NCBI RefSeq assembly: GCF_000013345.1
Contig: NC_007777.1
Coordinates: 2,728,001 to 2,792,000 of the forward strand
Source of the DNA: Frankia casuarinae
GTDB taxonomy: Bacteria > Actinomycetota > Actinomycetes > Frankiales > Frankiaceae
Direction of reading: 5' to 3'
Length of the DNA stretch: 64,000 bases
Below, in pieces: positions 1-64,000 of the stretch (position 1 is its first letter; each line of letters opens with the position of its first letter). A model generated the notes under the pieces. That model saw only the letters and a program-made list of their open reading frames with translations. It ran no database searches and was not told where the DNA came from. A program made the translations under genes and the position numbers.

Positions 1-357
1 TGTCGGCGCCGCCGTAGGGGTGGACGGCGAGGTACGTCGGCGCCGGGACAGCGGCGGGTAGTTCAGCGCGGCGAGCTCCTGCTCGGTCCATCCGGCGTCC
101 ACCGCGGCGGCGCGTCTGGCCGCGTAGTCGTCGTCCGCGGCCGCGATTTCCTCGACGGCGGCGTCGGTCAGAGCGCGTCCTTCGGCGCGGGCGGCGGCGA
201 GCAGCTCGGCCGTGCGGGCCTTTGCCCGCGCGGGCCCGTCGGCGGCGTCGGCGCGCCGGGCCGCCGCGAGACCGAGGTCGCCGATCGCGGCCACCCGCCC
301 GCCCAGTGCCTCAAGCGCCGCCTGTTCCGCGGCCTTTCGGGTTGCCTGGGTTGCCAT
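1..357 (-). CDS. Hypothetical Ala-rich protein, cut by window edge
   Basis: An open frame starts at an ATG at 357 and runs 119 codons off the left edge without a stop. The product begins MATQATRKAAEQAALEALGG and is rich in Ala, Arg and Glu with predicted long helices, including the stretches RTAELLAAARAEGRALTDAA and DAGWTEQELAALNYPPLS. It diverges from the mobilisation genes at 531, so the two probably share the 358-530 control region. I do not recognise a family. Helical Ala-rich proteins of this kind are common accessory genes of actinobacterial mobile elements, but that is inference from context. Confidence 0.55.
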   Translation of the reverse strand, partial: MATQATRKAAEQAALEALGGRVAAIGDLGLAAARRADAADGPARAKARTAELLAAARAEGRALTDAAVEEIAAADDDYAARRAAAVDAGWTEQELAALNYPPLSRRRRTSPSTPTAAPT

Positions 358-470
358 CGCCTCACCGTCTCCTGCCGTGAAAACGCGGCGACCGCCCCGT
401 CCAGCCGCCGCTTTGGACCGGGCCACGCTGGCAGCCGCCGCCGGGCCCTGTCACCTCAGATCGCGGCAGC

Positions 471-525
471 AAGATATCCATCCGTCCCACGGATGGAGGG
501 TCCGCGCCGGCGGGCGCGGACAGGG
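471..525. other. Tandem hairpins before mobC, candidate oriT
   Basis: Two perfect inverted repeats stand back to back just upstream of mobC. The first pairs TCCATCCGT (477-485) with ACGGATGGA (489-497) around CCC. The second pairs GTCCGCGCC (500-508) with GGCGCGGAC (513-521) around a 4-nt loop. Mobilisation origins usually lie directly upstream of the relaxosome genes and carry inverted repeats near the nick site, so this is a candidate oriT. A terminator or operator for the mobC-relaxase operon is the alternative. Confidence 0.4.
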
Positions 526-530
526 CGGCC

Positions 531-947
531 GTGACCGGCACGAGTGGGGACGGCAGCGGCCTGTCTGCGCGGCCGCGCCGCTACCGGCCCCCGGGACAGG
601 GCCGGGCGGTGTACCGGATACGGCTCGCGGACGACGAACTCGCCGAGTTGCGCGAGGCAGCCGGACGCGTCCAGATGAGCCTCAGCGGCTACATCGCCGA
701 GGCAGCCCTCACCGTGGCACGCAACACGCGACCGCCGACCCAGACGCCGTGGCGGGACGCCCTGGTCCATCTGGCCGAGGCATCCGCTCAGCTACGCCGC
801 GTGGGAGGAAACCTCAACCAGCTCGTCGCCCGCTTCCACACCGTCGGTGAGCCTCCCGCCCGGTTGGAGGAAGTGCTGCGGATCGTGCTCGCCCACGCGG
901 AACGGGTGGAGCGGGCCGCAGACCGGACCGCCGCGAAACTTCCATGA
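531..947 (+). CDS. MobC-like mobilisation accessory protein
   Basis: The 138-aa product (GTG start) should help the relaxase bind and open the transfer origin. Residues 30-65 form a ribbon-helix-helix-like region (IRLADDELAELREAAGRV, then MSLSGYIAEAAL). The segment LRRVGGNLNQLV near residue 90 matches the conserved MobC signature, and the C-terminus is helical. The stop codon overlaps the relaxase start as ATGA, so the two are translationally coupled. The paired hairpins at 471-525 lie directly upstream. Confidence 0.78.
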   Translation: MTGTSGDGSGLSARPRRYRPPGQGRAVYRIRLADDELAELREAAGRVQMSLSGYIAEAALTVARNTRPPTQTPWRDALVHLAEASAQLRRVGGNLNQLVARFHTVGEPPARLEEVLRIVLAHAERVERAADRTAAKLP

Positions 948-2398
948 TCGGGAAGGTGGTGCGGGGGAAGGAGGTCCACGGCCTGCTCTACTACCTGTTC
1001 CGCGAGTCGGAGGAGCACGTGGACCCACATCTGGTCGGCGCCTTCGACGACCACGAACTCCTCGAACCACCACGCCTGCCTGACGGAAGCCGCGACATAG
1101 GCCCGTTGGGCCGGTGGATGAACCAGTTCATCAAACTCACCCCACCGCAGATCCGTCCGAAGGCGATCGTGTGGCATCTGTCGATCTCCGCCGCACCCGA
1201 GGACCGGACGCTCACCGACGCCGAGTGGCGGCAGGTGTGCGCGGACATGGTCGTGCGCACGGGTCTGGCCCCGGCCGACGATCCACACGGCTGCCGGTGG
1301 GCTGCGGTGCGCCACGCTGACAACCACGTCCACCTCGTCGTCGTACTGGCCCGTGGCGACGGGCGACGGGCTCATCCGGACTCCGACTACCACCGGGTAG
1401 GGGAGGTGTGCCGGGACGCAGAGATCCGCCACGGCCTCCGCCGCACCCGGGCACGTAACCGCACCGCCGAGCCGCGGCCGACCCGTGCCGAGCAGGAGAA
1501 GGCCGCCCGGCATGGACAGGAGGAGCCGGTGCGGGTCCGGCTGGCCCGCACGGTGCGCGCGGCCGCGGTGAGCGCGCATGACCGGGACAGTTTCGCCGCC
1601 GCGCTCGAACGGGACGGGCTGCTGGTCCGCTGGCGGCACAGCGACCGGAACCCCGGCGAGATCACCGGCTACGCGGTGGCGTGGCCCGGTGATCTGACCG
1701 GCGACGGGCAGCCAGTCTGGTACGGCGGGTCGAGGCTCGGCGCTGACCTGTCCCTGCCGAAACTCGCCCGCCGCTGGACCCCACCCGCGGACGGCGACGT
1801 TCCGGAGGGGCAGCGGATCGTCGATCCGGCCGCCCGCCGGCAGACGGTCGCCGACGCGGCCCGCGCCGCCCGCGTCGCTGCCGGCCATATCCACACCGCC
1901 GCCACCGATCCGGCCGCCGCGGGGACGGGGGAACCGGCCGCGCATGCCGCCGGCGACCTCGCCGGCGCCGCCGCCCACCTGTTCGGCGGAGGCGGGCCGG
2001 GTGTGCTCGACGGCGCCGCCCGCCGTCTGGTGCAGGCCGGCGCTGCCCCCTACGGCCGTACCCCCCACGCCGATGGGACTGCCGATCTGCTGCGTGGGCA
2101 GGCGCGGCTGCTGCGTGCGCTCGGGCGGATCGGCGGGCAACGCAACGACGCCGCCGAGTTGCTGCTCGCCCTGGCCGAGCTTGCCGAGGCCATCGCCCGG
2201 CTGCGCCGCGCCCAGCAGGCCCTCGACGCCGCCCGCGACGCCCAGGCCGCCGGCGATGCGCTGCGCCAGCATACCGCCGCCCTGAGCCCGCCGCGCCCCC
2301 GCACCGCCGCGGTGCGGGCTTCTACGGTGGCCGCACCGTCGCAGGACGCCCGGTCGACCCTGGCTGATCCGACGCCGCCCACCCGCCCTCACCGGTAG
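944..2398 (+). CDS. MobA/VirD2-type relaxase
   Basis: This 484-aa protein is expected to nick DNA at oriT and pilot the transferred strand. The N-terminal domain has adjacent tyrosines (LLYYLF, Y16/Y17) as candidate catalytic residues. The metal-binding HUH-type triad is HADNHVHLVV (H124, H128, H130). IVWHLSISAAPEDRTL before it fits the central strand of the relaxase fold. The C-terminal half is Ala/Arg-rich with coiled-coil character, as in other actinobacterial mobilisation relaxases. It overlaps mobC by 4 bp and is followed by a small coiled-coil gene and a primase, an order typical of a mobilisation module. Confidence 0.87.
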   Translation: MIGKVVRGKEVHGLLYYLFRESEEHVDPHLVGAFDDHELLEPPRLPDGSRDIGPLGRWMNQFIKLTPPQIRPKAIVWHLSISAAPEDRTLTDAEWRQVCADMVVRTGLAPADDPHGCRWAAVRHADNHVHLVVVLARGDGRRAHPDSDYHRVGEVCRDAEIRHGLRRTRARNRTAEPRPTRAEQEKAARHGQEEPVRVRLARTVRAAAVSAHDRDSFAAALERDGLLVRWRHSDRNPGEITGYAVAWPGDLTGDGQPVWYGGSRLGADLSLPKLARRWTPPADGDVPEGQRIVDPAARRQTVADAARAARVAAGHIHTAATDPAAAGTGEPAAHAAGDLAGAAAHLFGGGGPGVLDGAARRLVQAGAAPYGRTPHADGTADLLRGQARLLRALGRIGGQRNDAAELLLALAELAEAIARLRRAQQALDAARDAQAAGDALRQHTAALSPPRPRTAAVRASTVAAPSQDARSTLADPTPPTRPHR

Positions 2399-2410
2399 GA
2401 GCCGCCCGCC

Positions 2411-2590
2411 ATGCCTGACACCGATGCCGCTCTGCGTCAGCGTCTCGATGACCAGCAGACCCTGCTCGACGCCCAGCAGCAGCAGATCGAGGATCTGACC
2501 GCCGCCTACGAGGCGCTGACTGACACTGTCGCGGCACTCCACCGCCGCCTAGCGGCGGTGGAGTCGTCGGCTGGCTCCCGGCCGTGGTGA
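2411..2590 (+). CDS. Small coiled-coil protein between relaxase and primase
   Basis: An ATG 12 nt after the relaxase stop opens a 59-codon frame with the product MPDTDAALRQRLDDQQTLLD followed by Gln-rich heptads (AQQQQIEDLTAAYEALTDTV) and HRRLAAVES. Leu and Ala fall at coiled-coil spacings over almost the whole length. Its stop overlaps the start of the primase, so all three genes probably form one operon. The function is unknown; a small oligomerising partner of the relaxase or primase is a guess. Confidence 0.62.
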   Translation: MPDTDAALRQRLDDQQTLLDAQQQQIEDLTAAYEALTDTVAALHRRLAAVESSAGSRPW

Positions 2591-4509
2591 GCGGACCGGG
2601 ACCGGTCGAGCCGCAGGTCGCTGCCCACCTGTCGGCCGCGGCCGCGCAGGCGGGCAGCCGCGACGGCTGGGCCCGGTGGCTGGCGCTGGCCGGGCAGGCC
2701 CGCACGCGAGCAAACCCGGTGCGGGACGCTGCCCTGCTCGTCGACCCGCTGACCCGCCTGTTCCACGCCCGCGGCTACAGCCTCGCCGCCGGCGAGCGTG
2801 GCCAGGTGCGGGTGGACCGCGTCCACCGCACGGTCACCCACCCCCCGACGTTCCTCGCGGATCTGGGGATCATGCAGGATCTCGCGCATGCCGCCGCCCA
2901 CCTGATGCTGCACCCGGATCTTGGCCCGCAGGTCGACTGCGTCGGGCGGGACCGCGCCGAGGCGCTTAGCGTCGCCTACCTCGTCGCCGCCCACGCCGGT
3001 GTCCCCCTGCCCGTCCCTGATGCCCTGCCCGATCCGCGGCAGTGGGCCGCCGGAGCGGATCCGGCCGGCGTCGTCCGTGAGGCCACCCGTCGGGTGTGGA
3101 GCGCCGCCGACCGGCTGGGCCATGCTCTGGCTCCCGGCCCGCGCCCGGGTGCCCAGCAACTCCGCGAAGCACGCCGGCGCGCTAACACTCCCCGGACCGA
3201 GGGCCTTGCCACCCGGGCGCGGACGCTGCGCGTCCACGCGGACTCGTCGCTACCGCCCCCACCCCGACAGGCCAGCGCCGAGCATGCCCGGCTCTACGAC
3301 GCGATCCGCGCAGCCGCCCGCTGGTACACCCTGCACCTCACCGGCGCCGCCGACGGCCCGGCCGGACGGATGCTCGCCGAGCGGGGCCTGGCCGACGTCG
3401 CGTCTGATCCGCGGTGGATGGTCGGCTACGCCCCGCCCGGCTGGACCGGGCTCGTCGACCAACTGCACGCCCTCGGGTTCACCGAGCAGGAGCTGCTCGA
3501 CGCCGGCCTGGCCGCTCGTACCCGCCGCGGCACCCTGGTGGACCGGTTCCGTCACCGGCTGCTGTTCGGCCTGCGTGACCCCGACGGGCGGATCGTCGGG
3601 TTCATCGGCCGGGCGCTTGACGGGCAGACCCCGAAATACCTCAACAGCCCCACTACGGTTCTCTTCGACAAAAGTCGGCTGCTGTTCGGCCTGGCCGAGC
3701 AGCGCGACCTGCTCGCGGCCGGCGCCCGGCCGGTCGTCGTGGAGGGGCCCACCGACGTGCTCGCCGTCGCCGTCGCCGCCCGCCAGACCGGCCGGGCCCT
3801 GGCCGCGGTGGCGGCCTGCGGCACCGCGTTCACCGCCGACCACGCCCGTGTGCTGGGCTCCGCCACCCCCGGCCGGGACGGGATCACCGTCGCCCACGAC
3901 CCCGACCCCGCCGGGCTGCGTGCCGCCGCCCGCGCCTACCAGGTGCTACGCGACCTCGACACCCGCCTGCACCACGCCGACCTGCCCGCCGGGGCCGACC
4001 CCGCCGGGCTGCTGGCTACCGCCGGCCCGGACGCGCTGCGCGCCGCGCTGAGCGACCCGGCGCGGCTACGGCCCCTGGCCGCCGCCGTCATTGACCAGCG
4101 CCTTGCCTGGCTCGACGACGACCACCGCCGCTTCCTCGAACATCAGTTCACCGCCCTGCGGGCGGTGGCACCGATCATCGCCACCGAGGATCCCGCGCTC
4201 GTCGGCGGACTCGTCTCCTATACCGCCGGGCGTATCGGCCTGGACGCCAGTGATGTCATCGGCGCGGTCTTCGACGCCGTCGGGGACCTGTCCGGCGCGG
4301 CGCTGGCCCGTCTGCACAGCGGCACCGGCAACCGGTCCGCCGCCGAGATCAGCGCCGCCGCTGCCCTGCCGGGTGCCGGGGGGCCGCGGGCCGCGGCGGC
4401 GCTCGCCGCCGCCTACCCGTCCTCCACCCGCCCTGTCCTTGCCGCCCTGTCCCTGCCGCCCCGGCCCGCCTCGGTGGACACCGCCGCCGACCAGTCCCGT
4501 GCCCGCTGA
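2584..4509 (+). CDS. DnaG-like primase with Toprim domain and ImmA-like N-terminal region
   Basis: The 641-aa protein probably primes replication of the transferred strand. Residues 220-380 resemble the DnaG catalytic N-lobe (WMVGYAPPGW, RHRLLFGLRDPDGRIVGF, GQTPKYLNSP). The Toprim fold follows, with the acidic motif VVVEGPTDVLAV near 384 and HDPDPAGLRAA near 438 as its DxD equivalent. No CHC2 zinc finger is visible. Instead residues 95-140 (LAHAAAHLMLHP, then EALSVAYLVAAHAG) look like the helix pair of an ImmA/IrrE metallopeptidase, with H102 and H106 but Ala in place of the catalytic Glu. The start could be GTG 2584 or GTG 2587. Confidence 0.8.
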   Translation: MVSGPGPVEPQVAAHLSAAAAQAGSRDGWARWLALAGQARTRANPVRDAALLVDPLTRLFHARGYSLAAGERGQVRVDRVHRTVTHPPTFLADLGIMQDLAHAAAHLMLHPDLGPQVDCVGRDRAEALSVAYLVAAHAGVPLPVPDALPDPRQWAAGADPAGVVREATRRVWSAADRLGHALAPGPRPGAQQLREARRRANTPRTEGLATRARTLRVHADSSLPPPPRQASAEHARLYDAIRAAARWYTLHLTGAADGPAGRMLAERGLADVASDPRWMVGYAPPGWTGLVDQLHALGFTEQELLDAGLAARTRRGTLVDRFRHRLLFGLRDPDGRIVGFIGRALDGQTPKYLNSPTTVLFDKSRLLFGLAEQRDLLAAGARPVVVEGPTDVLAVAVAARQTGRALAAVAACGTAFTADHARVLGSATPGRDGITVAHDPDPAGLRAAARAYQVLRDLDTRLHHADLPAGADPAGLLATAGPDALRAALSDPARLRPLAAAVIDQRLAWLDDDHRRFLEHQFTALRAVAPIIATEDPALVGGLVSYTAGRIGLDASDVIGAVFDAVGDLSGAALARLHSGTGNRSAAEISAAAALPGAGGPRAAAALAAAYPSSTRPVLAALSLPPRPASVDTAADQSRAR

Positions 4510-4524
4510 CCTGGAGTCCCTTTC

Positions 4525-5382
4525 GTGACCGACCCGCAGCCCACCCAGGCACCCCCCAGCTACCCGGATCCACTGACCGACGCCGTCAGCGCCGCCGCCG
4601 AGAAATCGATCGGAGCGCTGACCGCCGTCACGTTCGCCGCGCAGATCCTCGTCGAACGCAAATCCGGAAAGACCGAGCAGGAAACCGCCCGGCTCCGCGA
4701 CCAGCAGGACGCCTGGGCCTCCCACCACCATGCCCGCCGCTTCCCTCACGGCGACGGTCCGGGCAACAGCGCCGACCGAGACGGGTCCGCGCGGGACCGC
4801 GGCGCCGATCGGCAGGACTCTGCCGCCCGGCAGCACCGCACCACCGACCTGCCTGCCGAGGACCGGGCCGCCGCCAAACAGGCCGTCAGCGCGGTGTTCG
4901 CGGACAGGCCCGCGCTACGGGACGCGATCCGCGAGGCGGACGCGTTCGACGCGTTCGCCCGCCGGCTCACCACACTTGCCCGCGACCTGTCCCTGCATCC
5001 CGCCGACGTGCTCCGCCATGCCCGCGGCATGGCCGGCGGACTGGAACGGCGGGACGCAGCGACAGCCGCGGCGACGTTGCACGCCCGCCTCGGCTGGCTG
5101 GCCGACCCCACCACCGCCCCCCGCTGGGCCCAGCAGCGGGCGCAAAAAGCGCACAACGCCGCCCACCGACAGGATCGTGTGACCTCGCGCAGCCCGCAGC
5201 CCCGCCGCCCCACCACCTCCTCCCAGACCCGGCAGAGCCGCGGCGGCTCCGCCGGGCAGACCCGCCGCGCCGCCTACCCCGCCAGCCCGCTTCGCCCCAC
5301 CCCACCCACCGGCCCCGCCAGCCCACCCCGCACCCCAGAGGCCGGCCCCACGCCACCCCGCACGGCCGGTCCACGCCGCTGA
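4525..5382 (+). CDS. Hypothetical protein downstream of primase
   Basis: This 285-aa frame (GTG start, 15 nt after the primase stop) is of unknown family. An N-terminal helix (DAVSAAAEKSIGALTAVTFA) is followed by a charged linker, a central helical segment (RDAIREADAFDAFARRLTTL) and a long Pro/Arg/Ser-rich disordered tail. Its same-strand position suggests it belongs to the mobC-relaxase-primase operon. Composition of the last 90 residues is low complexity, so the true C-terminus is less certain than the middle. Confidence 0.58.
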   Translation: MTDPQPTQAPPSYPDPLTDAVSAAAEKSIGALTAVTFAAQILVERKSGKTEQETARLRDQQDAWASHHHARRFPHGDGPGNSADRDGSARDRGADRQDSAARQHRTTDLPAEDRAAAKQAVSAVFADRPALRDAIREADAFDAFARRLTTLARDLSLHPADVLRHARGMAGGLERRDAATAAATLHARLGWLADPTTAPRWAQQRAQKAHNAAHRQDRVTSRSPQPRRPTTSSQTRQSRGGSAGQTRRAAYPASPLRPTPPTGPASPPRTPEAGPTPPRTAGPRR

Positions 5383-5485
5383 CCCCCAGCCGGACCGCGC
5401 GAGGCGGCTACGGCTGTGACGGGTCTCCTGCTGCGGCGAGTCCTCGAGGAGGCAGGCAAGAATGCTGATCATTACGGCATTGTCA

Positions 5486-6538
5486 TTACCGGCGGGGGTG
5501 GCCCTCTTGGTGGGGCGATGGTGGAGACGGGGGCTGCATCCGCTGGTTGCTCTCCTGCCGCACTCTCGCGGTTGCTATCGATTGGAGGGGTCGAGGGAAG
5601 CCGGCGGCCAGGGTGCCACCGGCCAGGCAGGGCAGGAGGTCCGTCGCTGGGAGAGGGGAGTTCGTCCAGGGGGCGGCCAGCAGCGGACGGGCCAGGTCGA
5701 TCACGTCCTCCACCATCTCTTTCTCGACCGTGGCCCGTGCCAGCGCATGTACTCTGCGCGCGGCCTGCGCAAAGCGGCGTGTTTCGGTGGGGGTCCATGT
5801 CCGGGTTCGTTCGGTGTGGATCGCTGCAGCCGTCCGCGGAGGGTGCCGCCACAACCCGTCGGGCTCGCGACTGTTCAGGTACAGAGACGTGTTTCCGCGA
5901 CGGAACACGCTGGTGGTGTGCACGGGAACTGTTCGGAGATCGATGGCGTCTGCTTCACGAAGAATCGCCTCGAAGCAGGCGTCGTGAATGGTTGGATCGA
6001 TCGGCCGGCCGTAACCGTGTGCGGCGACCTGCGTCCAGTACCGGTCTAACACCCCCAGCCGGCTCAGCGCCGCGGGGACGGCGAGAAAGGCCACCTCGAC
6101 GCGGTAGCCGGCCGCGGCGAAACGCCGCGCCGGATGTTCGAACTCGTCCGGAAGTCGCATCGCCGACTCCATGAGCACGTCGATGCGGTGGTCGATAGCC
6201 CATTCCTGGGCCTTCTGCATCCACCGGCGTCCGTCGATGCTGGTGTAGGCGCCGGCTGTGGTGTCGTCCGCTGCCATGAGCGACGGGTACATCGGGTGAT
6301 ACGGCTTGAGAACATCCAGGTCGATGTGGATGGCTCCGCCGCGCCGGTCGAGCGCCTGAGCCACCATGAGCGCCGTGGCGGTCTTACCGGCACCCGTCTG
6401 TGCTGCGAGGAACACCACGACCGGCGCGGCCTGCCTCGGCCGTCCGGCATACTCCGTTGGAACGATCAGATCATGGAAGATCTGGTCGTTGCGGGCCTCG
6501 GACAGCCGGTAGCGCTCCCGGTCAACATCACTGGCCAC
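5486..6538 (-). CDS. Zeta-toxin family kinase
   Basis: The 350-aa product belongs to the zeta toxin P-loop family, which phosphorylates UDP-N-acetylhexosamines and poisons cell-wall synthesis. The Walker A motif is AAQTGAGKT (K52), followed by IHIDLDVLKPYHP, the usual substrate-binding Asp-rich region, and an arginine-rich C-terminal lobe. I chose the GTG at 6538, which overlaps the antitoxin stop (GTGGCCAGTGA). Longer frames upstream read through the antitoxin in another frame. The C-terminus is longer than in the plasmid pSM19035 zeta. The gene pair sits between the forward and reverse transfer genes and is likely an addiction module. Confidence 0.85.
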   Translation of the reverse strand: MASDVDRERYRLSEARNDQIFHDLIVPTEYAGRPRQAAPVVVFLAAQTGAGKTATALMVAQALDRRGGAIHIDLDVLKPYHPMYPSLMAADDTTAGAYTSIDGRRWMQKAQEWAIDHRIDVLMESAMRLPDEFEHPARRFAAAGYRVEVAFLAVPAALSRLGVLDRYWTQVAAHGYGRPIDPTIHDACFEAILREADAIDLRTVPVHTTSVFRRGNTSLYLNSREPDGLWRHPPRTAAAIHTERTRTWTPTETRRFAQAARRVHALARATVEKEMVEDVIDLARPLLAAPWTNSPLPATDLLPCLAGGTLAAGFPRPLQSIATARVRQESNQRMQPPSPPSPHQEGHPRR

Positions 6539-6839
6539 GCATCGACTCCAGGTAGCGCAGTGCCGCGGCGGAGGCACGCCGCGCCTCGGTGACGGCCTGC
6601 GGGTCGTCGGGGCGCAGCTCCCGCCGGAGGTCGGCAAATGCCTTCATCTGCTGCCGCCACCCCGCGACGTCTGTGGGGCTGGAACCTCCCGGGTCGTCGG
6701 CCGCAGCCGACACCAGCGAGGCGTAGCCCCCCACAACCTGGTTGATCTCCTCGACCGCAGTCTCACAGGACGCCGCAGTGGCGTCATGCCATTCGAAGGC
6801 TGTAAGGCCACCCACGACGGACTCTTCGGTGTTCTCCAT
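6528..6839 (-). CDS. Putative antitoxin paired with zeta toxin
   Basis: This 103-aa acidic protein (MENTEESVVGGLTAFEWHD...) ends inside the start of the zeta toxin, an 11-nt overlap typical of toxin-antitoxin pairs. It is all-helical by eye (CETAVEEINQVVGGYASLV, QQMKAFADLRRELRPDD, ARRASAAALRYLESMRG). Epsilon antitoxins are also small helical proteins, but I see no clear epsilon motif. The ribosome site GAGGAGA lies about 7 nt before the ATG. The antitoxin call rests on gene order and size. Confidence 0.62.
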   Translation of the reverse strand: MENTEESVVGGLTAFEWHDATAASCETAVEEINQVVGGYASLVSAAADDPGGSSPTDVAGWRQQMKAFADLRRELRPDDPQAVTEARRASAAALRYLESMRGQ

Positions 6840-6889
6840 GCTGTCTTTCTCCTCTCCCGCCGGTCAGTGAGACAGGATTCTCCACGCCC

Positions 6890-7468
6890 TTATTTCAGAT
6901 AGGCGCCGGCATCGCCGTCGTGGCCGTAGGGGTCGTTGACCTCCGGGGCGCCGGCGGGCCAGCCGGCGGATGGGGGGACGGTACGCAGGGACTGGTCGGG
7001 TTCATGGGGGTGGGTGGCGCGGTCGGGGTTGCAGCGGGCGAACGGGCCGGTGGGGCTCATCAGCCGGTGCAGGTGGGGGTAGAGGTGGTGGGTCAGCCAG
7101 TCGGAGATGCCGGTCTGCGGGTTGAGTCGGAAGTGTTCGAAGGTCCGCCAGCAGGCCTCGAGGATGAGGCCGGCTTCGGTGTGGTCCCACCAGTGGGGGC
7201 ACCAGCGGAACTCCCCGCCGAGTGGCCGGGCGAAGGCGGGGGCGAAGAACTGTTCGACGAACGCGACCACGTCCGGGTAGAGCGGGTCGGCCTGTTCCTG
7301 CTGTTCCTGTCCGCGGCTGTCGGCGCTGCCCGCCGGGGCGGTCGGGGTGCTGGTGAGGTCGCTGAAAGCGGCGTCGTGGTCGTCGATGGCGGTTTCCAGG
7401 CGGGCCAGGCGGGCGGTGAGCGCGTCGAGTGTCACCTGCAGGTCAGAGGTGGGTGAGGGGGCTGTCAT
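6890..7468 (-). CDS. DUF4913 family protein
   Basis: The 192-aa product carries the DUF4913 signature at residues 75-140: FRWCPHWWDHTEAGLILEAC, then WRTFEHFRL, TGISDWLTHHLYPHLHRL and SPTGPFARC. DUF4913 genes are frequent in actinobacterial conjugative elements beside coupling-protein genes, and their role is not known. The start overlaps the end of the coupling protein gene by 26 bp, so expression is coupled. An N-terminal coiled coil (LDALTARLARLETAIDD) and a disordered linker precede the domain. Confidence 0.82.
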   Translation of the reverse strand: MTAPSPTSDLQVTLDALTARLARLETAIDDHDAAFSDLTSTPTAPAGSADSRGQEQQEQADPLYPDVVAFVEQFFAPAFARPLGGEFRWCPHWWDHTEAGLILEACWRTFEHFRLNPQTGISDWLTHHLYPHLHRLMSPTGPFARCNPDRATHPHEPDQSLRTVPPSAGWPAGAPEVNDPYGHDGDAGAYLK

Positions 7469-9239
7469 CGGTCTCCTCCTCGCCGGCGGGGTGGGCGCCG
7501 GTGGCGCGGGCGGTCAGGGTGGCTTCGGCGGTACGGATGGCGGCGGTGATCTCGGTGGCGCGGGGGCCGGTGTACCAGGGGCGCAGGGCGATCGCGGCGA
7601 TGCGGGAGCCGGTGGCGAGCAGCAGCGCGCGGCCTTTGGGGATGGCGCGGATGTCGGCGGCCTCCAGGATGCGCTGGCGGCGGCTGGAGATGGTCGACGA
7701 GGCGCCCTGGGCGGAGCGGGTGACCGAGGTGGTGTCGACGTCGTGGTCGCCGACGAGGCGGGAGAGGTCCTCGGCGAGGCGCGGGTCGTCGATCCCCGCG
7801 CCGATGATTTTGATGGTGGCCGCCGACCACAGGGCGTCCATGCCGGCCTCGCCCCACACGCGCACGCCCTGGCGGTAGGACTGCAGGATCGTCAGGGGGA
7901 CGATGCCGCGGCTGCCGAGATGGGAGTACAGGTCGGGCAGATCGGCGATCTTGCAGATGTTCGCGGCTTCGTCGAGGACGAGGGCGAGCGGCGGGTCGAG
8001 GCGGCCACCGGAACGTTCGGCGGCGACGACGGCCGCGCGGACGATCTGGTCGGTCAGCGCGGCGACCAGCGGGGAGGCGGCACCTTCGTCGGTCTTGGAC
8101 AGCAGGTGCAGCACGTCGCGGCCGGCCGGGATCGCGGCCACGTCGAGGCGGCGGTCGGTGTGGCCGGGGGTGACCCAGGCGAGGATCCGGTCGTTACGCA
8201 GGCAGCGGGCGGCGGCGCGGGCGGTTTCGTAGACACCTTCACGGGTTTCCGGTGCCCCGGCCTGCCGTCCGCGCAGCCCGGCGGCGACGGCCGGGTAGCC
8301 GCCGGCGGCGAGGAGTTCGGCGGGGACGGGGCTGGCGGAGTCGTTGAGCCATTCGTAGACGTCGAGCAGGGTGCGCCCGCTGGTGGCGGCGGCGAGGAAC
8401 AGGGCGGCGAGCAGGTCCCCGGCGGCGGCCTGCCAGAAGTCCCCGCCGGTTTTCTCCCCGCGGATCTCCTGGAGGAAATGCCCGGCGAGCCGGTCGGCGT
8501 CCTCGACGGCGTGCACGGCGGCGAGCGGGTTCCACCACCAGGTCTGGGGGGCGTGGGCGATGGCCTGCGGGTCGAACGTCCACACCCGGCGGCCGTCGCC
8601 GGCCCGCACCTGTGCGGTGGCGGCCCACAGGTCGGCCTTGTTGCCGGTGGCGAGTACCGGGCCCGGCGCGGCGAGGGTCATCGGGATCGCCAGCGCCGTG
8701 GTTTTCCCGGCCCGGGGAGCCATGACCGCCAGGAGCACGTCCTCCCAGGATGCGCGTAGCGGCAGCCCGCGGGGCAGCAGGTCACCGAGGAGCAGGCCGG
8801 CGTCGTCACCGAGCCGGCGGGCATCGGCATCCGACAGGGAGGGGCGCAGCGCGCGGGCACGGTCGGCGGCGCCGGCAGGGGTGAGCGTGGCCAGGTCGGC
8901 CGGGTCGGCGAGGGAGGGCAGGGCAAGCCGCCAGGGTGCCGAGCGGCGCCGACGCCGCCGTGCCCGGCGCACGGCGCGCACGGCGACGACGGCCAGGGCG
9001 GTGGCGGCGGCGAGGGCCAGCACGGCGAACACCACAACCCACCCGGCCGGGGTTGCGCCGGTGGCCCGGGTGGCGTCGCCGGCGAGCACGGCGGTGACGA
9101 ACGCGCCGAACGCCGGTGGATGGCCGCCCCCGACGACGGCCGCCAGGCGGACGGTCATCCATGCCAGCCAGCCGACGCCGATGCTGCCCCACAGGCCGCC
9201 GAGGATCACCCAGGGCAGGACCGGCCCGCGGCCGTTCAC
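7443..9239 (-). CDS. TraG/TraD-type conjugal coupling ATPase
   Basis: The 598-aa protein should link the relaxosome to the secretion channel at the membrane. Two N-terminal membrane helices are visible (LPWVILGGLWGSIGVGWLAW and VVFAVLALAAATALAVVAV). The Walker A equivalent APRAGKTTALA lies near residue 176, and Walker B LALVLDEAAN near 416. A C-terminal motor portion has SHLGSRGIVPLTILQSY. The GTG start overlaps the upstream ATPase remnant stop as GTGA. Longer open sequence upstream belongs to that remnant in another frame. Confidence 0.87.
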   Translation of the reverse strand: MNGRGPVLPWVILGGLWGSIGVGWLAWMTVRLAAVVGGGHPPAFGAFVTAVLAGDATRATGATPAGWVVVFAVLALAAATALAVVAVRAVRRARRRRRRSAPWRLALPSLADPADLATLTPAGAADRARALRPSLSDADARRLGDDAGLLLGDLLPRGLPLRASWEDVLLAVMAPRAGKTTALAIPMTLAAPGPVLATGNKADLWAATAQVRAGDGRRVWTFDPQAIAHAPQTWWWNPLAAVHAVEDADRLAGHFLQEIRGEKTGGDFWQAAAGDLLAALFLAAATSGRTLLDVYEWLNDSASPVPAELLAAGGYPAVAAGLRGRQAGAPETREGVYETARAAARCLRNDRILAWVTPGHTDRRLDVAAIPAGRDVLHLLSKTDEGAASPLVAALTDQIVRAAVVAAERSGGRLDPPLALVLDEAANICKIADLPDLYSHLGSRGIVPLTILQSYRQGVRVWGEAGMDALWSAATIKIIGAGIDDPRLAEDLSRLVGDHDVDTTSVTRSAQGASSTISSRRQRILEAADIRAIPKGRALLLATGSRIAAIALRPWYTGPRATEITAAIRTAEATLTARATGAHPAGEEETDDSPLTHL

Positions 9240-9735
9240 CGCACGTCCCACATTGCCGCGTCGCGGATCGCGGCGTCGGAGTCGTACAGCTCCGCCTCGG
9301 CGGGCAGCAGGGTCATCTGCACGGGTATCCCGAGCCTCCCCCCGGTTTTGATCAGGTATTTGCCGCGGCCGGGATGGCGGGCGCCGGCCCGCCAGGAGTC
9401 CGGCGCGCTCCAGGAGGTGACGAGCTGTTCCTCGGCGTCGGTCAGCGGGGTGATCTGCTGGACGCGGGCGAGTTCGCGGGGCGGCAGGCCGGCGAGCACG
9501 GTGATCGCGGCCCGGTCGATGAAGCCGGCGGCCTTGGCCCGGTCCTCCTCGGTGGGTAGCGCGTCGAGGTCGGCCAGCGAATGGGTGACCATGAGGCTGG
9601 CCATGCCGCGGGCCCGGTTGAGCCGGGTGAGCGCGTCGGCGTGCCGGGGGCGCCGCGCAGCGCCCGCCACAGCTCGTCCATGACCGCAAGATGGGGTGCC
9701 GGTAAGAAACGTGTCACCAGCCGCAAACGGCGATG
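9236..9735 (-). pseudogene. C-terminal remnant of TraC/VirB4-like conjugal ATPase
   Basis: The segment encodes the end of a conjugation ATPase. LAVMDELWRALRGAPG, a Walker B-like strand, lies in one frame at about 9695-9650. The continuation ALTRLNRARGMASLMVTHSL and LADLDALPTEEDRAKAAGF lies in another frame, so a frameshift falls near 9650-9660. The 5' part, including Walker A, is absent: the reading stops at about 9735, right beside the serine recombinase stop. The intact C-terminus ends MWDVR and overlaps the coupling protein start. The element has therefore lost one essential transfer ATPase in this window. Confidence 0.78.
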
Positions 9736-9737
9736 AT

Positions 9738-10424
9738 CTAGCTGGCCTGCGGCGGGGCGGCGTCGAGCTGGTGGCGGGTCCGGCCGGCGGCGCGGAGTTC
9801 GCGGAGGTCGGGGATGTGGTTGTAGAGGGTGCCGGGGCTGACACCGAGGAGCTTCGCGATCGAGGTGACGCTGGCGTCCGGGTTGGGGAGCATGTCGCGG
9901 GCGGCGCGGATGATCTCTGGGGTGGCGACGGTGGGCCGGCCGCCGACGCGGCCGCGTTCACGGGCGGCGGCCAGGCCCTCGCGGGTTCCAGTAACGATGA
10001 GCTCGCGGATGAACTCGGCCAGCGCCGCGAACACGTGGAACACGAGCCGGCCACCGGGGGTGGTGGTGTCGAGGTTCTCGTGCAGGGAGGTGAACCCGAC
10101 GCCGCGGCGGCGTAGGTCGCCCACGGTGGTGATCAGGTCTTGCAGGGAGCGGGAGAGCCGGTCGAGGGCGGGCACGACGAGCGTGTCCCCGGGCTGGGCG
10201 AAGGCCAGGCAGGCGGTGAGCTGGGGGCGGTCGGTGTCGCGGCCGGACTGCTTCTCGGCGAAGATCCGCCGGCAGCCGGCGGCGGTGAGCGCGTCGATCT
10301 GGCGCTCGAGCTTCTGCCCGCCGGTCGACACCCGGGCGTAGCCGATCCGGATGTGGGTGAGCACCGCCGGCTCGGCGGCGAGGAACTTCGCGGGCTCGAA
10401 AGCTGCGGTCACGACCGCGATCAT
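9738..10424 (-). CDS. Small serine recombinase (Pin/resolvase type)
   Basis: The 228-aa protein has the resolvase/invertase catalytic domain: IGYARVSTGGQKLERQID with the nucleophilic Ser, FAEKQSGRDTDRPQL, the VPALDRLSRSLQDLI arginine region, and a C-terminal Hin-like HTH (ASVTSIAKLLGVSPGTLYNH). A later GTG at 10364 would give a 208-aa protein starting just before the catalytic strand. It sits exactly at the broken end of the conjugal ATPase gene, so it probably arrived with the disrupting DNA. Confidence 0.9.
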   Translation of the reverse strand: MIAVVTAAFEPAKFLAAEPAVLTHIRIGYARVSTGGQKLERQIDALTAAGCRRIFAEKQSGRDTDRPQLTACLAFAQPGDTLVVPALDRLSRSLQDLITTVGDLRRRGVGFTSLHENLDTTTPGGRLVFHVFAALAEFIRELIVTGTREGLAAARERGRVGGRPTVATPEIIRAARDMLPNPDASVTSIAKLLGVSPGTLYNHIPDLRELRAAGRTRHQLDAAPPQAS

Positions 10425-10512
10425 CTCAGCAAACGGTCCCGCCGGGGTTGTTGACGGTGCCGGTTTTTGAAGGAGTTTTTGACGACTCCAGGACTGTTGT
10501 GGATCATCTCGG

Positions 10513-10550
10513 GCCGAGCTTCAGGAAACGTAGGTTTCTTGAAGCTCGGC
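10513..10550. terminator. 17-bp near-perfect hairpin, terminator or recombination site
   Basis: GCCGAGCTTCAGGAAAC (10513-10529) is mirrored by GTTTCTTGAAGCTCGGC (10534-10550) with one mismatch and a 4-nt GTAG loop. It lies between the AbiEii toxin stop and the serine recombinase start, both on the minus strand. There is no T-run, which is common for actinobacterial terminators. A recombinase crossover site is the other reading. Confidence 0.45.
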
Positions 10551-10590
10551 TACTTCCAGGGTGGCGCAGAAACGCTGCGAAGCAAGTCCT

Positions 10591-11835
10591 CTATCGCGTT
10601 GGTGGCCGGGGCGCCTGGCCCGGGTGAGGCGGGAGCGTGCGAGGCTGCGCGGGCGGGGTCCGTGGACCGGGTCTGAGAGATGGTGGCCGGGGGAATGCCA
10701 GCGCGTGGAGATCCGAGCGGGGAGGGGACCAGCCGCGTCCTGGTGCCCAGGTGCTGGTCGGAGACGCTGTGGTCAGCTCTGCCACGAAGCCTGCCGCGGC
10801 GCGTTCCATCGCGTCGAAGTCGGGGTAGCGCGCGAGCTGTGGCTGGTCGGCCTTGAACGTGTTCACCGCCGACCGCCAGGGAACGTCGAGTTCACCGGGT
10901 CTGCGGCCGGCTCCGTAGACGTGGTAGGGATGGGGCAGGCCATCGCGGCCGAAGCGGACCTGGTTGTTGACCTCAAGCGCCTCCCGCATGTGACGGGCCT
11001 CCACGGAACAGGTACGGATCATGTAGTGGATGTCGAAGAGGTCCTTGTAGCGGTGGCGAGGGCCAGGTGCGACCTGGCGGGACGAACCGGGGGCTGGCCC
11101 GCTCAGCATGGAGATCTTGTCTGCGAGCTGGCTGGCCGTGGGGTACATCATGGGGGTAACGGGCGCCAGGCCGGGCACGGCGATGCCAACGATGGACCGT
11201 TCGGCGTGGTGGGCCGGGCCGAACAGAGGAACCCGGTCGGGCGGCTTGATGTCGATCTCAAGTCCGATTGGGTCGTCGACGGGACGTGCCTGGCCGGGCC
11301 CGTATCTCGGGTCGATCGGCTGGGCGACGATCACTCCCATGATTTTCCCGCTGTCGTAGACCCTGACATCGGCGCTGTAGCGGACCAGTCCTCCAAGGCC
11401 CAGCCCACGCTCAGCTCGGGCGGTGTCGCCCGCGTTCACCGTGACCGCATCCACAGCCTGCTTGACATGAACGCCGTAGGATTCCGTGATGTCGAGAGCG
11501 CACAGGTCCAGATCGAACGCGGATCGGGCCATCACATACGCGGGATGGATTTCGTTCGGCTGAGCGGGAAGAAAGTCGGCAGGCCACGAGAAGTCTGTGG
11601 CGGGCCGGGAAGGAAGCGCCAGCGAACCGAAGATGATCCAGTCGTGCGGGGTTCGGTTCATGAGGCGCGCTGCGAAGTCCCCGGTCAAGATCTGGTGAAG
11701 TGCGCGGTCGGCATTGAACTCCGCTGCGCGAGCCCGATCGGTGACGTAGGAACGGAACTCCGACCATGAGGGGAACGCCTCACGGAACTCCGGCCCGATG
11801 TGGGAGTCGGGATTATGGCTGTCTGTGTCGGCCAT
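10591..11835 (-). CDS. AbiEii-type nucleotidyltransferase toxin
   Basis: The 414-aa product matches the AbiEii/AbiGii nucleotidyltransferase toxins of type IV toxin-antitoxin systems, which act as abortive-infection modules. HDWIIFGSLALPSR gives the GS motif and SAFDLDLCALD the DxD metal site. HRYKDLFDIHYMI fits the conserved C-lobe Lys-Asp-Asp region. The last 60 residues are a Pro/Arg-rich tail that does not look like the family and may be new sequence acquired at a junction. The AbiEi-type antitoxin lies 8 nt upstream. Confidence 0.85.
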   Translation of the reverse strand: MADTDSHNPDSHIGPEFREAFPSWSEFRSYVTDRARAAEFNADRALHQILTGDFAARLMNRTPHDWIIFGSLALPSRPATDFSWPADFLPAQPNEIHPAYVMARSAFDLDLCALDITESYGVHVKQAVDAVTVNAGDTARAERGLGLGGLVRYSADVRVYDSGKIMGVIVAQPIDPRYGPGQARPVDDPIGLEIDIKPPDRVPLFGPAHHAERSIVGIAVPGLAPVTPMMYPTASQLADKISMLSGPAPGSSRQVAPGPRHRYKDLFDIHYMIRTCSVEARHMREALEVNNQVRFGRDGLPHPYHVYGAGRRPGELDVPWRSAVNTFKADQPQLARYPDFDAMERAAAGFVAELTTASPTSTWAPGRGWSPPRSDLHALAFPRPPSLRPGPRTPPAQPRTLPPHPGQAPRPPTR

Positions 11836-11843
11836 GGGCTTGA

Positions 11844-12521
11844 CTAGCGCTGCGGGTGGGCGGGGAAGTCTACGCTGTCCTCGTCCGCCGCACGCAGAAT
11901 CGACTCCAACGAACCCGCGGTTTCACCGCTGTAGGGCGATGTCCTGGCGGTTACTTCCAGACCTCGAGCCAACTCGGTCTCGTTCGCTAGGTGGGTGCGC
12001 AGAAAGGCGTGGGCGACGCGGCCGAGTTCGGCGAGGTCGAACCGCCCGCTGTAGGTTAGATCGCGCAATGTGCGTGCGGGAGTGGTCACAAAAAGATCGG
12101 ACCGGGTCGTCCACTCATCGGCAGCTACCTCGCCAGAGTGCAGGACGATGCCAGGATGAGAGCTCCTTGGCCGGGCTGGGCCAGCGGGAAGCGTGAACTC
12201 CACGCCGAGTCCCGGCCGGTCACCAATCCCGTAGACCCGCAGCGCCGTGGCATGGGAGACAACGCCGCACCCCGGGGCATCCCGCAGCCACCCCGGCCGC
12301 TCCGGATCCAGCATCAGCCACTGGCTGTACAGCCGCGGAAAAAGATGCCTCCCACCAGCGCGAATACGCATCACCCCCTCGATGACAGGCTCAACGACCC
12401 CTGCTTCTTTGAAACGCCCAAGCTCGACGACGGAGACACCGGCTCTCTCCGCTTGCCGCTCCGTGACACACCCCCACTGACCTTCAGCCAAATCACATAG
12501 CGTAGCGACCCGATCGATCAT
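11844..12521 (-). CDS. AbiEi-type antitoxin and autoregulator
   Basis: This 225-aa protein has an N-terminal winged-helix region (LAEGQWGCVTERQAERAGVS) and the AbiEi-like middle (GCGVVSHATALRVYGIGD, then VTTPARTLRDLTYSGRFDLA). AbiEi family antitoxins repress their operon through the wHTH and neutralise AbiEii without binding it. It directly precedes the toxin, and its ATG at 12521 faces the forward HIT gene. The operator is probably in the short 12522-12594 interval. Confidence 0.82.
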   Translation of the reverse strand: MIDRVATLCDLAEGQWGCVTERQAERAGVSVVELGRFKEAGVVEPVIEGVMRIRAGGRHLFPRLYSQWLMLDPERPGWLRDAPGCGVVSHATALRVYGIGDRPGLGVEFTLPAGPARPRSSHPGIVLHSGEVAADEWTTRSDLFVTTPARTLRDLTYSGRFDLAELGRVAHAFLRTHLANETELARGLEVTARTSPYSGETAGSLESILRAADEDSVDFPAHPQR

Positions 12522-12594
12522 GTGCTTATGCTAACGTATGGCGCCCGTTGGTGTAGACCGCGCAGACACAGCGCAGGGCACGGAGGGCGTGGAC

Positions 12595-13065
12595 ATGAGC
12601 AGCGAATGGCTTACCACGTTGGAAAGCGGTGAGGAACCCCACGTTCTCCATCGAATGCGCACTGGATGGGCAGTGCTAGGCAGCACGCAGCATCTCCCCG
12701 GCTACTGCCTGCTCGTCTACGCCGGATCGGCAAACCATCTGACTGACCTTCCCCGCCCAGAACGAATGGACTTCCTTTTTGACCTGTCCCTTCTCGGCGA
12801 GGCCGTCTCGCAGGTATGCGCGGCTCGGGACGAAGACTTTCTGCGGATCAACTACGAAGTGCTGGGGAACCTCTGGCCGCATCTCCACGGCCATGTACAC
12901 GCACGTTACAGGTGGGAGGAGGAGAGTCTCCGGGTCGGCCCCGTTTACCTATATGGCGCGGAGCGGACGAAGAAGGAACACGCGATTAGCGCGGCACACA
13001 ACCAGCTTCACGCCGATCTACGAGCGGCACTATCCACCCTCACACGCGACGCGTATGGCACGTGA
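12595..13065 (+). CDS. HIT family hydrolase
   Basis: The 156-aa protein carries the histidine-triad motif WPHLHGHVHARY, so it likely hydrolyses or transfers nucleotides (Ap4A or AMP-conjugates). The N-terminal PGYCLLVYAGSANHLTDLP matches the first strand and loop of HIT proteins. I chose ATG 12595 because GGAGGG sits 7 nt upstream; an in-frame ATG at 12538 lies only 16 bp from the divergent AbiEi start. It stands between the AbiE module and the Tn3 remnants. Confidence 0.82.
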   Translation: MSSEWLTTLESGEEPHVLHRMRTGWAVLGSTQHLPGYCLLVYAGSANHLTDLPRPERMDFLFDLSLLGEAVSQVCAARDEDFLRINYEVLGNLWPHLHGHVHARYRWEEESLRVGPVYLYGAERTKKEHAISAAHNQLHADLRAALSTLTRDAYGT

Positions 13066-13167
13066 CGAGCGTCGTTGAACTCTCCTGGCGAGGGATGCGG
13101 TTACCAGCCGGACCCGGCATGTCTCAGTCTCTTCCCCCCGACCCGAGGCATGCCAGGCTGTTCGGGT

Positions 13168-15615
13168 CTACACCAGCGGCGCCGCGGCGGACACGCTGAG
13201 TGTCAGGCGGCTGGTCATGTCGAGTTTCACCTCGCCGTACGGGGCGACGTGCGTCCAGAATAACGGGGTCAGGCCGCGCAGGTCGGCGTCGGTGAGCTGC
13301 TCGGCCCAGTCGTCGTCGGCGAGGACGTCCTGGACCATGAGCGTGTTGACGTAGACCAGGGCGGCCTGCAGGACCCGTAGGCAGAGGACGGAGAGTTCCT
13401 GTTCGTCGCGGCGGTTGGTGGCGATGTCGCCGCCCTTGCCGAAGAAGATGACGCTGTTGGCGCGGTTCCAGGACTCGACGACGTTGAGGCCTTCGTTGAT
13501 CTCGCGTTGCAGGTCCCGGTCGCGCAGGTAGCGGGCGACGAACAGGGTCCGCTGCGCCCGCCCGACCTCGATCATGGCCTGGTAGGTGGGGTGGATCGCG
13601 TTGGTCCGGGTGAAGCGGCGCAGGATCGCCTCGGCGGAGGCGGTGCCGGTCCGGATCGCGGTGGCATATTTGATCATCTGGTCGTACTGTTCGGCGACGA
13701 CATCCCAGCGGATCGGCCGGGTCAGCGCCGGACCGAGCCGCGGGTAGGCGTCCGGTTCGCCAGCAGCCGGCCGGTAGAGCCGAACCTTGTTGATCCGTTT
13801 GATACGTGGGAGCAGGTCGAAGCCGAGCAGACGGGTGATCCCGAAGCCGATCTCGGACTGGCCGTGGGAGTCGACGTAGGTGCCCTCGACCTCCATCGCC
13901 GTACCGTGCCGGATCGCGCCTTCGACCATCGCGGCGACCTCGGACGCGGTGCAGCTGATCAGCTGAGAGTGGATCGCCATGCTTTTACGTTCGACGTGCC
14001 AGTAGATCAGCACGCCGCGGCCGCCGTAGCGGGAGTGCCACTCGGTGAAGATGTTCTGGTCGAACGCGCCGAAGTGCGTCGAGTCGCTGGCCACCGCGGT
14101 GGAGCCGGCGCCCCAGACCTGCTGCGCCCGGGCGGCGAAGGTGGCGTTGGCGATCTCGACGGCGACCGTGCGGGCGAGCTCGGCGGTCAGATACCGGCGG
14201 CGCACGTAGCGCAGGTCGTCCTCGCTGTGGCCGTTCTGCGCGTTGCCGGCGACCGCGCGGATGCCGGTGTTGGTGCCGTAGGCGTAGATCGCGAGCATCA
14301 GCCGTTCGGCGAGCACCTCGGGGGCCAGGTCGCCACGGCCGGCCATGGTGGTCGCGGTCGCGAGGCAGCCGGTGCGCAGGACCGCCTCCTTGAGCATGTC
14401 GATCAGGGGGACGGTGCCCCACCGGGTCCGCACCTCGGCCTTGAGGCGGCGCAGGTTGCGCGGTTCGGGTGCGGCGTCGAGGTCGGTCAGCCGGATCGGG
14501 CCGTTCCTGCCCCGCTCGGCGATCTCCAGCCAGGGCAGCTTCGGCAGCGCGGTGTCGAGCGCCGCGAGTTCGGTCCGCATCTCCTCACGTAGCTGGTCGA
14601 TGAAGGCGGTCGGGTCCAGCGGCTTACGCAGGGCGGCGTAGTGCGTGGCGCGCTGGGCCTCGAAGTCGGCTGGCAGGTCTTCATCGGGGTTGCGCCACTT
14701 CTCCGCGCCGACGACCCAGATCTCCTTGCAGCGCAGGCTGTCGCACAGGGCCTGGAAGGTGCAGATCTCGTAGACGCCGCGGACGACCCGCTTCGGGCCC
14801 TTGGCCGGGTCGGTGAACACCAGCTCGTTCCAGTCGCCCAGCAGCCCCTTGTGCGTCGGGACCGTCTCCCCGACGGGGAGGTACGTCAGCCGGGTGTCGG
14901 CGTATCGGCGGATCAGGTCGAGGGCGTCGAGGACCGGCCGGTGGGTGTCGTTGTTCGACCGGAACTCCAACACGTCGAGCAGCGCGATCAGCCCGCGCCG
15001 GTAGTGGTTCGAGTACGACGCCTTCAGCGTGGTCCGCACGGTGCGCCGGTACACCGGCCCCTTCGTCTTGAACTCGGCCACCAGCTCCCGCAGCGTCTGC
15101 TCCCCACCCGCGACCGCCGGGAACACCACCTCACGGACCGGCTCGTCCGGACTGCTGAGCGAGGCCTCAGCGATCGCGAACAGGATGTTCTCCTTGCCGG
15201 TCACCCGCTTGAACGCGTTGATCAGCTCCTCGGTGACCTTCCGGTCCGCCCGCGCGCCGATCCGGTGCACCGTCGAGATCAGCAACTCCACCAGCGTGTC
15301 CGTGATCTCCCCGTGCCGGTGGTGCAGCAAGGCCGCGAGCAACGTCAGCATCAGCGGGTCGGGATGGTCCCGCAGGTGCGACGGGGACTCCACCGCGGCC
15401 CGGGTCCGCCACGCCGCGACGACCCGCGGGGCGACATCGGCGAACAGACCGTCGGGCAGGTCGACCGCGCGGACCGCACGCATCTTACGGATCTCGGTCA
15501 GCATCGAGTCCAGACTCACGTTGCCCGGCACCGACTTGATCAACGCCAGCACCGACTCCTGACCGGTGTCGTCGTCCGGGACATCGACCGCGACCAGGGC
15601 GCGGATCAGCCACAT
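13168..15615 (-). pseudogene. tnpA: Tn3-family transposase lacking its N-terminus
   Basis: The 815 codons cover the catalytic part of a Tn3-family transposase. DDE residues lie in VASDSTHFGAFDQN, VEGTYVDSHGQSE and INEGLNVVESWNRAN, and IKRINKVRLYRP is the usual middle segment. Family members are about 950-1000 aa, so roughly 150-180 N-terminal residues are missing. The frame opens at 15615, exactly where a second, opposite-strand Tn3 fragment begins. I saw no clear 38-bp Tn3 terminal repeat at the 13.1-kb end. Confidence 0.9.
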
Positions 15616-16196
15616 CTACCAGAACTACGTACGGGCCGAGACGCACGCCGCCGCGAACGCCCCGCTGATCGCCGGGCAGGCCGACATCGCCACCGCGCAG
15701 GCGTGGGGCGGGGCCTGGTCGCCGCGGTCGACGGCACCCGGTTCGTCGTGCCGGTCCGCTCGATCCACGCCCGGCCGAACCCGAAGTACTTCGGCCGGCG
15801 TAAGGGCGCCACCTACCTCACCATGGTCAACGACCAGGGCGTGGAGGTGGCCGGAATGGTGCTGTCGGGCACGCCGCGGGACTCGCTGCATGCCATCGAC
15901 CTGATGTACCGCAGGATCTTCAAGACCCTGCACGTGCTGGCCTACGTCGACGCCGAGTCCTACCGGCGAGCTATCAAACGGATGCGCAACCTGCAGGAAG
16001 GCCGCCACGGCCTGGCTAAGCACGTCTTCCACGGCCGGCGCGGGGAACTACGCGAGCCGTACCACGCCGGCATGGAAGACCAGCTCGGCGCGCTCGGCCT
16101 GGTCATCAACTGCATCACGTTATGGAACACGGTCTACCTGGACGCGGCGTTGGACAAGCTGTGCGCCGAGGGCTACCCCGTCAACGGGCCGACGGG
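15612..16196 (+). pseudogene. Second Tn3 transposase fragment, frameshifted
   Basis: Plus-strand codons give HIYQNYVRAETHAAANAPLI and then AQAWGG. After about 15712 the homology continues one frame over as GLVAAVDGTRFVVPVRSIHA, so one G is missing in a G-rich run. The C-terminal part TLWNTVYLDAALDKL is clear, and the fragment stops at the ZIP transporter stop codon. It is a separate Tn3 copy facing the one at 13168-15615. The frame shown is dead. Confidence 0.85.
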
Positions 16197-17081
16197 TCAG
16201 GCACCGCCTGCGGTGACGACGGCGTCGGTGAGGAACCCGGCGGTAAGCCCAGCCAGGATCCCGACGTAGAGCAGGTCCTTGCGGCCGAGGCGCGACGCCA
16301 CCCCGATGAGCTGCACGACGACGTAGAGGATCGAACCCGCCGCCAGCGACAGGAAGATCACGCTCAGCGGGTCGCTGGTGAACTGCCGGCCGATGGCAGT
16401 GCCCGCCACGGTGGGACCGCCTCCGATGAGCCCACACAGCAGCAGGAAGCCCCAGCCGGGCCGGTCGGTCTCGGCGGCGAGCGGCGCGACGATCCCGAAA
16501 CCTTCGGTTGCGTTGTGTAGCGCGAAGCCGATCACGAGGAGGGTGGCCAGGGCGATCTCACCCCGGCCGGCGCTGCCGCCGATGGCCAACCCCTCACCGA
16601 AGTTGTGCAGGCCGATGCCCACGGCGATGGTCATCGCGAGCCGGCGGGCCGGGGAATGGCCTGACTCGACCGGCGGTGTGCGTGCGGTGAGCTCGTCGGC
16701 CGCCATGGCACCCGGCCCGACGCGACGCGGCCGCCCGGCCGCATCGACGGGCTGTGGCCGGTGAGAACGGCGCGCGAGCGCACGTTCGTAGCCGAGCAGG
16801 CCCAGGAGCCCGATGGAAAGGCCGCCCAGAAACAACGCTCCGTACCCGAAGACTGGCGCGAGGCCGCCCGTGTGGTCATGCACCTTGCCCAGCGCGGCGT
16901 CGAGAGGCTCCCAGGCGTGCGCGAGCACGTCCCACACCAGGAAGATCAGGATACCGACCGCTGTCGCGTTGAGAAACTGGCTCACGGCCGGCATCGGCCG
17001 GCGCAGCCGGCCCAGCGGAAGACCGAGCAGGATCGTCACGCCCGCGACTAACCCGAGAATCAGTGTCCGTGTCTCGCTCAC
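16197..17081 (-). CDS. ZIP family metal transporter
   Basis: The 294-aa membrane protein has the paired ZIP metal-site helices GIGLHNFGEGLAIGG and GFALHNATEGFGI (HNxxEG motifs) and about seven to eight hydrophobic segments. The cytoplasmic loop before helix IV is Arg/Pro-rich. ZIP proteins import Zn, Fe or Mn. I chose GTG 17081 (VSETRTLILGL); longer frames would run through the palindrome at 17120-17139. Its 3' end abuts the Tn3 fragment but appears complete (TAGFLTDAVVTAGGA). Confidence 0.85.
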   Translation of the reverse strand: MSETRTLILGLVAGVTILLGLPLGRLRRPMPAVSQFLNATAVGILIFLVWDVLAHAWEPLDAALGKVHDHTGGLAPVFGYGALFLGGLSIGLLGLLGYERALARRSHRPQPVDAAGRPRRVGPGAMAADELTARTPPVESGHSPARRLAMTIAVGIGLHNFGEGLAIGGSAGRGEIALATLLVIGFALHNATEGFGIVAPLAAETDRPGWGFLLLCGLIGGGPTVAGTAIGRQFTSDPLSVIFLSLAAGSILYVVVQLIGVASRLGRKDLLYVGILAGLTAGFLTDAVVTAGGA

Positions 17082-17119
17082 ATCAGCCCCGTCGTCGTGT
17101 CCCCCACCGATGGAGCCGA

Positions 17120-17139
17120 AGCTTAGGTTAACCTCAGCT
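17120..17139. promoter_or_regulatory. DtxR/IdeR-like palindrome before ZIP gene
   Basis: AGCTTAGGTT directly meets AACCTCAGCT, a 20-bp palindrome with one mismatch per arm. It lies 39 bp upstream of the ZIP start. The core TTAGGTTAACCT recalls DtxR-family metalloregulator boxes (TTAGGTTAGSCTAACCTAA), though shorter in the middle. Metal-dependent repression of the transporter is inferred. Confidence 0.5.
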
Positions 17140-17496
17140 ACGACACAAGCATGCGATCGCAAGCCGCGCTTGCCGCGGGAAGCAGCACCCGGACGTGCCC
17201 CGGCGCACGCCGATCCGGCGAGGCCGGCGACGTCATCTGGCACGAGTTCATGGGCGAAGTGGGCCGAGACCGGCCCGGCCGTACACCCTCCACGGCTATG
17301 AGCTGTTCAAGACCAAGCATCCGAGCCGTCTTCCAGCCGTAGGGGCCTGATCCAGGGCGGGCTGAGAGCTGAGGCGTGTTCGAGGTCGGATCTTCGCGGG
17401 CGACCCGACCGGCGCCCGCCACGGCTGGCCGCGCGGGCTCGAGCGGCCGGGGCTTGCGAGCTGAAGCAGTTTGCCCGAACCGCCGGCCGCGACGAG
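17140..17496. other. Intergenic region, no gene recognised
   Basis: The interval between the ZIP promoter and the histidine kinase stop contains only short frames without protein-like composition. No terminator-quality hairpin was identified. It probably holds the end of the kinase transcript. Confidence 0.5.
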
Positions 17497-18882
17497 CTAG
17501 TGCTGGGTGCGGGCGGCGCGGCCGCCGGGGAACATGACGGCGAAGGTGGCGCCGCCGTACTGGTTGTACTGTTCGACGAGCGAGACGTCGCCTCCGCCGC
17601 TGCGCGCCACCCGTTTCGCGAGCGAGAGTCCGAGGCCGGAGCCCCCGTTCCCGCTCCAGCCGGGTTCGAACAACGTCTCCACCCACTGGTCGGGCACCCC
17701 GGGGCCGCTGTCGGCCACGAGTAGGGTCACGTTTCGGCCGTCGGCCCGCGCACTGACCCAGGCGCGGTCCGAGACCTGGAGTGCGTTGTTCAGGATCGGG
17801 GCGAGCGCGCGGATGGCGAGTACCTCGGGAACGTTGATCGAAAGCGCCGGGGACAGGTCGACGTTCACGTGGCCGCGGGGCAAAGGCAGGCCTTTGAGCT
17901 TGACCGCCAGGTCGTCCAGCTGCGTGCGGTCGCTGTGAAGCGCCTGGCGGTGGCGGCGGGCAAGGTCCAGCAGCGCACTGATCGTGTTGGACATCGACGC
18001 GCTGGAGTTCTTGATGAGTGCGACGTCCTCGCGCGCCTGGTCGTCCAGATCGGTGCGCAGCGCGAGCAGGTCGGCGGCTCCGTGGATGGTGGTCAACGGC
18101 GTCCGAAGCTCGTGGGCGAGCTCCGAGGTGAGACGCTGCTCGGCCCTGATGACGGAGGCGACCTTGTCCAGCAGCCCGTCCAGGGTGCTGCCGAGAGCCC
18201 GGATCTCGTTGGTCGGGGCTCCGAGTGCGAACCGGCGCTCGAGGTCGTGCTCGCTCCACTCGGCGGCCGTGCGTGCCATCTGCTCCACCGGGCTCAGCAC
18301 CCGCCTGCTGATCCACGCCGCCGAGCCGGCGGCCATGAGGACGAGCAGCGCCCCGGCGATGATGGAGACCACCATCGCTGCCTGCTCGTTCCGCTCGTAG
18401 GGAGCCAGGGGCTCGGCGAGGATCACCACCCCCTGCAGCTTCGATGAGGTCGTGAAGGGCAGGGCCATGATGGCGAAGGGTTCGCCGCCTTCGACGATGC
18501 GCTGCCTGTCCGTTGTGGAAAGTTCCTTGTACTCCTCCTGCATGGAGGGCGGAATGGTTCCGGCGACCCGTGACCCCGAGGTGTCGTAGACCGCGACGCC
18601 CGGGTTGAGCTGGGATCGGGGCACGTGGAGGGCCCCGTCGGGTGACGCCGCACTGATGCTGGCCACCAGGGCCTTGACGTGATCGTTCAGCACCCTGTCC
18701 GTGGTGCTGCGCGCGGCGCCGGCGAGGGAGATCTGGACAACGATCACCAGACCGGCGGCGACGGCGCTGGCGAGGAGGGCCGTGATCGTGACGAGCTGTG
18801 CCCGCAGACTCAGTCGGTCCCGCCACCGCAGGCGCCAGGTCACGACCCGGGAAGCCCAGTTCGCCACCGTTCGCCTAGCCAT
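17497..18882 (-). CDS. Sensor histidine kinase
   Basis: The 461-aa kinase has two N-terminal membrane helices (VTITALLASAVAAGLVIVV and VVSIIAGALLVLMAAGSAAW) enclosing an extracytoplasmic sensor of about 130 residues. A HAMP linker follows, then the H-box ELAHELRTPLT, N-box LAPILNNALQ, and G-boxes DSGPGVP and GSGLGLSLAKR. It overlaps the response regulator gene by 8 bp. The phosphoacceptor partner is therefore the neighbouring regulator. Confidence 0.9.
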   Translation of the reverse strand: MARRTVANWASRVVTWRLRWRDRLSLRAQLVTITALLASAVAAGLVIVVQISLAGAARSTTDRVLNDHVKALVASISAASPDGALHVPRSQLNPGVAVYDTSGSRVAGTIPPSMQEEYKELSTTDRQRIVEGGEPFAIMALPFTTSSKLQGVVILAEPLAPYERNEQAAMVVSIIAGALLVLMAAGSAAWISRRVLSPVEQMARTAAEWSEHDLERRFALGAPTNEIRALGSTLDGLLDKVASVIRAEQRLTSELAHELRTPLTTIHGAADLLALRTDLDDQAREDVALIKNSSASMSNTISALLDLARRHRQALHSDRTQLDDLAVKLKGLPLPRGHVNVDLSPALSINVPEVLAIRALAPILNNALQVSDRAWVSARADGRNVTLLVADSGPGVPDQWVETLFEPGWSGNGGSGLGLSLAKRVARSGGGDVSLVEQYNQYGGATFAVMFPGGRAARTQH

Positions 18883-19549
18883 CCTTCCGCGTCATCGTGA
18901 ATCCGACGGCTCGAATCGTCTCGATTCCCGTCGGCGAGTCGATCGACTCGAGTTTGCTCCGCAGACGGCGGATGAAGGAGTCGACGGTGTTGTCGCTGAC
19001 GATCGCTCCGTCGGGCCAGGCAGCGGCGATGACACTTCTTCTGCGCACCACCTCGTGCGGCCGAGCGGTGATCGCCGCCAGCATCCGGAACTCGGTGGGG
19101 GTGAGGCGTACCTGTCCCGCCGCGGTGCGGGCCGAGTGCGTGACCGGGTCGAGGACAAGCCCGCCCGCGCTGATGGCGCTGGCAGGTCCACGGCGCGCCA
19201 GAACCTCGAGGCGTGCCAGAAGCACCCGCAGGTCGAACGGCTTGGTGACATAGTCGTCCGCGCCGGCGGCGAAACCGGCAAGATGGTCGTGCGTCGCACC
19301 GAGCGCGGTCAGGAAGAGGACGGGAGCGCGCTGCCCGACTGACTTGAGCGCCTGGACGACATCGCGGCCGTCAGCGTCCGGCAGGCCGATGTCCATGATG
19401 ATCACGCCGACGTTGTTGTCCGGGCTGAACTGGCGGAGCGCCTCGCGGCCATCGTGGGCGACGACCACCTCGTAGCCAGCCTGACGCAGCCCTCGGACAA
19501 GGATGGTCCGGATGGACTCCTGGTCCTCGCAGACCCCGATCGTGATCAT
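18875..19549 (-). CDS. OmpR/PhoB-type response regulator
   Basis: The 224-aa protein has a receiver domain with acidic pair E8/D9, phosphoacceptor D53 (IIMDIGLPDADG) and KPFD lysine. A winged-helix output domain follows (LTPTEFRMLAAITARP, VDSFIRRLRSKLE). It is the first gene of the two-component operon. The divergent membrane protein gene starts about 210 bp away and is a natural target. Confidence 0.92.
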   Translation of the reverse strand: MITIGVCEDQESIRTILVRGLRQAGYEVVVAHDGREALRQFSPDNNVGVIIMDIGLPDADGRDVVQALKSVGQRAPVLFLTALGATHDHLAGFAAGADDYVTKPFDLRVLLARLEVLARRGPASAISAGGLVLDPVTHSARTAAGQVRLTPTEFRMLAAITARPHEVVRRRSVIAAAWPDGAIVSDNTVDSFIRRLRSKLESIDSPTGIETIRAVGFTMTRKDG

Positions 19550-19761
19550 CGCTTCCTCCGTCAGTACTGCGACCCTTCATGTCCGGTCCGCATGATGACG
19601 AGCAGAACCTGCACGCAACCTTGACGGCCAGTCGGCGCTTCGCGGCGCAGACTCGGCGGCGGGCGCCGAGCCGAGGTGTTCTCCGCGTCGCGGCGACGCC
19701 TGCTCGTGACCCAGACGCTCGGGCCGACACTCGTACAGGTTGATTGCAGGATCTCTTCGCG

Positions 19762-21036
19762 ATGCTGCCACACATGACCACCGAACTGACCGTCAGCCGA
19801 CCCTCCTCCCGGGAGGGCGAGATGCTGAACAAGGTCCCCGAGATCACGATCTGGTTCTGGGTAATCAAGATCCTCTGTACCACCGTCGGCGAGAGCTTCG
19901 CCGACTGGATCAACATGACGCTCGGCGTCGGCCTCACCAGGACGGCGCTCCTGTTCACCGCTGTCCTGGCCGCGGTGCTCTATGCGCAGATGCGGCTGCG
20001 CCGATACGTGCCGTTGGCCTACTGGCTCACCGTCGTGGTCGTGAGTATCACCGGCACGCTCTACACCGACATCCTCACGGACAGCCAGGGCGTTCCGCTG
20101 AAGGTGAGCACCACGATCTTCGCTCTCCTCCTGGCGGTCGTCTTCGGCGTCTGGTACGCGCGTGAGCGCACCCTGTCGATCCACAGCATCACCTCGACGC
20201 CCCGCGAGGCGTTCTACTGGCTCGCGGTCCTGGTGACCTTCGCGCTCGGTACCGCCGCCGGCGACTGGACCCTCGAACTCAGCGGCTGGGGCCCGGGCAA
20301 GGCGGTCCTGCTCCCGGCCGCCCTCATCGCGATCGTCGTCGTCGCCTGGCGGTTCGGCGGGCAGCCGGTGCTCGCCTTCTGGTTGGCCTATATCCTCACC
20401 CGGCCGCTGGGCGCCAACATCGGCGACTGGTTCGCAACCCCGAAATCCGAGCAGGGACTGGGCCTGGGCACCGCTCTCACCAGTGTGATCTTCCTCGTCG
20501 CCATCGGGGCCACCGTCCTCTACCTCACCTGGTCGAAGGCGGACGTCATCCCCGAGTCGGAGGCGCCGGACACCGGCGTCCACGGCGCGGGCCCCGGCCG
20601 AGAGCGACTCGCCCTCAGCCTCTACGCCGTGGCCGCACTCGCGGCCGGGCTTCTGCTCCACCACACCGCGCAGACCCCGCACACCTCTCCGATCGCGGCG
20701 GAGGAGGGCGGATCGGCCTCCAACACCATCCAGCTCACCCCCGCCCAGGCAGTCGCTCACTTCCCAGCGGCCGATATCGCCAGCCTCAAGGCGATCGTCG
20801 ACGACACGCTCACCAAGGTGAACACGGGCGACCAGAGCGGTGCCAAGGCCCGGATCAAGGGTCTCGAGACGACCTGGGACGATGATGAGTCCACGCTCAA
20901 GCCCATGGACAGCAACGCCTGGACGTTCCTCGACGGTCGGATCGACGACGCCCTCAGCGCAGTGCGGGCATCCCACCCTGACCCCGCCAGCGAGAAGCAG
21001 GCGTTGACCGCGCTGTCCACGTCTTTGGGCGGCTGA
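19762..21036 (+). CDS. COG4705-type polytopic membrane protein with extracytoplasmic tail
   Basis: The protein (about 424 aa) starts with the COG4705 signature KVPEITIWFWVIKILCTTVG, GESFADW, followed by a repeat of the same motif type (ALGTAAGDWTL and LGANIGDWF). About nine hydrophobic helices are visible. The last 120 residues after AALAAGLLLHHTA form a soluble tail with Asp/Lys-rich helices. I prefer ATG 19762 with AGGA upstream; TTG 19744 and ATG 19774 are in frame. Function is unknown. It is divergent from the two-component system, which suggests regulation by it. Confidence 0.8.
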   Translation: MLPHMTTELTVSRPSSREGEMLNKVPEITIWFWVIKILCTTVGESFADWINMTLGVGLTRTALLFTAVLAAVLYAQMRLRRYVPLAYWLTVVVVSITGTLYTDILTDSQGVPLKVSTTIFALLLAVVFGVWYARERTLSIHSITSTPREAFYWLAVLVTFALGTAAGDWTLELSGWGPGKAVLLPAALIAIVVVAWRFGGQPVLAFWLAYILTRPLGANIGDWFATPKSEQGLGLGTALTSVIFLVAIGATVLYLTWSKADVIPESEAPDTGVHGAGPGRERLALSLYAVAALAAGLLLHHTAQTPHTSPIAAEEGGSASNTIQLTPAQAVAHFPAADIASLKAIVDDTLTKVNTGDQSGAKARIKGLETTWDDDESTLKPMDSNAWTFLDGRIDDALSAVRASHPDPASEKQALTALSTSLGG

Positions 21037-21068
21037 CGAGTCACCGGACGGTGGATGGTCATCAAGCC

Positions 21069-21103
21069 GGCTGCCGCGCCTCTGTGGGAGAGGCACGGCA
21101 GCC
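21069..21103 (+). terminator. Strong hairpin after the COG4705 gene
   Basis: GGCTGCCGCGCCTCT (21069-21083) pairs with AGAGGCACGGCAGCC (21089-21103) with one mismatch and a 5-nt loop. It begins 32 nt after the stop codon. No T-run follows. Confidence 0.72.
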
Positions 21104-21367
21104 GCCTCGGCGAGTGCGCGGCGTAGGCGGGTCCTGTCGGCCTCAAGGACCCAGCTGGTTGGCACTGTTGCGTCGGCGAAGCTCGCCATCTCGGCGACCG
21201 ATCAGTCATGCTCGAGTGATGCGTCGACGTCGTGTCCGTCCACCGGTTCCGACGTCAGAATTCGCCGGGTTCCGGTTCCCGCCGAAGGTGATTGTCCAGG
21301 GCGGCGCCTGTGGGCGTGTTCCCAGGGGGTGGGGCAACGGGGCCCGGTAGGGACGGGATTGCCTAGC

Positions 21368-21541
21368 TAGGGGGACCGCGCCGAGTGCGAACCAGCCGAT
21401 CAGCGGCCAGCGCAGCTCCCGGTGATTGAACCAGGCCCGGCTGCCGTTGCTGGACAACTGGGTCAGCGTCAGCACGGGCACCGCGAAGCGCAGCCCGAAC
21501 AGTGCGGTAAACACCGGCAGGAGCAACACGCCGCCGCCGAC
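21368..21541 (-). pseudogene. TauE/SafE-family permease fragment
   Basis: Fifty-eight codons read VGGGVLLLPVFTALFGL, AVPVLTLTQL and NHRELRWPLIGWFALGAVP. This matches the first part of TauE/SafE sulfite-exporter-like permeases, including the conserved GGG and the Asn-Arg loop. Nothing of the family continues on either side. It is fused in frame to a recombinase scrap upstream. Confidence 0.68.
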
Positions 21542-21565
21542 GCGGCCAACAGCGTCAGCCCGGGC

Positions 21566-21640
21566 GTTGAGCTTCGGTTTCTTGCCGCGGAGCCGGCCCT
21601 TGGCCTTGGCGATCTTCATGCCTTCCCGGGTCCGCATCCG
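21566..21640 (-). pseudogene. Resolvase fragment
   Basis: Codons for RMRTREGMKIAKAKGRLRGK and KPKLN match the region linking the catalytic and HTH domains of Tn3-type resolvases. The catalytic domain and the HTH are missing. The reading frame continues directly into the TauE-like fragment, which shows that unrelated sequences have been joined. Confidence 0.65.
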
Positions 21641-21655
21641 CAGACCCGCGGCGCC

Positions 21656-21988
21656 GGCGGTGAGCTGCTGCTGCCGCTGGGCATCTTCCGGGACCGCAAC
21701 TTCGCGCTCTCGAACGTCGCCGTCGCCGCGGCTGGCGCGGCCGTCCCGGCGGTGCTGGTGCCGCTGTACTTCTATCTGGAATCGGTGCGCGCGATGTCCG
21801 GCGCGGACGCCGGGCTCGTGGTCGCGCCGATGGCGATCCTCGCGATGGTGTGCGTGCCGATCATTGGGATCTTCGGGGACCTGATCCATCCGCGGGTGAT
21901 CCCCTCGGCGGGTTTCGCGCTGTTCGCGGTCACGCTGATGATTTTCGCGATGTTCATGACGCCGGACTCAGTCATTGGCTGTTCGTAG
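21656..21988 (+). pseudogene. DHA2-family MFS transporter fragment
   Basis: The plus strand encodes LGIFRDRNFALSNVAVAAAG, LYFYLESVRAMSGADAGLV and VCVPIIGIFGDLIHPRVIPS. These match two or three helices from the C-terminal half of EmrB/QacA drug efflux proteins. Both ends are truncated: the left by the recombinase scrap, the right by the large serine recombinase start. The right junction may be where that recombinase's element inserted. Confidence 0.7.
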
Positions 21989-21991
21989 CAT

Positions 21992-23485
21992 ATGGGTATG
22001 GGCGAAACGGGCACAGGGCCAGGGCAGGCGCGGATTCGGCGTCAGGCGCGGTACGGGCGTAAGCGGGCGTCGCGGGAGGACTGGGCGGGGCAGTCCGCGG
22101 CGATCTACTGCCGGATTTCGCACGTGGCGGACGAGGACCAGACGGGGGTGGACCGGCAGGAGCGGATCTGCCGGGAGGTGGTGCGCCGGTTGGGGTTGCG
22201 GGTGGCGCATGTGTTCGTCGACAACAACCGGTCGGCGTGGAAGCGTGATCGTAAGCGCAAGGGGTGGGATCGGCTGTTGGAGGTGGCGCGTGCTGGTGAG
22301 GTTCAGCATGTGGTGGCCTACCATCCGGACCGGCTGATGCGACAGCCGAAGGATCTTGAGGAGTTGTTGGCGATCTCGGATGATCGGGACATCACTCTTC
22401 ATGGGCAGGCCAACCAGCGGGACCTGTCCGATCCGGATGACCGGTTCTTCCTGCGGATCGAGGTGGCGCATGCGTGCCGGTCGTCGGATGACACGTCGCG
22501 GCGGATGAAGGACGCGATGGTGGACCGGGCCAACGACGGGAAGCCGCATCCGGGCAAGCGCCGGTTCGGCTACACACCGGACGGCATGAGCATCGTCGAG
22601 GCGGAGGCGGAGGTGGCGCGGGACATCGCCGCGCGTTACCTGGACGGCGCCACGTCGATCCAGATCGCCGCTGTGCTCAACGAGCAGGGCAAGGTGACCG
22701 CCAGCGGGCGGCCGTGGGACGAGTTCTCCGTGCTGGCGGTGTTGGACTCGCACCACGCGGCGGGTATCCGGGTGTTTCGAGGTGAGGAGATCGGTCAGGG
22801 GATCTGGCCTGCGATCTTCGATCCGGGGACGTGGGCCGAGATCCGCGACCGGCGTTCCTACCGGGCCGCCGCGCACGCGGCGACCAGGACCCCCGCCCGG
22901 TTCTTCCTGCTGCGCGGGATCGTGACGTGCAAGCGGTGCGGCACGCGGATGGCCGGTACCGGTGGGCATGTCTCGCCGGGTTACCTGTGCTCGCGCAAGT
23001 ACCGCACGGATGAGCAGAAGTGCTCCCGGCGGATCAACGCTCCGGCGTTGGAGGCGTTCGTCACGGATGCGGCGGTGGATCTGCTGACGCGGTTGGACCC
23101 GTCGGGGCAGGAAGCCGCCGCGACGTTGACGGATGCCGACCAGGCCGCGATCGAGGAGGACAACGCGGAGCTGGCGGAGTTGAAGGCGATGTGGAACGCC
23201 CGGGAGATCAAGTCGCGGGAGTACCGGGAGATGCGCCGCACCGTGGAGGAGCGGATCAAGAAGGTGCAGCGCAAGACGGTGGTGCGCCCGGCGGTGGAGG
23301 TGCTGGCGGGGCTGACCGGGCCGCATGCCCGCGCGGCGTGGGATGCGCTGGTGGAGGCCGAGGAGTACGAGCGGATGAACGCGGTGCTGCGGTTCCTGTT
23401 CGCCGCTGTGGTGATCGACGAGTCGCGGGTGCCGCGTGGCCAGTTCGACTACAGCCGTATCCACATCGATCAGAACCCGCTGTGA
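21992..23485 (+). CDS. Large serine recombinase
   Basis: The 497-aa protein has an N-terminal catalytic domain (AAIYCRIS with Ser43, TGVDRQERICREVVRRLGL, YHPDRLMRQPKDLEEL). A Recombinase domain follows (GKRRFGYTPDG). The zinc ribbon has CKRCGTRM and later Cys residues (YLCSRKY, KCSR), and a coiled coil (AAIEEDNAELAELKAMW) lies near the end. Such enzymes integrate and excise phages and islands; it starts 4 bp after the MFS fragment stop, so the attachment junction is expected there. Confidence 0.92.
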   Translation: MGMGETGTGPGQARIRRQARYGRKRASREDWAGQSAAIYCRISHVADEDQTGVDRQERICREVVRRLGLRVAHVFVDNNRSAWKRDRKRKGWDRLLEVARAGEVQHVVAYHPDRLMRQPKDLEELLAISDDRDITLHGQANQRDLSDPDDRFFLRIEVAHACRSSDDTSRRMKDAMVDRANDGKPHPGKRRFGYTPDGMSIVEAEAEVARDIAARYLDGATSIQIAAVLNEQGKVTASGRPWDEFSVLAVLDSHHAAGIRVFRGEEIGQGIWPAIFDPGTWAEIRDRRSYRAAAHAATRTPARFFLLRGIVTCKRCGTRMAGTGGHVSPGYLCSRKYRTDEQKCSRRINAPALEAFVTDAAVDLLTRLDPSGQEAAATLTDADQAAIEEDNAELAELKAMWNAREIKSREYREMRRTVEERIKKVQRKTVVRPAVEVLAGLTGPHARAAWDALVEAEEYERMNAVLRFLFAAVVIDESRVPRGQFDYSRIHIDQNPL

Positions 23486-23587
23486 CCCTGGCGGGTAGCA
23501 GACGCGCAACGGCCGCGGGGCCGCCCACGGTGAACGTGGGCGGGCGCCCCGTGCCGTTGTCGGTCTGTTCGTGCCGCTGTGGCGTTC

Positions 23588-23845
23588 TCAGGCCGCGTGG
23601 GGGCCGTCTCGCCCGTCGTCGGTGGCGGTGTCGGGTGGGGACAGCAGTCGGGCGAGGCGGTCGGCCGAGCGGCGGCTGATCGTGGTGGTGAATCCGGCGC
23701 AGACCCGCGCGAGGTGAAACGCCCGGTCGGTCGGATCACCGCCCGGCGGGTCGGTGGTCGATGGCTGGTCCGGTGGTCCGTCGTCGTCGGTGGGGGTCGG
23801 CGTGGAGGGGGGACGACGGGTAACGGACGGACCGACCAACGGCAC
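23588..23845 (-). CDS. Small protein, copy A of a duplicated gene
   Basis: An 85-aa frame (GTG start) has a Pro/Asp/Thr-rich N-terminus and a conserved core FHLARVCAGFTTTISRRSA followed by RLARLLSPPD. A close relative lies at 24459-24737. The two share the core, the ending HAA and the upstream sequence TGTGAGGTGCCGT. The core looks like one or two helices. I do not know the family. Divergence of the N-terminus with a preserved core supports a real protein. Confidence 0.6.
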   Translation of the reverse strand: MPLVGPSVTRRPPSTPTPTDDDGPPDQPSTTDPPGGDPTDRAFHLARVCAGFTTTISRRSADRLARLLSPPDTATDDGRDGPHAA

Positions 23846-23985
23846 CTCACACGGCGATGCGCCTGGTCGGGTCGACCGGGCGCGCGGTGCGGGGACACGG
23901 CGAAACAGGCCCTGACATCAATCACAACGCCGACCGGCGGCTATCTATTCCAAACGCAGGCAAACACAGGCAAACAGCGATCAGC

Positions 23986-24156
23986 GGTGTAGCGCGTAGC
24001 GGTGGTACCCGCCGTCCACCGGCCGCCAGAGCCGCGTGGACGGCTTGGCCGCGTCGGGCCGCTACCCGCTACACCTCTACGTCCGCGCAGGTCAGCGCGG
24101 CCACGGCGTGTAGCGGCGTAGGTAGCGCAGCCGCTACCCCCGCCCCACGCCGCTAC
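23986..24156. repeat. Repeat array 1, GTAGCG/CGCTAC core
   Basis: Eight copies of GTAGCG or its complement occur in 170 bp (23989, 23996, 24060, 24067, 24110, 24122, 24132, 24151). GGTGTAGCGCGTAGCGG (23986-24002) is the inverse of CCGCTACCCGCTACACC (24059-24075) with one mismatch. CGCTACAC and GTGTAGCG form a further inverted pair 33 nt apart. Just left (23952-23980) is a short CAAACRCAG tandem repeat. The pattern resembles iterons or clustered operators. Confidence 0.6.
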
Positions 24157-24240
24157 CCCCGCCGGACCGCGCCGCGACGAGCCCGGCCGGATCGGGACAG
24201 CATCGCCGTCAAGCTGCCCGCCCGGAACGTGCGGGCGGGG

Positions 24241-24411
24241 GTAACCGGTAAGGCCCGCCTGGGCGACCCGAGAGCCGTATTAGGCCGGGTTGACGGGTCG
24301 GGCCGCGCCGCGGGTTACCCGTTACACCGATGCTCGTGCGCAGGTCAGCGCAGGTCTCACGAGTAACCGAGGGTGTAACTCTGCGGTTACGGTCCTGCCC
24401 GGCGGTTACAC
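24241..24411. repeat. Repeat array 2, GTTAC/GTAAC core
   Basis: Seven copies of GTTAC or GTAAC lie at 24241, 24314, 24321, 24363, 24375, 24386 and 24405. GTTACACC (24321-24328) and GGTGTAAC (24372-24379) form an inverted pair. The layout GGTTACCCGTTACACC parallels GCTACCCGCTACACC of array 1 with a changed core, and both are followed by CGCAGGTCAGCGC. The arrays therefore look like diverged copies of one site type. Confidence 0.58.
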
Positions 24412-24458
24412 GTCGACGGGCCGCCACCGGTGTCCGTGGGCGGCCCGGTGGCGGGTTC

Positions 24459-24737
24459 TCAGGCCGCGTGAGAGTCCTGCTGCCCGTCGTCGTCGGGCGG
24501 GGACAGCAGTCGGGCGAGGCGTTCCGCCGAGCGGCGGCTGATCGTGGTGGTGAATCCGGCGCAGACCCGCGCGAGGTGAAACGCCCGGTCGGTCGGCCCG
24601 CCCGCCTCTGGCGCCGGTTCGGCGCCATCCGCGCCCGTGCCCGCCGCTCCGGTCCGCGGCGGCCCGTCCGCGCTGTGCGGTGGATCGTCGCGCGGGTCGG
24701 TGTGAGCGGGACGGGGCAGGCGGGACGGATCGACCAC
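24459..24737 (-). CDS. Small protein, copy B of the duplicated gene
   Basis: The 92-aa frame shares the core FHLARVCAGFTTTISRRSA plus RLARLLSPPD and the HAA ending with copy A at 23588-23845, while the N-terminus differs. The nucleotide identity is nearly complete over the core and falls off toward the N-terminus. A competing GTG start in another frame gives an Arg/Pro-rich product with less plausible composition. Function is unknown. Confidence 0.6.
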   Translation of the reverse strand: MVDPSRLPRPAHTDPRDDPPHSADGPPRTGAAGTGADGAEPAPEAGGPTDRAFHLARVCAGFTTTISRRSAERLARLLSPPDDDGQQDSHAA

Positions 24738-24890
24738 GGCACCTCACAGAACAGGCAGAGGGGGAATTCGGCGAATAAACGCTAACCGTGCGATCCGCTT
24801 TCGCCAAGAGCGGCACGTTCCGCAGGCCACCCCCCTGCCCGCGACCATGATTAGATAGGATGCCAGTAGGCAACTAAGTCTTGGCCCACT

Positions 24891-25245
24891 TGGGTACACC
24901 CCAGATACCCTCCGAGCTGCGCAGATGCGCCACGCCGGGTGTACCCACTAAGCAGGTACACGGTTGGGGTCTCCGTTGGGTACGCGGACGGGGCACCGGT
25001 TGGGACATCCGGCAAACGGGGCATTTTATCGCAAAAGCGGCACGGCGGTGTGGGCGAGATCACAGCGAAAGGGGGTTCCCTGTGGGCCTGCTGGCGTCCG
25101 TGCCAGATGCCGCTGTCAGGGAAAGCCGACAACTGTGGTTGTCGCTCGGCTGCCATGCGCGCGAGCTATACCGCTGCCGGAGAACGGCACGGAAAGGGGC
25201 CACATCACGGCTCCGCAGGCCGCTCCTATACTTTCAACAGTACCC
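24891..25245. repeat. Repeat array 3, GGTAC/GTACC core
   Basis: TGGGTACACCC (24891-24901) and GGGTGTACCCA (24937-24947) are perfect 11-bp inverted arms 35 nt apart. More GGTAC or GTACC copies lie at 24955, 24979 and 25240, the last within TACCCGTTGGGTA. The spacing and the CGCAG-containing interval resemble arrays 1 and 2, again with a different core. Confidence 0.52.
25127..25144. promoter_or_regulatory. Palindrome CGACAAC-N4-GTTGTCG, remote copy
   Basis: CGACAAC TGTG GTTGTCG is identical in arms to the five copies at 34.3-34.8 kb, where they surround and lie inside an HTH protein gene. It is likely a binding site for that protein. It stands inside repeat array 3, about 540 bp from the end of the phosphotransferase gene. 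Confidence 0.6.
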
Positions 25246-25685
25246 GTTGGGTATTTAAGTCGCGGAGTACTTGGGTGGGTGTGAAAGGTGCTATGACCTG
25301 CGCCAGTGCGGCATCGCAGACCCACCCGTCTTTACGGGGGGTCCGGCGGGCGGGCCGATGGGGGGTCCGGTGGGCGGACCAACGGGAAGCCGGACAATTC
25401 TGGCCAAGCAGGATGTAGCGGACCTGCGGCCGCCTGCGGACGCGCTGATGCCCAGCGGCCGGGGCCACGGCCGTCCAGAACCGACGCCCGGACCCACCGG
25501 ACACCCACCGAGGCGCCTCGACTGAACACGTAGACCGTGGGGGTACGAGTCGGGATGTCCTCGGGTGACCCCAGCGGCAGCGCGACCTGCGCCAGCACGC
25601 CCCAGCGGGATAGCGGCTCAAACGGGAGATCGGAACGGCGACCGGTACGGCTACACGACGGGCGGGGGGCGTGCCGCGATGATGT

Positions 25686-26600
25686 TCAGAGCGCAGGTTG
25701 CCATGGCCACGGTCGCGGACCGAGGAGTCCCCGTATGGAATCCACGCGTTTCCGTGCCTCGGATTGCCATCCATCGTCTTTTGAAGCCTGCTGAGCTACG
25801 TAACAGGCCATGCGTAGCTCGCGAATGTCCCGGAGGGTTTCGAAGCCGCTCCAGTTCGTGACGTCGTGGCCGTAAACCTCGACGAACTCAGCGTACTCTC
25901 CGGCTGTGATCCAGGCGAAGGAGCTGTGTTTGATGGCGGTCGATACGAGGTCCCATTCAGGTGGGCCGATAGAGAAGCGTTCGAGGTCGAGGAGTACGGT
26001 TTGGCCGTCAGGGGTGACCACGAGGTTCCCTCCCCACGCGTCGCCGTGAACGGCGCTGAGCGGCAGCCCTGGCGGCAGGCTGTTGTACCGACTTGTTAGA
26101 GTCTCGACTCGGTTTCGCAGCCAGTGACGGTCAGCGGCGGTTAGCGTGCGTGCCCCCTCGATGCGCTCGCGTAGCCGTGTCATGGGTGACAGGGGATCGA
26201 GCGTAAATCCAGTCGGTGGTGGAATGGCGTGAAGTGCCCGCAATGCTGCTGCCACCTCCCGTGGTGTCCCGTGTCGGTGCGGGGGTAGTTCCTGCCAGAA
26301 CGTCACGGCGTGCCCGCTGATGACAACTGGCTGATGGGCGGCGCCTGGCAGCGCCAGCGCGCGAACGGCAGGGAAACCGTTCTCTTCAAGCCAGCGGGAG
26401 ACCGTCACCTCTTTGGCTGCGACTTTCTCCTGGCCTGCGCGGCTTATGCGGGCGATAATGCCGCCCGGGAGACGGAAGATGGTGTTCTCGCCCTCCCGGA
26501 GGAGTTCGGCCGAGCCGTACGGAACACCCGCGTGGACGCAGGCTGTCCGCAGTAGTTCTGTACTGTCCCCGCTCGGCTTGTCGCGATGCTGGCCGCTCAT
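25686..26600 (-). CDS. Aminoglycoside-phosphotransferase-like kinase
   Basis: The 304-aa protein has the APH/choline kinase fold: nucleotide-binding N-lobe (GENTIFRLPGGIIARISR), catalytic loop SAVHGDAWGGNLVV (HGDxxxxN) and metal-binding LLDLERFSIGPPEWDL. The substrate is unknown; relatives phosphorylate antibiotics, sugars or small alcohols. Its ATG overlaps the stop of the upstream XRE regulator by 4 bp, so the two act as a unit. Confidence 0.85.
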   Translation of the reverse strand: MSGQHRDKPSGDSTELLRTACVHAGVPYGSAELLREGENTIFRLPGGIIARISRAGQEKVAAKEVTVSRWLEENGFPAVRALALPGAAHQPVVISGHAVTFWQELPPHRHGTPREVAAALRALHAIPPPTGFTLDPLSPMTRLRERIEGARTLTAADRHWLRNRVETLTSRYNSLPPGLPLSAVHGDAWGGNLVVTPDGQTVLLDLERFSIGPPEWDLVSTAIKHSSFAWITAGEYAEFVEVYGHDVTNWSGFETLRDIRELRMACYVAQQASKDDGWQSEARKRVDSIRGLLGPRPWPWQPAL

Positions 26601-27910
26601 GCGGAGCTGGTGACCGTCTGAATGTTATGCCTGAGTTCCGCGACTTCATCGATCCGTTCGTGTCGTTTCGCGAATGTTCCTAGCTCGCGTATGTCATCTG
26701 CCGCCCGTCGAGAATGTACTTGTCCTGCGGCGCGGAGTGCCGCGGAGCCGACGATGGCCGCTTCTTGCGGGTCGCCGGTCTTCATCATGAGCGACGCGAG
26801 TTTTGTCTGGCTGATGGCTATGGACCGGGCGAACGTGGCGCTGTGTCCAGTGACCGCACCGTCCAGACGCCGCGCAGCCTCCGGCGCGTGCCTGGCGTTT
26901 CTGACCGCCAGATCGAAAACGGCGTGACCGGTGTCTCCGACGTGTTGAGCGAGGTCGTAGTAGGCCATCCAGACCGGATCGTTTTCCGGCTCGGACTGGC
27001 TAAACTCGTCGTCGGCCTGGCCGATGATCCGTAGCGTCTCCTGCTCCCGACCCAGCTTTGCGAGCGCACGTGCCTTGGCGGCAAGGAGCATGGCGCGTTC
27101 GGTGGGCGTAAGGCGTTCGGCACGAATGAAAGCGACGTCTACCAGCGTGAGGCCCATATCAGGGTCGCCTCGCCAGATAGCCTGCCTGGCCATCGACGAA
27201 AGCGCTTTTGCTCTCAGGTGCCAGTCACCCGCCTCCTCGGCACACGCGAGCGCGAGAGAGAACATTCTTCGAGCATCCTCGTGGACGTAGGCGTCGAACG
27301 CCATGAACGCTGCGGTATGCGCGAGGAAGCCGACCGAGGTAAACAGTTCGTCGCGCAGACGTTCCGGGCAGCGTGCGTTCAGGAGATTCACGGCGTAGCG
27401 GAGCTGGCCGGCGACCGCCTCGCGTACGAGCCCGCCGCCGTACGTGTGGTCAACCGTTCCGAACAGACGCGCCGCCATTCGCAGTTGATCAATCTCTTCG
27501 CGCCCCACGACGGCGGGCACGTCGGGAGGGGGACTCGTGGCCAGCTCGGTGAAGGAGCCGGTCACGACGGCGGCGCCTACGCCTGCCATGGCGCGCAAGA
27601 ACTCGCTTCGGTTCACGTCCTCAGTGTTCCGCTCTGTGCGACGTGGTCGACGGAAGCCCAGCTCCCGATCTTGCTTGGTGGCCAGGACGGCGTGAAACGC
27701 CTGCCGGTACAGCGCGTCAGGCCAGCGGATCAAGCCGCGTTCCAGCTTGCCGATGTAGTTCCCGTCGATCGCCGTCTCACGCCCGGTCTGCTCGTAGATC
27801 CAGGCGTTGACCATCTCGGCTAGCTCGCGTCGGGCCAGGGGCTCGCCTGGTGCCTCGGGCGACTCCACACGGACGCGGGCCGCCCGGAACAGGTGGTTCG
27901 GTTCCGCCAT
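26597..27910 (-). CDS. XRE regulator with TPR-like helical repeats
   Basis: The 437-aa protein starts with an HTH-like region (LARRELAEMVNAWIYEQTG, NYIGKLERGLIRWP). Residues 180-420 form helical repeats of TPR type (AYVHEDARRMFSLALACAEE, AMLLAAKARALAKLGREQET). Proteins of this design are common regulators in Streptomyces and Frankia. It is coupled to the phosphotransferase by an ATGA overlap and is divergent from the forward cassette; the 27911-28084 region is a shared promoter region. Confidence 0.82.
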   Translation of the reverse strand: MAEPNHLFRAARVRVESPEAPGEPLARRELAEMVNAWIYEQTGRETAIDGNYIGKLERGLIRWPDALYRQAFHAVLATKQDRELGFRRPRRTERNTEDVNRSEFLRAMAGVGAAVVTGSFTELATSPPPDVPAVVGREEIDQLRMAARLFGTVDHTYGGGLVREAVAGQLRYAVNLLNARCPERLRDELFTSVGFLAHTAAFMAFDAYVHEDARRMFSLALACAEEAGDWHLRAKALSSMARQAIWRGDPDMGLTLVDVAFIRAERLTPTERAMLLAAKARALAKLGREQETLRIIGQADDEFSQSEPENDPVWMAYYDLAQHVGDTGHAVFDLAVRNARHAPEAARRLDGAVTGHSATFARSIAISQTKLASLMMKTGDPQEAAIVGSAALRAAGQVHSRRAADDIRELGTFAKRHERIDEVAELRHNIQTVTSSA

Positions 27911-28084
27911 CGTCTCGTTCCTTCCGGGGCGCTAACGGCCCATCATGGCACGCCCGCCATGCGGCCGTAAGTGGTCCGTCACGGGCCGTAGACGATCAAT
28001 CCCCCCTATCATCCCCTTGACATCCCTGCTCCCTGACCTGCCGGCATGAGCCGTGGACGCGCTGAACTGAAAGAAGGCCACACG

Positions 28085-28951
28085 GTGGCCGAAGAACACG
28101 CGGCGGAACGAGCGGGAAAGGGCGTCGGCATCATCATGGCCGGAATTAGCCTACGAGTCGAGTTGGAACGTCTACGTGATCGTATGCGCGCCGTTGGGAT
28201 GACGCATGAAGAGATCGCCGCCGAGTTCTCGCGTCGCTATCGGCTGCGCCCCCGGCCCGCTTTTCGCCACGCTCACGGCTGGACGCTGCAACTGGCCGCT
28301 GACCGTATCAACGCCCGTGCCGCGGATCTGGACATCGACCCACAGGGCAAGGCGACCATGACCGTGCCTCGCCTGAGCGAATTGGAGAACTGGCCAAATT
28401 CCACTCGCCGCAGGCCGACCCCGCAGATGCTCGCGCTTCTCGCCTCCGTATACGGGACCGACGTACACAGCCTCTTGGACATCGCCGACCGCGAACACCT
28501 CCGACCGGAGGACAGGCTTCTCCTCGACACGATGAAGGCGGCCGGTCATAGGCCACAAGACCCGACGTCGGACGCCGATACGCCGGGTATCCCCGAGCGG
28601 CCGTTCCCGCCCGCACGGCCGCCGCGCTCTCCCTATTTCGGGCTCTCCACCCTCCCGCCACAACCAGAAGACCTCACCACGACGAACGTGCTGCTCTATC
28701 TCCAGCGGCTCAGGACAAGCCCCGTCGCGGGCGCAGGTGGCCCTGAGCCAGATCACATCGCGTGGGCAGCTCTCACCGAGCGGGCAGACGCCATCGCCCA
28801 CGAGTTGCGCTGGCTCACCAGTCACGTGACCAGAATCGCCGGACGGATCAGTACCGCCCCCGACCATCACAACCCGCAGGAAGGCGGCGGGTGCTGCCGT
28901 GCTCGCCCCGGCGTCCCGGATCACGACTCAGGCCATTGCGCCGACCTATAG
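28085..28951 (+). CDS. HTH regulator at head of nucleotide cassette
   Basis: The 288-aa protein contains an HTH-like domain: ISLRVELERLRDRMRAVGMT, HEEIAAEFSRRYRLRPR, then VPRLSELENWPN and TPQMLALLASVYGTDVHSLL, with a long inserted loop typical of an actinobacterial XRE subgroup. I chose GTG 28085 because AGAAGG lies 7 nt upstream; ATG 28137 is possible. The C-terminal third is Pro-rich with a final helical segment. It heads a forward run of closely spaced genes to 33743. Confidence 0.75.
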   Translation: MAEEHAAERAGKGVGIIMAGISLRVELERLRDRMRAVGMTHEEIAAEFSRRYRLRPRPAFRHAHGWTLQLAADRINARAADLDIDPQGKATMTVPRLSELENWPNSTRRRPTPQMLALLASVYGTDVHSLLDIADREHLRPEDRLLLDTMKAAGHRPQDPTSDADTPGIPERPFPPARPPRSPYFGLSTLPPQPEDLTTTNVLLYLQRLRTSPVAGAGGPEPDHIAWAALTERADAIAHELRWLTSHVTRIAGRISTAPDHHNPQEGGGCCRARPGVPDHDSGHCADL

Positions 28952-28961
28952 GCGGTATCCG

Positions 28962-29555
28962 ATGACAGGCACCCAGCGTCTCCGGCCAGCGGTCTACGTC
29001 GAGGTGTACCGGGCTCCCGCGACCGCCGCATCGGTGGGCGACATACGGCGGCATGTCGTCGAACTGGTCCAGCAACGAGGAGCCGAAGACTGCGCCTATA
29101 CGGCCGAGCTGATCGTGAGCGAACTCGCCACCAACGCCGTGAAAGCGTCTGAAACTGCGAGACAACCGATGATCGCCGTCCGGACGTCCTTCATCGGCCG
29201 CCTACTCACCGTCGAAGTCTGGGACGGAAGCCCTGCGCTACCGGAGGCAAGACCCACCGATCTCGACTCGGAAGGCGGCTTGGGACTATTGCTCGTCGAC
29301 GAACTCGCGCAACGCTGGTCGTACTACCTCACAAAATTAGGGAAGGTCGTTTGGGCGGAGATCCCCCTCCCCGAGCCCGTCGCCGTGGATAACCTCTCAG
29401 GCCCAAAACAGACAGACTTGCCAAGACGCGAGCTGCTTACGGGGCTACGCACGCGCCTATCGGACTTCTCAGCCGACTTCGTGACCGACATGGCGACACT
29501 CCGGCGCGTCGTGGACCGCCTCCGCGCGCTCGACGACTGGACGACTGGCGAGTAA
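28962..29555 (+). CDS. RsbW-like ATP-binding protein
   Basis: The 197-aa protein has the GHKL ATPase fold of anti-sigma factor kinases: N-box TAELIVSELATNAVKA, G1 VEVWDGSPALPEA, and G2 GGLGLLLVDELAQRW. A 60-residue C-terminal extension is charged and helical. The start ATG 28962 is 10 nt after the preceding stop. Regulator-plus-HATPase pairs are frequent in actinobacteria. No sigma factor is adjacent, so a partner other than sigma is possible. Confidence 0.82.
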   Translation: MTGTQRLRPAVYVEVYRAPATAASVGDIRRHVVELVQQRGAEDCAYTAELIVSELATNAVKASETARQPMIAVRTSFIGRLLTVEVWDGSPALPEARPTDLDSEGGLGLLLVDELAQRWSYYLTKLGKVVWAEIPLPEPVAVDNLSGPKQTDLPRRELLTGLRTRLSDFSADFVTDMATLRRVVDRLRALDDWTTGE

Positions 29556-29599
29556 CTGCCCCAAACTCAGGAACTCATTACAGAAAGCCGGGAGTCCAG

Positions 29600-29983
29600 A
29601 TGGAACGACCGTTGGCCTATGGATACTTCAGTCTCACCGCAGAGGATGACGACGAAGTCTCCCGCCTCAACAGGCAGGTCAAGGACTACGCCGACGCCGA
29701 GAGCTATGTCCTCGCCGAGATCTACGTTGACCGCAACATGCCACCGGGCCGACTCATTCGACCTGCGCTGACCACGCTGCTCGACTGCCTCCGCCACGAT
29801 GACCGCTGTAGCGTCATCGTGCCTAGCGCCGACCACATCTCGCCCTGGCCGCTGATTAGAAAAGCGATAGCAATGGAAATCCAGCTTCTCGGCGCGAAGC
29901 TGGTCGTCGCCAGCAACACAGCTCACGAACCGCCCGGCGTCGCCGCATGGCGGGCCGAACGGGACACCGGGCAACAGCTGTGA
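29600..29983 (+). CDS. Short serine-recombinase-like protein without catalytic Ser
   Basis: This 127-aa protein has the shape of a resolvase catalytic domain: LAYGYFSLTAEDDDEVSRLN aligns with GYxRVS, followed by a helix, EIYVDRNMPPGRLIRPALTT and CSVIVPSADHIS. At the nucleophile position Thr replaces Ser, and no HTH follows. It cannot be an ordinary recombinase. RBS GGGAG is present, and its stop overlaps the next start (GTGA), so it is a genuine operon member. Confidence 0.68.
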   Translation: MERPLAYGYFSLTAEDDDEVSRLNRQVKDYADAESYVLAEIYVDRNMPPGRLIRPALTTLLDCLRHDDRCSVIVPSADHISPWPLIRKAIAMEIQLLGAKLVVASNTAHEPPGVAAWRAERDTGQQL

Positions 29984-30675
29984 CCACATCTCACACCTCC
30001 AACATTGCGTTCGCCGGGCTCACGGCGGCCGGAAAGACGACCCACGCAAAGCGGCTGGCGGACGAACTTGGCTACCAGTACGTCTCCGCGACCGAGATCC
30101 TGTTGGAGATTCTCGGAATAGAGCAGACCGGCGAGTCCGTCTGGCTCACTCGACTCGGTGAGACCAACGCGGCCCGCAGCAACGGATCAGTAGACGCCGA
30201 GTTGGAGGAACGGCTCGTCTCGCTGAACCGGACCCGACAGAGAACCGTCTTCGACACGTGGGCACTCGCGTGGATCGGTGACAGCCCGCTCCTGCGTATC
30301 TGGATCGAATCCGACCTCGAATCGCGAGTCAGAAAATGTCTTGTCTCTCAGGGTGATCGAAGAACGAGCCCCGATCGGTGCAGATCCCTCCTCGACGAGA
30401 AGGACAGTTTCAACCGTCAGCTATTTCAGCGACGACACGGTTTCGACCTGTTCACCGACAGGCACCGCTATGACGCCGTCCTCGATAACAGCCATCTGAT
30501 ACCTAACCCTACAGAGTCCGCGGCCCGCTCCGGGATCGAGGCATTCGCGCCCGTCATCCATGCCGTAGCGACCTGCGTCATGGCCGACGACCAGGCGGAA
30601 GCCGAGCGCCTGATCCAGACCCATCCGCAGGAAGTTCGACGGATCACGCTGCCGAGCAGACCGCAGCCGCGCTGA
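29980..30675 (+). CDS. P-loop kinase, nucleoside/cytidylate-kinase-like
   Basis: The 231-aa protein begins with Walker A GLTAAGKTT (G13-T20) and HAKRLADELGYQYVSATEIL, the pattern of (d)CMP and shikimate-type kinases. RTVFDTWALAWIGDSPLLR is the Walker B-like strand, and ESDLESRVRKCLVSQG with nearby Arg residues looks like a LID. The GTG start overlaps the previous stop by 4 bp. The substrate is unknown; a nucleoside monophosphate is the best guess from fold. Confidence 0.75.
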   Translation: MTTSHTSNIAFAGLTAAGKTTHAKRLADELGYQYVSATEILLEILGIEQTGESVWLTRLGETNAARSNGSVDAELEERLVSLNRTRQRTVFDTWALAWIGDSPLLRIWIESDLESRVRKCLVSQGDRRTSPDRCRSLLDEKDSFNRQLFQRRHGFDLFTDRHRYDAVLDNSHLIPNPTESAARSGIEAFAPVIHAVATCVMADDQAEAERLIQTHPQEVRRITLPSRPQPR

Positions 30676-30729
30676 CGCCACGACGCCGGCCGCACAGCAG
30701 ACACTTCGATCAGGTCACGGGGACCAGCC

Positions 30730-31656
30730 ATGCACAGCCTTCTACACTGCCACTTCGAATCAGCCTTACGGGCGCTCGAAATCGCGAAACCCGAGAGGGT
30801 AGGTTACCTACGAGGCGTATACGAGACAGACGCCTACCTACAGTCAACGCCTGCGGAACGGCTAACCCTGCTCTGGCAGACGGTCATGAGCCTGACCGAC
30901 GACGCGGACATCTTCACCGAGGCAACGTTCCGCCGAGTCGTCCGCCGCCTTCTGGACGAGATGCAGGCGTCGCGGATCGAACACATTGACCTCCGCATCG
31001 GTCCGTCCACAGGCCGCTGGCGATGGATGCACAGCGCCGGTGACGGCATCGACATCTTCCGCGAGGAGCTTTCCTACCGTACCGCTCTTTCCATAACGTT
31101 CCTCGCTGGCGTGAACATGACCAAAACCCAGGACCAGCTAGATGCGCTGTTTGACGTCCTATCCGAGCAGGATGACCTGACGACCCGCATCGCCGGCGTA
31201 GACCTCAATTTTCTGCCCTACGATCTCCCGAAGTTCAACCGCTATCTTCGGACTCTGCGGAATCTGCAAACCGGCGGAATGAAGGTAAACATCCACCTGG
31301 GAGAGTTGTTCAACAACGCGATCTCCCACTACGTCCTAGCCCGCATCACACCCGACCGGATCGGCCACGGCGTTCTGCTTCTCGACGACGAGGCGCTTGT
31401 GGACTTCGTGCGAGCCAACGGCATCTGTCTCGACATGTGCCCAACCAGCAACACATTGCTGGGAGTCGCCGATTGGAACCGAACGAGCCCGGCGAGGGTT
31501 GCACTCCAACTCGGCATACCAGTGTCCATCAACACCGACGACCCCGTTCTGTTCCGCACGAGTCTCGAAAGCGAGTTCAGCCTCGCTGGGCTGACCGGCG
31601 ATGAATACGATCAGGTCATCGCCTGCGGAAGGAAGTACCGCTATGGCGACGCCTGA
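30730..31656 (+). CDS. Adenosine-deaminase-family enzyme
   Basis: The 308-aa protein keeps the metal and catalytic residues of adenosine deaminases: HCH (H6, H8), NIHLGEL (H189, E192), RIGHGV (H213) and NTDDPVLF (D270, D271). The CPTSN segment is also present. It is shorter than standard ADA (about 340-360 aa), and the N-terminal strand is trimmed to MHSLLHCHFESAL. The likely reaction is hydrolytic deamination of an adenine nucleoside or relative. It overlaps the next gene by 14 bp. Confidence 0.85.
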   Translation: MHSLLHCHFESALRALEIAKPERVGYLRGVYETDAYLQSTPAERLTLLWQTVMSLTDDADIFTEATFRRVVRRLLDEMQASRIEHIDLRIGPSTGRWRWMHSAGDGIDIFREELSYRTALSITFLAGVNMTKTQDQLDALFDVLSEQDDLTTRIAGVDLNFLPYDLPKFNRYLRTLRNLQTGGMKVNIHLGELFNNAISHYVLARITPDRIGHGVLLLDDEALVDFVRANGICLDMCPTSNTLLGVADWNRTSPARVALQLGIPVSINTDDPVLFRTSLESEFSLAGLTGDEYDQVIACGRKYRYGDA

Positions 31657-32263
31657 GACTACCATCCACATCGTCTACGGTATTCCGTGCGTTGGGAAGT
31701 CGACCGGAGCGGTAGCATTCGCGCATCACCGGGCTATCAGAACCGTCGTTCAGACTGACTACCTCAGAGAGGTCCAGAGAGCCTACGTGGACCTCGAACG
31801 CGTTCCGGTGCTCGCCAAGGTGACGCACACCGCCTGGGAACTCTATGGATCGCCGACCCAACACAACATCGTGACCGGATTCGCCGATCATGCCGCAGCC
31901 ATCGCACCGGCCATCGGGCAAGTGGTCAGAAAGCTGGTCCTCGACGGATTCGACGCAGTAGTCGAGGGAGCGCACTTTCACAGCCCGATCATTGCCGCGC
32001 TGCGAGACGAGAACCGAACCGCGCACATACGCGCAACGCTACTGATCGTCCGGACCGCCGAAGAACTCAGGAAGCGCGTAGCCCAGAAGGGCCGAGACCG
32101 AGCGGACGGCAACCCGCTCAAAGAATGGCAGGACAACATCCCCTTCATGCTCACGATCCAGGACTACCTCATCGCCGACGCCCGCGGGAAGGACATCGAA
32201 GTCAGCACAGCCGACGAATGGAGGCGGTCGTGGAATCCGACCGACGTGCCCTCCTCGACCTAG
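31643..32263 (+). CDS. 2-phosphoglycerate-kinase-like P-loop protein
   Basis: The 206-aa protein has Walker A GIPCVGKST (K19) and the segments VVQTDYLREVQRAYV, NIVTGFADHAAAI and VLDGFDAVVEGAHFHSPII. These match the P-loop domain of archaeal-type 2-phosphoglycerate kinases and their bacterial relatives. GGAAGG lies before ATG 31643 inside the end of the deaminase gene, so the two are coupled. The true substrate may be a nucleoside or sugar alcohol. Confidence 0.76.
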   Translation: MATPETTIHIVYGIPCVGKSTGAVAFAHHRAIRTVVQTDYLREVQRAYVDLERVPVLAKVTHTAWELYGSPTQHNIVTGFADHAAAIAPAIGQVVRKLVLDGFDAVVEGAHFHSPIIAALRDENRTAHIRATLLIVRTAEELRKRVAQKGRDRADGNPLKEWQDNIPFMLTIQDYLIADARGKDIEVSTADEWRRSWNPTDVPSST

Positions 32264-33171
32264 ACCACGTCGTAACCGAGGACGGCAAGATCTACCGAGT
32301 CCTCGGCAACCTCGACAGCCGGACTCATTTTCTCGGATACAACGTCTACTCGCCGCATCCAGAAGGCGACAGATTCTACCGCAACGCCCGGTACCGGAAG
32401 AACTTCATCGAAGACGAACGACTGCCAGCGGACGTACTCGATACCTACACGCTCGTCCCGGTGCAAGAAGTAGCCGAACATCACGACCCGATTCGGTCCG
32501 CAATCGCAATGGTCGAGACGTTCCGTTCAACCGTCTGGTTCGACCTCTACACGGAACTGGTCAAGCTCGTCGGACCCGAATCGGTGGGCATCTTCGGGTC
32601 ATCGATGTTCGGTCTTCACCTCACCCCCAGAGGAACAGTGCGTAAAGACGTCGACTTCGTGATCCAAGACTTGGCCAACGTCGAAGTCCTCCGAAAGGAG
32701 CTGCCCGGTATTCGAGATCGGCTGGGTTTCACCACCGTCACAGCCGAACGCCAAATCCAGCAGTACGAGCGCTACCGACGGGTATTTCGCAACGACAACA
32801 ACTCCATCCGGTCGATCATCGCGCGACGGTGGACCGGACTGCAACTCTCCAACGACGTCGTCACCACAATCCGCGTGCGAGACCGGTCACAAACGACGCC
32901 CGCCGCGCTGATAGCCCCCACGCCACGGGCCGACCACGTGACCGTCTCTGGCCGCGTCACGAACGCGAGCAGAAGCAACCTCTTCCCCCGCCGATTCGAC
33001 CTTGTAACCGGCAGTGGAATCGTCGAAATATACGTGCTGTGGTGGAAGTTCAGCACGCCGGTGCAGGACGGAGACGCTGTAACGGTACGTGGTAGCCTTC
33101 TACCGGCAAATCACGCACACGCCATCCGGCTCACCGACTACTCCCGGCACTGGCTCCGGATCGACGACTAA
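32230..33171 (+). CDS. Pol-beta-type nucleotidyltransferase with OB-like tail
   Basis: The 313-aa protein has three parts. Residues 1-90 (VVTEDGKIYRVLGNL, THFLGYNVYSP) resemble the N-terminal region of archaeal nucleotidyltransferases. The catalytic core is GIFGSSMFGL (G123, S124) and KDVDFVI (D140, D142). Residues 235-313 (DHVTVSGRVTNASRS, DGDAVTVRGSLLP) look like an OB fold. GGAGG at 32220-32224 precedes GTG 32230, which lies inside the preceding gene. It may add a nucleotide to RNA, protein or a small molecule. Confidence 0.75.
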   Translation: MESDRRALLDLDHVVTEDGKIYRVLGNLDSRTHFLGYNVYSPHPEGDRFYRNARYRKNFIEDERLPADVLDTYTLVPVQEVAEHHDPIRSAIAMVETFRSTVWFDLYTELVKLVGPESVGIFGSSMFGLHLTPRGTVRKDVDFVIQDLANVEVLRKELPGIRDRLGFTTVTAERQIQQYERYRRVFRNDNNSIRSIIARRWTGLQLSNDVVTTIRVRDRSQTTPAALIAPTPRADHVTVSGRVTNASRSNLFPRRFDLVTGSGIVEIYVLWWKFSTPVQDGDAVTVRGSLLPANHAHAIRLTDYSRHWLRIDD

Positions 33172-33197
33172 CCAGGACCCCGCGGAAGGTAGAAAAG

Positions 33198-33743
33198 ATG
33201 ATCGACCATGTCTCTCTGATCACCGGCAACGAAGGGAAGGCCCGGGAGTACGCCGCGCTTCTCGGAATCGAGGTCAAGGCCGTCAAGGAAGACCTGATCG
33301 AGATTCAGTCCCTCGACGTCGAAAAAGTGGTGCGACGAAAGGCCGAGGACGCCTATTCAAAGCTGCACAGCCCGGTGCTAGTCGATGACACCGGCCTAAC
33401 CCTGAGCGCCTGGAACGGGCTGCCGGGCGCACTGGTCGCCTGGTTCCTCGACTCGGTGGGCGCTCAAGGTCTGCTCGATATGGCCGCGTCGGTCACTGAC
33501 CGCACGGCCACGGTGACCACGGCGCTCGGCTACGCCGACGCTGACGGCGTCCGCGTCTTCACCGGCACGCTACAAGGCGTGCTGACCACCGAACGGCGGG
33601 GGCAGGGAGGCTTTGGCTACGACTCGATTTTCGCGCCGGACGGTGGCAACCTGACCTTCGCCGAGATGACCAGCGACCAGAAGAACGCCATCTCCCACCG
33701 ACGCCTCGCCGTGGACGCGCTCCGGCAAGGACTCGGGCTGTAG
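33198..33743 (+). CDS. RdgB/HAM1-type non-canonical purine NTP pyrophosphatase
   Basis: The 181-aa protein carries all key motifs of the family: LITGNEGKAREY at the start, LVDDTGL (D64), GFGYDSIF and SHRRLAVD. The enzyme hydrolyses ITP, dITP and XTP to monophosphates. The substrate links naturally to the deaminase-family gene two genes upstream. It is the last gene of the forward cassette and is followed by strong terminators. A housekeeping rdgB is expected elsewhere in the chromosome. Confidence 0.9.
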   Translation: MIDHVSLITGNEGKAREYAALLGIEVKAVKEDLIEIQSLDVEKVVRRKAEDAYSKLHSPVLVDDTGLTLSAWNGLPGALVAWFLDSVGAQGLLDMAASVTDRTATVTTALGYADADGVRVFTGTLQGVLTTERRGQGGFGYDSIFAPDGGNLTFAEMTSDQKNAISHRRLAVDALRQGLGL

Positions 33744-33781
33744 TCGGACCTTGGCCGCGCGGTGAGCCGAAGTCCGACTAC
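33740..33781 (+). terminator. Terminator at the end of the nucleotide cassette
   Basis: GTAGTCGGAC (33740-33749) pairs perfectly with GTCCGACTAC (33772-33781), with inner pairing of TTGGC and GCCGAA. The left arm includes the stop codon of the RdgB-like gene. Confidence 0.65.
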
Positions 33782-33844
33782 CGACTTCCCACGCGGACCG
33801 AGACCGGACCTCAGCGCCGCAAAGGCGGTCCGTCGTCCGCCTTC

Positions 33845-33890
33845 CCGAGGTGGGAGCGGTCGGCATCTGCCCGACCACTCCCACCTTCGG
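33845..33890. terminator. Bidirectional terminator between convergent genes
   Basis: Arms of 19 and 20 nt (33845-33863 and 33871-33890) pair around CATCTGC with one bulge and one mismatch. The hairpin ends one base before the stop codon of the reverse-strand HTH gene. Confidence 0.75.
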
Positions 33891-34745
33891 TCATAGCCGC
33901 GGCTTCCTCTGCCTGCCTCGCCGCTGCTCCCCCTGGTGGCGCAGGTCGGCAAGGAGGTGCGTGACGGCTTCGTCGCGAGTCCGGTAGCTGCGTCCTGGCG
34001 GGAAGACGGAGACGAGACCGGGAGCCTTCGGGAGCCATCCGCGCGGCCGGTTCCTCGTGGTGCCCGTGTAGTCGGGGCGCAGGGTGCCGGACTCCACGCC
34101 ATCGACGAGGACGCGGTAGCCGGTCTCGATCCGTACCAGGGTGTATCCGGTGTCCTCGGTCATGGCCGCGACAGCGGCCACCGCAGCATCCATCGCGGAC
34201 GGCAGCGAGCCTGCCCGCGCACGCGGCTGGTCCGCCGCCTTCTGCCGCCGGGAGGTGGCGGGCCGCCCGGCGGCATCCTCCGGGCCGCCGGTTCGGTCCG
34301 CCGTGGATGCGCCCGCACGCTCGACAACTGTGGTTGTCGAACCTGTGCGAGGCGCGGACGGGGCCGGTGTCCGTTCTGGCTTGCCGGTCGGTCGTTTCGC
34401 CGGAGCCACGGAGTCTGCCGCCGCCCCGGGCGCGACAACGACGGTTGTCGCCTCTGGCGTCGAGGCTGGCGGTCCGCCGATGAGATCCTCCGGGGGTCGG
34501 CTTCCAGCCGGCGCCGCTGTAGCGACAACGGAGGTTGTCGCTACAGGTGGGGTGGCGACCAGGCGCGGGAACCGCTTGCGCGCTCCTTGCCGCGTGATCC
34601 CCAGAGCGCGGCCGATGTCCCCGTAGCTCGCGCCCTCGGCCGCCGCCCGCGCCGCGAGTGTCCGAATCTCCGCTTCGATCGACCGTGCGCGTTCGCTCGC
34701 GTCCGCCAACTCGCCGAGCGTGGCCATGAGCGCATCGTCCGCCAT
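33891..34745 (-). CDS. HTH DNA-binding protein with operators in and before its gene
   Basis: The 284-aa protein has an N-terminal helix (ASERARSIEAEIRTLAARAA) and a helix-turn-helix SYGDIGRALGITRQGARKRF. A low-complexity middle contains TT-x-VV motifs encoded by palindromes. The C-terminal part (TGYTLVRIETGYRVLVDGVE, RDEAVTHLLADLRHQ) is compact. The start ATG 34745 abuts one palindrome, with a second 27 bp upstream, so autorepression is likely. No separate ribosome site is visible; the mRNA may be leaderless or the site may overlap the operator. Confidence 0.74.
   Translation of the reverse strand: MADDALMATLGELADASERARSIEAEIRTLAARAAAEGASYGDIGRALGITRQGARKRFPRLVATPPVATTSVVATAAPAGSRPPEDLIGGPPASTPEATTVVVAPGAAADSVAPAKRPTGKPERTPAPSAPRTGSTTTVVERAGASTADRTGGPEDAAGRPATSRRQKAADQPRARAGSLPSAMDAAVAAVAAMTEDTGYTLVRIETGYRVLVDGVESGTLRPDYTGTTRNRPRGWLPKAPGLVSVFPPGRSYRTRDEAVTHLLADLRHQGEQRRGRQRKPRL
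34321..34340. promoter_or_regulatory. Intragenic palindrome, 8-bp arms
   Basis: TCGACAAC TGTG GTTGTCGA is a perfect palindrome with a 4-nt spacer. It encodes Ser-Thr-Thr-Thr-Val-Val-Glu on the reverse strand, using ACA and GTT codons that are unusual in this GC-rich gene. Confidence 0.62.
34432..34451. promoter_or_regulatory. Intragenic palindrome, 8-bp arms
   Basis: GCGACAAC GACG GTTGTCGC is a perfect palindrome inside the HTH gene. It encodes Ala-Thr-Thr-Val-Val-Val-Ala. Arms match the promoter copy at 34746-34765 exactly. Confidence 0.62.
34517..34546. promoter_or_regulatory. Intragenic palindrome, 13-bp arms
   Basis: CTGTAGCGACAAC and GTTGTCGCTACAG flank GGAG, giving a perfect 13-bp-armed palindrome, the longest of the set. 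The codons are CCT GTA GCG ACA ACC TCC GTT GTC GCT ACA, unusual for this gene. The outer GTAGCG/CGCTAC equals the core of repeat array 1 at 23986. Confidence 0.65.
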
Positions 34746-34765
34746 GCGACAACCATAGTTGTCGC
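34746..34765. promoter_or_regulatory. Operator touching the HTH gene start
   Basis: GCGACAAC CATA GTTGTCGC directly precedes the ATG of the reverse-strand HTH gene. Binding here would block transcription or translation start. Confidence 0.68.
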
Positions 34766-34773
34766 CACTGCAA

Positions 34774-34791
34774 CGACAACCCTGGTTGTCG
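34774..34791. promoter_or_regulatory. Second promoter operator of the HTH gene
   Basis: CGACAAC CCTG GTTGTCG lies with its centre 27 bp upstream of the first operator's centre. Two operators at fixed spacing suggest cooperative binding. Confidence 0.66.
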
Positions 34792-35087
34792 CACAAGATC
34801 GCTGTGCAGCCTTGCACGCCAGGGCGTGTAGTCACAATGGACTGGGCGGATAGGGCCATTGATCGCTGGCATGCCGCCCAGCGACACAGCGTCGCAGGTC
34901 AGCCCTTGGTAGGCCAGCAGGGCTTGACTTCGCCGGTCGCCGTGTTTCTGGTGGGCGCCGGGCTGGTCGGGACAGCCAACGCCGCCATCTGGCCAACGCT
35001 CGCCGCGGCCGCGCCGCCCACAACCTGCCGCCGCACCAGGCAGGCGCCGGGGCCGGGGCGTACAACGCGGTCCGGCAGTTCGACGCG

Positions 35088-35744
35088 GTGAGCAACCTCG
35101 CGTATCTCACCGCGGCGTTCGCGCTATGGCGCCTCCTGCGGCGCCATAGCGGCGTGCCGGCCAGCGTCGCGTTCATGCCGCCGCTCGCGGTGCTGATCGG
35201 GGTCGGCAGCTTCGCGTTCCACACGCTGGCGACCAGGTGGGCCCAGGTTCTGGACATCGCGCCCATCGGCCTGTTCGTGTTCATCTATGTCGGAAGTTTC
35301 CTGCGTTGGTTCTACCGGCTGCCTTGGACGTGGTGCCTGGCCGGCGTGGCCGGGTTCGCCTGTGTGACCGCCGCGTTCATCGCCCTCCTCGGCAGCCAGA
35401 TCCCCAACCGTTCCGCACCGTACGTGCCGGTGTTGCTGCTCATGATCGGGCTGACCGTGGCACTGTACGGGTCACACCATGAGGACCGGTCCAGGTACTG
35501 GCGGGACTTCGCGACGGCCGCCGGGGTGTTCTCGGCAGGCCTGCTCGCCCGCACGATCGACGAGGAGGCCTGCGGGTCCTTCCCGATCGGCACGCACTTC
35601 ATCTGGCACCTGCTCACCGAGCTGCTGATCTTCGTGGTCGGCCGCGCCCTCGCGCGCCGCTGGCACTCACTCGCCGAGGCTGGTGATACTCGGCTCCCGG
35701 CCACGCCCGCGGGCAGGTCCCGGTCGACTGACTATCGCGCATGA
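35088..35744 (+). CDS. Ceramidase-like membrane protein, N-terminus uncertain
   Basis: The 218-aa protein matches bacterial members of the alkaline ceramidase (CREST hydrolase) family: SNLAYLTAAFALWRLL, VGSFAFHTLATRWAQVLDI and PIGTHFIWHLLTELL, with His/Asp residues for the metal site and about six helices. The family normally starts MDW...ID-YCERTxPGxWAEPVNA. An ATG at 34837 does encode MDWADRAIDRW, but the 34870-35085 sequence does not match and is in another frame. The gene is either shortened with GTG 35088 as start or broken. It overlaps the DMT gene by 13 bp at the 3' end. Confidence 0.72.
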   Translation: MSNLAYLTAAFALWRLLRRHSGVPASVAFMPPLAVLIGVGSFAFHTLATRWAQVLDIAPIGLFVFIYVGSFLRWFYRLPWTWCLAGVAGFACVTAAFIALLGSQIPNRSAPYVPVLLLMIGLTVALYGSHHEDRSRYWRDFATAAGVFSAGLLARTIDEEACGSFPIGTHFIWHLLTELLIFVVGRALARRWHSLAEAGDTRLPATPAGRSRSTDYRA

Positions 35745-37009
35745 TTCCTCTGAGCCAGGACGGCACCGGCCTCACCGCGCAGTCGATCCGCCCGCCGGCG
35801 AAGCTCGTCCGCCCGGGTGTCGAGAGCACGTCGCGCGGCGAGCAGTTCCCTTTCCGGCACGGCGTCGTCCCCCAGCAGGCCCCGCTCCCCCGATCGGGAC
35901 CCGTTCGAGCCCACCTGCCCGGCGACCGGCCGCATCCGATCGTCGAACCGGTGCCGTTCGTCCACGAGGCTCGCCAGCTCCGCGCCGATGCGGTCGAGGT
36001 CCCGGCGCAGCCGGCGACGCGCGCGTCGCAACGCCGGCCCCGGGACGCCGGCCCGCCGGCTGCGGCGCAGGTCGGCGCGCAGCCGTTCCAGGTCATGGTG
36101 CACCTGTTCCTCCAGCCGGGACAGCCGCCCCTGGGCCTGCCTCGCCACCAGCCGCGACATCTGCCCGGTGATCAGCGGAGACGTCGCCAGCGTACGGACA
36201 CCCGTGACCATCACGGCCAGGCCGAGCACCTCACCGACCAACGCGAGGGGCGCCAGCCGCAGGTCGCCGCCCAGCAGGGCCACCCCGATCACCACCCCGG
36301 CCAGCGGCTCGCTGCTCACCGCGGCGGGCAGCGACGCCGGCAGCGGGGCCATCTCGTAGGCGCTCTGCAGCAGCAACGCACCGACGATCGCCGTGGCCAC
36401 GACCGACCAGGGCTGCCAGGACACCAGGACCGCATCGATCCCGCGGGTGGTCAGCAGGTGACCGATGCTGCTGGTCAGGGCGGCCTGCGTCGCGGACAGC
36501 AGGCCCACGGCCGTGGCCAGCATCGGGGCCCGCCGGGCGGCGGCGAGCCGCCGCGTCCCCCACACCGCACCGCACACCAGCCCGCCGACCACCGCGCCGG
36601 CGAGGACCCAGCCGAACGTCGAGACGGCCCCCGGATCGCCCGGATGCGGATCTCCGGCGATCAGGAAGAGCACGAGGCCACTGGCCGTCGCCGCGGCCGC
36701 CGCCCAGTCGCGGCGCGGCACCGCCCGCTGCGCCAGCAGGGCGGCGAGCGGCAGGGCGAACAGTAGCTGGCAGATCTGCAGGGATTCGACGAGGGCCACC
36801 GCGCCCCGGCTCAGCGCCGCCGCGGCCAGCACACTGCCGATCACCGCGACGGCGACCCCGACATCCCACCACGGTCGCCGCACCAACCACAGCAGCAGCC
36901 GCAGCCGCAGGACGTCATCGGGCGGCGCCCGGAAGGCAACCCGCTGCTGGATCACCGCGGCCACCGCGAAACACACCGCGGAACCAAGGCCGAGCAGATA
37001 GGTCGCCAC
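35732..37009 (-). CDS. DMT superfamily transporter with coiled-coil tail
   Basis: The 425-aa protein has about nine hydrophobic helices in the first 290 residues (MATYLLGLGSAVCFAVAAV, LQICQLLFALPLAALLA, LVGEVLGLAVMVTGV), like EamA-type permeases. The last 130 residues are a soluble Arg-rich coiled coil (RLVARQAQGRLSRLEEQV, ARRALDTRADELRRRADRL). The combination is unusual. The substrate is unknown. Confidence 0.78.
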   Translation of the reverse strand: MATYLLGLGSAVCFAVAAVIQQRVAFRAPPDDVLRLRLLLWLVRRPWWDVGVAVAVIGSVLAAAALSRGAVALVESLQICQLLFALPLAALLAQRAVPRRDWAAAAATASGLVLFLIAGDPHPGDPGAVSTFGWVLAGAVVGGLVCGAVWGTRRLAAARRAPMLATAVGLLSATQAALTSSIGHLLTTRGIDAVLVSWQPWSVVATAIVGALLLQSAYEMAPLPASLPAAVSSEPLAGVVIGVALLGGDLRLAPLALVGEVLGLAVMVTGVRTLATSPLITGQMSRLVARQAQGRLSRLEEQVHHDLERLRADLRRSRRAGVPGPALRRARRRLRRDLDRIGAELASLVDERHRFDDRMRPVAGQVGSNGSRSGERGLLGDDAVPERELLAARRALDTRADELRRRADRLRGEAGAVLAQRNHAR

Positions 37010-37206
37010 TCCCCCTCGATCCCGCGATGTACCTTCCCGGGGAAGGTCAGGGCCTCACACGCCCGGCCCGGTGCGGTCCGGCCGTTCAGATCCCGCTCAT
37101 CATGCCTGCCAGATCCAAGATCAGGGAAATGACCCCGGCCGGGCCCCCACCTTCGTCCGCCGCCGGGTACCACGCCCGGGCTCGGGAATCCGCGCGGGCG
37201 GGGAGG

Positions 37207-38571
37207 TCACCCACGGTCGACGGCATGGGCCTGCTTGTGGAGCTGGTAAATCCAGGGCGGGATCGTCGCCCAGAACACAATGATGTTACCGATGATCACC
37301 CCTTTGGCTCCGCCGAGGAGAAGGCCCGTGACCGGGCCGGCGAGCAGGAAGGGCGTGAAGAAAAGATTGATCCAGAAGGTGAGTCTGGTCCGGCCGAAGG
37401 CGTAGAGCACGGCGGCCGGTCCCACCGCCAGCGCCGGCCCGGCCTGCGCGATCATCGCGAGGAGAAGGAGTTCATGGGTCTGGCTCCAGGTATCGCCCAG
37501 CAGGGCCGTCCCGAAATCGTCGGGGAGGATCAGGAAGATGAGGGTCCACAGCACGCTGGAGGCGACCACCAGCGCGGACACGACGTAGGCGGCGCGGATG
37601 ATCCGACGGGCCGGGGCACCCCTGCGGCGGGCGAACTCGGGGATCGCGAAGCTCATCAACGCGACGGCCAGGTTCGTCGTGGGGGCGAGCAGGGTCTGCA
37701 GACCGCGCAGAGCACCGACGAGCGCCGGCGAGCCGACCGCGGCGATGATCAGAGTCGACGTCTGCTGCGCCCCCTGGACCGTCACGAACTCGGCGGTCAT
37801 GAAGCCGGTCGTCTCGCGGTGACCAGTGAACCAGGCGAGCGCCCGCCGCGGGGCGGGCCAGACCCGATGCTGCCCGATGCCGACCAGCACGGCCAGCGCC
37901 GCGGCGGCACCCCAGACGAGGACCATCACCGGCGCGCCGCCGGCCGCATCCGGCCCGCCGATGGCCAGCAGGACGATGCCCACGCCCATCCCGGCAGCCC
38001 AGACGAGATCGTTGACGACGGCGCGGAGGGGACGTCCCTGGGCGAACGACGTGTAGCGCCAGGCATCCTGCACCAGCAGGGCCGGCATGACCACACCCAT
38101 CGCGATCAGGTTCGTCCCGACCACGCCCTTGAGGACGCCACCGACCGCCATCAGGCCGGCGCCCACGACGGCACCGAGTACCAGGGCCAGGCCGGACGCG
38201 GCGCGAGCGGCGGTGCGGAACGCGGCTGGGGCGGCGGCAGCATAGCTGATCCCCAGGGGCGCCGTGGCAGCGGCGCGCGACAGGCCGACGACGATCGCGA
38301 AGATCGTGTAGGCAATCGCGAACGCACCGAACTCGGTCGGGTCGACCCGGCGGGCGATGATGAAGTTGATCGCCGCGTTGGTGCCACTGGACACGACCTG
38401 GTCGACGATCGTCCACAGCGCGTTGATCCGGCCGCGGGACCGGGACGGGTACGGATCGGCCGCCGGTAGATCCGCCGCTGGAGCCGCCGCGATATGCTCA
38501 CGCGTGGCACCGATGGTCAGACCGTCGGTGACGGCGGGGCCGTCAGGATACGCCCACCGCGATCCGCTCAC
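37207..38571 (-). CDS. Polysaccharide-flippase-like (MATE/Wzx) membrane protein
   Basis: The 454-aa protein has a cytoplasmic N-terminus, then IVDQVVSSGTNAAINFIIAR and DPTEFGAFAIAYTIFAIVV, the usual first two helices of Wzx-type oligosaccharide flippases, and about twelve helices in all. It likely moves a lipid-linked glycan across the membrane. The divergent GT39 glycosyltransferase gene is consistent with a cell-surface glycan role. Confidence 0.8.
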   Translation of the reverse strand: MSGSRWAYPDGPAVTDGLTIGATREHIAAAPAADLPAADPYPSRSRGRINALWTIVDQVVSSGTNAAINFIIARRVDPTEFGAFAIAYTIFAIVVGLSRAAATAPLGISYAAAAPAAFRTAARAASGLALVLGAVVGAGLMAVGGVLKGVVGTNLIAMGVVMPALLVQDAWRYTSFAQGRPLRAVVNDLVWAAGMGVGIVLLAIGGPDAAGGAPVMVLVWGAAAALAVLVGIGQHRVWPAPRRALAWFTGHRETTGFMTAEFVTVQGAQQTSTLIIAAVGSPALVGALRGLQTLLAPTTNLAVALMSFAIPEFARRRGAPARRIIRAAYVVSALVVASSVLWTLIFLILPDDFGTALLGDTWSQTHELLLLAMIAQAGPALAVGPAAVLYAFGRTRLTFWINLFFTPFLLAGPVTGLLLGGAKGVIIGNIIVFWATIPPWIYQLHKQAHAVDRG

Positions 38572-38651
38572 GCCGACAACTCTACCGTGACGTAAGAGTC
38601 ATCTCGGCGCATGCCGCACCCGGACAGGCACAACACAGGGCACGGGGCCCG

Positions 38652-38719
38652 CACAGTAAAGGCACAGGATCCGCGTAGCGCACAGGATTCACACAGTAAG
38701 GGCACAGGATCCGCGAAGC
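38652..38719 (+). repeat. 28-bp direct repeat before GT39 gene
   Basis: CACAGTAAAGGCACAGGATC (38652 onward) recurs at 38692 with one change, continuing CCGCG-AGC in both copies. The copies are offset by 40 bp. They lie in the leader of the glycosyltransferase gene. Confidence 0.7.
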
Positions 38720-38775
38720 CGCCGGACCGATCGTCTACCCATGACGTACTTCCCGGTCCCGAGACGGCCTTCGAG

Positions 38776-40833
38776 ATGACCATCGTTTCCCCCCTCGTGA
38801 ACGCACCCGACGCGGACGTGCCCGTGCGGCATCCCGCGGGCCACCCATCCGGTCCGCCCCCGCCTTCCCGGCCCCGCGGCCGGATCGGCCGCCTGGTACG
38901 CGGCCCGGCCGGCGACCCCGCGTGGATCCGGCCGTCGCTGCTGGCCCTGCTGGCGGCGACTGCGGTCCTCTACCTGTGGGACCTCAGCGCGTCCGGCTAC
39001 GGCAACGGCTTCTACGCCGCCGCCACCCAGGCGGCCACGCACAGCTGGAAGGCGCTGCTGTTCGGCTCGCTGGACTCCGGCAACGCCATCACGGTCGATA
39101 AACCGCCGGCCTCGCTGTGGGTCTCCGGTCTGTTCGCCCGGGCCTTCGGGTTCTCGAGCTGGACCGTGCTGGCACCGCAGGCGCTGGAGGGCGTCGCCGC
39201 GGTGGGGCTGCTGTATGCCACGGTGCGCCGGACCTCCGGTGCCGCCGCTGGCCTGCTCGCCGGCGCCGCCTTCGCGCTGACCCCGGTCGCGGTGCTGATG
39301 TTCCGGTTCAACAACCCGGACGCGCTGCTGGTGCTGCTGCTCGTCGCCGCCGCCTACTGCACGGTCCGGGCCACCGAACGGGCGAGCCTGCGGTGGCTGC
39401 TGCTGGCCGGCACCTGCGTGGGCTTCGGCTTCCTCACCAAGATGGCGCAGGCGTTCCTGGTCGTCCCGGCCCTCAGCCTGGTGTACCTGACGGCCGCGCC
39501 GACCGGTCTGCGCCGACGGCTCGCGCACCTCGCCGGCGCCGTGGCCGCGATCGTCGTCTCGGCCGGCTGGTACCTCGCCCTGGTCGAGCTGTGGCCGGCC
39601 TCGTCACGCCCCTACATCGGCGGCTCCACCAACAACAGCCTGCTGGAGCTCGCGATCGGCTACAACGGCCTCGGCCGCATCTTCGGTGGCTCCGCCGGTG
39701 GTGGCGCCAGCGGTGGCGGGGGTGGGGGTATGACTACCGGTTTCGGTGGCGCCACCGGCATCACCCGGCTGTTCGGGGCGAGCATGGGGGCGGAGATCTC
39801 CTGGCTGCTGCCCGCCGCGCTGATCGTTCTCGTGGCCGGCCTGTGGTTCACCCGGCGGACGCCGCGCACCGACCCGACCCGGGCTGCGCTCGTGCTCTGG
39901 GGCGGTTGGCTGCTGGTCAGCGGGTTGGTGTTCAGCTTCATGAGCGGCATCACCCACCCCTACTACACGGTCGCCCTCGCCCCCGCCGTCGCCGCGCTCG
40001 TCGCGTCCGGTGGAACCGTGTGCTGGCGTGGACGGGCGCGGATCTCGCACCGCGCCACCCTGGCCGCGATGATCGCGGTGACCGGGCTGTGGGGCTTCGT
40101 CCTGCTGGACCGGGTGGCCTCCTGGCTGCCCGTGCTGCGCTGGATCATCCTCCCGGCGAGCGTGCTGGTGGCCGTCGCGCTGGTGGCCGGTGCCGCCCGG
40201 CTCACCAGGATCACCGCCGTGCTCGCGGCAGCGACCGTGATCAGCGCCTCGGCAGGCACCTCGGCCTATGCGCTTGCCACCGCGGCGAACCCGCACAGCG
40301 GCTCCATCCCGATCTCCGGTCCCGCGGTGGCCGCCACGGCCGGCGGCGCCGGGGGTGGGCCGGGCGGGGCCGCGGCGGGCGGCGGCCTGCCCTCCGGCGC
40401 TCCGGGTGGAACCCCACCGAGCTCGTCCAGCGGCTCGTCCAGCGGTTCCTCCGCTTCCTCCAGCGACTCGCCGGTGGCAAGGGGCACGGGGAGCACGGCT
40501 CTGGTCGCGCTGCTCAGGACGAGCACCACGACCTGGGCTGCCGCCACCACCGGCGGTGCGACCACCGCCGCCGAGCTGGAGCTCAGCAGCGGTAAGGCGG
40601 TCATCGCGATCGGCGGATGGGACGGCAGCGACCCGGCACCGACGCTGGCGCAGTTCGAGCAGTGGGTCAGCGAAGGCAAGATCCACTACTTCGTTGCCGG
40701 CGGGACCGGGATGGGCGGGGGGCGGAACTCCACCTCTGGCAACGAGATCGCCGCCTGGGTGGCGGCGCATTTCACCGCCACCACGGTCGGCGGGCAGACG
40801 GTCTACGACCTCACCACGTCCGGCATGAGCTGA
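38776..40833 (+). CDS. GT39/ArnT-like membrane glycosyltransferase
   Basis: The 685-aa protein has the GT-C layout: first helix then DLSASGYGNGFYAAATQAA, with DKPPASLWVSGLFARAFGF as the typical loop and a dozen helices. A Gly-rich stretch (SGGGGGGMTTGFGGATG) follows near residue 320. A soluble C-terminal domain begins after a Ser/Gly-rich linker (about residue 560) and ends TVGGQTVYDLT. It probably transfers a sugar from a polyprenyl donor. I chose ATG 38776 after a poorly composed upstream extension. Confidence 0.82.
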   Translation: MTIVSPLVNAPDADVPVRHPAGHPSGPPPPSRPRGRIGRLVRGPAGDPAWIRPSLLALLAATAVLYLWDLSASGYGNGFYAAATQAATHSWKALLFGSLDSGNAITVDKPPASLWVSGLFARAFGFSSWTVLAPQALEGVAAVGLLYATVRRTSGAAAGLLAGAAFALTPVAVLMFRFNNPDALLVLLLVAAAYCTVRATERASLRWLLLAGTCVGFGFLTKMAQAFLVVPALSLVYLTAAPTGLRRRLAHLAGAVAAIVVSAGWYLALVELWPASSRPYIGGSTNNSLLELAIGYNGLGRIFGGSAGGGASGGGGGGMTTGFGGATGITRLFGASMGAEISWLLPAALIVLVAGLWFTRRTPRTDPTRAALVLWGGWLLVSGLVFSFMSGITHPYYTVALAPAVAALVASGGTVCWRGRARISHRATLAAMIAVTGLWGFVLLDRVASWLPVLRWIILPASVLVAVALVAGAARLTRITAVLAAATVISASAGTSAYALATAANPHSGSIPISGPAVAATAGGAGGGPGGAAAGGGLPSGAPGGTPPSSSSGSSSGSSASSSDSPVARGTGSTALVALLRTSTTTWAAATTGGATTAAELELSSGKAVIAIGGWDGSDPAPTLAQFEQWVSEGKIHYFVAGGTGMGGGRNSTSGNEIAAWVAAHFTATTVGGQTVYDLTTSGMS

Positions 40834-40847
40834 TCACACGATGTGCC

Positions 40848-40927
40848 GAGGACGGCACAAGTCGAGGACGGCACAAGTCGAGGAGGGCACAAGTCGAGGA
40901 GGGCACAAGTCGAGGAGGGCACAAGGG
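40848..40927. repeat. Five 16-bp tandem repeats
   Basis: GAGGACGGCACAAGTC and GAGGAGGGCACAAGTC units repeat at 40848, 40864, 40880, 40896 and 40912, the last diverging at its end. They fill the space after the GT39 stop, before the convergent LLM gene end. Confidence 0.85.
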
Positions 40928-41012
40928 GCAGGGCAGCATCAGGGGCAGGGCGGTTCCGCCGGGGCCGTCGCGGCTCGCCGCCCCGCACGGGTCGCCGCGG
41001 GCCGTCGGCACC

Positions 41013-42068
41013 TCACAGGCCGTCGGCGAGCTCGCGGATCTGCTCGATGAGACGCACCCGCTCCAGGTGCGTCGGCGCCACCGGATTGACGGCGAGCGTC
41101 GTGACCCCGGACTCCGCGAACACGGCGAGCCGTTCGGCCACCCAGCCGCGCGGCCCGATCAGGGAGAGCCTCTCCAGCAGGCCGGCCGGCACCGCGGCGG
41201 CGGCTTCCTCCTTACGACCCGCGAGGTAGAGGTCCTGGACAAGCTTCGCCTCCGCGGCGTAGCCGTAGCGGTGAGCCAGGTCGTTGTAGAAGTTGCGGCC
41301 CCGCGCGCCCATGCCCCCCATGTACAGCGCGAGCTGCGGCCGGTCGGTGTCGCGCAGCGCGGTGACGTCGTCGCCGACGGCCAGGGACGCCCCGGCCCAG
41401 ACGTCCAGGGTGCCGAGCGCCGGGTCCCGCTTGGCCGTACCGGCCCGCACCGCCTCGCCCCACACCTCGTCCGCGCTGTCCGGCAGGTAGAAGGCGGGCA
41501 TCCAACCCTCGGCGAGCTCGGCGGCGAGCTCGACGTTCTTCGGACCGAGCGCGGCCAGCACGATCGGGATCCGGTCCCGCACCGGTCGATTAATGATCTT
41601 CAAGGGCTTGCCGAGGCCGGTCCCCCGCCCCGCGGTGAGCGGGATGTCGTAGTGATGGCCGTGGTACTCGAGGACCTCCCGGCGCCAGACCTTCCGGCAG
41701 ATCTCGATGGTCTCGCGGGTCCGGCCCAGCGGGGCATCGTAGGGGACGCCGTGGAAACCCTCGATGACCTGCGGCCCCGACGCGCCGATCCCGAGGGTGA
41801 ACCGCCCGCGCGAGACGAAGTCGAGGCCCGCGGCGGTCATCGCGATGAGGCTCGGGGTGCGCGTGTAGAGCTGCATGATCCCCGAGGCGATCTCGACGCG
41901 TGAGGTCCGGGCGGCGAGGAACCCCAGCTGGCTGACCGCGTCGAAGCTGTAGGCCTCGGCGACCTGGACGACCTGGAGCCCGGCCTTCTCGTAGTCGGCG
42001 AGCCCCGAGACGGTCTCCTCGAAACCTCCGCTGTACCCCAGCGACATCGCGATACGCACGTACGCCAC
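41013..42068 (-). CDS. LLM-class F420-dependent oxidoreductase
   Basis: The 351-aa protein fits the luciferase-like TIM barrel: SLGYSGGFEETVSGLADYEK, VQVAEAYSFDAVSQLGFLA, SRVEIASGIMQLYTRTPSLI and FTLGIGASGPQVIEGFHG. Such enzymes reduce or oxidise substrates with cofactor F420, abundant in actinobacteria. The start is GTG. The substrate is unknown. Confidence 0.86.
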   Translation of the reverse strand: MAYVRIAMSLGYSGGFEETVSGLADYEKAGLQVVQVAEAYSFDAVSQLGFLAARTSRVEIASGIMQLYTRTPSLIAMTAAGLDFVSRGRFTLGIGASGPQVIEGFHGVPYDAPLGRTRETIEICRKVWRREVLEYHGHHYDIPLTAGRGTGLGKPLKIINRPVRDRIPIVLAALGPKNVELAAELAEGWMPAFYLPDSADEVWGEAVRAGTAKRDPALGTLDVWAGASLAVGDDVTALRDTDRPQLALYMGGMGARGRNFYNDLAHRYGYAAEAKLVQDLYLAGRKEEAAAAVPAGLLERLSLIGPRGWVAERLAVFAESGVTTLAVNPVAPTHLERVRLIEQIRELADGL

Positions 42069-42220
42069 TCCTCCGGCCGGCTCCCGCCACGGCCCCTTCG
42101 ACCCTGGCGTCTCACCCCCGAGTTTGACTCTGGCCGCGACTCAGGCACCACCGACCGGGGCTGGGAGCGTTGCTTTGTTCTTTTATGATCTTGGGTGTGG
42201 ATGCTCGTCAACACCGTTGA

Positions 42221-43564
42221 TTATCTTGCTGTCCTCGGGCGTCCGTCCGCGGCACCGCCGGCACCGCCGGCACCGCCGGGATCACCGGATTCGGCGTGGA
42301 TGCGGCCGCGGGTGGCTCGCAACGGGCGGCCACTCCCGCCCCACCGGTTCTGGATGATTTCCGCGGCGATGGAGACGGCCGTCTCCTCGGGCGTGCGCGC
42401 ACCCAGATCCAGTCCGATGGGTGAGCGCAGCCGGGCCAGGTCGGACTCGCTCACCCCGTCCTCGCGCAGCCGGCGCAGCCGGTCGGCGTGGGTGCGCCGC
42501 GACCCCATCGCCCCGACGTATCCGGCCGGGGAGCGCAGCGCCGCGCGCAGCACCGGGAGGTCGAATCTGGGGTCGTGGGTGAGGACGCAGATCACCGTGC
42601 GCGCGTCGACCTCGGTGCGGGCGAGGAACGCCGCCGGTCGCTCGCATACCACCTCGTGGGCGTCGGGGAAACGGCGAGGAGTGGCGAAGACCGGCCGCGC
42701 GTCGCACACCGTCACCCGGTAACCGAGGAAACGCCCGATGCGGACCACCGCGGCGGCGTAGTCGATCGCCCCGAAGACCAGCATCCGCGGCGGCGGCGCG
42801 AACGAACAGACGAACACCGGTACCGCGTCGAGTCGCCCCTGCCCGTGGAGACCCCCCTGCCCGTGGAGACCGTAGTGACGCAGGCCGCTGAGCCCGGCCG
42901 CGAGCATGCCACGGGCGTCGTCGACCGCGGTCACCTCGCACCCGGTCACCTCGCACCCGGACGAACCGAACGAACCGGCGGTCCGCTCCGGCCACACCGC
43001 GACCTGGCTGCCCAGCCGCTCGCCACCGACCACGGTCAGCAGCGCCACCGGCTCGTCGGCGGCGATCGCCGCAAGGACCGCGTCGAGCGGCAATGGCCCC
43101 GGGTCCGACTGACCCGGCGGGGGCGACAGATCTGACACGTCCGGCAGGTGCGGCAGGTGCGGCAGGTGCGGCAGGTGCGGCAGGTGCGGCAGGTGCGGCG
43201 TAACAACCAGATCGATGACGCCGCCGCAGGTAAGTCCGACGGCGGCCACGTCGTCATCGCGGATCCCATAGGTCTCGAAGGCCGGCGTCCCCGTGCGGAC
43301 CACCTCGGCGGCCGCCTCGTACACGGCGCCCTCCACGCAGCCGCCGGACACACTGCCGACGACCTCGCCATCGGCAGCCACAGCCATCGCCGCGCCCGGC
43401 TGGCGCGGCGCGCTGCCCCGGACATCGACGACCGTGGCCACCGCGAACGCGGTGCCCGCCGCCCGCCACCGGCGCAGGGTGCCGGCGATCTCGCGCACCA
43501 CCCCCACCTCCCCCGCCGACCGGGCGAACCCGCGGGCACGCGCGCCCCCGAGCCCTGGCGTCAC
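42221..43564 (-). CDS. XdhC/CoxI family protein
   Basis: The 447-aa protein has the XdhC N-domain (FAVATVVDVRGSAPRQPG, GSVSGGCVEGAVYEAA with a conserved Cys, GLTCGGVIDLVV) and the Rossmann C-domain (PRMLVFGAIDYAAAVVRIG, YVGAMGSRRTHADRL). XdhC inserts sulfurated molybdenum cofactor into xanthine dehydrogenase-type enzymes. In-frame repeats interrupt it: six HLP tripeptides near residue 123, GLHGQG twice and GGA at the C-terminus. No dehydrogenase subunits are adjacent. Confidence 0.85.
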   Translation of the reverse strand: MTPGLGGARARGFARSAGEVGVVREIAGTLRRWRAAGTAFAVATVVDVRGSAPRQPGAAMAVAADGEVVGSVSGGCVEGAVYEAAAEVVRTGTPAFETYGIRDDDVAAVGLTCGGVIDLVVTPHLPHLPHLPHLPHLPHLPDVSDLSPPPGQSDPGPLPLDAVLAAIAADEPVALLTVVGGERLGSQVAVWPERTAGSFGSSGCEVTGCEVTAVDDARGMLAAGLSGLRHYGLHGQGGLHGQGRLDAVPVFVCSFAPPPRMLVFGAIDYAAAVVRIGRFLGYRVTVCDARPVFATPRRFPDAHEVVCERPAAFLARTEVDARTVICVLTHDPRFDLPVLRAALRSPAGYVGAMGSRRTHADRLRRLREDGVSESDLARLRSPIGLDLGARTPEETAVSIAAEIIQNRWGGSGRPLRATRGRIHAESGDPGGAGGAGGAADGRPRTAR

Positions 43565-43852
43565 CCGTCACGATAGAAGCCGGCAAGGGCCGCACAGGGA
43601 CCTGACAGTCGCGATCATCACCGGTGCGGGCGGCACGTTCCGCTCCAGCATGGCGGACGCCGCAACGCCGTGTCCCGATCCACCCGGCCCTGCTGGCTGC
43701 ATCCCGCAACCCAAGCCGTCCCGCCACGCGTGTCCGCCTAATTACGACATCCACCGTAATTCGAAGAGCCGAACTGTTCCGCGTCCAGACCTGTCGTACG
43801 ATGAATCCGCAACGAATTCTCCTTCTACGAGAAGGACCAGGAAACCGAGACC

Positions 43853-44362
43853 ATGACCACTATTGCTACCGAGGAACGTATCTCCTGGCAGCGCGCGACC
43901 ATCGAGGAGCACATCCGCCAGGAGAACGCCAAGGATTGGAAGAAGGTCTACGACACCTTCCTGCGCGACGAGCGTGCCTTCTACGACGTCGTCCCGATGA
44001 ACGCCCGCTACGAAGGCATCCGCGGTGTGCAGGACTTCTACGAAATGCTCGCCCTTGCCCTACCGGACTTCATCATCACTGTTACCGGAGAATACGACCT
44101 CCCCGGTTACTCCTGGCGAGAGGTGACCCTGGTAGGGACACATCAGGGCGAGTTCGCCGGCATTGCCCCTCGGGGTCGTCCGGTTCGTTTCGAAGGCGTT
44201 GTGCTCTACATCTTCAGCGGCCAGGAACCGGGCAAAATCATTGCCGAGCGCGCGTACTGGGACAACGACTCGATCTTCCGTCAGATGAAGGGGGAGACCG
44301 ACGCTCCGCGCGGCGGCGTGGGCCTGACCGACCGCGAACCCATCCGAGCGGCCATCGCCTGA
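43853..44362 (+). CDS. SnoaL-like NTF2-fold protein
   Basis: The 169-aa product fits the SnoaL/NTF2 alpha-beta cone: an N-terminal helix (RATIEEHIRQENAKDWKKVY), GVQDFYEMLALALPDFII, TLVGTHQGEFAGIAPRGRPV and VVLYIFSGQEPGKIIAERAY. Members act as small hydrolases, cyclases or binding proteins. The ribosome site is in GAGAAGGACCAGG, about 17 nt upstream. The gene stands alone. Confidence 0.8.
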   Translation: MTTIATEERISWQRATIEEHIRQENAKDWKKVYDTFLRDERAFYDVVPMNARYEGIRGVQDFYEMLALALPDFIITVTGEYDLPGYSWREVTLVGTHQGEFAGIAPRGRPVRFEGVVLYIFSGQEPGKIIAERAYWDNDSIFRQMKGETDAPRGGVGLTDREPIRAAIA

Positions 44363-44521
44363 CCCAAAATCCGCGGGCAGGGCACGCCCTCGTCGCGAGC
44401 GCCGCCACACCTCTCCCTGAACCCGGCCCCTCAAACGCGACCCCTCCCTAAAACCGGCAGCATCCCCGCCAGGATGCCGCCAACCAGGCAAAACGGCGGC
44501 GTTCAGGGCACCGGGGGCGGC

Positions 44522-45448
44522 TCAGGGGGCCGGATGCAGCTCCGTGCGCAGCTCGTGGCTGCCGTCCGGCCGGGAGGCCTCGTAGTACAGCCGCCGGCCG
44601 CCGTCCGGGAGCTCGACCACGCTGACGTAGCGCAGGGCGCCGTCCCCGTCCGGACAGACCGCGACCGGCTCGGTGCCGACCGCGTGGAACCGGTCGACGG
44701 TCACCCCGACGGCGAGACCGGTGCGTTCCGCCCAGTTCTCCGCCGCGGTGGCCCGACCGTCGTACAGGGCGACCGGCTGGGAGCCGCCCGTGAGCACGGA
44801 ACTGATCCGCACGCCGCGGGCGTCCCAGCAGCCGGGGCGGGGCGCCAGCGCCGTTCCAGTCCAGGTCCAGGTCACGCCGTCCGGGCTCGTGGCGTGGCGG
44901 CTGTCCATCCGGTCCGTCGCCAGCGGGTCGTCGAGCAGATGGCAGGAGGCCCACAGATGCCACTGCCCGTCGTAATGGACCACGACCGGGTCCTTGACGG
45001 CGAGGCTGGCCGGATCGCCGGGCAGGACGGTACGGCGGCGGGCCGGGTCGAACGCCGCGGGGTCGTCGGCCTCCAGCAGGTCCACCCACCAGTGCGGGCT
45101 GCCCGCAGCCGCGCAGCTCACATAGAGCCGCCATGATCCCTGCGGGGTCACCACCAGAGCGGGCCGCTCCAGGCTCTCGGCTCCGAACGGGTCCCGGGGC
45201 ACGACGGCGATCTCGGTGAAGTTCTCCCCGTCGGTGGAGCGGGCGATGACGACGCCGAAGCCCCGGCCGATCCCAACGGGACGGCGCAGCCGATAGGCCA
45301 GGTAAAATACGCCGCCCACCGCGATGGCGCACGGCGCGCCGGCCCAGTACCCCGGGCCGTCACCGGGCGGCGCGACCACGGTCACGGCGGGCCTCAGCCC
45401 GGGGAGCGGTACGGCCGTCGCCGCCAAGTGCTGTTTGCTCACTACCAC
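44522..45448 (-). CDS. Five-bladed beta-propeller, glycosidase-like
   Basis: The 308-aa protein has repeated blade motifs: [57 protein letters not shown] and [15 protein letters not shown]. These resemble GH43/GH32/GH62-type propellers, with Asp/Glu in the expected places. No signal peptide is clear. A glycan hydrolase or phosphorylase role is inferred. Confidence 0.7.
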
Positions 45449-45625
45449 GCGGCAACCCTACCGGCCGGGTAAGGATGACGAACGTTCCGTTCACGCCGTC
45501 CTGCCCTGACCGCTACTATCTTGAGGTCCCCGGTCGGATTACTGGAGTATGCGAGGTACGTACCCCGGGGCCGCCCACCGACCCCAGTCGCTTACCGACC
45601 CCAGTCGTCCAGGAGCGCCCGTCAT

Positions 45626-46561
45626 ATGGCCCTTCCCGACTTCCTCGTGATCGGCGTGCCGAAAGCCGGAACGACGGCGCTGCACGCGGCACTCGTCCGA
45701 CACCCGGCGCTGTTCCTCCCGTCGGTGAAGGAGCCGAAGTTCTTCCTGTCGCAGGGGCCGCCGCCGGCCCGGGGCGGCCCCGGTGACGCCCAGACGTACC
45801 AGGAGCACGTGTGGCGGCGGGCCGACTACGAAGCGCTGTTCGATGCCGCTCCGGCGGGGACGCTCAAGGGCGAGGTCACTCCGTTCTACCTCTACGACCT
45901 GGACGCCCAGAACCGGATCAGGCGGCTCCTGCCGAAGGCGCGGATCATCGTCATGCTGCGCAACCCGGTCGACCGCGCACATTCGAACTGGACCCATCTG
46001 TGGGCGGCGGGGCTGGAGTCGGAACGTGACTTCGTCCGGGCCTGTGCTCTGGAGCGTGAGCGCCGGGACGCCGGCTGGGCCCAGTTCTGGCACTACGTCT
46101 CCCTCGGCCTGTACGGGGAGCAGCTCAGCCATCTGTTCACCCTGTTCTCCCGCGACCAGGTCCTGCTGCTGCGCTACCGGGACCTGCGCGACTCCCCCGC
46201 CGCCACGCTGGACCGGGTCTGCGAGTTCCTCGGCGTCGAGACGGGTCTGGTGGACCTGGTGCCCGCCGAGAACGTCACGCCGTTCGTCGCGGACACCCCC
46301 GTGAACAGCGTGCTGCGCGCGGCGCTACGCACCGGCGGGCGGATCGGGCACCACTTCCCGGTTCCCGCGCGCAGGACCTTCCGCGGTCCGCTGCTCACCG
46401 CGTTGCAGCGGCAGAAGGGCGGACGCCCGAAGCTCACCGCCGAGCAGCACCGCGCCGTGCTGCCGTACTTCGTCGACGACATCGCCCGCCTCGAAGAGAT
46501 CACCGGCCTGTCCTACGTCGACTGGCTCACCGTGGGCCTCGAACCCGAGATCATCGACTGA
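45626..46561 (+). CDS. PAPS-dependent sulfotransferase
   Basis: The 311-aa protein has the PAPS-binding 5' loop IGVPKAGTTALHAAL, the 3'-phosphate segment IIVMLRNPVDRAHSNWTH, and a typical C-terminal part (LEEITGLSYVDWL). Its substrate may be a cell-surface sugar or lipid. AGGAG at 45611-45615 supports ATG 45626. Frankia genomes commonly carry many such enzymes. Confidence 0.85.
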   Translation: MALPDFLVIGVPKAGTTALHAALVRHPALFLPSVKEPKFFLSQGPPPARGGPGDAQTYQEHVWRRADYEALFDAAPAGTLKGEVTPFYLYDLDAQNRIRRLLPKARIIVMLRNPVDRAHSNWTHLWAAGLESERDFVRACALERERRDAGWAQFWHYVSLGLYGEQLSHLFTLFSRDQVLLLRYRDLRDSPAATLDRVCEFLGVETGLVDLVPAENVTPFVADTPVNSVLRAALRTGGRIGHHFPVPARRTFRGPLLTALQRQKGGRPKLTAEQHRAVLPYFVDDIARLEEITGLSYVDWLTVGLEPEIID

Positions 46562-46577
46562 CGAGATCATCGACTGA
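46546..46577 (+). repeat. 16-bp duplication of a stop-codon end
   Basis: CGAGATCATCGACTGA occurs twice in tandem. The first copy is the end of the sulfotransferase gene including its stop codon; the second is its direct repeat. Confidence 0.85.
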
Positions 46578-46608
46578 CAGGGCCGGCGACCGGCGGGGCC
46601 GGCCGAGG

Positions 46609-47019
46609 TCAGCCGAGTGATCGTGGGTCGGCGGGCACGTCAACGGCGTGGGCGCGCAGCGCCTCCAGCGGGATGACCTCCAGGGCGCGTTCGTGCGTCG
46701 AGGCCAGCACGACAGGCGCGGCGGCCCCCGCCTCATAGGCCTGCAGCCACCGTACCGCGACCACGCACCAGCGGTCACCCGGGCGCAGGCCGGGGAAGGA
46801 GTACTCGGGTCGGGGCGTCGACAGGTCGTTGCCGACCTGCCGCTGGTGCCGTAGGAACTCGGTGGTGACCACCGCGCACACGGTATGGCTACCGAGATCC
46901 TCCGGACCGGTGCTGCAGCACCCGTCGCGGTAGAAGCCGGTCACCGGATCGGTGCCGCAGGGCTCCAGTTCCCCACCGAGAACGTTCCGTTCATCTGCCA
47001 CATCGACAGTTTCTCCCAC
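46609..47019 (-). CDS. DUF2237 family protein
   Basis: The 136-aa protein has the full family signature: NVLGGELEPCGTDPVTGFYR, DGCCSTGPEDLGSHTVCAVV, TEFLRHQRQVGNDLSTP and FPGLRPGDRWCVVAVRW. The conserved Cys residues suggest a metal or redox site. Function is unknown. The start is GTG 47019. Confidence 0.88.
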   Translation of the reverse strand: MGETVDVADERNVLGGELEPCGTDPVTGFYRDGCCSTGPEDLGSHTVCAVVTTEFLRHQRQVGNDLSTPRPEYSFPGLRPGDRWCVVAVRWLQAYEAGAAAPVVLASTHERALEVIPLEALRAHAVDVPADPRSLG

Positions 47020-47068
47020 TCGTCCGGTGGCGACACGGCAACCACCCGGATCGGGCCCGCGAGGTCGC

Positions 47069-49255
47069 TCACCGCAGCTGTGCGGGCAGCGCGTCGGCGT
47101 GCACGACGGTGAGGGCGCTCACGGCGCGGGTGAGGACGACATAGAGCCGGCGCAACCCCTGCAACAGCCACGCCTCACCCGCCACGATCGCGGCGGGTTC
47201 CACCACGATGACATGGTCGAACTCCAGTCCCTTGGCGAGCGAGGCGGGCACGAGGCAGGCCCGCCCGGGTGGGGTGTCCCCGTCGAGCGGGACGATCGGC
47301 ATCGGCAGCCGCGCGGCGTCCAGCGCCGCCGCGAGTGCCGCCACCTCCCGGTCGGCGACGATGATCGCCAGCGAGCCGGGGTGCGGCAGGGTCCGGCGGG
47401 TGTGGTCGACCACCGCGGCGGTGAGCCCCTGCGGGGTGGTTGGGGCCGTCGTCAGCGCGCCGCGCGTGGTCCGCGCCGAGGTCGCCGGACGCAGATCCGG
47501 GGCGATGTGGCGCAGGAGCCGGTTCGCGAAGTCGAGGATCTCCGCGGGCACCCGGTAACCGCGGGTCAGCACCTCCAGGTGCGCCGTGGGTTTGCCGAGA
47601 TGGGCCAGCAACGTCGGCCACGAGGTCGCGGCCCAGCTGGTGGTGCCCTGGGCGATGTCCCCGAGGACGGTGGCGGAGCCGTCCGCGCAGCGGCGGCCGA
47701 GCGCGCGGCACTGCATCGCGGAGAGGTCCTGCGCCTCGTCGATGATCACGTGCCCGAAGCCCGGTCCGCTCTCGATGAGGTCCCGGGCCTCATCGACGCA
47801 GAACGCGTCGGCGAGCGACCAGCGCGCCGTCCGGACCCCGCCCCGCGGTGCGCCGGTCAGCAGCAGGCGCTGTTCGTCGTCGGTGAGCACCCCGTCGGCC
47901 GCCGACGCCAGGAACGCCGGGTCGGTGAGCAGGCGGTGCACCAGGCCCGGCGCGTCGGCCCGCGGCCAGACCGCCTCGACGGCCTCGCGGACGGCCCGGC
48001 CGCGGGCGAGGGTGCGCAGCGCCCCGTCGGTGAAGAAGTGTCCGCTCGCCTCGGCCCGGCGACGGACAGACTCGGCGATCCGGCCGGCCAGGCGTGCCCG
48101 GGCGGTACCGTAGCGCAACGCGCCCGCGCCCAGCTGCGCGATCAGGTCGGCGGCCAGGTCCACGAACTCGTCGGCGCCGACCGTCCACCGGCCGACCCGG
48201 GTGTCCACGGAGACCGGCCGGGTGGGCGGGCGGATCGCCCCGTGCAACGCCCGACGGATCACCGTCGCCATCCGGGCGTCGCCCTTGAGCGCGGCCACGT
48301 CGTCGGGGTCCGTGCCGCGCACGGCGACCGCGCCCACCACGTCGTCGAGGGTGCTGTGCCGCACCGTGAACTCCCCGAGGGAGGGCAGCACCGCGGCGAT
48401 GTAGCCGAGGAAGGCGCGGTTGGGGCCGACGACGAGTACCCCGCAGCGCCGCAGCTGCTCACGGTGGGCGTAGAGCAGATAGGCGGCCCGGTGCAGCCCC
48501 ACGGCGGTCTTTCCCGTCCCCGGGGCGCCCTGGACGCACACGCTCACGGCGAGATCCGCCCGGACGATCTCGTCCTGCTCGGGTTGGATCGTCGCAATGA
48601 TGTCGCGCATCGGCCCGGTGCGGGGCCGTTCGATCTCCCGGTCCAGCAGGTCGCCGGCCGGCCCGGTCGCCTCCCCCGCCGGCTCTCCCGCCGCCGCCGG
48701 CTCTCCCGCCGCCGTCCCCGCCCCCGAGCGGCGGGGGATGAGCGGTTCGTCCTCGAACGCGGTGAGCTCCGCCCCGTCGTAGCCGAACCTGCGTCGGACC
48801 GTGAGCCCCATCGGGTCGCCCGGATGCGCCCGGTAGAACGGCCGGGCGACCTCGGTGCGCCAGTCGACGACCAGCGGATCGTCCCCGGCAGCCTCGCGCA
48901 CGTGCCGCCGCCCGAGGTAGAAGCGCTGGCCGGGGCCCCGGGGCGCGTCGGGCCCGTAGTCGACCCGGCCGAAGAACAGCGGCGTCGAATGCTCCTGCTC
49001 GGTGAAGCTGGCGAGCCGCCGTTGCTTCGCCAGCTTCAGGTAGGCGTTCGTCACCTTGTCCACGACCGCGTCGCCCGCGGCAATCTCCGTTCCCTCGACC
49101 TCGGCCCGCATCCCCGCCAGCGCCCGCCGGCTGCGCCGGAGGTGCTCGCGTTCCGCGGCCAGCTCCGCGTCCGGTCCGGCCACATCGACAGCCACATCGA
49201 CGGCCAGGTCGACCGGATCCGCATCCGGTTCGGCGTTCATGCCGTCAATCATCAC
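47069..49255 (-). CDS. helR: HelD/HelR-type RNA polymerase-associated helicase
   Basis: The 728-aa protein has the N-terminal coiled coil of HelD-type proteins (AELAAEREHLRRSRRALAGM), FGRVDYGPDAP, Walker A VCVQGAPGTGKTAVGLHRA, Walker B GHVIIDEAQDLS, and UvrD-like C-terminal motor (YVVLTRAVSALTVVH). HelD and HelR release stalled RNA polymerase; HelR of Streptomyces protects against rifampicin. I did not find the rifamycin-associated element upstream. A TetR gene precedes it on the same strand. Confidence 0.86.
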   Translation of the reverse strand: MMIDGMNAEPDADPVDLAVDVAVDVAGPDAELAAEREHLRRSRRALAGMRAEVEGTEIAAGDAVVDKVTNAYLKLAKQRRLASFTEQEHSTPLFFGRVDYGPDAPRGPGQRFYLGRRHVREAAGDDPLVVDWRTEVARPFYRAHPGDPMGLTVRRRFGYDGAELTAFEDEPLIPRRSGAGTAAGEPAAAGEPAGEATGPAGDLLDREIERPRTGPMRDIIATIQPEQDEIVRADLAVSVCVQGAPGTGKTAVGLHRAAYLLYAHREQLRRCGVLVVGPNRAFLGYIAAVLPSLGEFTVRHSTLDDVVGAVAVRGTDPDDVAALKGDARMATVIRRALHGAIRPPTRPVSVDTRVGRWTVGADEFVDLAADLIAQLGAGALRYGTARARLAGRIAESVRRRAEASGHFFTDGALRTLARGRAVREAVEAVWPRADAPGLVHRLLTDPAFLASAADGVLTDDEQRLLLTGAPRGGVRTARWSLADAFCVDEARDLIESGPGFGHVIIDEAQDLSAMQCRALGRRCADGSATVLGDIAQGTTSWAATSWPTLLAHLGKPTAHLEVLTRGYRVPAEILDFANRLLRHIAPDLRPATSARTTRGALTTAPTTPQGLTAAVVDHTRRTLPHPGSLAIIVADREVAALAAALDAARLPMPIVPLDGDTPPGRACLVPASLAKGLEFDHVIVVEPAAIVAGEAWLLQGLRRLYVVLTRAVSALTVVHADALPAQLR

Positions 49256-49359
49256 CGAGCACCCCTTTCTTAACTCGGTAAGGAATACTATCCGGACGAA
49301 GGCGGCACTCCCCGCCGCAACCCGCGATCATGAAGGAACAGTCAGGACATGGCAGGCAC

Positions 49360-49995
49360 TCAGGCGTAGTCGGGGAGGGCACGCCGCAGGGCGCGGAACG
49401 CCTGATGCGCGGCGGCAAGCGCGTCCGGGAACACCTGCGCGGCGGACCGTCCCTCCCCCAGCCGGGCCCAGTTCTCCCGGGCCAGCACCCGCCGGACGGC
49501 GATGATCTGCGCGGCAGCCAGCCGGGCCGCGAGCTCGCCGGCCGCCGGCACCGCCGCGGCCAGCGCGGCGGCGAGGGCATCCTCATCCTGCCCGGTGTGC
49601 TGGGCCAGCCTGCCGAGCAGACTCGGGGTGGAGAAGACCATGCCGTGGTAGGCGAGCACCTCGCGGTCGTCGTTCAGACCGGTGACCGGCTCCCGGCGCT
49701 CGAGCCCGGCGGCGAGATGTTCCTCGATGGCGGCCAGCGGCGAACTGCCCGCCGGGCGCTGCGCCACCACCCGGGCGAACTCCCCACGATGGTCGAGGAT
49801 CCGGTGCAGGACCAGGTCCTCCTTGCTCGTGAAGTAGGTGAACAGCGTCGGCTTCGACACCCCGGCCGCCGCTGCGACCTCCGCCACCGACACCGCACCG
49901 AAGCCGCGGTCGAGGAACAGCGCGATGGCCGCCGCGGACAGCGCGTCGTGGGTGCGCCGCTTCTTGCGCTCACGCCGGCCGGCGGGCTCGCACAT
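49360..49995 (-). CDS. TetR family regulator
   Basis: The 211-aa protein has the TetR HTH (RRERKKRRTHDALSAAAIAL, VAEVAAAAGVSKPTLFTYF) and an Ala-rich ligand-binding half. It lies 104 bp upstream of the HelR gene on the same strand. It could control that gene or the divergent VOC gene at 50184. Confidence 0.88.
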   Translation of the reverse strand: MCEPAGRRERKKRRTHDALSAAAIALFLDRGFGAVSVAEVAAAAGVSKPTLFTYFTSKEDLVLHRILDHRGEFARVVAQRPAGSSPLAAIEEHLAAGLERREPVTGLNDDREVLAYHGMVFSTPSLLGRLAQHTGQDEDALAAALAAAVPAAGELAARLAAAQIIAVRRVLARENWARLGEGRSAAQVFPDALAAAHQAFRALRRALPDYA

Positions 49996-50183
49996 TCGAT
50001 CAATCTAGCAAGGGCTGATCCGCCCCGCCGGGACGGACGGCACCGGCCGCCGGGCCCGGGAACAACGGGAACAACGGGACGCTACGCGACGTGGACGAAG
50101 GGGCGCCGCCGCGGGTCGCTCTCGGCCTCCCGCAGCACCTCGCGGGTGACGACGGCGGTCCGCAGGCGGGGCAGACTCGCCGG

Positions 50184-50633
50184 ATGGAGGTTCTCAGTAG
50201 CCGCATCCTGCTCCGGCCCACGGATCCGCAGCGCAGTCATCACTTCTACCGCGAGACCCTCGGGCTGGCGGTCTACCGCGAGTTCGGGCCGCCGGAGGAA
50301 CCCGGGCTGGTGTTCTTCCTCGGCCAGGGCCTGTTGGAGGTGTCCGGGCGCTCGCCGCGGCCGGCACGGCCGGTGGGCGCGGACGGGGAACCGGCGGGCA
50401 CGGGCCGGGAACCAGTGAGGACGGCGCGGCTCTGGCTGCAGGTGCGTGACCTGGCAGCCGAACACGCCCGGTTGAACGCGGCGGGTGTCGTCATCACCCG
50501 GGAGCCGCGGCGTGAGCCGTGGGGACTCGACGAGATGTGGATCGAGGATCCGGACGGCGTCCCGATCGTGGTCGTGGAGATCCCGCCCGATCATCCCCTG
50601 CGCCGGGACCGGAGATCCCTCGCCGACGGCTGA
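50184..50633 (+). CDS. VOC/glyoxalase superfamily protein
   Basis: The 149-aa protein has two beta-alpha-beta-beta-beta units: ILLRPTDPQRSHHFYRETLG, PGLVFFLGQGLLEV and ARLWLQVRDLAAEHARLNAA, EMWIEDPDGVPIVVVE. It may be a dioxygenase, glyoxalase or antibiotic-binding protein. Its 3' end overlaps the convergent histidine kinase gene by 43 bp. Confidence 0.82.
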   Translation: MEVLSSRILLRPTDPQRSHHFYRETLGLAVYREFGPPEEPGLVFFLGQGLLEVSGRSPRPARPVGADGEPAGTGREPVRTARLWLQVRDLAAEHARLNAAGVVITREPRREPWGLDEMWIEDPDGVPIVVVEIPPDHPLRRDRRSLADG

Positions 50634-52246
50634 CGCGCGGGCCCGTCGGGACGGCGGGGCTCACCCGGACGACCCGGTGCACCCTCGCCGGCGGCGGACC
50701 GGGAGGCCAGGCTCGCCGACGGCGGACCGGGAGGCCAGGCGGTCGCAGGCAGGGTGACGGTGACGACCGCGCCGCCGTCCGGACAGTTGGCCGCCTCGAC
50801 GGTGCCGCCGTGTGCACTGATGATCGCGGCGACGATCGCGAGACCCAGCCCGGCACCGCCGTGGTCCCGGGTGCGGGCGGTGTCCGCGCGACGGAACCGT
50901 TCGAACACGTACGGCAGGAACTCGGGAGGGAACCCGGGGCCGCGGTCGCGGATCTGCACGATGACGACCTCGCCCGGCCCGTCCACACCCACCCACGGCC
51001 CGACGACCCGCCGCGGTGTGCGGCATCCCCGCAGCTCGACGACGCTGCCCGCGGGTGCGTGACGCGCGGCGTTGGCAAGCAGGTTGTCGACCGCCCGCCG
51101 GAGCATGTCCCCGTCGCCGAGGACCTCCAGCGGCCGCTGCGCGTCGGCGACGCCAAGCCGGAGTCGTAGCCCGCGCGCCTGGAGAAAGCCCGTCGCTGCC
51201 CGGGCGGAGCGGGTGAGTACCTCGTCGAGCGCGACCCGCCCCTGTCCGACGAGACCACCGTCCATCCGGGCGAGCGTGAGCAACGACTCGGCCAGCCGGA
51301 TGAGCCGGTCGGTCTCGTCCGAGACGTTGACGATCGCCTCGATCAGCTCCTCGCGCGTGCGACCGGGACGGGCGGCGAGCTCCAGCTCGGCCTTGAGCAC
51401 GGTCAGGGGCGTCCGCAGCTCGTGGCCGGCGTCGGCGACGAAGGCACGGTCCCGGGCACGGGCCGCGTTCAGCCGGCGGAGCAGGTCGTTCATCGTTCTG
51501 GCCAGAGCGGCGATCTCGTCATGGGTCGCGGGCACCGCCAGCTCGCCGTTCCTGCCGGCGGTGACCGGGTCGCCGCCACCGGCGGCGACCGGACCGGCGG
51601 CGACCACCTCCGCGGCCGCCATGGCGGCCGCCTGCCGGCGCATCCGCTCCACCGGCCGCAGCGCCGCCCCCGAGAGCAGCCAGGCGGCGAGGCCGGCCAG
51701 CGCGATCGTCGGAGCCGTCGCCACCACCATCACGTTGCGGACCCGGTCCTCGGCCCTGTCGGTGAGGTGCGTCGGCGTGCCGACGACCGCGATCATGGTG
51801 GCCCGGCCCGTGTGCACCGCCACGGCCAGGACGCGGACATCTCCGGTCGGCCTGATCCCGGTGCCGGCCCGCACTTCCCGGGTGACCAGGGTCGGCTGCG
51901 CCCGGGCCCGGGCGAGCTGGTCCGCGGTCAGCAGCGGCCGCGACCCGGCGTCCGGCGACGAGACGATCGGCGTCCCGTCCGCCCGGAGCACCTGGGCGAT
52001 CGATCCGCCGCCCACGAGCAGATCGGCCGCATCGGCTCGACCAACGCCCCCGGCGCCCCCGGGCCGGGCGGCATCAAACCGATCGGCGAGCCTGACCGTC
52101 AGCAGATCCGACCGGGTCCGCAGGTCGGCGTCAACGGAGTCCCGCAGGTTCACCCGGAGCAGCAGGTAGAACAGGACGCCAGCGACGGCGAGCACGATCG
52201 CGGTCCCCAGCGCGAACAGCAGGGTCAGCCTCACCCGGATCGGCAC
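50591..52246 (-). CDS. Sensor histidine kinase
   Basis: The 551-aa kinase has two membrane helices (LTLLFALGTAIVLAVAGVLF and MVVATAPTIALAGLAAWLL) around a sensor region. HAMP follows, with H-box AGHELRTPLTVL, N-box VDNLLANAARH, and G-boxes DRGPGFPPEF and GAGLGLAIVAAI. The C-terminus is a Pro/Arg-rich extension with a 27-bp in-frame duplication. Its regulator is 6 bp upstream. Confidence 0.9.
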   Translation of the reverse strand: MPIRVRLTLLFALGTAIVLAVAGVLFYLLLRVNLRDSVDADLRTRSDLLTVRLADRFDAARPGGAGGVGRADAADLLVGGGSIAQVLRADGTPIVSSPDAGSRPLLTADQLARARAQPTLVTREVRAGTGIRPTGDVRVLAVAVHTGRATMIAVVGTPTHLTDRAEDRVRNVMVVATAPTIALAGLAAWLLSGAALRPVERMRRQAAAMAAAEVVAAGPVAAGGGDPVTAGRNGELAVPATHDEIAALARTMNDLLRRLNAARARDRAFVADAGHELRTPLTVLKAELELAARPGRTREELIEAIVNVSDETDRLIRLAESLLTLARMDGGLVGQGRVALDEVLTRSARAATGFLQARGLRLRLGVADAQRPLEVLGDGDMLRRAVDNLLANAARHAPAGSVVELRGCRTPRRVVGPWVGVDGPGEVVIVQIRDRGPGFPPEFLPYVFERFRRADTARTRDHGGAGLGLAIVAAIISAHGGTVEAANCPDGGAVVTVTLPATAWPPGPPSASLASRSAAGEGAPGRPGEPRRPDGPARQPSARDLRSRRRG

Positions 52247-52252
52247 GTCGGG

Positions 52253-53017
52253 CTACGATCCCCCGTCGACGACCGGGCCGGGCGCGGCAGACGCACCGGG
52301 CGCGGCAGACACATCAGGTGTGCGGGACCTCCCGGGCGGCGTCTCGGCCGGGGTCCGTAGCCGGTATCCGACCCCGCGGACGGTCTCGATGAGCGACGGA
52401 CCGTCCGGAATGTCGATCTTCCGGCGGACGTAGCGCACGTACTGGTCGACGATGTTGGAGGTGCCGTCGAAGGCGAAGTCCCAGACGTGATCGACGATAT
52501 AGGTACGGGTCAGAACCTCGTCGGGATGGCGCATGAGCAGGTGGAGGAGCGCGAACTCCTTCGCGGACAGGTCGAGTGGCGATCCAGCCCGCAGGACGCG
52601 GTGCTCGGCCGGGTCGAGGCGAAGATCCCCGATCCGCAGGACGGTGGGGCGTTCCACGGCCCCGCGCCGCACGAGCGCCCGCAGCCGGGCGGTCAGTTCC
52701 CCGAAGCTGAACGGCTTGGGCAGGTAGTCGTCGGCACCCGCGTCGAGACCGCGGATACGGTCGTCAACGTCCCCCCGGGCGGTGAGCATGAGCACCGGGG
52801 CCCAGCGGCCCGCCTCGCGCAGGCGGCGGCACACCTCGAATCCGTCGAGACCGGGAAGCATGAGGTCCAGGACGATCGCGTCGTAGCCGATCTCGGTCGC
52901 CTGCCAGACCGCGTCGGCGCCGTCACCGACGACGTCGACCGCGTAGCCCTCCTCGACCAGGCCACGGCGGAGCAGGGCGGCGGTGCGCGCCTCGTCCTCG
53001 ACGACCAGTACCCGCAT
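52253..53017 (-). CDS. OmpR/PhoB-type response regulator
   Basis: The 254-aa protein has receiver residues E7/D8 and phosphoacceptor D51 (IVLDLMLPGLDG), KPFS, and a wHTH output (DLSAKEFALLHLLMRHP, VDQYVRYVRRKI). I chose ATG 53017 (MRVLVVEDEA); a longer start has poor composition. It is paired with the kinase at 50591-52246 and divergent from uppP, a natural target. Confidence 0.92.
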   Translation of the reverse strand: MRVLVVEDEARTAALLRRGLVEEGYAVDVVGDGADAVWQATEIGYDAIVLDLMLPGLDGFEVCRRLREAGRWAPVLMLTARGDVDDRIRGLDAGADDYLPKPFSFGELTARLRALVRRGAVERPTVLRIGDLRLDPAEHRVLRAGSPLDLSAKEFALLHLLMRHPDEVLTRTYIVDHVWDFAFDGTSNIVDQYVRYVRRKIDIPDGPSLIETVRGVGYRLRTPAETPPGRSRTPDVSAAPGASAAPGPVVDGGS

Positions 53018-53144
53018 GGAACGGATCGTAGAGCTGCTGCGAGCGCAGAACCGCTCCGGTCTGCGGCCGGTGTCACGGCCGGTGGCGCCGCGGGACTCGG
53101 TCATCACACCATGTTCACATGATCGAAGGCGCACGGTGCCGGGC

Positions 53145-54260
53145 ATGTCCTCGTTCAGCTACGCCGAGGCGGGCGTGATCGGTGCCCTGCAGGGCGCCAC
53201 GGAGTTGTTCCCGGTGTCCAGCCTTGGTCACAGCGTGCTCGTGCCGGCTCTCATCGGCGGCCGATGGGCAGCGGACCTCGACGTCTCCGCGCCCGAGTCG
53301 CCCTACCTCGCCTTCATCGTCGCCGTGCACGTGGCCACCGCCGCGGCGCTTATCGTCGCCTTCCGTGACGACTGGCGGCGCATCATCACGGGCCTGGCCG
53401 TCTCGGTCCGGGACCGGCGGGTCACCACCGCCGACGGCCGGCTCGCCTGGCTGATCATCCTTGGGACCGTTCCGGTGGGCATCGTCGGGCTGCTCCTCGA
53501 GCATCCGCTGCGCACCCACCTGGGCCGGCCGCTGCCGGCCGCCGTGTTCCTCACCGTGAACGGCATGATCATGCTGCTGGGGGAGCGTCTGCGCCGCCGG
53601 TCGACGACCCGCGGCGCTCCCGGGCCGGCCGGATACCGGGACGAGCACACCATGCCGATACCACGCTCGGCGCCGGTCACGGGCCGCAGGGTCGGGACGC
53701 GCCCGGCCTCCGGTCCCCTGGTAGCTCACGGATCCGCACCCGGGTCCGGGCCCGGCAACCACTCGAAGGCCGTGACGACCGAGACGGCACTACCCGAAGC
53801 CGAGGATGTGACACTACCCGAAGCCGAGACAGCACTACCCGAAGCCGAGACAGCGGCCCGGCACGCCGACCGGCGGCTCGCCGCGCTGCCGCGCCTGGAC
53901 GCCCTGCTCGTCGGGGTGGCGCAGACCGCCGCCCTGGCTCCGGGAATCAGCCGGTCGGGCGTCACGATGATCGCTGGCCTGTCCCGGGGACTCTCCCACC
54001 TCGACGCCGCCCGGTTCGCGTTCCTGCTCGCCACCCCGGTGATCCTCGCCGCCGGCCTGCTGAAACTCCCCGACCTCCTCGGCCCGCTCGGAGACGGTGT
54101 TCGCGGTCAGACCCTGTTCGGGGCGATCGTCGCCGGCGTCGTGGCCTACGTGTCCATCCGGTTCCTGGCCCGATGGTTCGAAACCCGCACGGCGACCCCC
54201 TTCGCCGTCTACTGCCTGGTGGCCGGTGCCCTGTGCGTCGTACGTTTCGGGATCTTCTGA
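53145..54260 (+). CDS. uppP: Undecaprenyl-diphosphatase with repeat-rich insert
   Basis: The 371-aa membrane enzyme dephosphorylates undecaprenyl pyrophosphate to recycle the peptidoglycan carrier. Motif 1 is GATELFPVSSLGHS and motif 2 PGISRSGVTM. UppP proteins are about 270 aa. Here an insert of about 100 residues separates the halves and contains three LPEAE repeats (18-bp units). The end ALCVVRFGIF is duplicated in DNA together with its stop. It is divergent from the two-component system. Confidence 0.88.
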   Translation: MSSFSYAEAGVIGALQGATELFPVSSLGHSVLVPALIGGRWAADLDVSAPESPYLAFIVAVHVATAAALIVAFRDDWRRIITGLAVSVRDRRVTTADGRLAWLIILGTVPVGIVGLLLEHPLRTHLGRPLPAAVFLTVNGMIMLLGERLRRRSTTRGAPGPAGYRDEHTMPIPRSAPVTGRRVGTRPASGPLVAHGSAPGSGPGNHSKAVTTETALPEAEDVTLPEAETALPEAETAARHADRRLAALPRLDALLVGVAQTAALAPGISRSGVTMIAGLSRGLSHLDAARFAFLLATPVILAAGLLKLPDLLGPLGDGVRGQTLFGAIVAGVVAYVSIRFLARWFETRTATPFAVYCLVAGALCVVRFGIF

Positions 54261-54278
54261 CGTTTCGGGATCTTCTGA
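54243..54278 (+). repeat. 18-bp duplication of uppP stop
   Basis: CGTTTCGGGATCTTCTGA repeats exactly in tandem, so the uppP stop codon is duplicated. A further ACGGGACAGC duplication follows at about 54284-54304. Confidence 0.85.
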
Positions 54279-54317
54279 ACGGCACGGGACAGCAACGGGA
54301 CAGCGCTGGAGGGCCCA

Positions 54318-54365
54318 GGACTCGGGTTCGTGCCACCAGCCGCAAAGTAGCTCTCTGTAGTGGCA
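54318..54365. repeat. 48-bp inverted repeat, left copy
   Basis: The 48-bp sequence begins GGACTCGGGTTCGTG and ends TCTCTGTAGTGGCA. It is inverted at 56648-56695 with 46 of 48 bases matching. It lies between uppP and a tyrosine recombinase scrap. Confidence 0.85.
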
Positions 54366-54515
54366 TGGTCCGTTTCGGAGTGGTTCGTAGTCGACGGTGA
54401 CCCGGTCGACGGCGTCTTGGACGTCGTCGTCGGTGGGCAGGGTGTAGATCCGGACGGTGTCGACGCGGGCGTGGCCGAGGAGTTCGGCGACCAGGACGAG
54501 GTCGGCGCCGTCAAG
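54366..54515 (-). pseudogene. Tyrosine recombinase C-terminal remnant
   Basis: Fifty codons read GADLVLVAELLGHARVDTVR, IYTLPTDDDVQDAVDRV. This matches the box II region of XerD-type integrases, with LLGH-R conserved, ending before the catalytic Tyr motif is clear. The fragment lies between the left 48-bp repeat and the amidase end, and is bounded by inverted 21-bp matches (54313-54333 and 54517-54537). Confidence 0.68.
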
Positions 54516-55701
54516 GCACGAACCCGAGTCCCGGGCCCGGTAGCCGTCGTCGCCATGTTCGGATGGGCGCGGTGGGCATGGCGCGGGCCACCAGAGCGAC
54601 GGCGAGAAGGTCGGCCTCGCGGCCCGGTGGGGCGACCAGGTGCAGGCCAACCGGTTCCCCGACACCGGTTAGGCCTGCTGGGATGCTGATCGCAGGATGG
54701 CCGGTGATGTTGAACGCCCAGGTGAGTGCCACGCTCATCGTCTCCCCGGGCCCCTGGTGGCCGTGCGGGGGGTTGGGTGTGGTCGGGGTGGCGAGCAGGT
54801 CGTGCCCGGCGAACAGGCCACCGAGAGAGCGCAGCAGGGCGGCCCGGGTACCGGCGGTGTCCTGGCCGCTGTGACGCAGGGACACCCAGCAGTCCGCCGG
54901 GTCGGGCAAGCACGGCACGGCATCGGTCACCGCGAGCGCGCCGGCTCGGGCGAGGGCGTCCAGGTGGGTGCGGGCCACCTCGGCGACCGCCGGGGCCGTA
55001 TCGGCGAAACCGAGCGTGGCCGACCACGCCGTGCGCAGCGGCCGGTCGGGGCGGCGCAGCGCCGGCAGGGTCGCGGTGCCCGCGACGGCGTCGAGGTAGG
55101 CGGCCGCGTCGGCGGGCTCGCGGGCCAGCACGCCGGCAGCGTTGAGACCCGCGCGGTCGCGGGCGGGCACCCGGCCGCCCGTGAGTTTCAGGCCCACGAC
55201 GCCGCACCACGCCGCCGGGATGCGCACCGAACCGGCGCCGTCGCTGCCGGTGGCCAAGGGAACCAGGCCGGCGGCGACGGCGGCGGCCGATCCGGCGGAC
55301 GACCCGCCGGGGCTCCAAGCCGGGTCGTGCGGATTGAGAGTCGGGCCGCGGTCGGTGTGCCCCCAGGTCTGCCAGGTAGTGCCCGGGCCCGGGGTGGCGG
55401 TGGCACCGACCGGTACGCAGCCGCCCGCGAGCAGCCGGCGGGTCTGGGTCGAGGTCAGCCCCTCGGTAACCTTCACCCCCAGAGGCACCCCGGCCAGCGG
55501 CGGCCGTTCGCCCGCGCGGACCCGGCGGTCCACGTCGGCCGCGTGGGCGTACGCCTGCTCGGGCCACAGGGCGGCGAAGGCCCGCACCGCCGAATCGCCG
55601 TCCGCGATACGCGCAAGCGCGTCGCGGGTCATCTGCTCGGCGGATAGCTCCCCGGCGTGGACCAGGGCGGCGATGCGCAGCGCGGACAGTCCGCCGCTCA
55701 C
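54511..55701 (-). CDS. Amidase signature family enzyme
   Basis: The 396-aa protein has the amidase triad: Lys in [11 protein letters not shown], cis-Ser in [16 protein letters not shown] and nucleophile Ser in [14 protein letters not shown]. These enzymes hydrolyse amides through a Ser-cisSer-Lys triad, and relatives include GatA and aryl amidases. GTG 55701 ([16 protein letters not shown]) is a plausible start; the upstream reading belongs to the folD remnant. The end of the gene overlaps the recombinase scrap. Confidence 0.8.
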
Positions 55702-55835
55702 CGGGGCCGCCGGGGCGGGGTGGGGATCGGTGGAGGAGGTGGCGGTTCCCGCCGGGGTGGGGTACGAGATGGGGACGGGTTGCGGGTCGGGAAGGCGGCG
55801 CGCGTCGTGGTCTGGGCGCGGGTCCGGGGCGACGC

Positions 55836-56128
55836 CGGGGGCAGCGCCCAGGGGCGCAGGTTCGGGTCGGCCTCCTGGCGGACGATGCGTTCCATCAGCA
55901 CGGCCATCTCGACCGGGCCGACCCCACCGGGCACCGGGGTGATCCGCTACGGGATCCCGACGGCGCTGGGGTGGATGTCGCCGGCCACCGACCCGTCGGC
56001 GCGCGGCATGAACCCGGAGTCCACAACGAGGCACTGGTGGGCGCCGATGTGCTCGCCGATGTGCTCGCCGGTGAGCAGGTGGGCTGTCCGGTGGCGGAGA
56101 CCACGATGTCGGCCTTGCGGGCGGCACG
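55836..56128 (-). pseudogene. folD C-terminal remnant with frameshift and stop
   Basis: The minus strand encodes [11 protein letters not shown] in one frame and, after a shift near 56085-56095, [39 protein letters not shown], then an in-frame TAG (55947-55949) before [20 protein letters not shown]. These are the C-terminal parts of methylenetetrahydrofolate dehydrogenase. The N-terminal half is absent, so the gene is dead. Confidence 0.8.
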
Positions 56129-56506
56129 CAGGTCGTCGCGGAAGGCGCCATCGCGGTAGTCGAGGTCCACGCGGGTGAAGGTCTGGGGCCCGCCGTCGTC
56201 ATCGGGGGAGGAGAACGGCCCGTGGTGAGTGATCCAGACCAGCGATGCGGGGTCCAGGGTGGCGTAGGGCCGCATGGCCGCGAGGAACGCCACGGCGACC
56301 CCGGCCATATCTCCGCTGATCCCGAGACGGTCGGGGTTGTCGGCCAGCTCGGACAGGACCGCGACCGGCGGTTCGGGTGCGGCGCGCAGCACCAGCCGGG
56401 CCAAGCAGTGCGCCTGCCCCCCGACGGCATGCTGCCAGGTGATCAGCGCTGCGACTCGTCTGGCCTGCACGGAGTCGAGGACCAGAGTCTGGGTGTCATC
56501 GACCAT
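55895..56506 (-). CDS. Hypothetical protein reading into folD remnant
   Basis: The first 126 residues ([72 protein letters not shown]) look like a real small globular protein of unknown family. The frame then runs without a stop into the folD sequence in the wrong frame until 55895. The natural C-terminus is therefore lost and replaced by an Arg/Ser/Pro-rich tail. It lies inside the inverted-repeat-bounded segment. Confidence 0.55.
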
Positions 56507-56647
56507 CCGATTCCCCTTTCGTCATGGCGGTCCGTCACCGTGACCGTTCCGATACATACCTGTACCAGATGCATCGGTAATTGCTCGTGGCCAAGGGAAG
56601 ACAGATCGTCTGATCGACGACCTCACGTGCTGCGTCACACCTAACAC

Positions 56648-56695
56648 TGCCGCTACAGAGAGCTACTTTGCGGCTGGTGACACGAACCCGAGTCC
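56648..56695. repeat. 48-bp inverted repeat, right copy
   Basis: This is the complement of the left copy at 54318-54365 with two mismatches. It contains TTTGCGGCTGGTGACACG (56667-56684), which also occurs as the complement at 9710-9727. The 2.28 kb between the copies hold the amidase, folD remnant and hypothetical gene. Confidence 0.85.
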
Positions 56696-56850
56696 CGGGC
56701 CTGGAGGGCCGCATGATTCTCGCTCTCGGCCCGCGGACCCGCCGCGACCTGTGACGACCTGTGACGCCCCTCCGGTCCGGCGCCCGGAGGTGGTCTGATC
56801 GACCCATTGACCAACCATTAAGATAGATTTAGTGTAGAAGGGTGCACTGC

Positions 56851-56885
56851 ACCCAGTGGGACACGGCTACCCAGTGGGACACGGC
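56851..56885 (+). repeat. 18-bp direct repeat before flavin reductase
   Basis: ACCCAGTGGGACACGGCT repeats in tandem (second copy differs at its last base) about 60 bp before the flavin reductase start. The remaining 56507-56945 interval shows no gene beside the right 48-bp repeat. Confidence 0.75.
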
Positions 56886-56945
56886 GGACGCACAGGTGTC
56901 CGGTTGAACCCCCACTCGTCGCCTGAACCTCGGCAAGCATCCAGC

Positions 56946-57467
56946 ATGACGGCCTCGCTTCGCCAGACCCAGGGTCCGTTCAGGGCGCGCGCCGTCGACG
57001 GCGGCCTGTTCCGAACCGTTTTCCGCGGCCATCCGGCCGGCGTGGCCGTCATCACCGCCGACGCGGGCACGGGACCCGTCGGCTTCACCGCGACCTCGCT
57101 CGCGTCGCTGTCCGCCGAACCGCCGATGGTGGTCTTCGCCATCTCCTGCGGTGCCTCGTCGTGGCCCCGTCTGCGGGTCGCGGAGACCTTCGTGGTGACC
57201 CTGTTGTCCTCCCAGCAGGAGGAGGTCGCCCGGCGCTTCGCCCGCAGCGGGATCGACCGATTCGCCTCGCCGACCCGCTGGACCAGGCTGCCCACCGGCG
57301 AGCCCCTGCTCGACGGGGGACGGGCGTGGCTGCGCTGCTCCGCCCGGCCACCCGTCGAGGCCGGGGACCACTTCCTCATCATCGGCCAGGTCCTTGAGGC
57401 GGACGCCGACCCGGAGGCGTCCCCGCTCATCTACCACGACCGGACCTTCCACGTCCTGCCGTCGTAA
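56946..57467 (+). CDS. Flavin reductase domain protein
   Basis: The 173-aa protein has the split-barrel flavin reductase pattern: FRTVFRGHPAGVAVITA, PVGFTATSLASLSAEPPMVV, VTLLSSQQEEVARRFA and EAGDHFLIIGQVLEA. It likely reduces FMN or FAD for a partner monooxygenase or binds F420. ATG 56946 follows the tandem repeat. No monooxygenase is adjacent. Confidence 0.86.
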   Translation: MTASLRQTQGPFRARAVDGGLFRTVFRGHPAGVAVITADAGTGPVGFTATSLASLSAEPPMVVFAISCGASSWPRLRVAETFVVTLLSSQQEEVARRFARSGIDRFASPTRWTRLPTGEPLLDGGRAWLRCSARPPVEAGDHFLIIGQVLEADADPEASPLIYHDRTFHVLPS

Positions 57468-57745
57468 CCCGCGGCCGGCCAGAGGAGCATGACCGGCTCA
57501 ACCGGCTCGGCACCGCTCTCGACCCTGCCCTCGGCACCGCTCTCGACATCGCCCGCCGAGCGGGGCTCCGGTCGCCGTGGCGCAGGCCCCGGCCGCGCAT
57601 CGGCACACCACGGAACAACCCACCTGTTCAGCGCGCAGATGCGGAACTATCATGCACAGAGTTTCGTATCTGCGGATTAGCTCAGCGACATGGTCCGCGG
57701 CTGCGGCAGTCGGACAACGGGTGAACGGGTGGAGGAACGGGACAC

Positions 57746-58558
57746 GTGAGATTTCGCAGGATGAAGACGGTGGCCCTGGCGGTGCTCGGCGCCGGGCTTC
57801 TCGCGACCGCCGGATGTGGCGGCAGCGACGGCGGCGCTGCCGCGACACCCTCCGCCACGGCCAGCAGCGCCGCGAGCGGAGTACAAGGGACCGTCAAGGT
57901 GCTCGCCGCCGCCTCGCTGACGGGGTCGTTCACCCAGCTCGGCAAGGACTTCGAGGCCGCGAACCCCGGATCGAAGGTGACCTTCTCCTTCGCCGGCAGC
58001 TCGCAGCTGGCCCAGCAGATCACCTCCGGCGCCCCGGCCGACGTGTTCGCCGCGGCGAGCCCGGCCACGATGAAGACCGTCACCGACGCCGGCGACAACG
58101 TCGGCGCGCCCAAGGTCTTCGTCCGCAACCAGCTCGTCATCGCCGTACCGAAGGGCAACCCGAAGGGCATCACCGATCTGCCCGCCCTGACCAAGCCTGG
58201 GGTGAAGGTCGCGCTGTGCGCCGAGCAGGTGCCCTGCGGAGCCGCCGCGAAGAAGGCGCTCGCCGCCACCGGAGTGAACCTGACCCCGGTCACCCTGGAG
58301 CAGGACGTCAAGTCCGCGCTGTCGAAGGTCACCCTCGGTGAGGTCGACGCCGCGCTGGTCTACCGCACGGACGTCAAGGCGTCGGCGGGCAAGGTGGACG
58401 GCGTCGAGTTCCCCGAATCCGCCAAGGCGATCAACGACTACCCGATCGTCGCGCTGAAGAACGCGCCCAACGCCGTCGGCGCCACCGCGTTCGTCAACTT
58501 CATCCTGTCCGACAAGGCGAGCACCGTGCTGACCAACGCGGGATTCCAGGCCCCCTGA
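57746..58558 (+). CDS. modA: Molybdate-binding lipoprotein ModA
   Basis: The 270-aa protein has a lipoprotein signal (ALAVLGAGLLATAGCGG, Cys24) and the ModA pattern: VKVLAAASLTGSFTQLGKDF, FSFAGSSQLAQQITSGAPAD, VFAAASPATM and EVDAALVYRTDVKA. It captures molybdate or tungstate outside the membrane. GGAGGAACGGGACAC precedes the GTG start. No modB or modC follows within the window. Confidence 0.9.
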   Translation: MRFRRMKTVALAVLGAGLLATAGCGGSDGGAAATPSATASSAASGVQGTVKVLAAASLTGSFTQLGKDFEAANPGSKVTFSFAGSSQLAQQITSGAPADVFAAASPATMKTVTDAGDNVGAPKVFVRNQLVIAVPKGNPKGITDLPALTKPGVKVALCAEQVPCGAAAKKALAATGVNLTPVTLEQDVKSALSKVTLGEVDAALVYRTDVKASAGKVDGVEFPESAKAINDYPIVALKNAPNAVGATAFVNFILSDKASTVLTNAGFQAP

Positions 58559-58586
58559 CCCAGGCCCCCTGACCCAGGCCCCTGGC
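58546..58586 (+). repeat. 14-bp repeats copying the modA stop
   Basis: CCAGGCCCCCTGAC occurs twice in tandem with a partial third copy. The first copy is the modA end with its stop codon. Another 18-bp repeat (GGGTTCGAGGCCGCCTCG) lies at 58678-58713. Confidence 0.82.
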
Positions 58587-59546
58587 CGAGGCCCCTAGCC
58601 GAGGTCCGCCACGGCATCCCACGATCCGGCGAAGGACCTCTCCGCCTCGGGCCCGCGGGACGGTGTCCCCCTCCCGCGGGTTCGAGGCCGCCTCGGGGTT
58701 CGAGGCCGCCTCGGGGTTCGAGCTGTTCGAGCTCCCTCCGGGCCACCAGGTGTTAGGCGTTGTATGAACCGCTCCCTTCGGGGGCGTTGTGGCTGGCCGA
58801 TGTACGGCGAGGACGAATTCGTGTTCGCCGCTCCACGCACCGGCGCCCGCGGCTACCTACTCAGTCGACGAGGGTCGCGATCTGGCTCTTGCCACCCTTG
58901 CCGATGATCAGATCGCCTTCGAGGTGGCCTTCGAGGTGGCCTGGGACGGCGCACCGCGCCTCCAGGTCAAGGGACACCACGTCCTATCAGATCCAGCCCT
59001 GTGACTGGATCCACACGTGGTGCACTGACCTATTGAGACCGCGCAGAAACACGCCATTAATGCTACACAATGCAACAGATGGTTACGCGGAAAGGCTCAG
59101 TAACGTGGTCGACGTCGATACCACTCCTGGTGAGCAGTTCCTCGGTATCCCGAGCGGACCGGGCCAATCGCGAGTACCACCGGAATCTTGCGAACTCTGG
59201 CACCGGCACCAACGGCCCGACGGCGCGGAGACATATCGGTCGATCATGCCGACCGCTTCCACCGACCCTGCCGCAACAGACCCGGCTCGGCCAATAGGGA
59301 GACGAAGCGGCGCTTCGCGTCGAGCCGTATCGCGGGCGCCAGGTCCTTATGGCAACCATACCCTTACGTTAATGATTAATATGGCCTGGATGGTCGGTCG
59401 CAAAGCCGTTCGTGTTAGATATGAACGGATCTGAACGGACCGGAGCGCGGTCACGGCTCCAATACCAGTGCCCGCCCGGGAGGCGCCATGACAACACCGC
59501 CCGTCCCTGGGGCCACTGACCTGGCTGGCGCGAGGAAAGGCCTGGC
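58587..59546. other. 960-bp region with only remnants
   Basis: No intact gene was recognised. The region contains tandem repeats (58678-58720), a 12-bp duplication at about 58915, a short frame with weak flavin-binding-like character (58830-59004), the IS6 scrap at 59099-59182 and probably the NRPS-like gene promoter. Confidence 0.5.
59099..59182 (-). pseudogene. IS6-family transposase scrap
   Basis: Twenty-eight codons read RWYSRLARSARDTEELLTRS and GIDVDHVT. IS6/IS26-type transposases have RWYLRYxLSYRDVEELLAERG(I/V)EVDH(V/T) at their N-terminus. The catalytic domain is missing. Confidence 0.6.
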
Positions 59547-62240
59547 ATGAGGAAAGGCCAGGTCACCCAGGCGGTGCCGGTACCGCCGCCGCTGCGTCCC
59601 GACGACCGGTTCGGAAACGTCGTCGACCGGATCCGCACCGTCGCCATGGTCTGCCACGACGTCGTGGCGGTCCGCGACGAACACCGTGCCGTTACCTTCG
59701 CCCAGCTCGTCGCCTGGGTGGACGTCGTCGCCGACCGCATCCTTCGGCAGCCCGCCGCGGCTGACCCGGACACGCCCGTCGCGGTGCTGTTGCCCCACGG
59801 CGCGAGCGGGATCGCCGCCGTCCTGGGCGTCATCGCGAGCGGCCGGCCCTGCGTGCCCCTCGACAGGATGCATCCCACCGACCGTCTCGCTCAGGTCGTG
59901 GGACTGGCGGGGGCCTCGGTGTGCGTCACCGGACCGACTGGCTCCGCCGACCAGCGGACTGCCGCCGCGCTGCCGGGGATCGTGGAGACTATCGACGTCG
60001 GCGACGAGCGCGTCGCCGACTGGTCCCCGGCGCTGGCTGACCGGGTGGCGTCGACCGCGCCGCGCCGGGCCGATACCGATCCAGCCGTGCTCATCTTCAC
60101 CTCCGGGTCGACCGGAGTACCGAAGGGTGTCGTGTGGCACCACCGCGCCCTGCTGGGCATCCACTACGCCATCCAGGTCCAGGACGTGATGCGGCTGGTT
60201 CCGGGCGACCGCCTGCCGCTCTTCCTGCCCTACTCCTTCATCTCGGGGATGAACCGGACGGTCGGTGGCCTGGTCTTCGGCACCACCCTCGAGATGTACG
60301 ACCCTCGGGTCCGCGGCGTCCGAGACCTGGCCGACTGGCTGCGCGCCACCCGGCCGGCCGGCATCGTGGCCACGCCGGCGCTGATCCGGATCGTGTTCGG
60401 CTGCCTTGAGCCGGACGAGGTGCTCGACGACCTCCGATTCGTCATGTCGGTCGGCGAGGCGATCTACGCCCGCGACGTCGAGTTGGCCCGCCACCACCTA
60501 CCGCCGGCCGCGGCGTTCCTGGTCTCCTACGGAGCCTCGGAGCTCGGCACGGCGACCTGTGCCCCGATCTGGTCGGACGACGACCTGCCCGACGGCGTGA
60601 TGCCGGCCGGGCGGCCGGTGGTTGACGTCGCGGTGAGGGTGGTCTCGCCGGATGGCATCGAGATGCCGCCCGGTGAGACGGGGGAGATCGTCGTGATGGG
60701 CCACTTCATCACGGGGGGCTACTGGCGGGCGCCGGCGGCGAGCGCATCGCGGTTCGGCATCGGGCCGGACGGCACACCCACCTACCGCACCGGAGACCTC
60801 GGGCGCATCGACGCCAGCGGCCAGCTCAGGGTTGTCGGCCGCAACGACGCGGCCGTGAAGATCCGTGGGTACCTCGTCGAGCCGATCGAAATCGAGTCCG
60901 CCCTGCTGGCGAGCTCGGATGTGCTAGAAGCCGTCGTCGTGGCCGACAGGACCACGCAGCGGGCCCGCCTGGTCGCCTACGTCGTCCCCGTGACCGGCGC
61001 CCGGGTCTCACCGGCCTCGATCAGGCGCCTGCTACGGGCCAAGCTGCCGTCCTACATGGTGCCGGCCACCGTCATGCTGGTCACCGCGCTACCGAGGACC
61101 GACCGCAGCAAGGTCGACCGACTGAACCTGCCCCCCGCCGGTCCGAAACCCGGCCAGGACCCGCCCCGCGACCAGTGGGAAGAGGCCGTCGCCGGTGTGT
61201 GGGCCGCCGCCCTGCACCTCGACGACGTCGGTATCCACGACGACTTCGTCGAACTCGGCGGCGATTCCCTCATCGCCGAAGAGCTCCTCACCAGAGTCGC
61301 CGACGAACTCGGTGTCAAACTCCCCACCTCCACCGTCGCCGACGCCCCCACCGTCGCCGAGTTCACCGCCCGCCTGCGCAATGCCGGCACCGACGTCCTA
61401 CGCCACCCCACCGTCGTCCCGCTGCGCACCACCGGCAGCGGCGGGCCCCTCTTCTGTTTCTGCGGCGCCGGCGGCCTCGCTGTCGGCATGCTTGGCTTTG
61501 CCCGCCACTTCGACGGCGAACGCCCCGTCTACGGCGTCCAAGCCCACGGCCTCGAATACCGCGGTCTCCCCGACTGGTCCATCTACGCCGCCGCCCGCCG
61601 TCACGCCCGCACCCTGCGCCTACTCCAACCCGCCGGCCCCTACTACCTCGCCGGCCACTCCTTCGGCGGCCTCGTCGCCCTCGAAACCGCGAGACTCCTC
61701 ACCGAGGCCGGCGAGCACGTCGAACTGCTCGTCCTCATCGACAGCTTCCTGCCCGACACGTCCTCCGGCGTCTTCGCGGGAGGAGTGCAGCCCTCTCAGC
61801 TTCCAGTTCCGGGGGGCCCGACCAGGAGCTCGAATCCGGCCCCAGCCTTGGACCGTGCGAGGGGATCGGCTATGGGCCCGGCGCGCGCGGGGGCTGCCGC
61901 ACGGGTCCTGCTCGGCTGGGCCCGGCAGGCGGCCCAACTCCCGTTGGCTGGCGTCGTTCAGTTCAAGGGCATGAACCAGTACGACGTCTTCTACAACCAG
62001 TCGCGGGTGCTCACGAGGTTCTACCGGCCCAAGCCCTGGAACGGGCGGGCGCTGGTCTACCTGGCGGCCGCCTCGCCGCCGCACCGTACGGAGGCCTGGC
62101 GCCCGCTGCTGACCGGCGAGACGACCTACCGCACCGTGGGCGGCGACCACGACACCGTGCTGCGCGAACCCGTCGTAAGCGAGATCGCGGCCGACATCCG
62201 GGCGGTCCTCGCTGGCTGTACCAGCTCCCGCAAGGCGTGA
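59547..62240 (+). CDS. NRPS-like adenylation-thiolation-thioesterase protein
   Basis: The 897-aa enzyme has one A domain (A3 LIFTSGSTGVPKGVVWHH, A5 VSYGASELGT, A7 YRTGDLGR, A10 KIRGYLVE), a carrier domain (DDFVELGGDSLIAEELL, Ser574) and a thioesterase (PLFCFCGAGGLAVGML, GHSFGGLVALE with Ser705, GGDHDTVL His). There is no condensation domain. Such stand-alone proteins activate one acid and release it by hydrolysis, dimerisation or cyclisation. AGGAAAGG lies 7 nt before ATG 59547. An oxidase gene follows 96 bp downstream. Confidence 0.88.
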   Translation: MRKGQVTQAVPVPPPLRPDDRFGNVVDRIRTVAMVCHDVVAVRDEHRAVTFAQLVAWVDVVADRILRQPAAADPDTPVAVLLPHGASGIAAVLGVIASGRPCVPLDRMHPTDRLAQVVGLAGASVCVTGPTGSADQRTAAALPGIVETIDVGDERVADWSPALADRVASTAPRRADTDPAVLIFTSGSTGVPKGVVWHHRALLGIHYAIQVQDVMRLVPGDRLPLFLPYSFISGMNRTVGGLVFGTTLEMYDPRVRGVRDLADWLRATRPAGIVATPALIRIVFGCLEPDEVLDDLRFVMSVGEAIYARDVELARHHLPPAAAFLVSYGASELGTATCAPIWSDDDLPDGVMPAGRPVVDVAVRVVSPDGIEMPPGETGEIVVMGHFITGGYWRAPAASASRFGIGPDGTPTYRTGDLGRIDASGQLRVVGRNDAAVKIRGYLVEPIEIESALLASSDVLEAVVVADRTTQRARLVAYVVPVTGARVSPASIRRLLRAKLPSYMVPATVMLVTALPRTDRSKVDRLNLPPAGPKPGQDPPRDQWEEAVAGVWAAALHLDDVGIHDDFVELGGDSLIAEELLTRVADELGVKLPTSTVADAPTVAEFTARLRNAGTDVLRHPTVVPLRTTGSGGPLFCFCGAGGLAVGMLGFARHFDGERPVYGVQAHGLEYRGLPDWSIYAAARRHARTLRLLQPAGPYYLAGHSFGGLVALETARLLTEAGEHVELLVLIDSFLPDTSSGVFAGGVQPSQLPVPGGPTRSSNPAPALDRARGSAMGPARAGAAARVLLGWARQAAQLPLAGVVQFKGMNQYDVFYNQSRVLTRFYRPKPWNGRALVYLAAASPPHRTEAWRPLLTGETTYRTVGGDHDTVLREPVVSEIAADIRAVLAGCTSSRKA

Positions 62241-62336
62241 ACGGCTGCCGCTTGAGTGCTTCCGGAGTGACTGGCAATCCTGGCGACCGGGAGAACGCGA
62301 TCCCGTGGCCAGGCCGACAGCGAAAGGTCCGTGTTC

Positions 62337-63557
62337 GTGAGGGTGCAGGACGCAATCAATGTCGAGGACTTCCGGGAACTGGCGCGCCGCAGGCTTCCCC
62401 GGGCGGTTTTCGACGCCATGGAGGGCGGCGCCGGCGACGAGGTGTCGCTCAGGCGTAACCGCACGGCGTTCGACCGCATCGAGTTCCGCCCGCGGCCGCT
62501 CGCCGACGTCGCCACACGAGACCTCTCGACTACCGTGTTCGGCGAGCGGCTGTCGATGCCGATCATGCTGGCGCCCACGGGCGCGGGCCGCCTCGCGCGC
62601 TCGTCCGCGGAGATCGCTGTGGCGAGGGCCGCGGCGCGGGCGGACATCGTGTACATGCAGAGCACCGTGGCAGCCTTCCCGCTCGAGGATGTCGCCGCGC
62701 GCTCGACCGGCACGCTGTGGTATCAGCTCTACCTGCCCCCCAACCGCGCCGAGGTCGGGAACCTCGTCCGGCGGATCGCGGCGGCGGGTTACCGGGCCCT
62801 GGCCATCACCATCGACACGCCGGTCCTGGGCAACCGTGAACGCGACACCCGCAACAAGCTCATGAGTCGGCCGCCGCATCCCAAGATGCTGCTGCAGGGG
62901 GCCAGCAAGCCGGCGTGGGCGACCGATTTCATCCGCGGCAAATTCGACTTCATGCGCAAATTCGACTTCATGCGCAAATTCGACTTCATGCGCGGCCAAT
63001 TCGGCGCCGGCTGTCCCGGCGGCCCGTCCCGGCTAAGCCTCAACCAGACCCGAGCGACAATCAAATCGTCGTCGGACTGCGTCACCTGGGAGGACGTCGA
63101 GCGGATCCGGTCGTTGTGGGAAGGCCCGTTGCTCCTCAAGGGCCTGATGCGCGGGGACGAGTGCGACCGGCTCGTCGAGCTGGGCGTCGACGGTGTCGTG
63201 GTCTCGAACCATGGCGGGCGGCAGTTGGACGGCGTCCCCGCGACCATCGATATTCTGCCGGAGGTGGTTGACGCGGCGGCGCGCAGACTCACGGTGTTCC
63301 TCGACGGAGGTGTCCGGCGAGGCAACGACGTGGTCAAGGCGCTGGCCCTCGGCGCCGCAGGGGTCTTCGTGGGTCGGCCCTACCTGTACGGCCTCGCCGC
63401 GGGCGGCGAGGCCGGTGTCCTACGGATGATTGAACTGCTGCGCGTGGAATTCGACCACGCGATGGCACTGCTCGGCGCCGCGACCGTGGCGGACCTCGAC
63501 CGCAGCCTCGTCTCGGGCGCACGTATCCCCAGCACCCTCTCACCGTCGACGCGATAG
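62337..63557 (+). CDS. FMN-dependent alpha-hydroxy-acid oxidase/dehydrogenase
   Basis: The 406-aa protein has the family's TIM barrel: EDFRELARRRLPRAVFDAME, MPIMLAPTGAGRLARSSAEI, LWYQLYLPPNR, LLLKGLMRGDECDRLVELG, catalytic SNHGGRQLDG and DGGVRRGNDVVKALALGAAG. Substrates of relatives include L-lactate, glycolate and mandelate. I prefer GTG 62337 (GAAAGG 9 nt upstream) to GTG 62331. Three KFDFMR repeats lie in loop 4. It may supply or process the NRPS-like enzyme's acid. Confidence 0.88.
   Translation: MRVQDAINVEDFRELARRRLPRAVFDAMEGGAGDEVSLRRNRTAFDRIEFRPRPLADVATRDLSTTVFGERLSMPIMLAPTGAGRLARSSAEIAVARAAARADIVYMQSTVAAFPLEDVAARSTGTLWYQLYLPPNRAEVGNLVRRIAAAGYRALAITIDTPVLGNRERDTRNKLMSRPPHPKMLLQGASKPAWATDFIRGKFDFMRKFDFMRKFDFMRGQFGAGCPGGPSRLSLNQTRATIKSSSDCVTWEDVERIRSLWEGPLLLKGLMRGDECDRLVELGVDGVVVSNHGGRQLDGVPATIDILPEVVDAAARRLTVFLDGGVRRGNDVVKALALGAAGVFVGRPYLYGLAAGGEAGVLRMIELLRVEFDHAMALLGAATVADLDRSLVSGARIPSTLSPSTR
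62940..62993 (+). repeat. Three 18-bp in-frame repeats
   Basis: AAATTCGACTTCATGCGC repeats exactly three times at 62940, 62958 and 62976, giving KFDFMR tripled. The position corresponds to the mobile loop 4 of the hydroxy-acid oxidase. Confidence 0.9.
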
Positions 63558-63625
63558 GCCATGCCTGTCGACGGCCGAGTCGGGCTACTTGGCGACCTTC
63601 CGTCACCGCCTGCTACCTTAACGGC

Positions 63626-64000
63626 ATGCTCTCCGTGTCGTGGCAGGGACCCGGCACCGCCGGTCTCCGGACAGCCGTCAGCGAACGTTCGTATGCCAGA
63701 GGTGTGCACTACGCCCAGCAGAGCGCGGTCACGAGGATCGACTGGGACCCCGACGAGAACACCCTCCAGGGCCGGGTGCGTGGAAGCGGCGGCGAGGTCT
63801 ACGCGACGAACGCGCAGTTCTCGGGTGACGGTCCGTCCTCTTGGACGTTCCAGTACGGCTCGTGCACCTGCCCGGTGGGCGCCGACTGCAAGCACGTCGT
63901 GGCGCTGGTGCTGACGGCCACGACAGGCGCGACGGCCACGGCGAGCGCGGCAACGGGTGCGGCGGCCCCCGGCCCATCGGCGCGGCGGTCCGGGTCCTCC
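63626..64000 (+). CDS. SWIM zinc-finger protein, cut by window edge
   Basis: ATG 63626 opens 125 codons to the edge without a stop. RSYARGVHYAQQSAVTRIDW leads into the SWIM finger CTCPVGADCKHVVALVL (CxC...CxH). In actinobacteria this arrangement is the N-terminus of large SNF2-type helicases. The helicase part would lie beyond the window. Confidence 0.78.
   Translation, partial: MLSVSWQGPGTAGLRTAVSERSYARGVHYAQQSAVTRIDWDPDENTLQGRVRGSGGEVYATNAQFSGDGPSSWTFQYGSCTCPVGADCKHVVALVLTATTGATATASAATGAAAPGPSARRSGSS

Follow-up and report, generated by a model that had tools for sequence, protein, structure and literature searches.

FtsK and SpoIIIE, motors of the FtsK type, use their winged helix to recognise KOPS and SRS, short polar words scattered over the chromosome. 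Among plasmid transfer loci, the clt of pWTY27 comprises 16 bp of traA plus 159 bp (PMC3583192). A passage of that article, citing Vogelmann 2011, describes the TraB of pSVH1 as reading 8-bp repeats via helix α3 of its C-terminal winged helix. IMEs, as presented in passages of PMC5704250, depend on relaxases and single-stranded transfer. Frankia elements without tra or rep are treated in parts of PMC3218068 as remnants or mobilisable elements, and in those parts no description of clt arrays of such elements was found.

The stretch of Frankia casuarinae DNA analysed here (64 kb, hereafter the window) contains an integrated element with several repeat arrays (Table 1). From the sequence comparisons below, we consider it likely that these include clt arrays on a traB-less 13-kb element that would be mobilised in trans by a matching TraB.

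Table 1 Features of the integrated element and its repeat arrays (positions in the window)
Feature	Position	Strand	Description
Integrated element, ~13 kb	21967..34925		Ends approximate; no traB-like gene found
Large serine recombinase (integrase), 497 aa	21992..23485	+	Resolvase, Recombinase and Zn_ribbon_recom domains
Small proline-rich ORF 1	23588..23845	-	ORF call; similar small ORF beside recombinase in related elements
Array 1, putative clt-type	23986..24157	+	Eight words CGCTAC/GTAGCG; core CGCAGGTCAG at 24086-24095; homologues at traB 3' end
Array 2, putative clt-type	24238..24410	+	Eight words GTTAC/GTAAC, one of them GTAAG; core CGCAGGTCAG at 24339-24348; homologues 3' of traB with Ala/Gln/Ala wing
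Small proline-rich ORF 2, paralogue of ORF 1	24459..24737	-	97% identical to ORF 1 region over 105 nt
Array 3	24881..24992	+	Words TTGGGTAC/GTACCC; core GAGCTGCG at 24914; orientation opposite to arrays 1 and 2
Possible array 4	25241..25375	+	Words TGGGTGGG/CCCACCC; core TGACCTGCG at 25294
Remaining element genes	25686..34859		Pfam: APH-like, HTH_31, HATPase, cytidylate-kinase-like, adenosine-deaminase-like, AAA, Ham1-like, HTH-like
Third core copy CGCAGGTCAG	34893..34902	+	Near right end of element

Results

The element. Homology to genome G004 starts at 21968, where a fragment of an MFS-type gene (21422 to about 21966) adjoins the left end. To the right, an MFS-like remnant in two frames runs from about 34926 (recognised by eye; no family match), and the element, which apparently splits an MFS-type gene, is therefore about 13 kb long. 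By eye, the related recombinase of G004 also follows MFS-like sequence (L034 1380-1520; cf. window 21422-21988). A Tn3-family transposase at 13168-15615 lies outside the element. Of the features of an AICE, the element possesses the integrase and lacks TraB, no similarity to which was detected in the 64-kb window. Among the element proteins scanned by Pfam there is no relaxase or Par family and no Rep (RepSA, RepAM or Prim-Pol); small ORF 1 has no Pfam or NCBIfam match, and scanning the window for tRNAs and Rfam families returned nothing.

The two small ORF regions share the duplicated segment at 23630-23734 and 24492-24596, while the adjacent arrays have diverged; we read the segment as a recent duplication or a gene conversion. 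Palindromes of the form GACAAC-N4-GTTGTC occur at 25128, 34323, 34434, 34524, 34748 and 34775, five within or beside an ORF at 33891-34859, and similar ones are present in loci L006 and L031; they are possibly sites of another DNA-binding protein.

Arrays 1 and 2. Both arrays consist of several short direct and/or inverted repeats, as clt loci do, and have a common word geometry in which one base differs in each word. Array 1 has GTAGCG at 23989 and 23996, CGCTAC at 24060 and 24067, GTAGCG at 24110 and 24122, and CGCTAC at 24132 and 24151; array 2 has GTAAC at 24241 and GTAAG at 24248, GTTAC at 24314 and 24321, GTAAC at 24363 and 24375, and GTTAC at 24386 and 24405. The core array holds six GCTAC-type and no GTTAC-type words in array 1, and six GTTAC-type and no GCTAC-type words in array 2. 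In each of the two arrays an outward word pair lies about 70 nt upstream, and in an ungapped alignment 69 of 125 positions are identical between the two. When the 64-kb window was scanned for the six-word geometry with any repeated 5-mer, only arrays 1 and 2 were recovered, and 200 shuffles of 23-26 kb gave none.

The first-pass annotation had listed three parallel arrays and proposed shuffled sequence as a check. Its description of arrays 1 and 2 is strengthened by the exact word positions and by a geometry unique in 64 kb, and shuffled sequence did not yield equal numbers. Array 3 is real but belongs to a separate sequence family, with the core motif on the opposite strand. The outward pair of array 2, the pairs about 70 nt upstream, the weaker array 4 and the 105-nt duplication are additions to that list.

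Linkage to traB. A profile from five seeds, followed by a sequence model of 26 arrays, was searched against 35 Frankiaceae genomes. It returned about 57 matches in 19 of them, so relatives do carry the arrays that had been suggested as worth seeking among Frankia mobile elements; the F. casuarinae genome has only arrays 1 and 2. Of the 13 loci encoding a TraB of the family, 12 have an array immediately 3' of traB, between about -40 and +130 relative to the stop (E up to 1e-4); at the 13th the match is weak (E 0.0074). Arrays homologous to arrays 1 and 2 are thus found at or beside the traB 3' end, as is usual for clt and as in pWTY27 (PMC3583192); the window itself is without traB. In genome G017 one element with such an array, 13.9 kb long, interrupts a methyltransferase gene; along with a serine recombinase and a small ORF it contains the array, on which an FtsK-like gene ends. 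The encoded protein (655 aa) was left unplaced by Pfam, NCBIfam and PDB sequence searches; judged by its motor motifs and by tblastn to plasmid FtsK/TraB proteins, pSVH1 TraB included, it is a TraB. Further Frankiaceae genes of this type were found by protein search. By eye, more distantly related TraBs, both inside and outside Frankiaceae, have arrays of their own, with other words, at the 3' end. With this placement, arrays 1 and 2 are very probably clt-type sites.

The F. casuarinae genome (5,433,628 bp, one contig) encodes no TraB of this family. Its own FtsK-like genes were rejected as partners of the arrays, no such array being present in their readable 3' flanks. No gene is common to all array loci except the recombinases, the split methyltransferase gene and the small ORFs.

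Replication iterons, partition sites and operators, the roles first proposed for the arrays, do not fit best, because the array occupies the clt position at the 3' end of traB. That fixed place also weighs against operators or structured RNA controlling the small ORF, a function for which the location of array 3 upstream of small ORF 2 and the ability of the words to pair in a fold could be cited. Yet co-variation of the words is seen not only across strands but also within a strand, where pairing would not demand it, and no Rfam match exists, so that we regard such control as very unlikely. Even less credible is a role in attachment or excision by the serine recombinase: the arrays adjoin its gene and symmetric arms flank the core of array 1, but the same arrays accompany a tyrosine integrase as well as serine recombinases from several sequence groups, and lie inside the elements, away from the split-gene junctions. 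A recombinase-specific att site was rejected, since the arrays are common to several recombinase groups.

Words and the TraB wing. GCTAC words go with Asp/Arg/Asp, and GTTAC words with Ala/Gln/Ala, in the C-terminal DNA-binding domain of TraB. The two TraB types show 27 fixed differences in 648 aligned positions: 21 in residues 14-154, none in the motor (155-633) and six in the last 27 residues (634-660), where they include D/N to A, R to Q and D to A. The change between GCTAC and GTTAC is one event on the TraB tree and hence a single observation within the family. Over 48 TraBs, the partial correlation of word with wing given the body is 0.35 (p 0.0005), that of word with body given the wing 0.04; by correlation, the repeat is specific to the TraB winged helix. 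For arrays 1 and 2, the initial surmise that copies of one site have diverged and are each read by a separate protein variant is well supported, a matching TraB variant for each word type existing elsewhere in Frankiaceae. The pairings NRRG-CGCTAG and NRIG-CTAGAG are suggestive only. At TraB loci L070, L083, L188, L195 and L208, the words GCTAGC, GCTAAC, GCTACC and GCTATC are found with wings GKAV, GRIV or GKVV, GEQV and GKFV; these few cases possibly reflect a one-position code.

The same association bears on the idea that the arrays serve the excised element as replication iterons or in partition. Direct and inverted repeated words are typical of iterons, and RepA of pWTY27 binds such repeats (PMC3583192); here, however, the array follows traB, the words track the TraB wing once the motor sequence is allowed for, and the element proteins scanned include neither Rep nor Par. 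We therefore hold this role to be very unlikely.

The core motif. Read on the complementary strand, the core CGCAGGTCAG is CTGACCTGCG, a motif found again and again 3' of traB genes, among them that of pSVH1, whose recognition repeats have been determined experimentally; on the + strand of the window CGCAGGTCAG occurs only at the three positions of Table 1. Within 200 nt 3' of traB, the motif CTGAYCWG was present at 25 of 59 loci, compared with 3.7% of random windows (p 1e-20); these loci are related rather than independent, and because of this kinship the p values are too small. Counting against the clt reading, the strict motif is absent from the other 34 flanks. This comparison with control windows replaced a Markov word-enrichment test, in which only 10 of 41 TraB 3' flanks were enriched at p < 0.05 against resamples of the same window, because the Markov control retains the array's own composition. 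In the 3' flank of pSVH1 traB, GACCCGGA repeats occur together with CTGACCTGCGC; GACCCGGA is reportedly the repeat bound by pSVH1 TraB.

Arrays 3 and 4. Array 3 matches the sequence model of its family (R2) with E 4e-26, being itself one of the ten model-building sequences, and the family has matches in 13 Frankiaceae genomes. Array 4 matches the same model more weakly (25267-25372, E 1.1e-4), and a 66-nt copy of it, 91% identical, lies elsewhere in the F. casuarinae genome. At the copies examined no traB stood beside either array family, at its 3' end or otherwise, and neither array has a TraB partner. Arrays 3 and 4 have the core motif and an arrangement like that of arrays 1 and 2; guessing from this resemblance, they are probably clt-like sites for other TraBs, a role given to array 3 because of the shared motif and layout only.

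Loci without traB. Sorted by hand, 13 array loci were traB-less (no traB in the stretch examined) and 14 traB-linked, the absence of traB not being proven for every one of the 13, since several are on draft contigs. Mixed word types occurred at five of the 13 and at none of the 14 (p 0.016). In the traB-less arrays, the majority base reached 93% in word columns versus 63% in other columns. All traced traB-less loci but one had an integrase nearby. A second element of this build (G030:C138, about 9 kb) lies in a split methyltransferase gene that bounds it; on this element are three arrays, which fall into two types, and a relative of array 3. The outward word pair does not mark traB-less arrays, being present in 14 of 19 of these and in 8 of 10 traB-linked ones.

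A split or truncated Methyltransf_19-type gene was seen at element ends in L013, L015, L022, L024, L027, L029 and L032, suggesting that this gene is a favoured integration target of these serine recombinases. Similar-looking short proteins of no known family were noted by eye near arrays in several elements (G021:C2:937385-937621, G030:C27:6691-7548 and G013:C8:352559-352972).

The main rival to use in trans is decay, in which clt sites were left after the loss of traB, perhaps via tandem insertions, and are now inert. It would accord with the lack of a family traB in F. casuarinae, with the duplicated small ORF and with contigs that have several same-word arrays near one traB (G030:C27). Nevertheless, the words have stayed intact while the sequence between them diverged, mixed-word traB-less loci recur across several genomes, and in one of them (G030:C138) the split target gene marks the limits of the element. 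Decay thus appears unlikely, if clearly less so than the other alternatives; the mixed words, their conservation and the bounded G030 element favour use in trans, without proving it. On balance we lean towards a working multi-address mobilisable element rather than a remnant.

Discussion

In the mechanism that we propose, arrays 1 and 2 would be clt loci with short words to which TraB, the FtsK-like motor that moves double-stranded DNA between actinobacterial cells, binds through its C-terminal winged helix. Eight words in a fixed inverted and direct register would surround a core motif common to many clt-like sites, and the word would decide which TraB variant loads. Were a conjugative element with a matching TraB in the same cell, that TraB could load on the array and move the excised element in trans, and several arrays would mean several possible helpers. 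Carrying address sites without its own motor, the element therefore probably travels by borrowing the motors of other elements.

There is perhaps an even chance that this represents an actinobacterial class: integrative elements that lack traB but have multiple clt arrays with differing words, each for a different TraB and hence for several unrelated helpers, the word being set by a few TraB wing residues around a widely shared core as a readable address code. Sequence allows clt-like sites to be recognised 3' of traB in many genomes, those of Frankiaceae and of other actinobacteria. The tracking of word and wing, together with the mixed-word traB-less elements, makes pairs of helper and hitchhiker predictable and opens the question to direct testing in laboratory strains.

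Among described systems, the AICEs resemble the element in being integrase-driven and located in an actinobacterial chromosome, and related elements with the same arrays carry TraB; unlike AICEs, the window element has no TraB, and no Rep was found among the proteins scanned. Like IMEs it is integrated and would rely on the transfer apparatus of another element; it differs from them in that it would use a double-stranded TraB site. With KOPS and SRS the arrays have in common short words read by a winged helix, the Frankia words being gathered in compact arrays. There is also a likeness to the clt of the Streptomyces plasmids pSVH1, pIJ101, pJV1 and pWTY27, where repeats lie at or beside a single FtsK-like transfer gene, and the 3' flank of pSVH1 traB likewise has CTGACCTGCGC. 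In contrast to Streptomyces clt, the Frankia arrays comprise eight words in one fixed mixed register, and the window has adjacent sites of different specificity on an element without traB.
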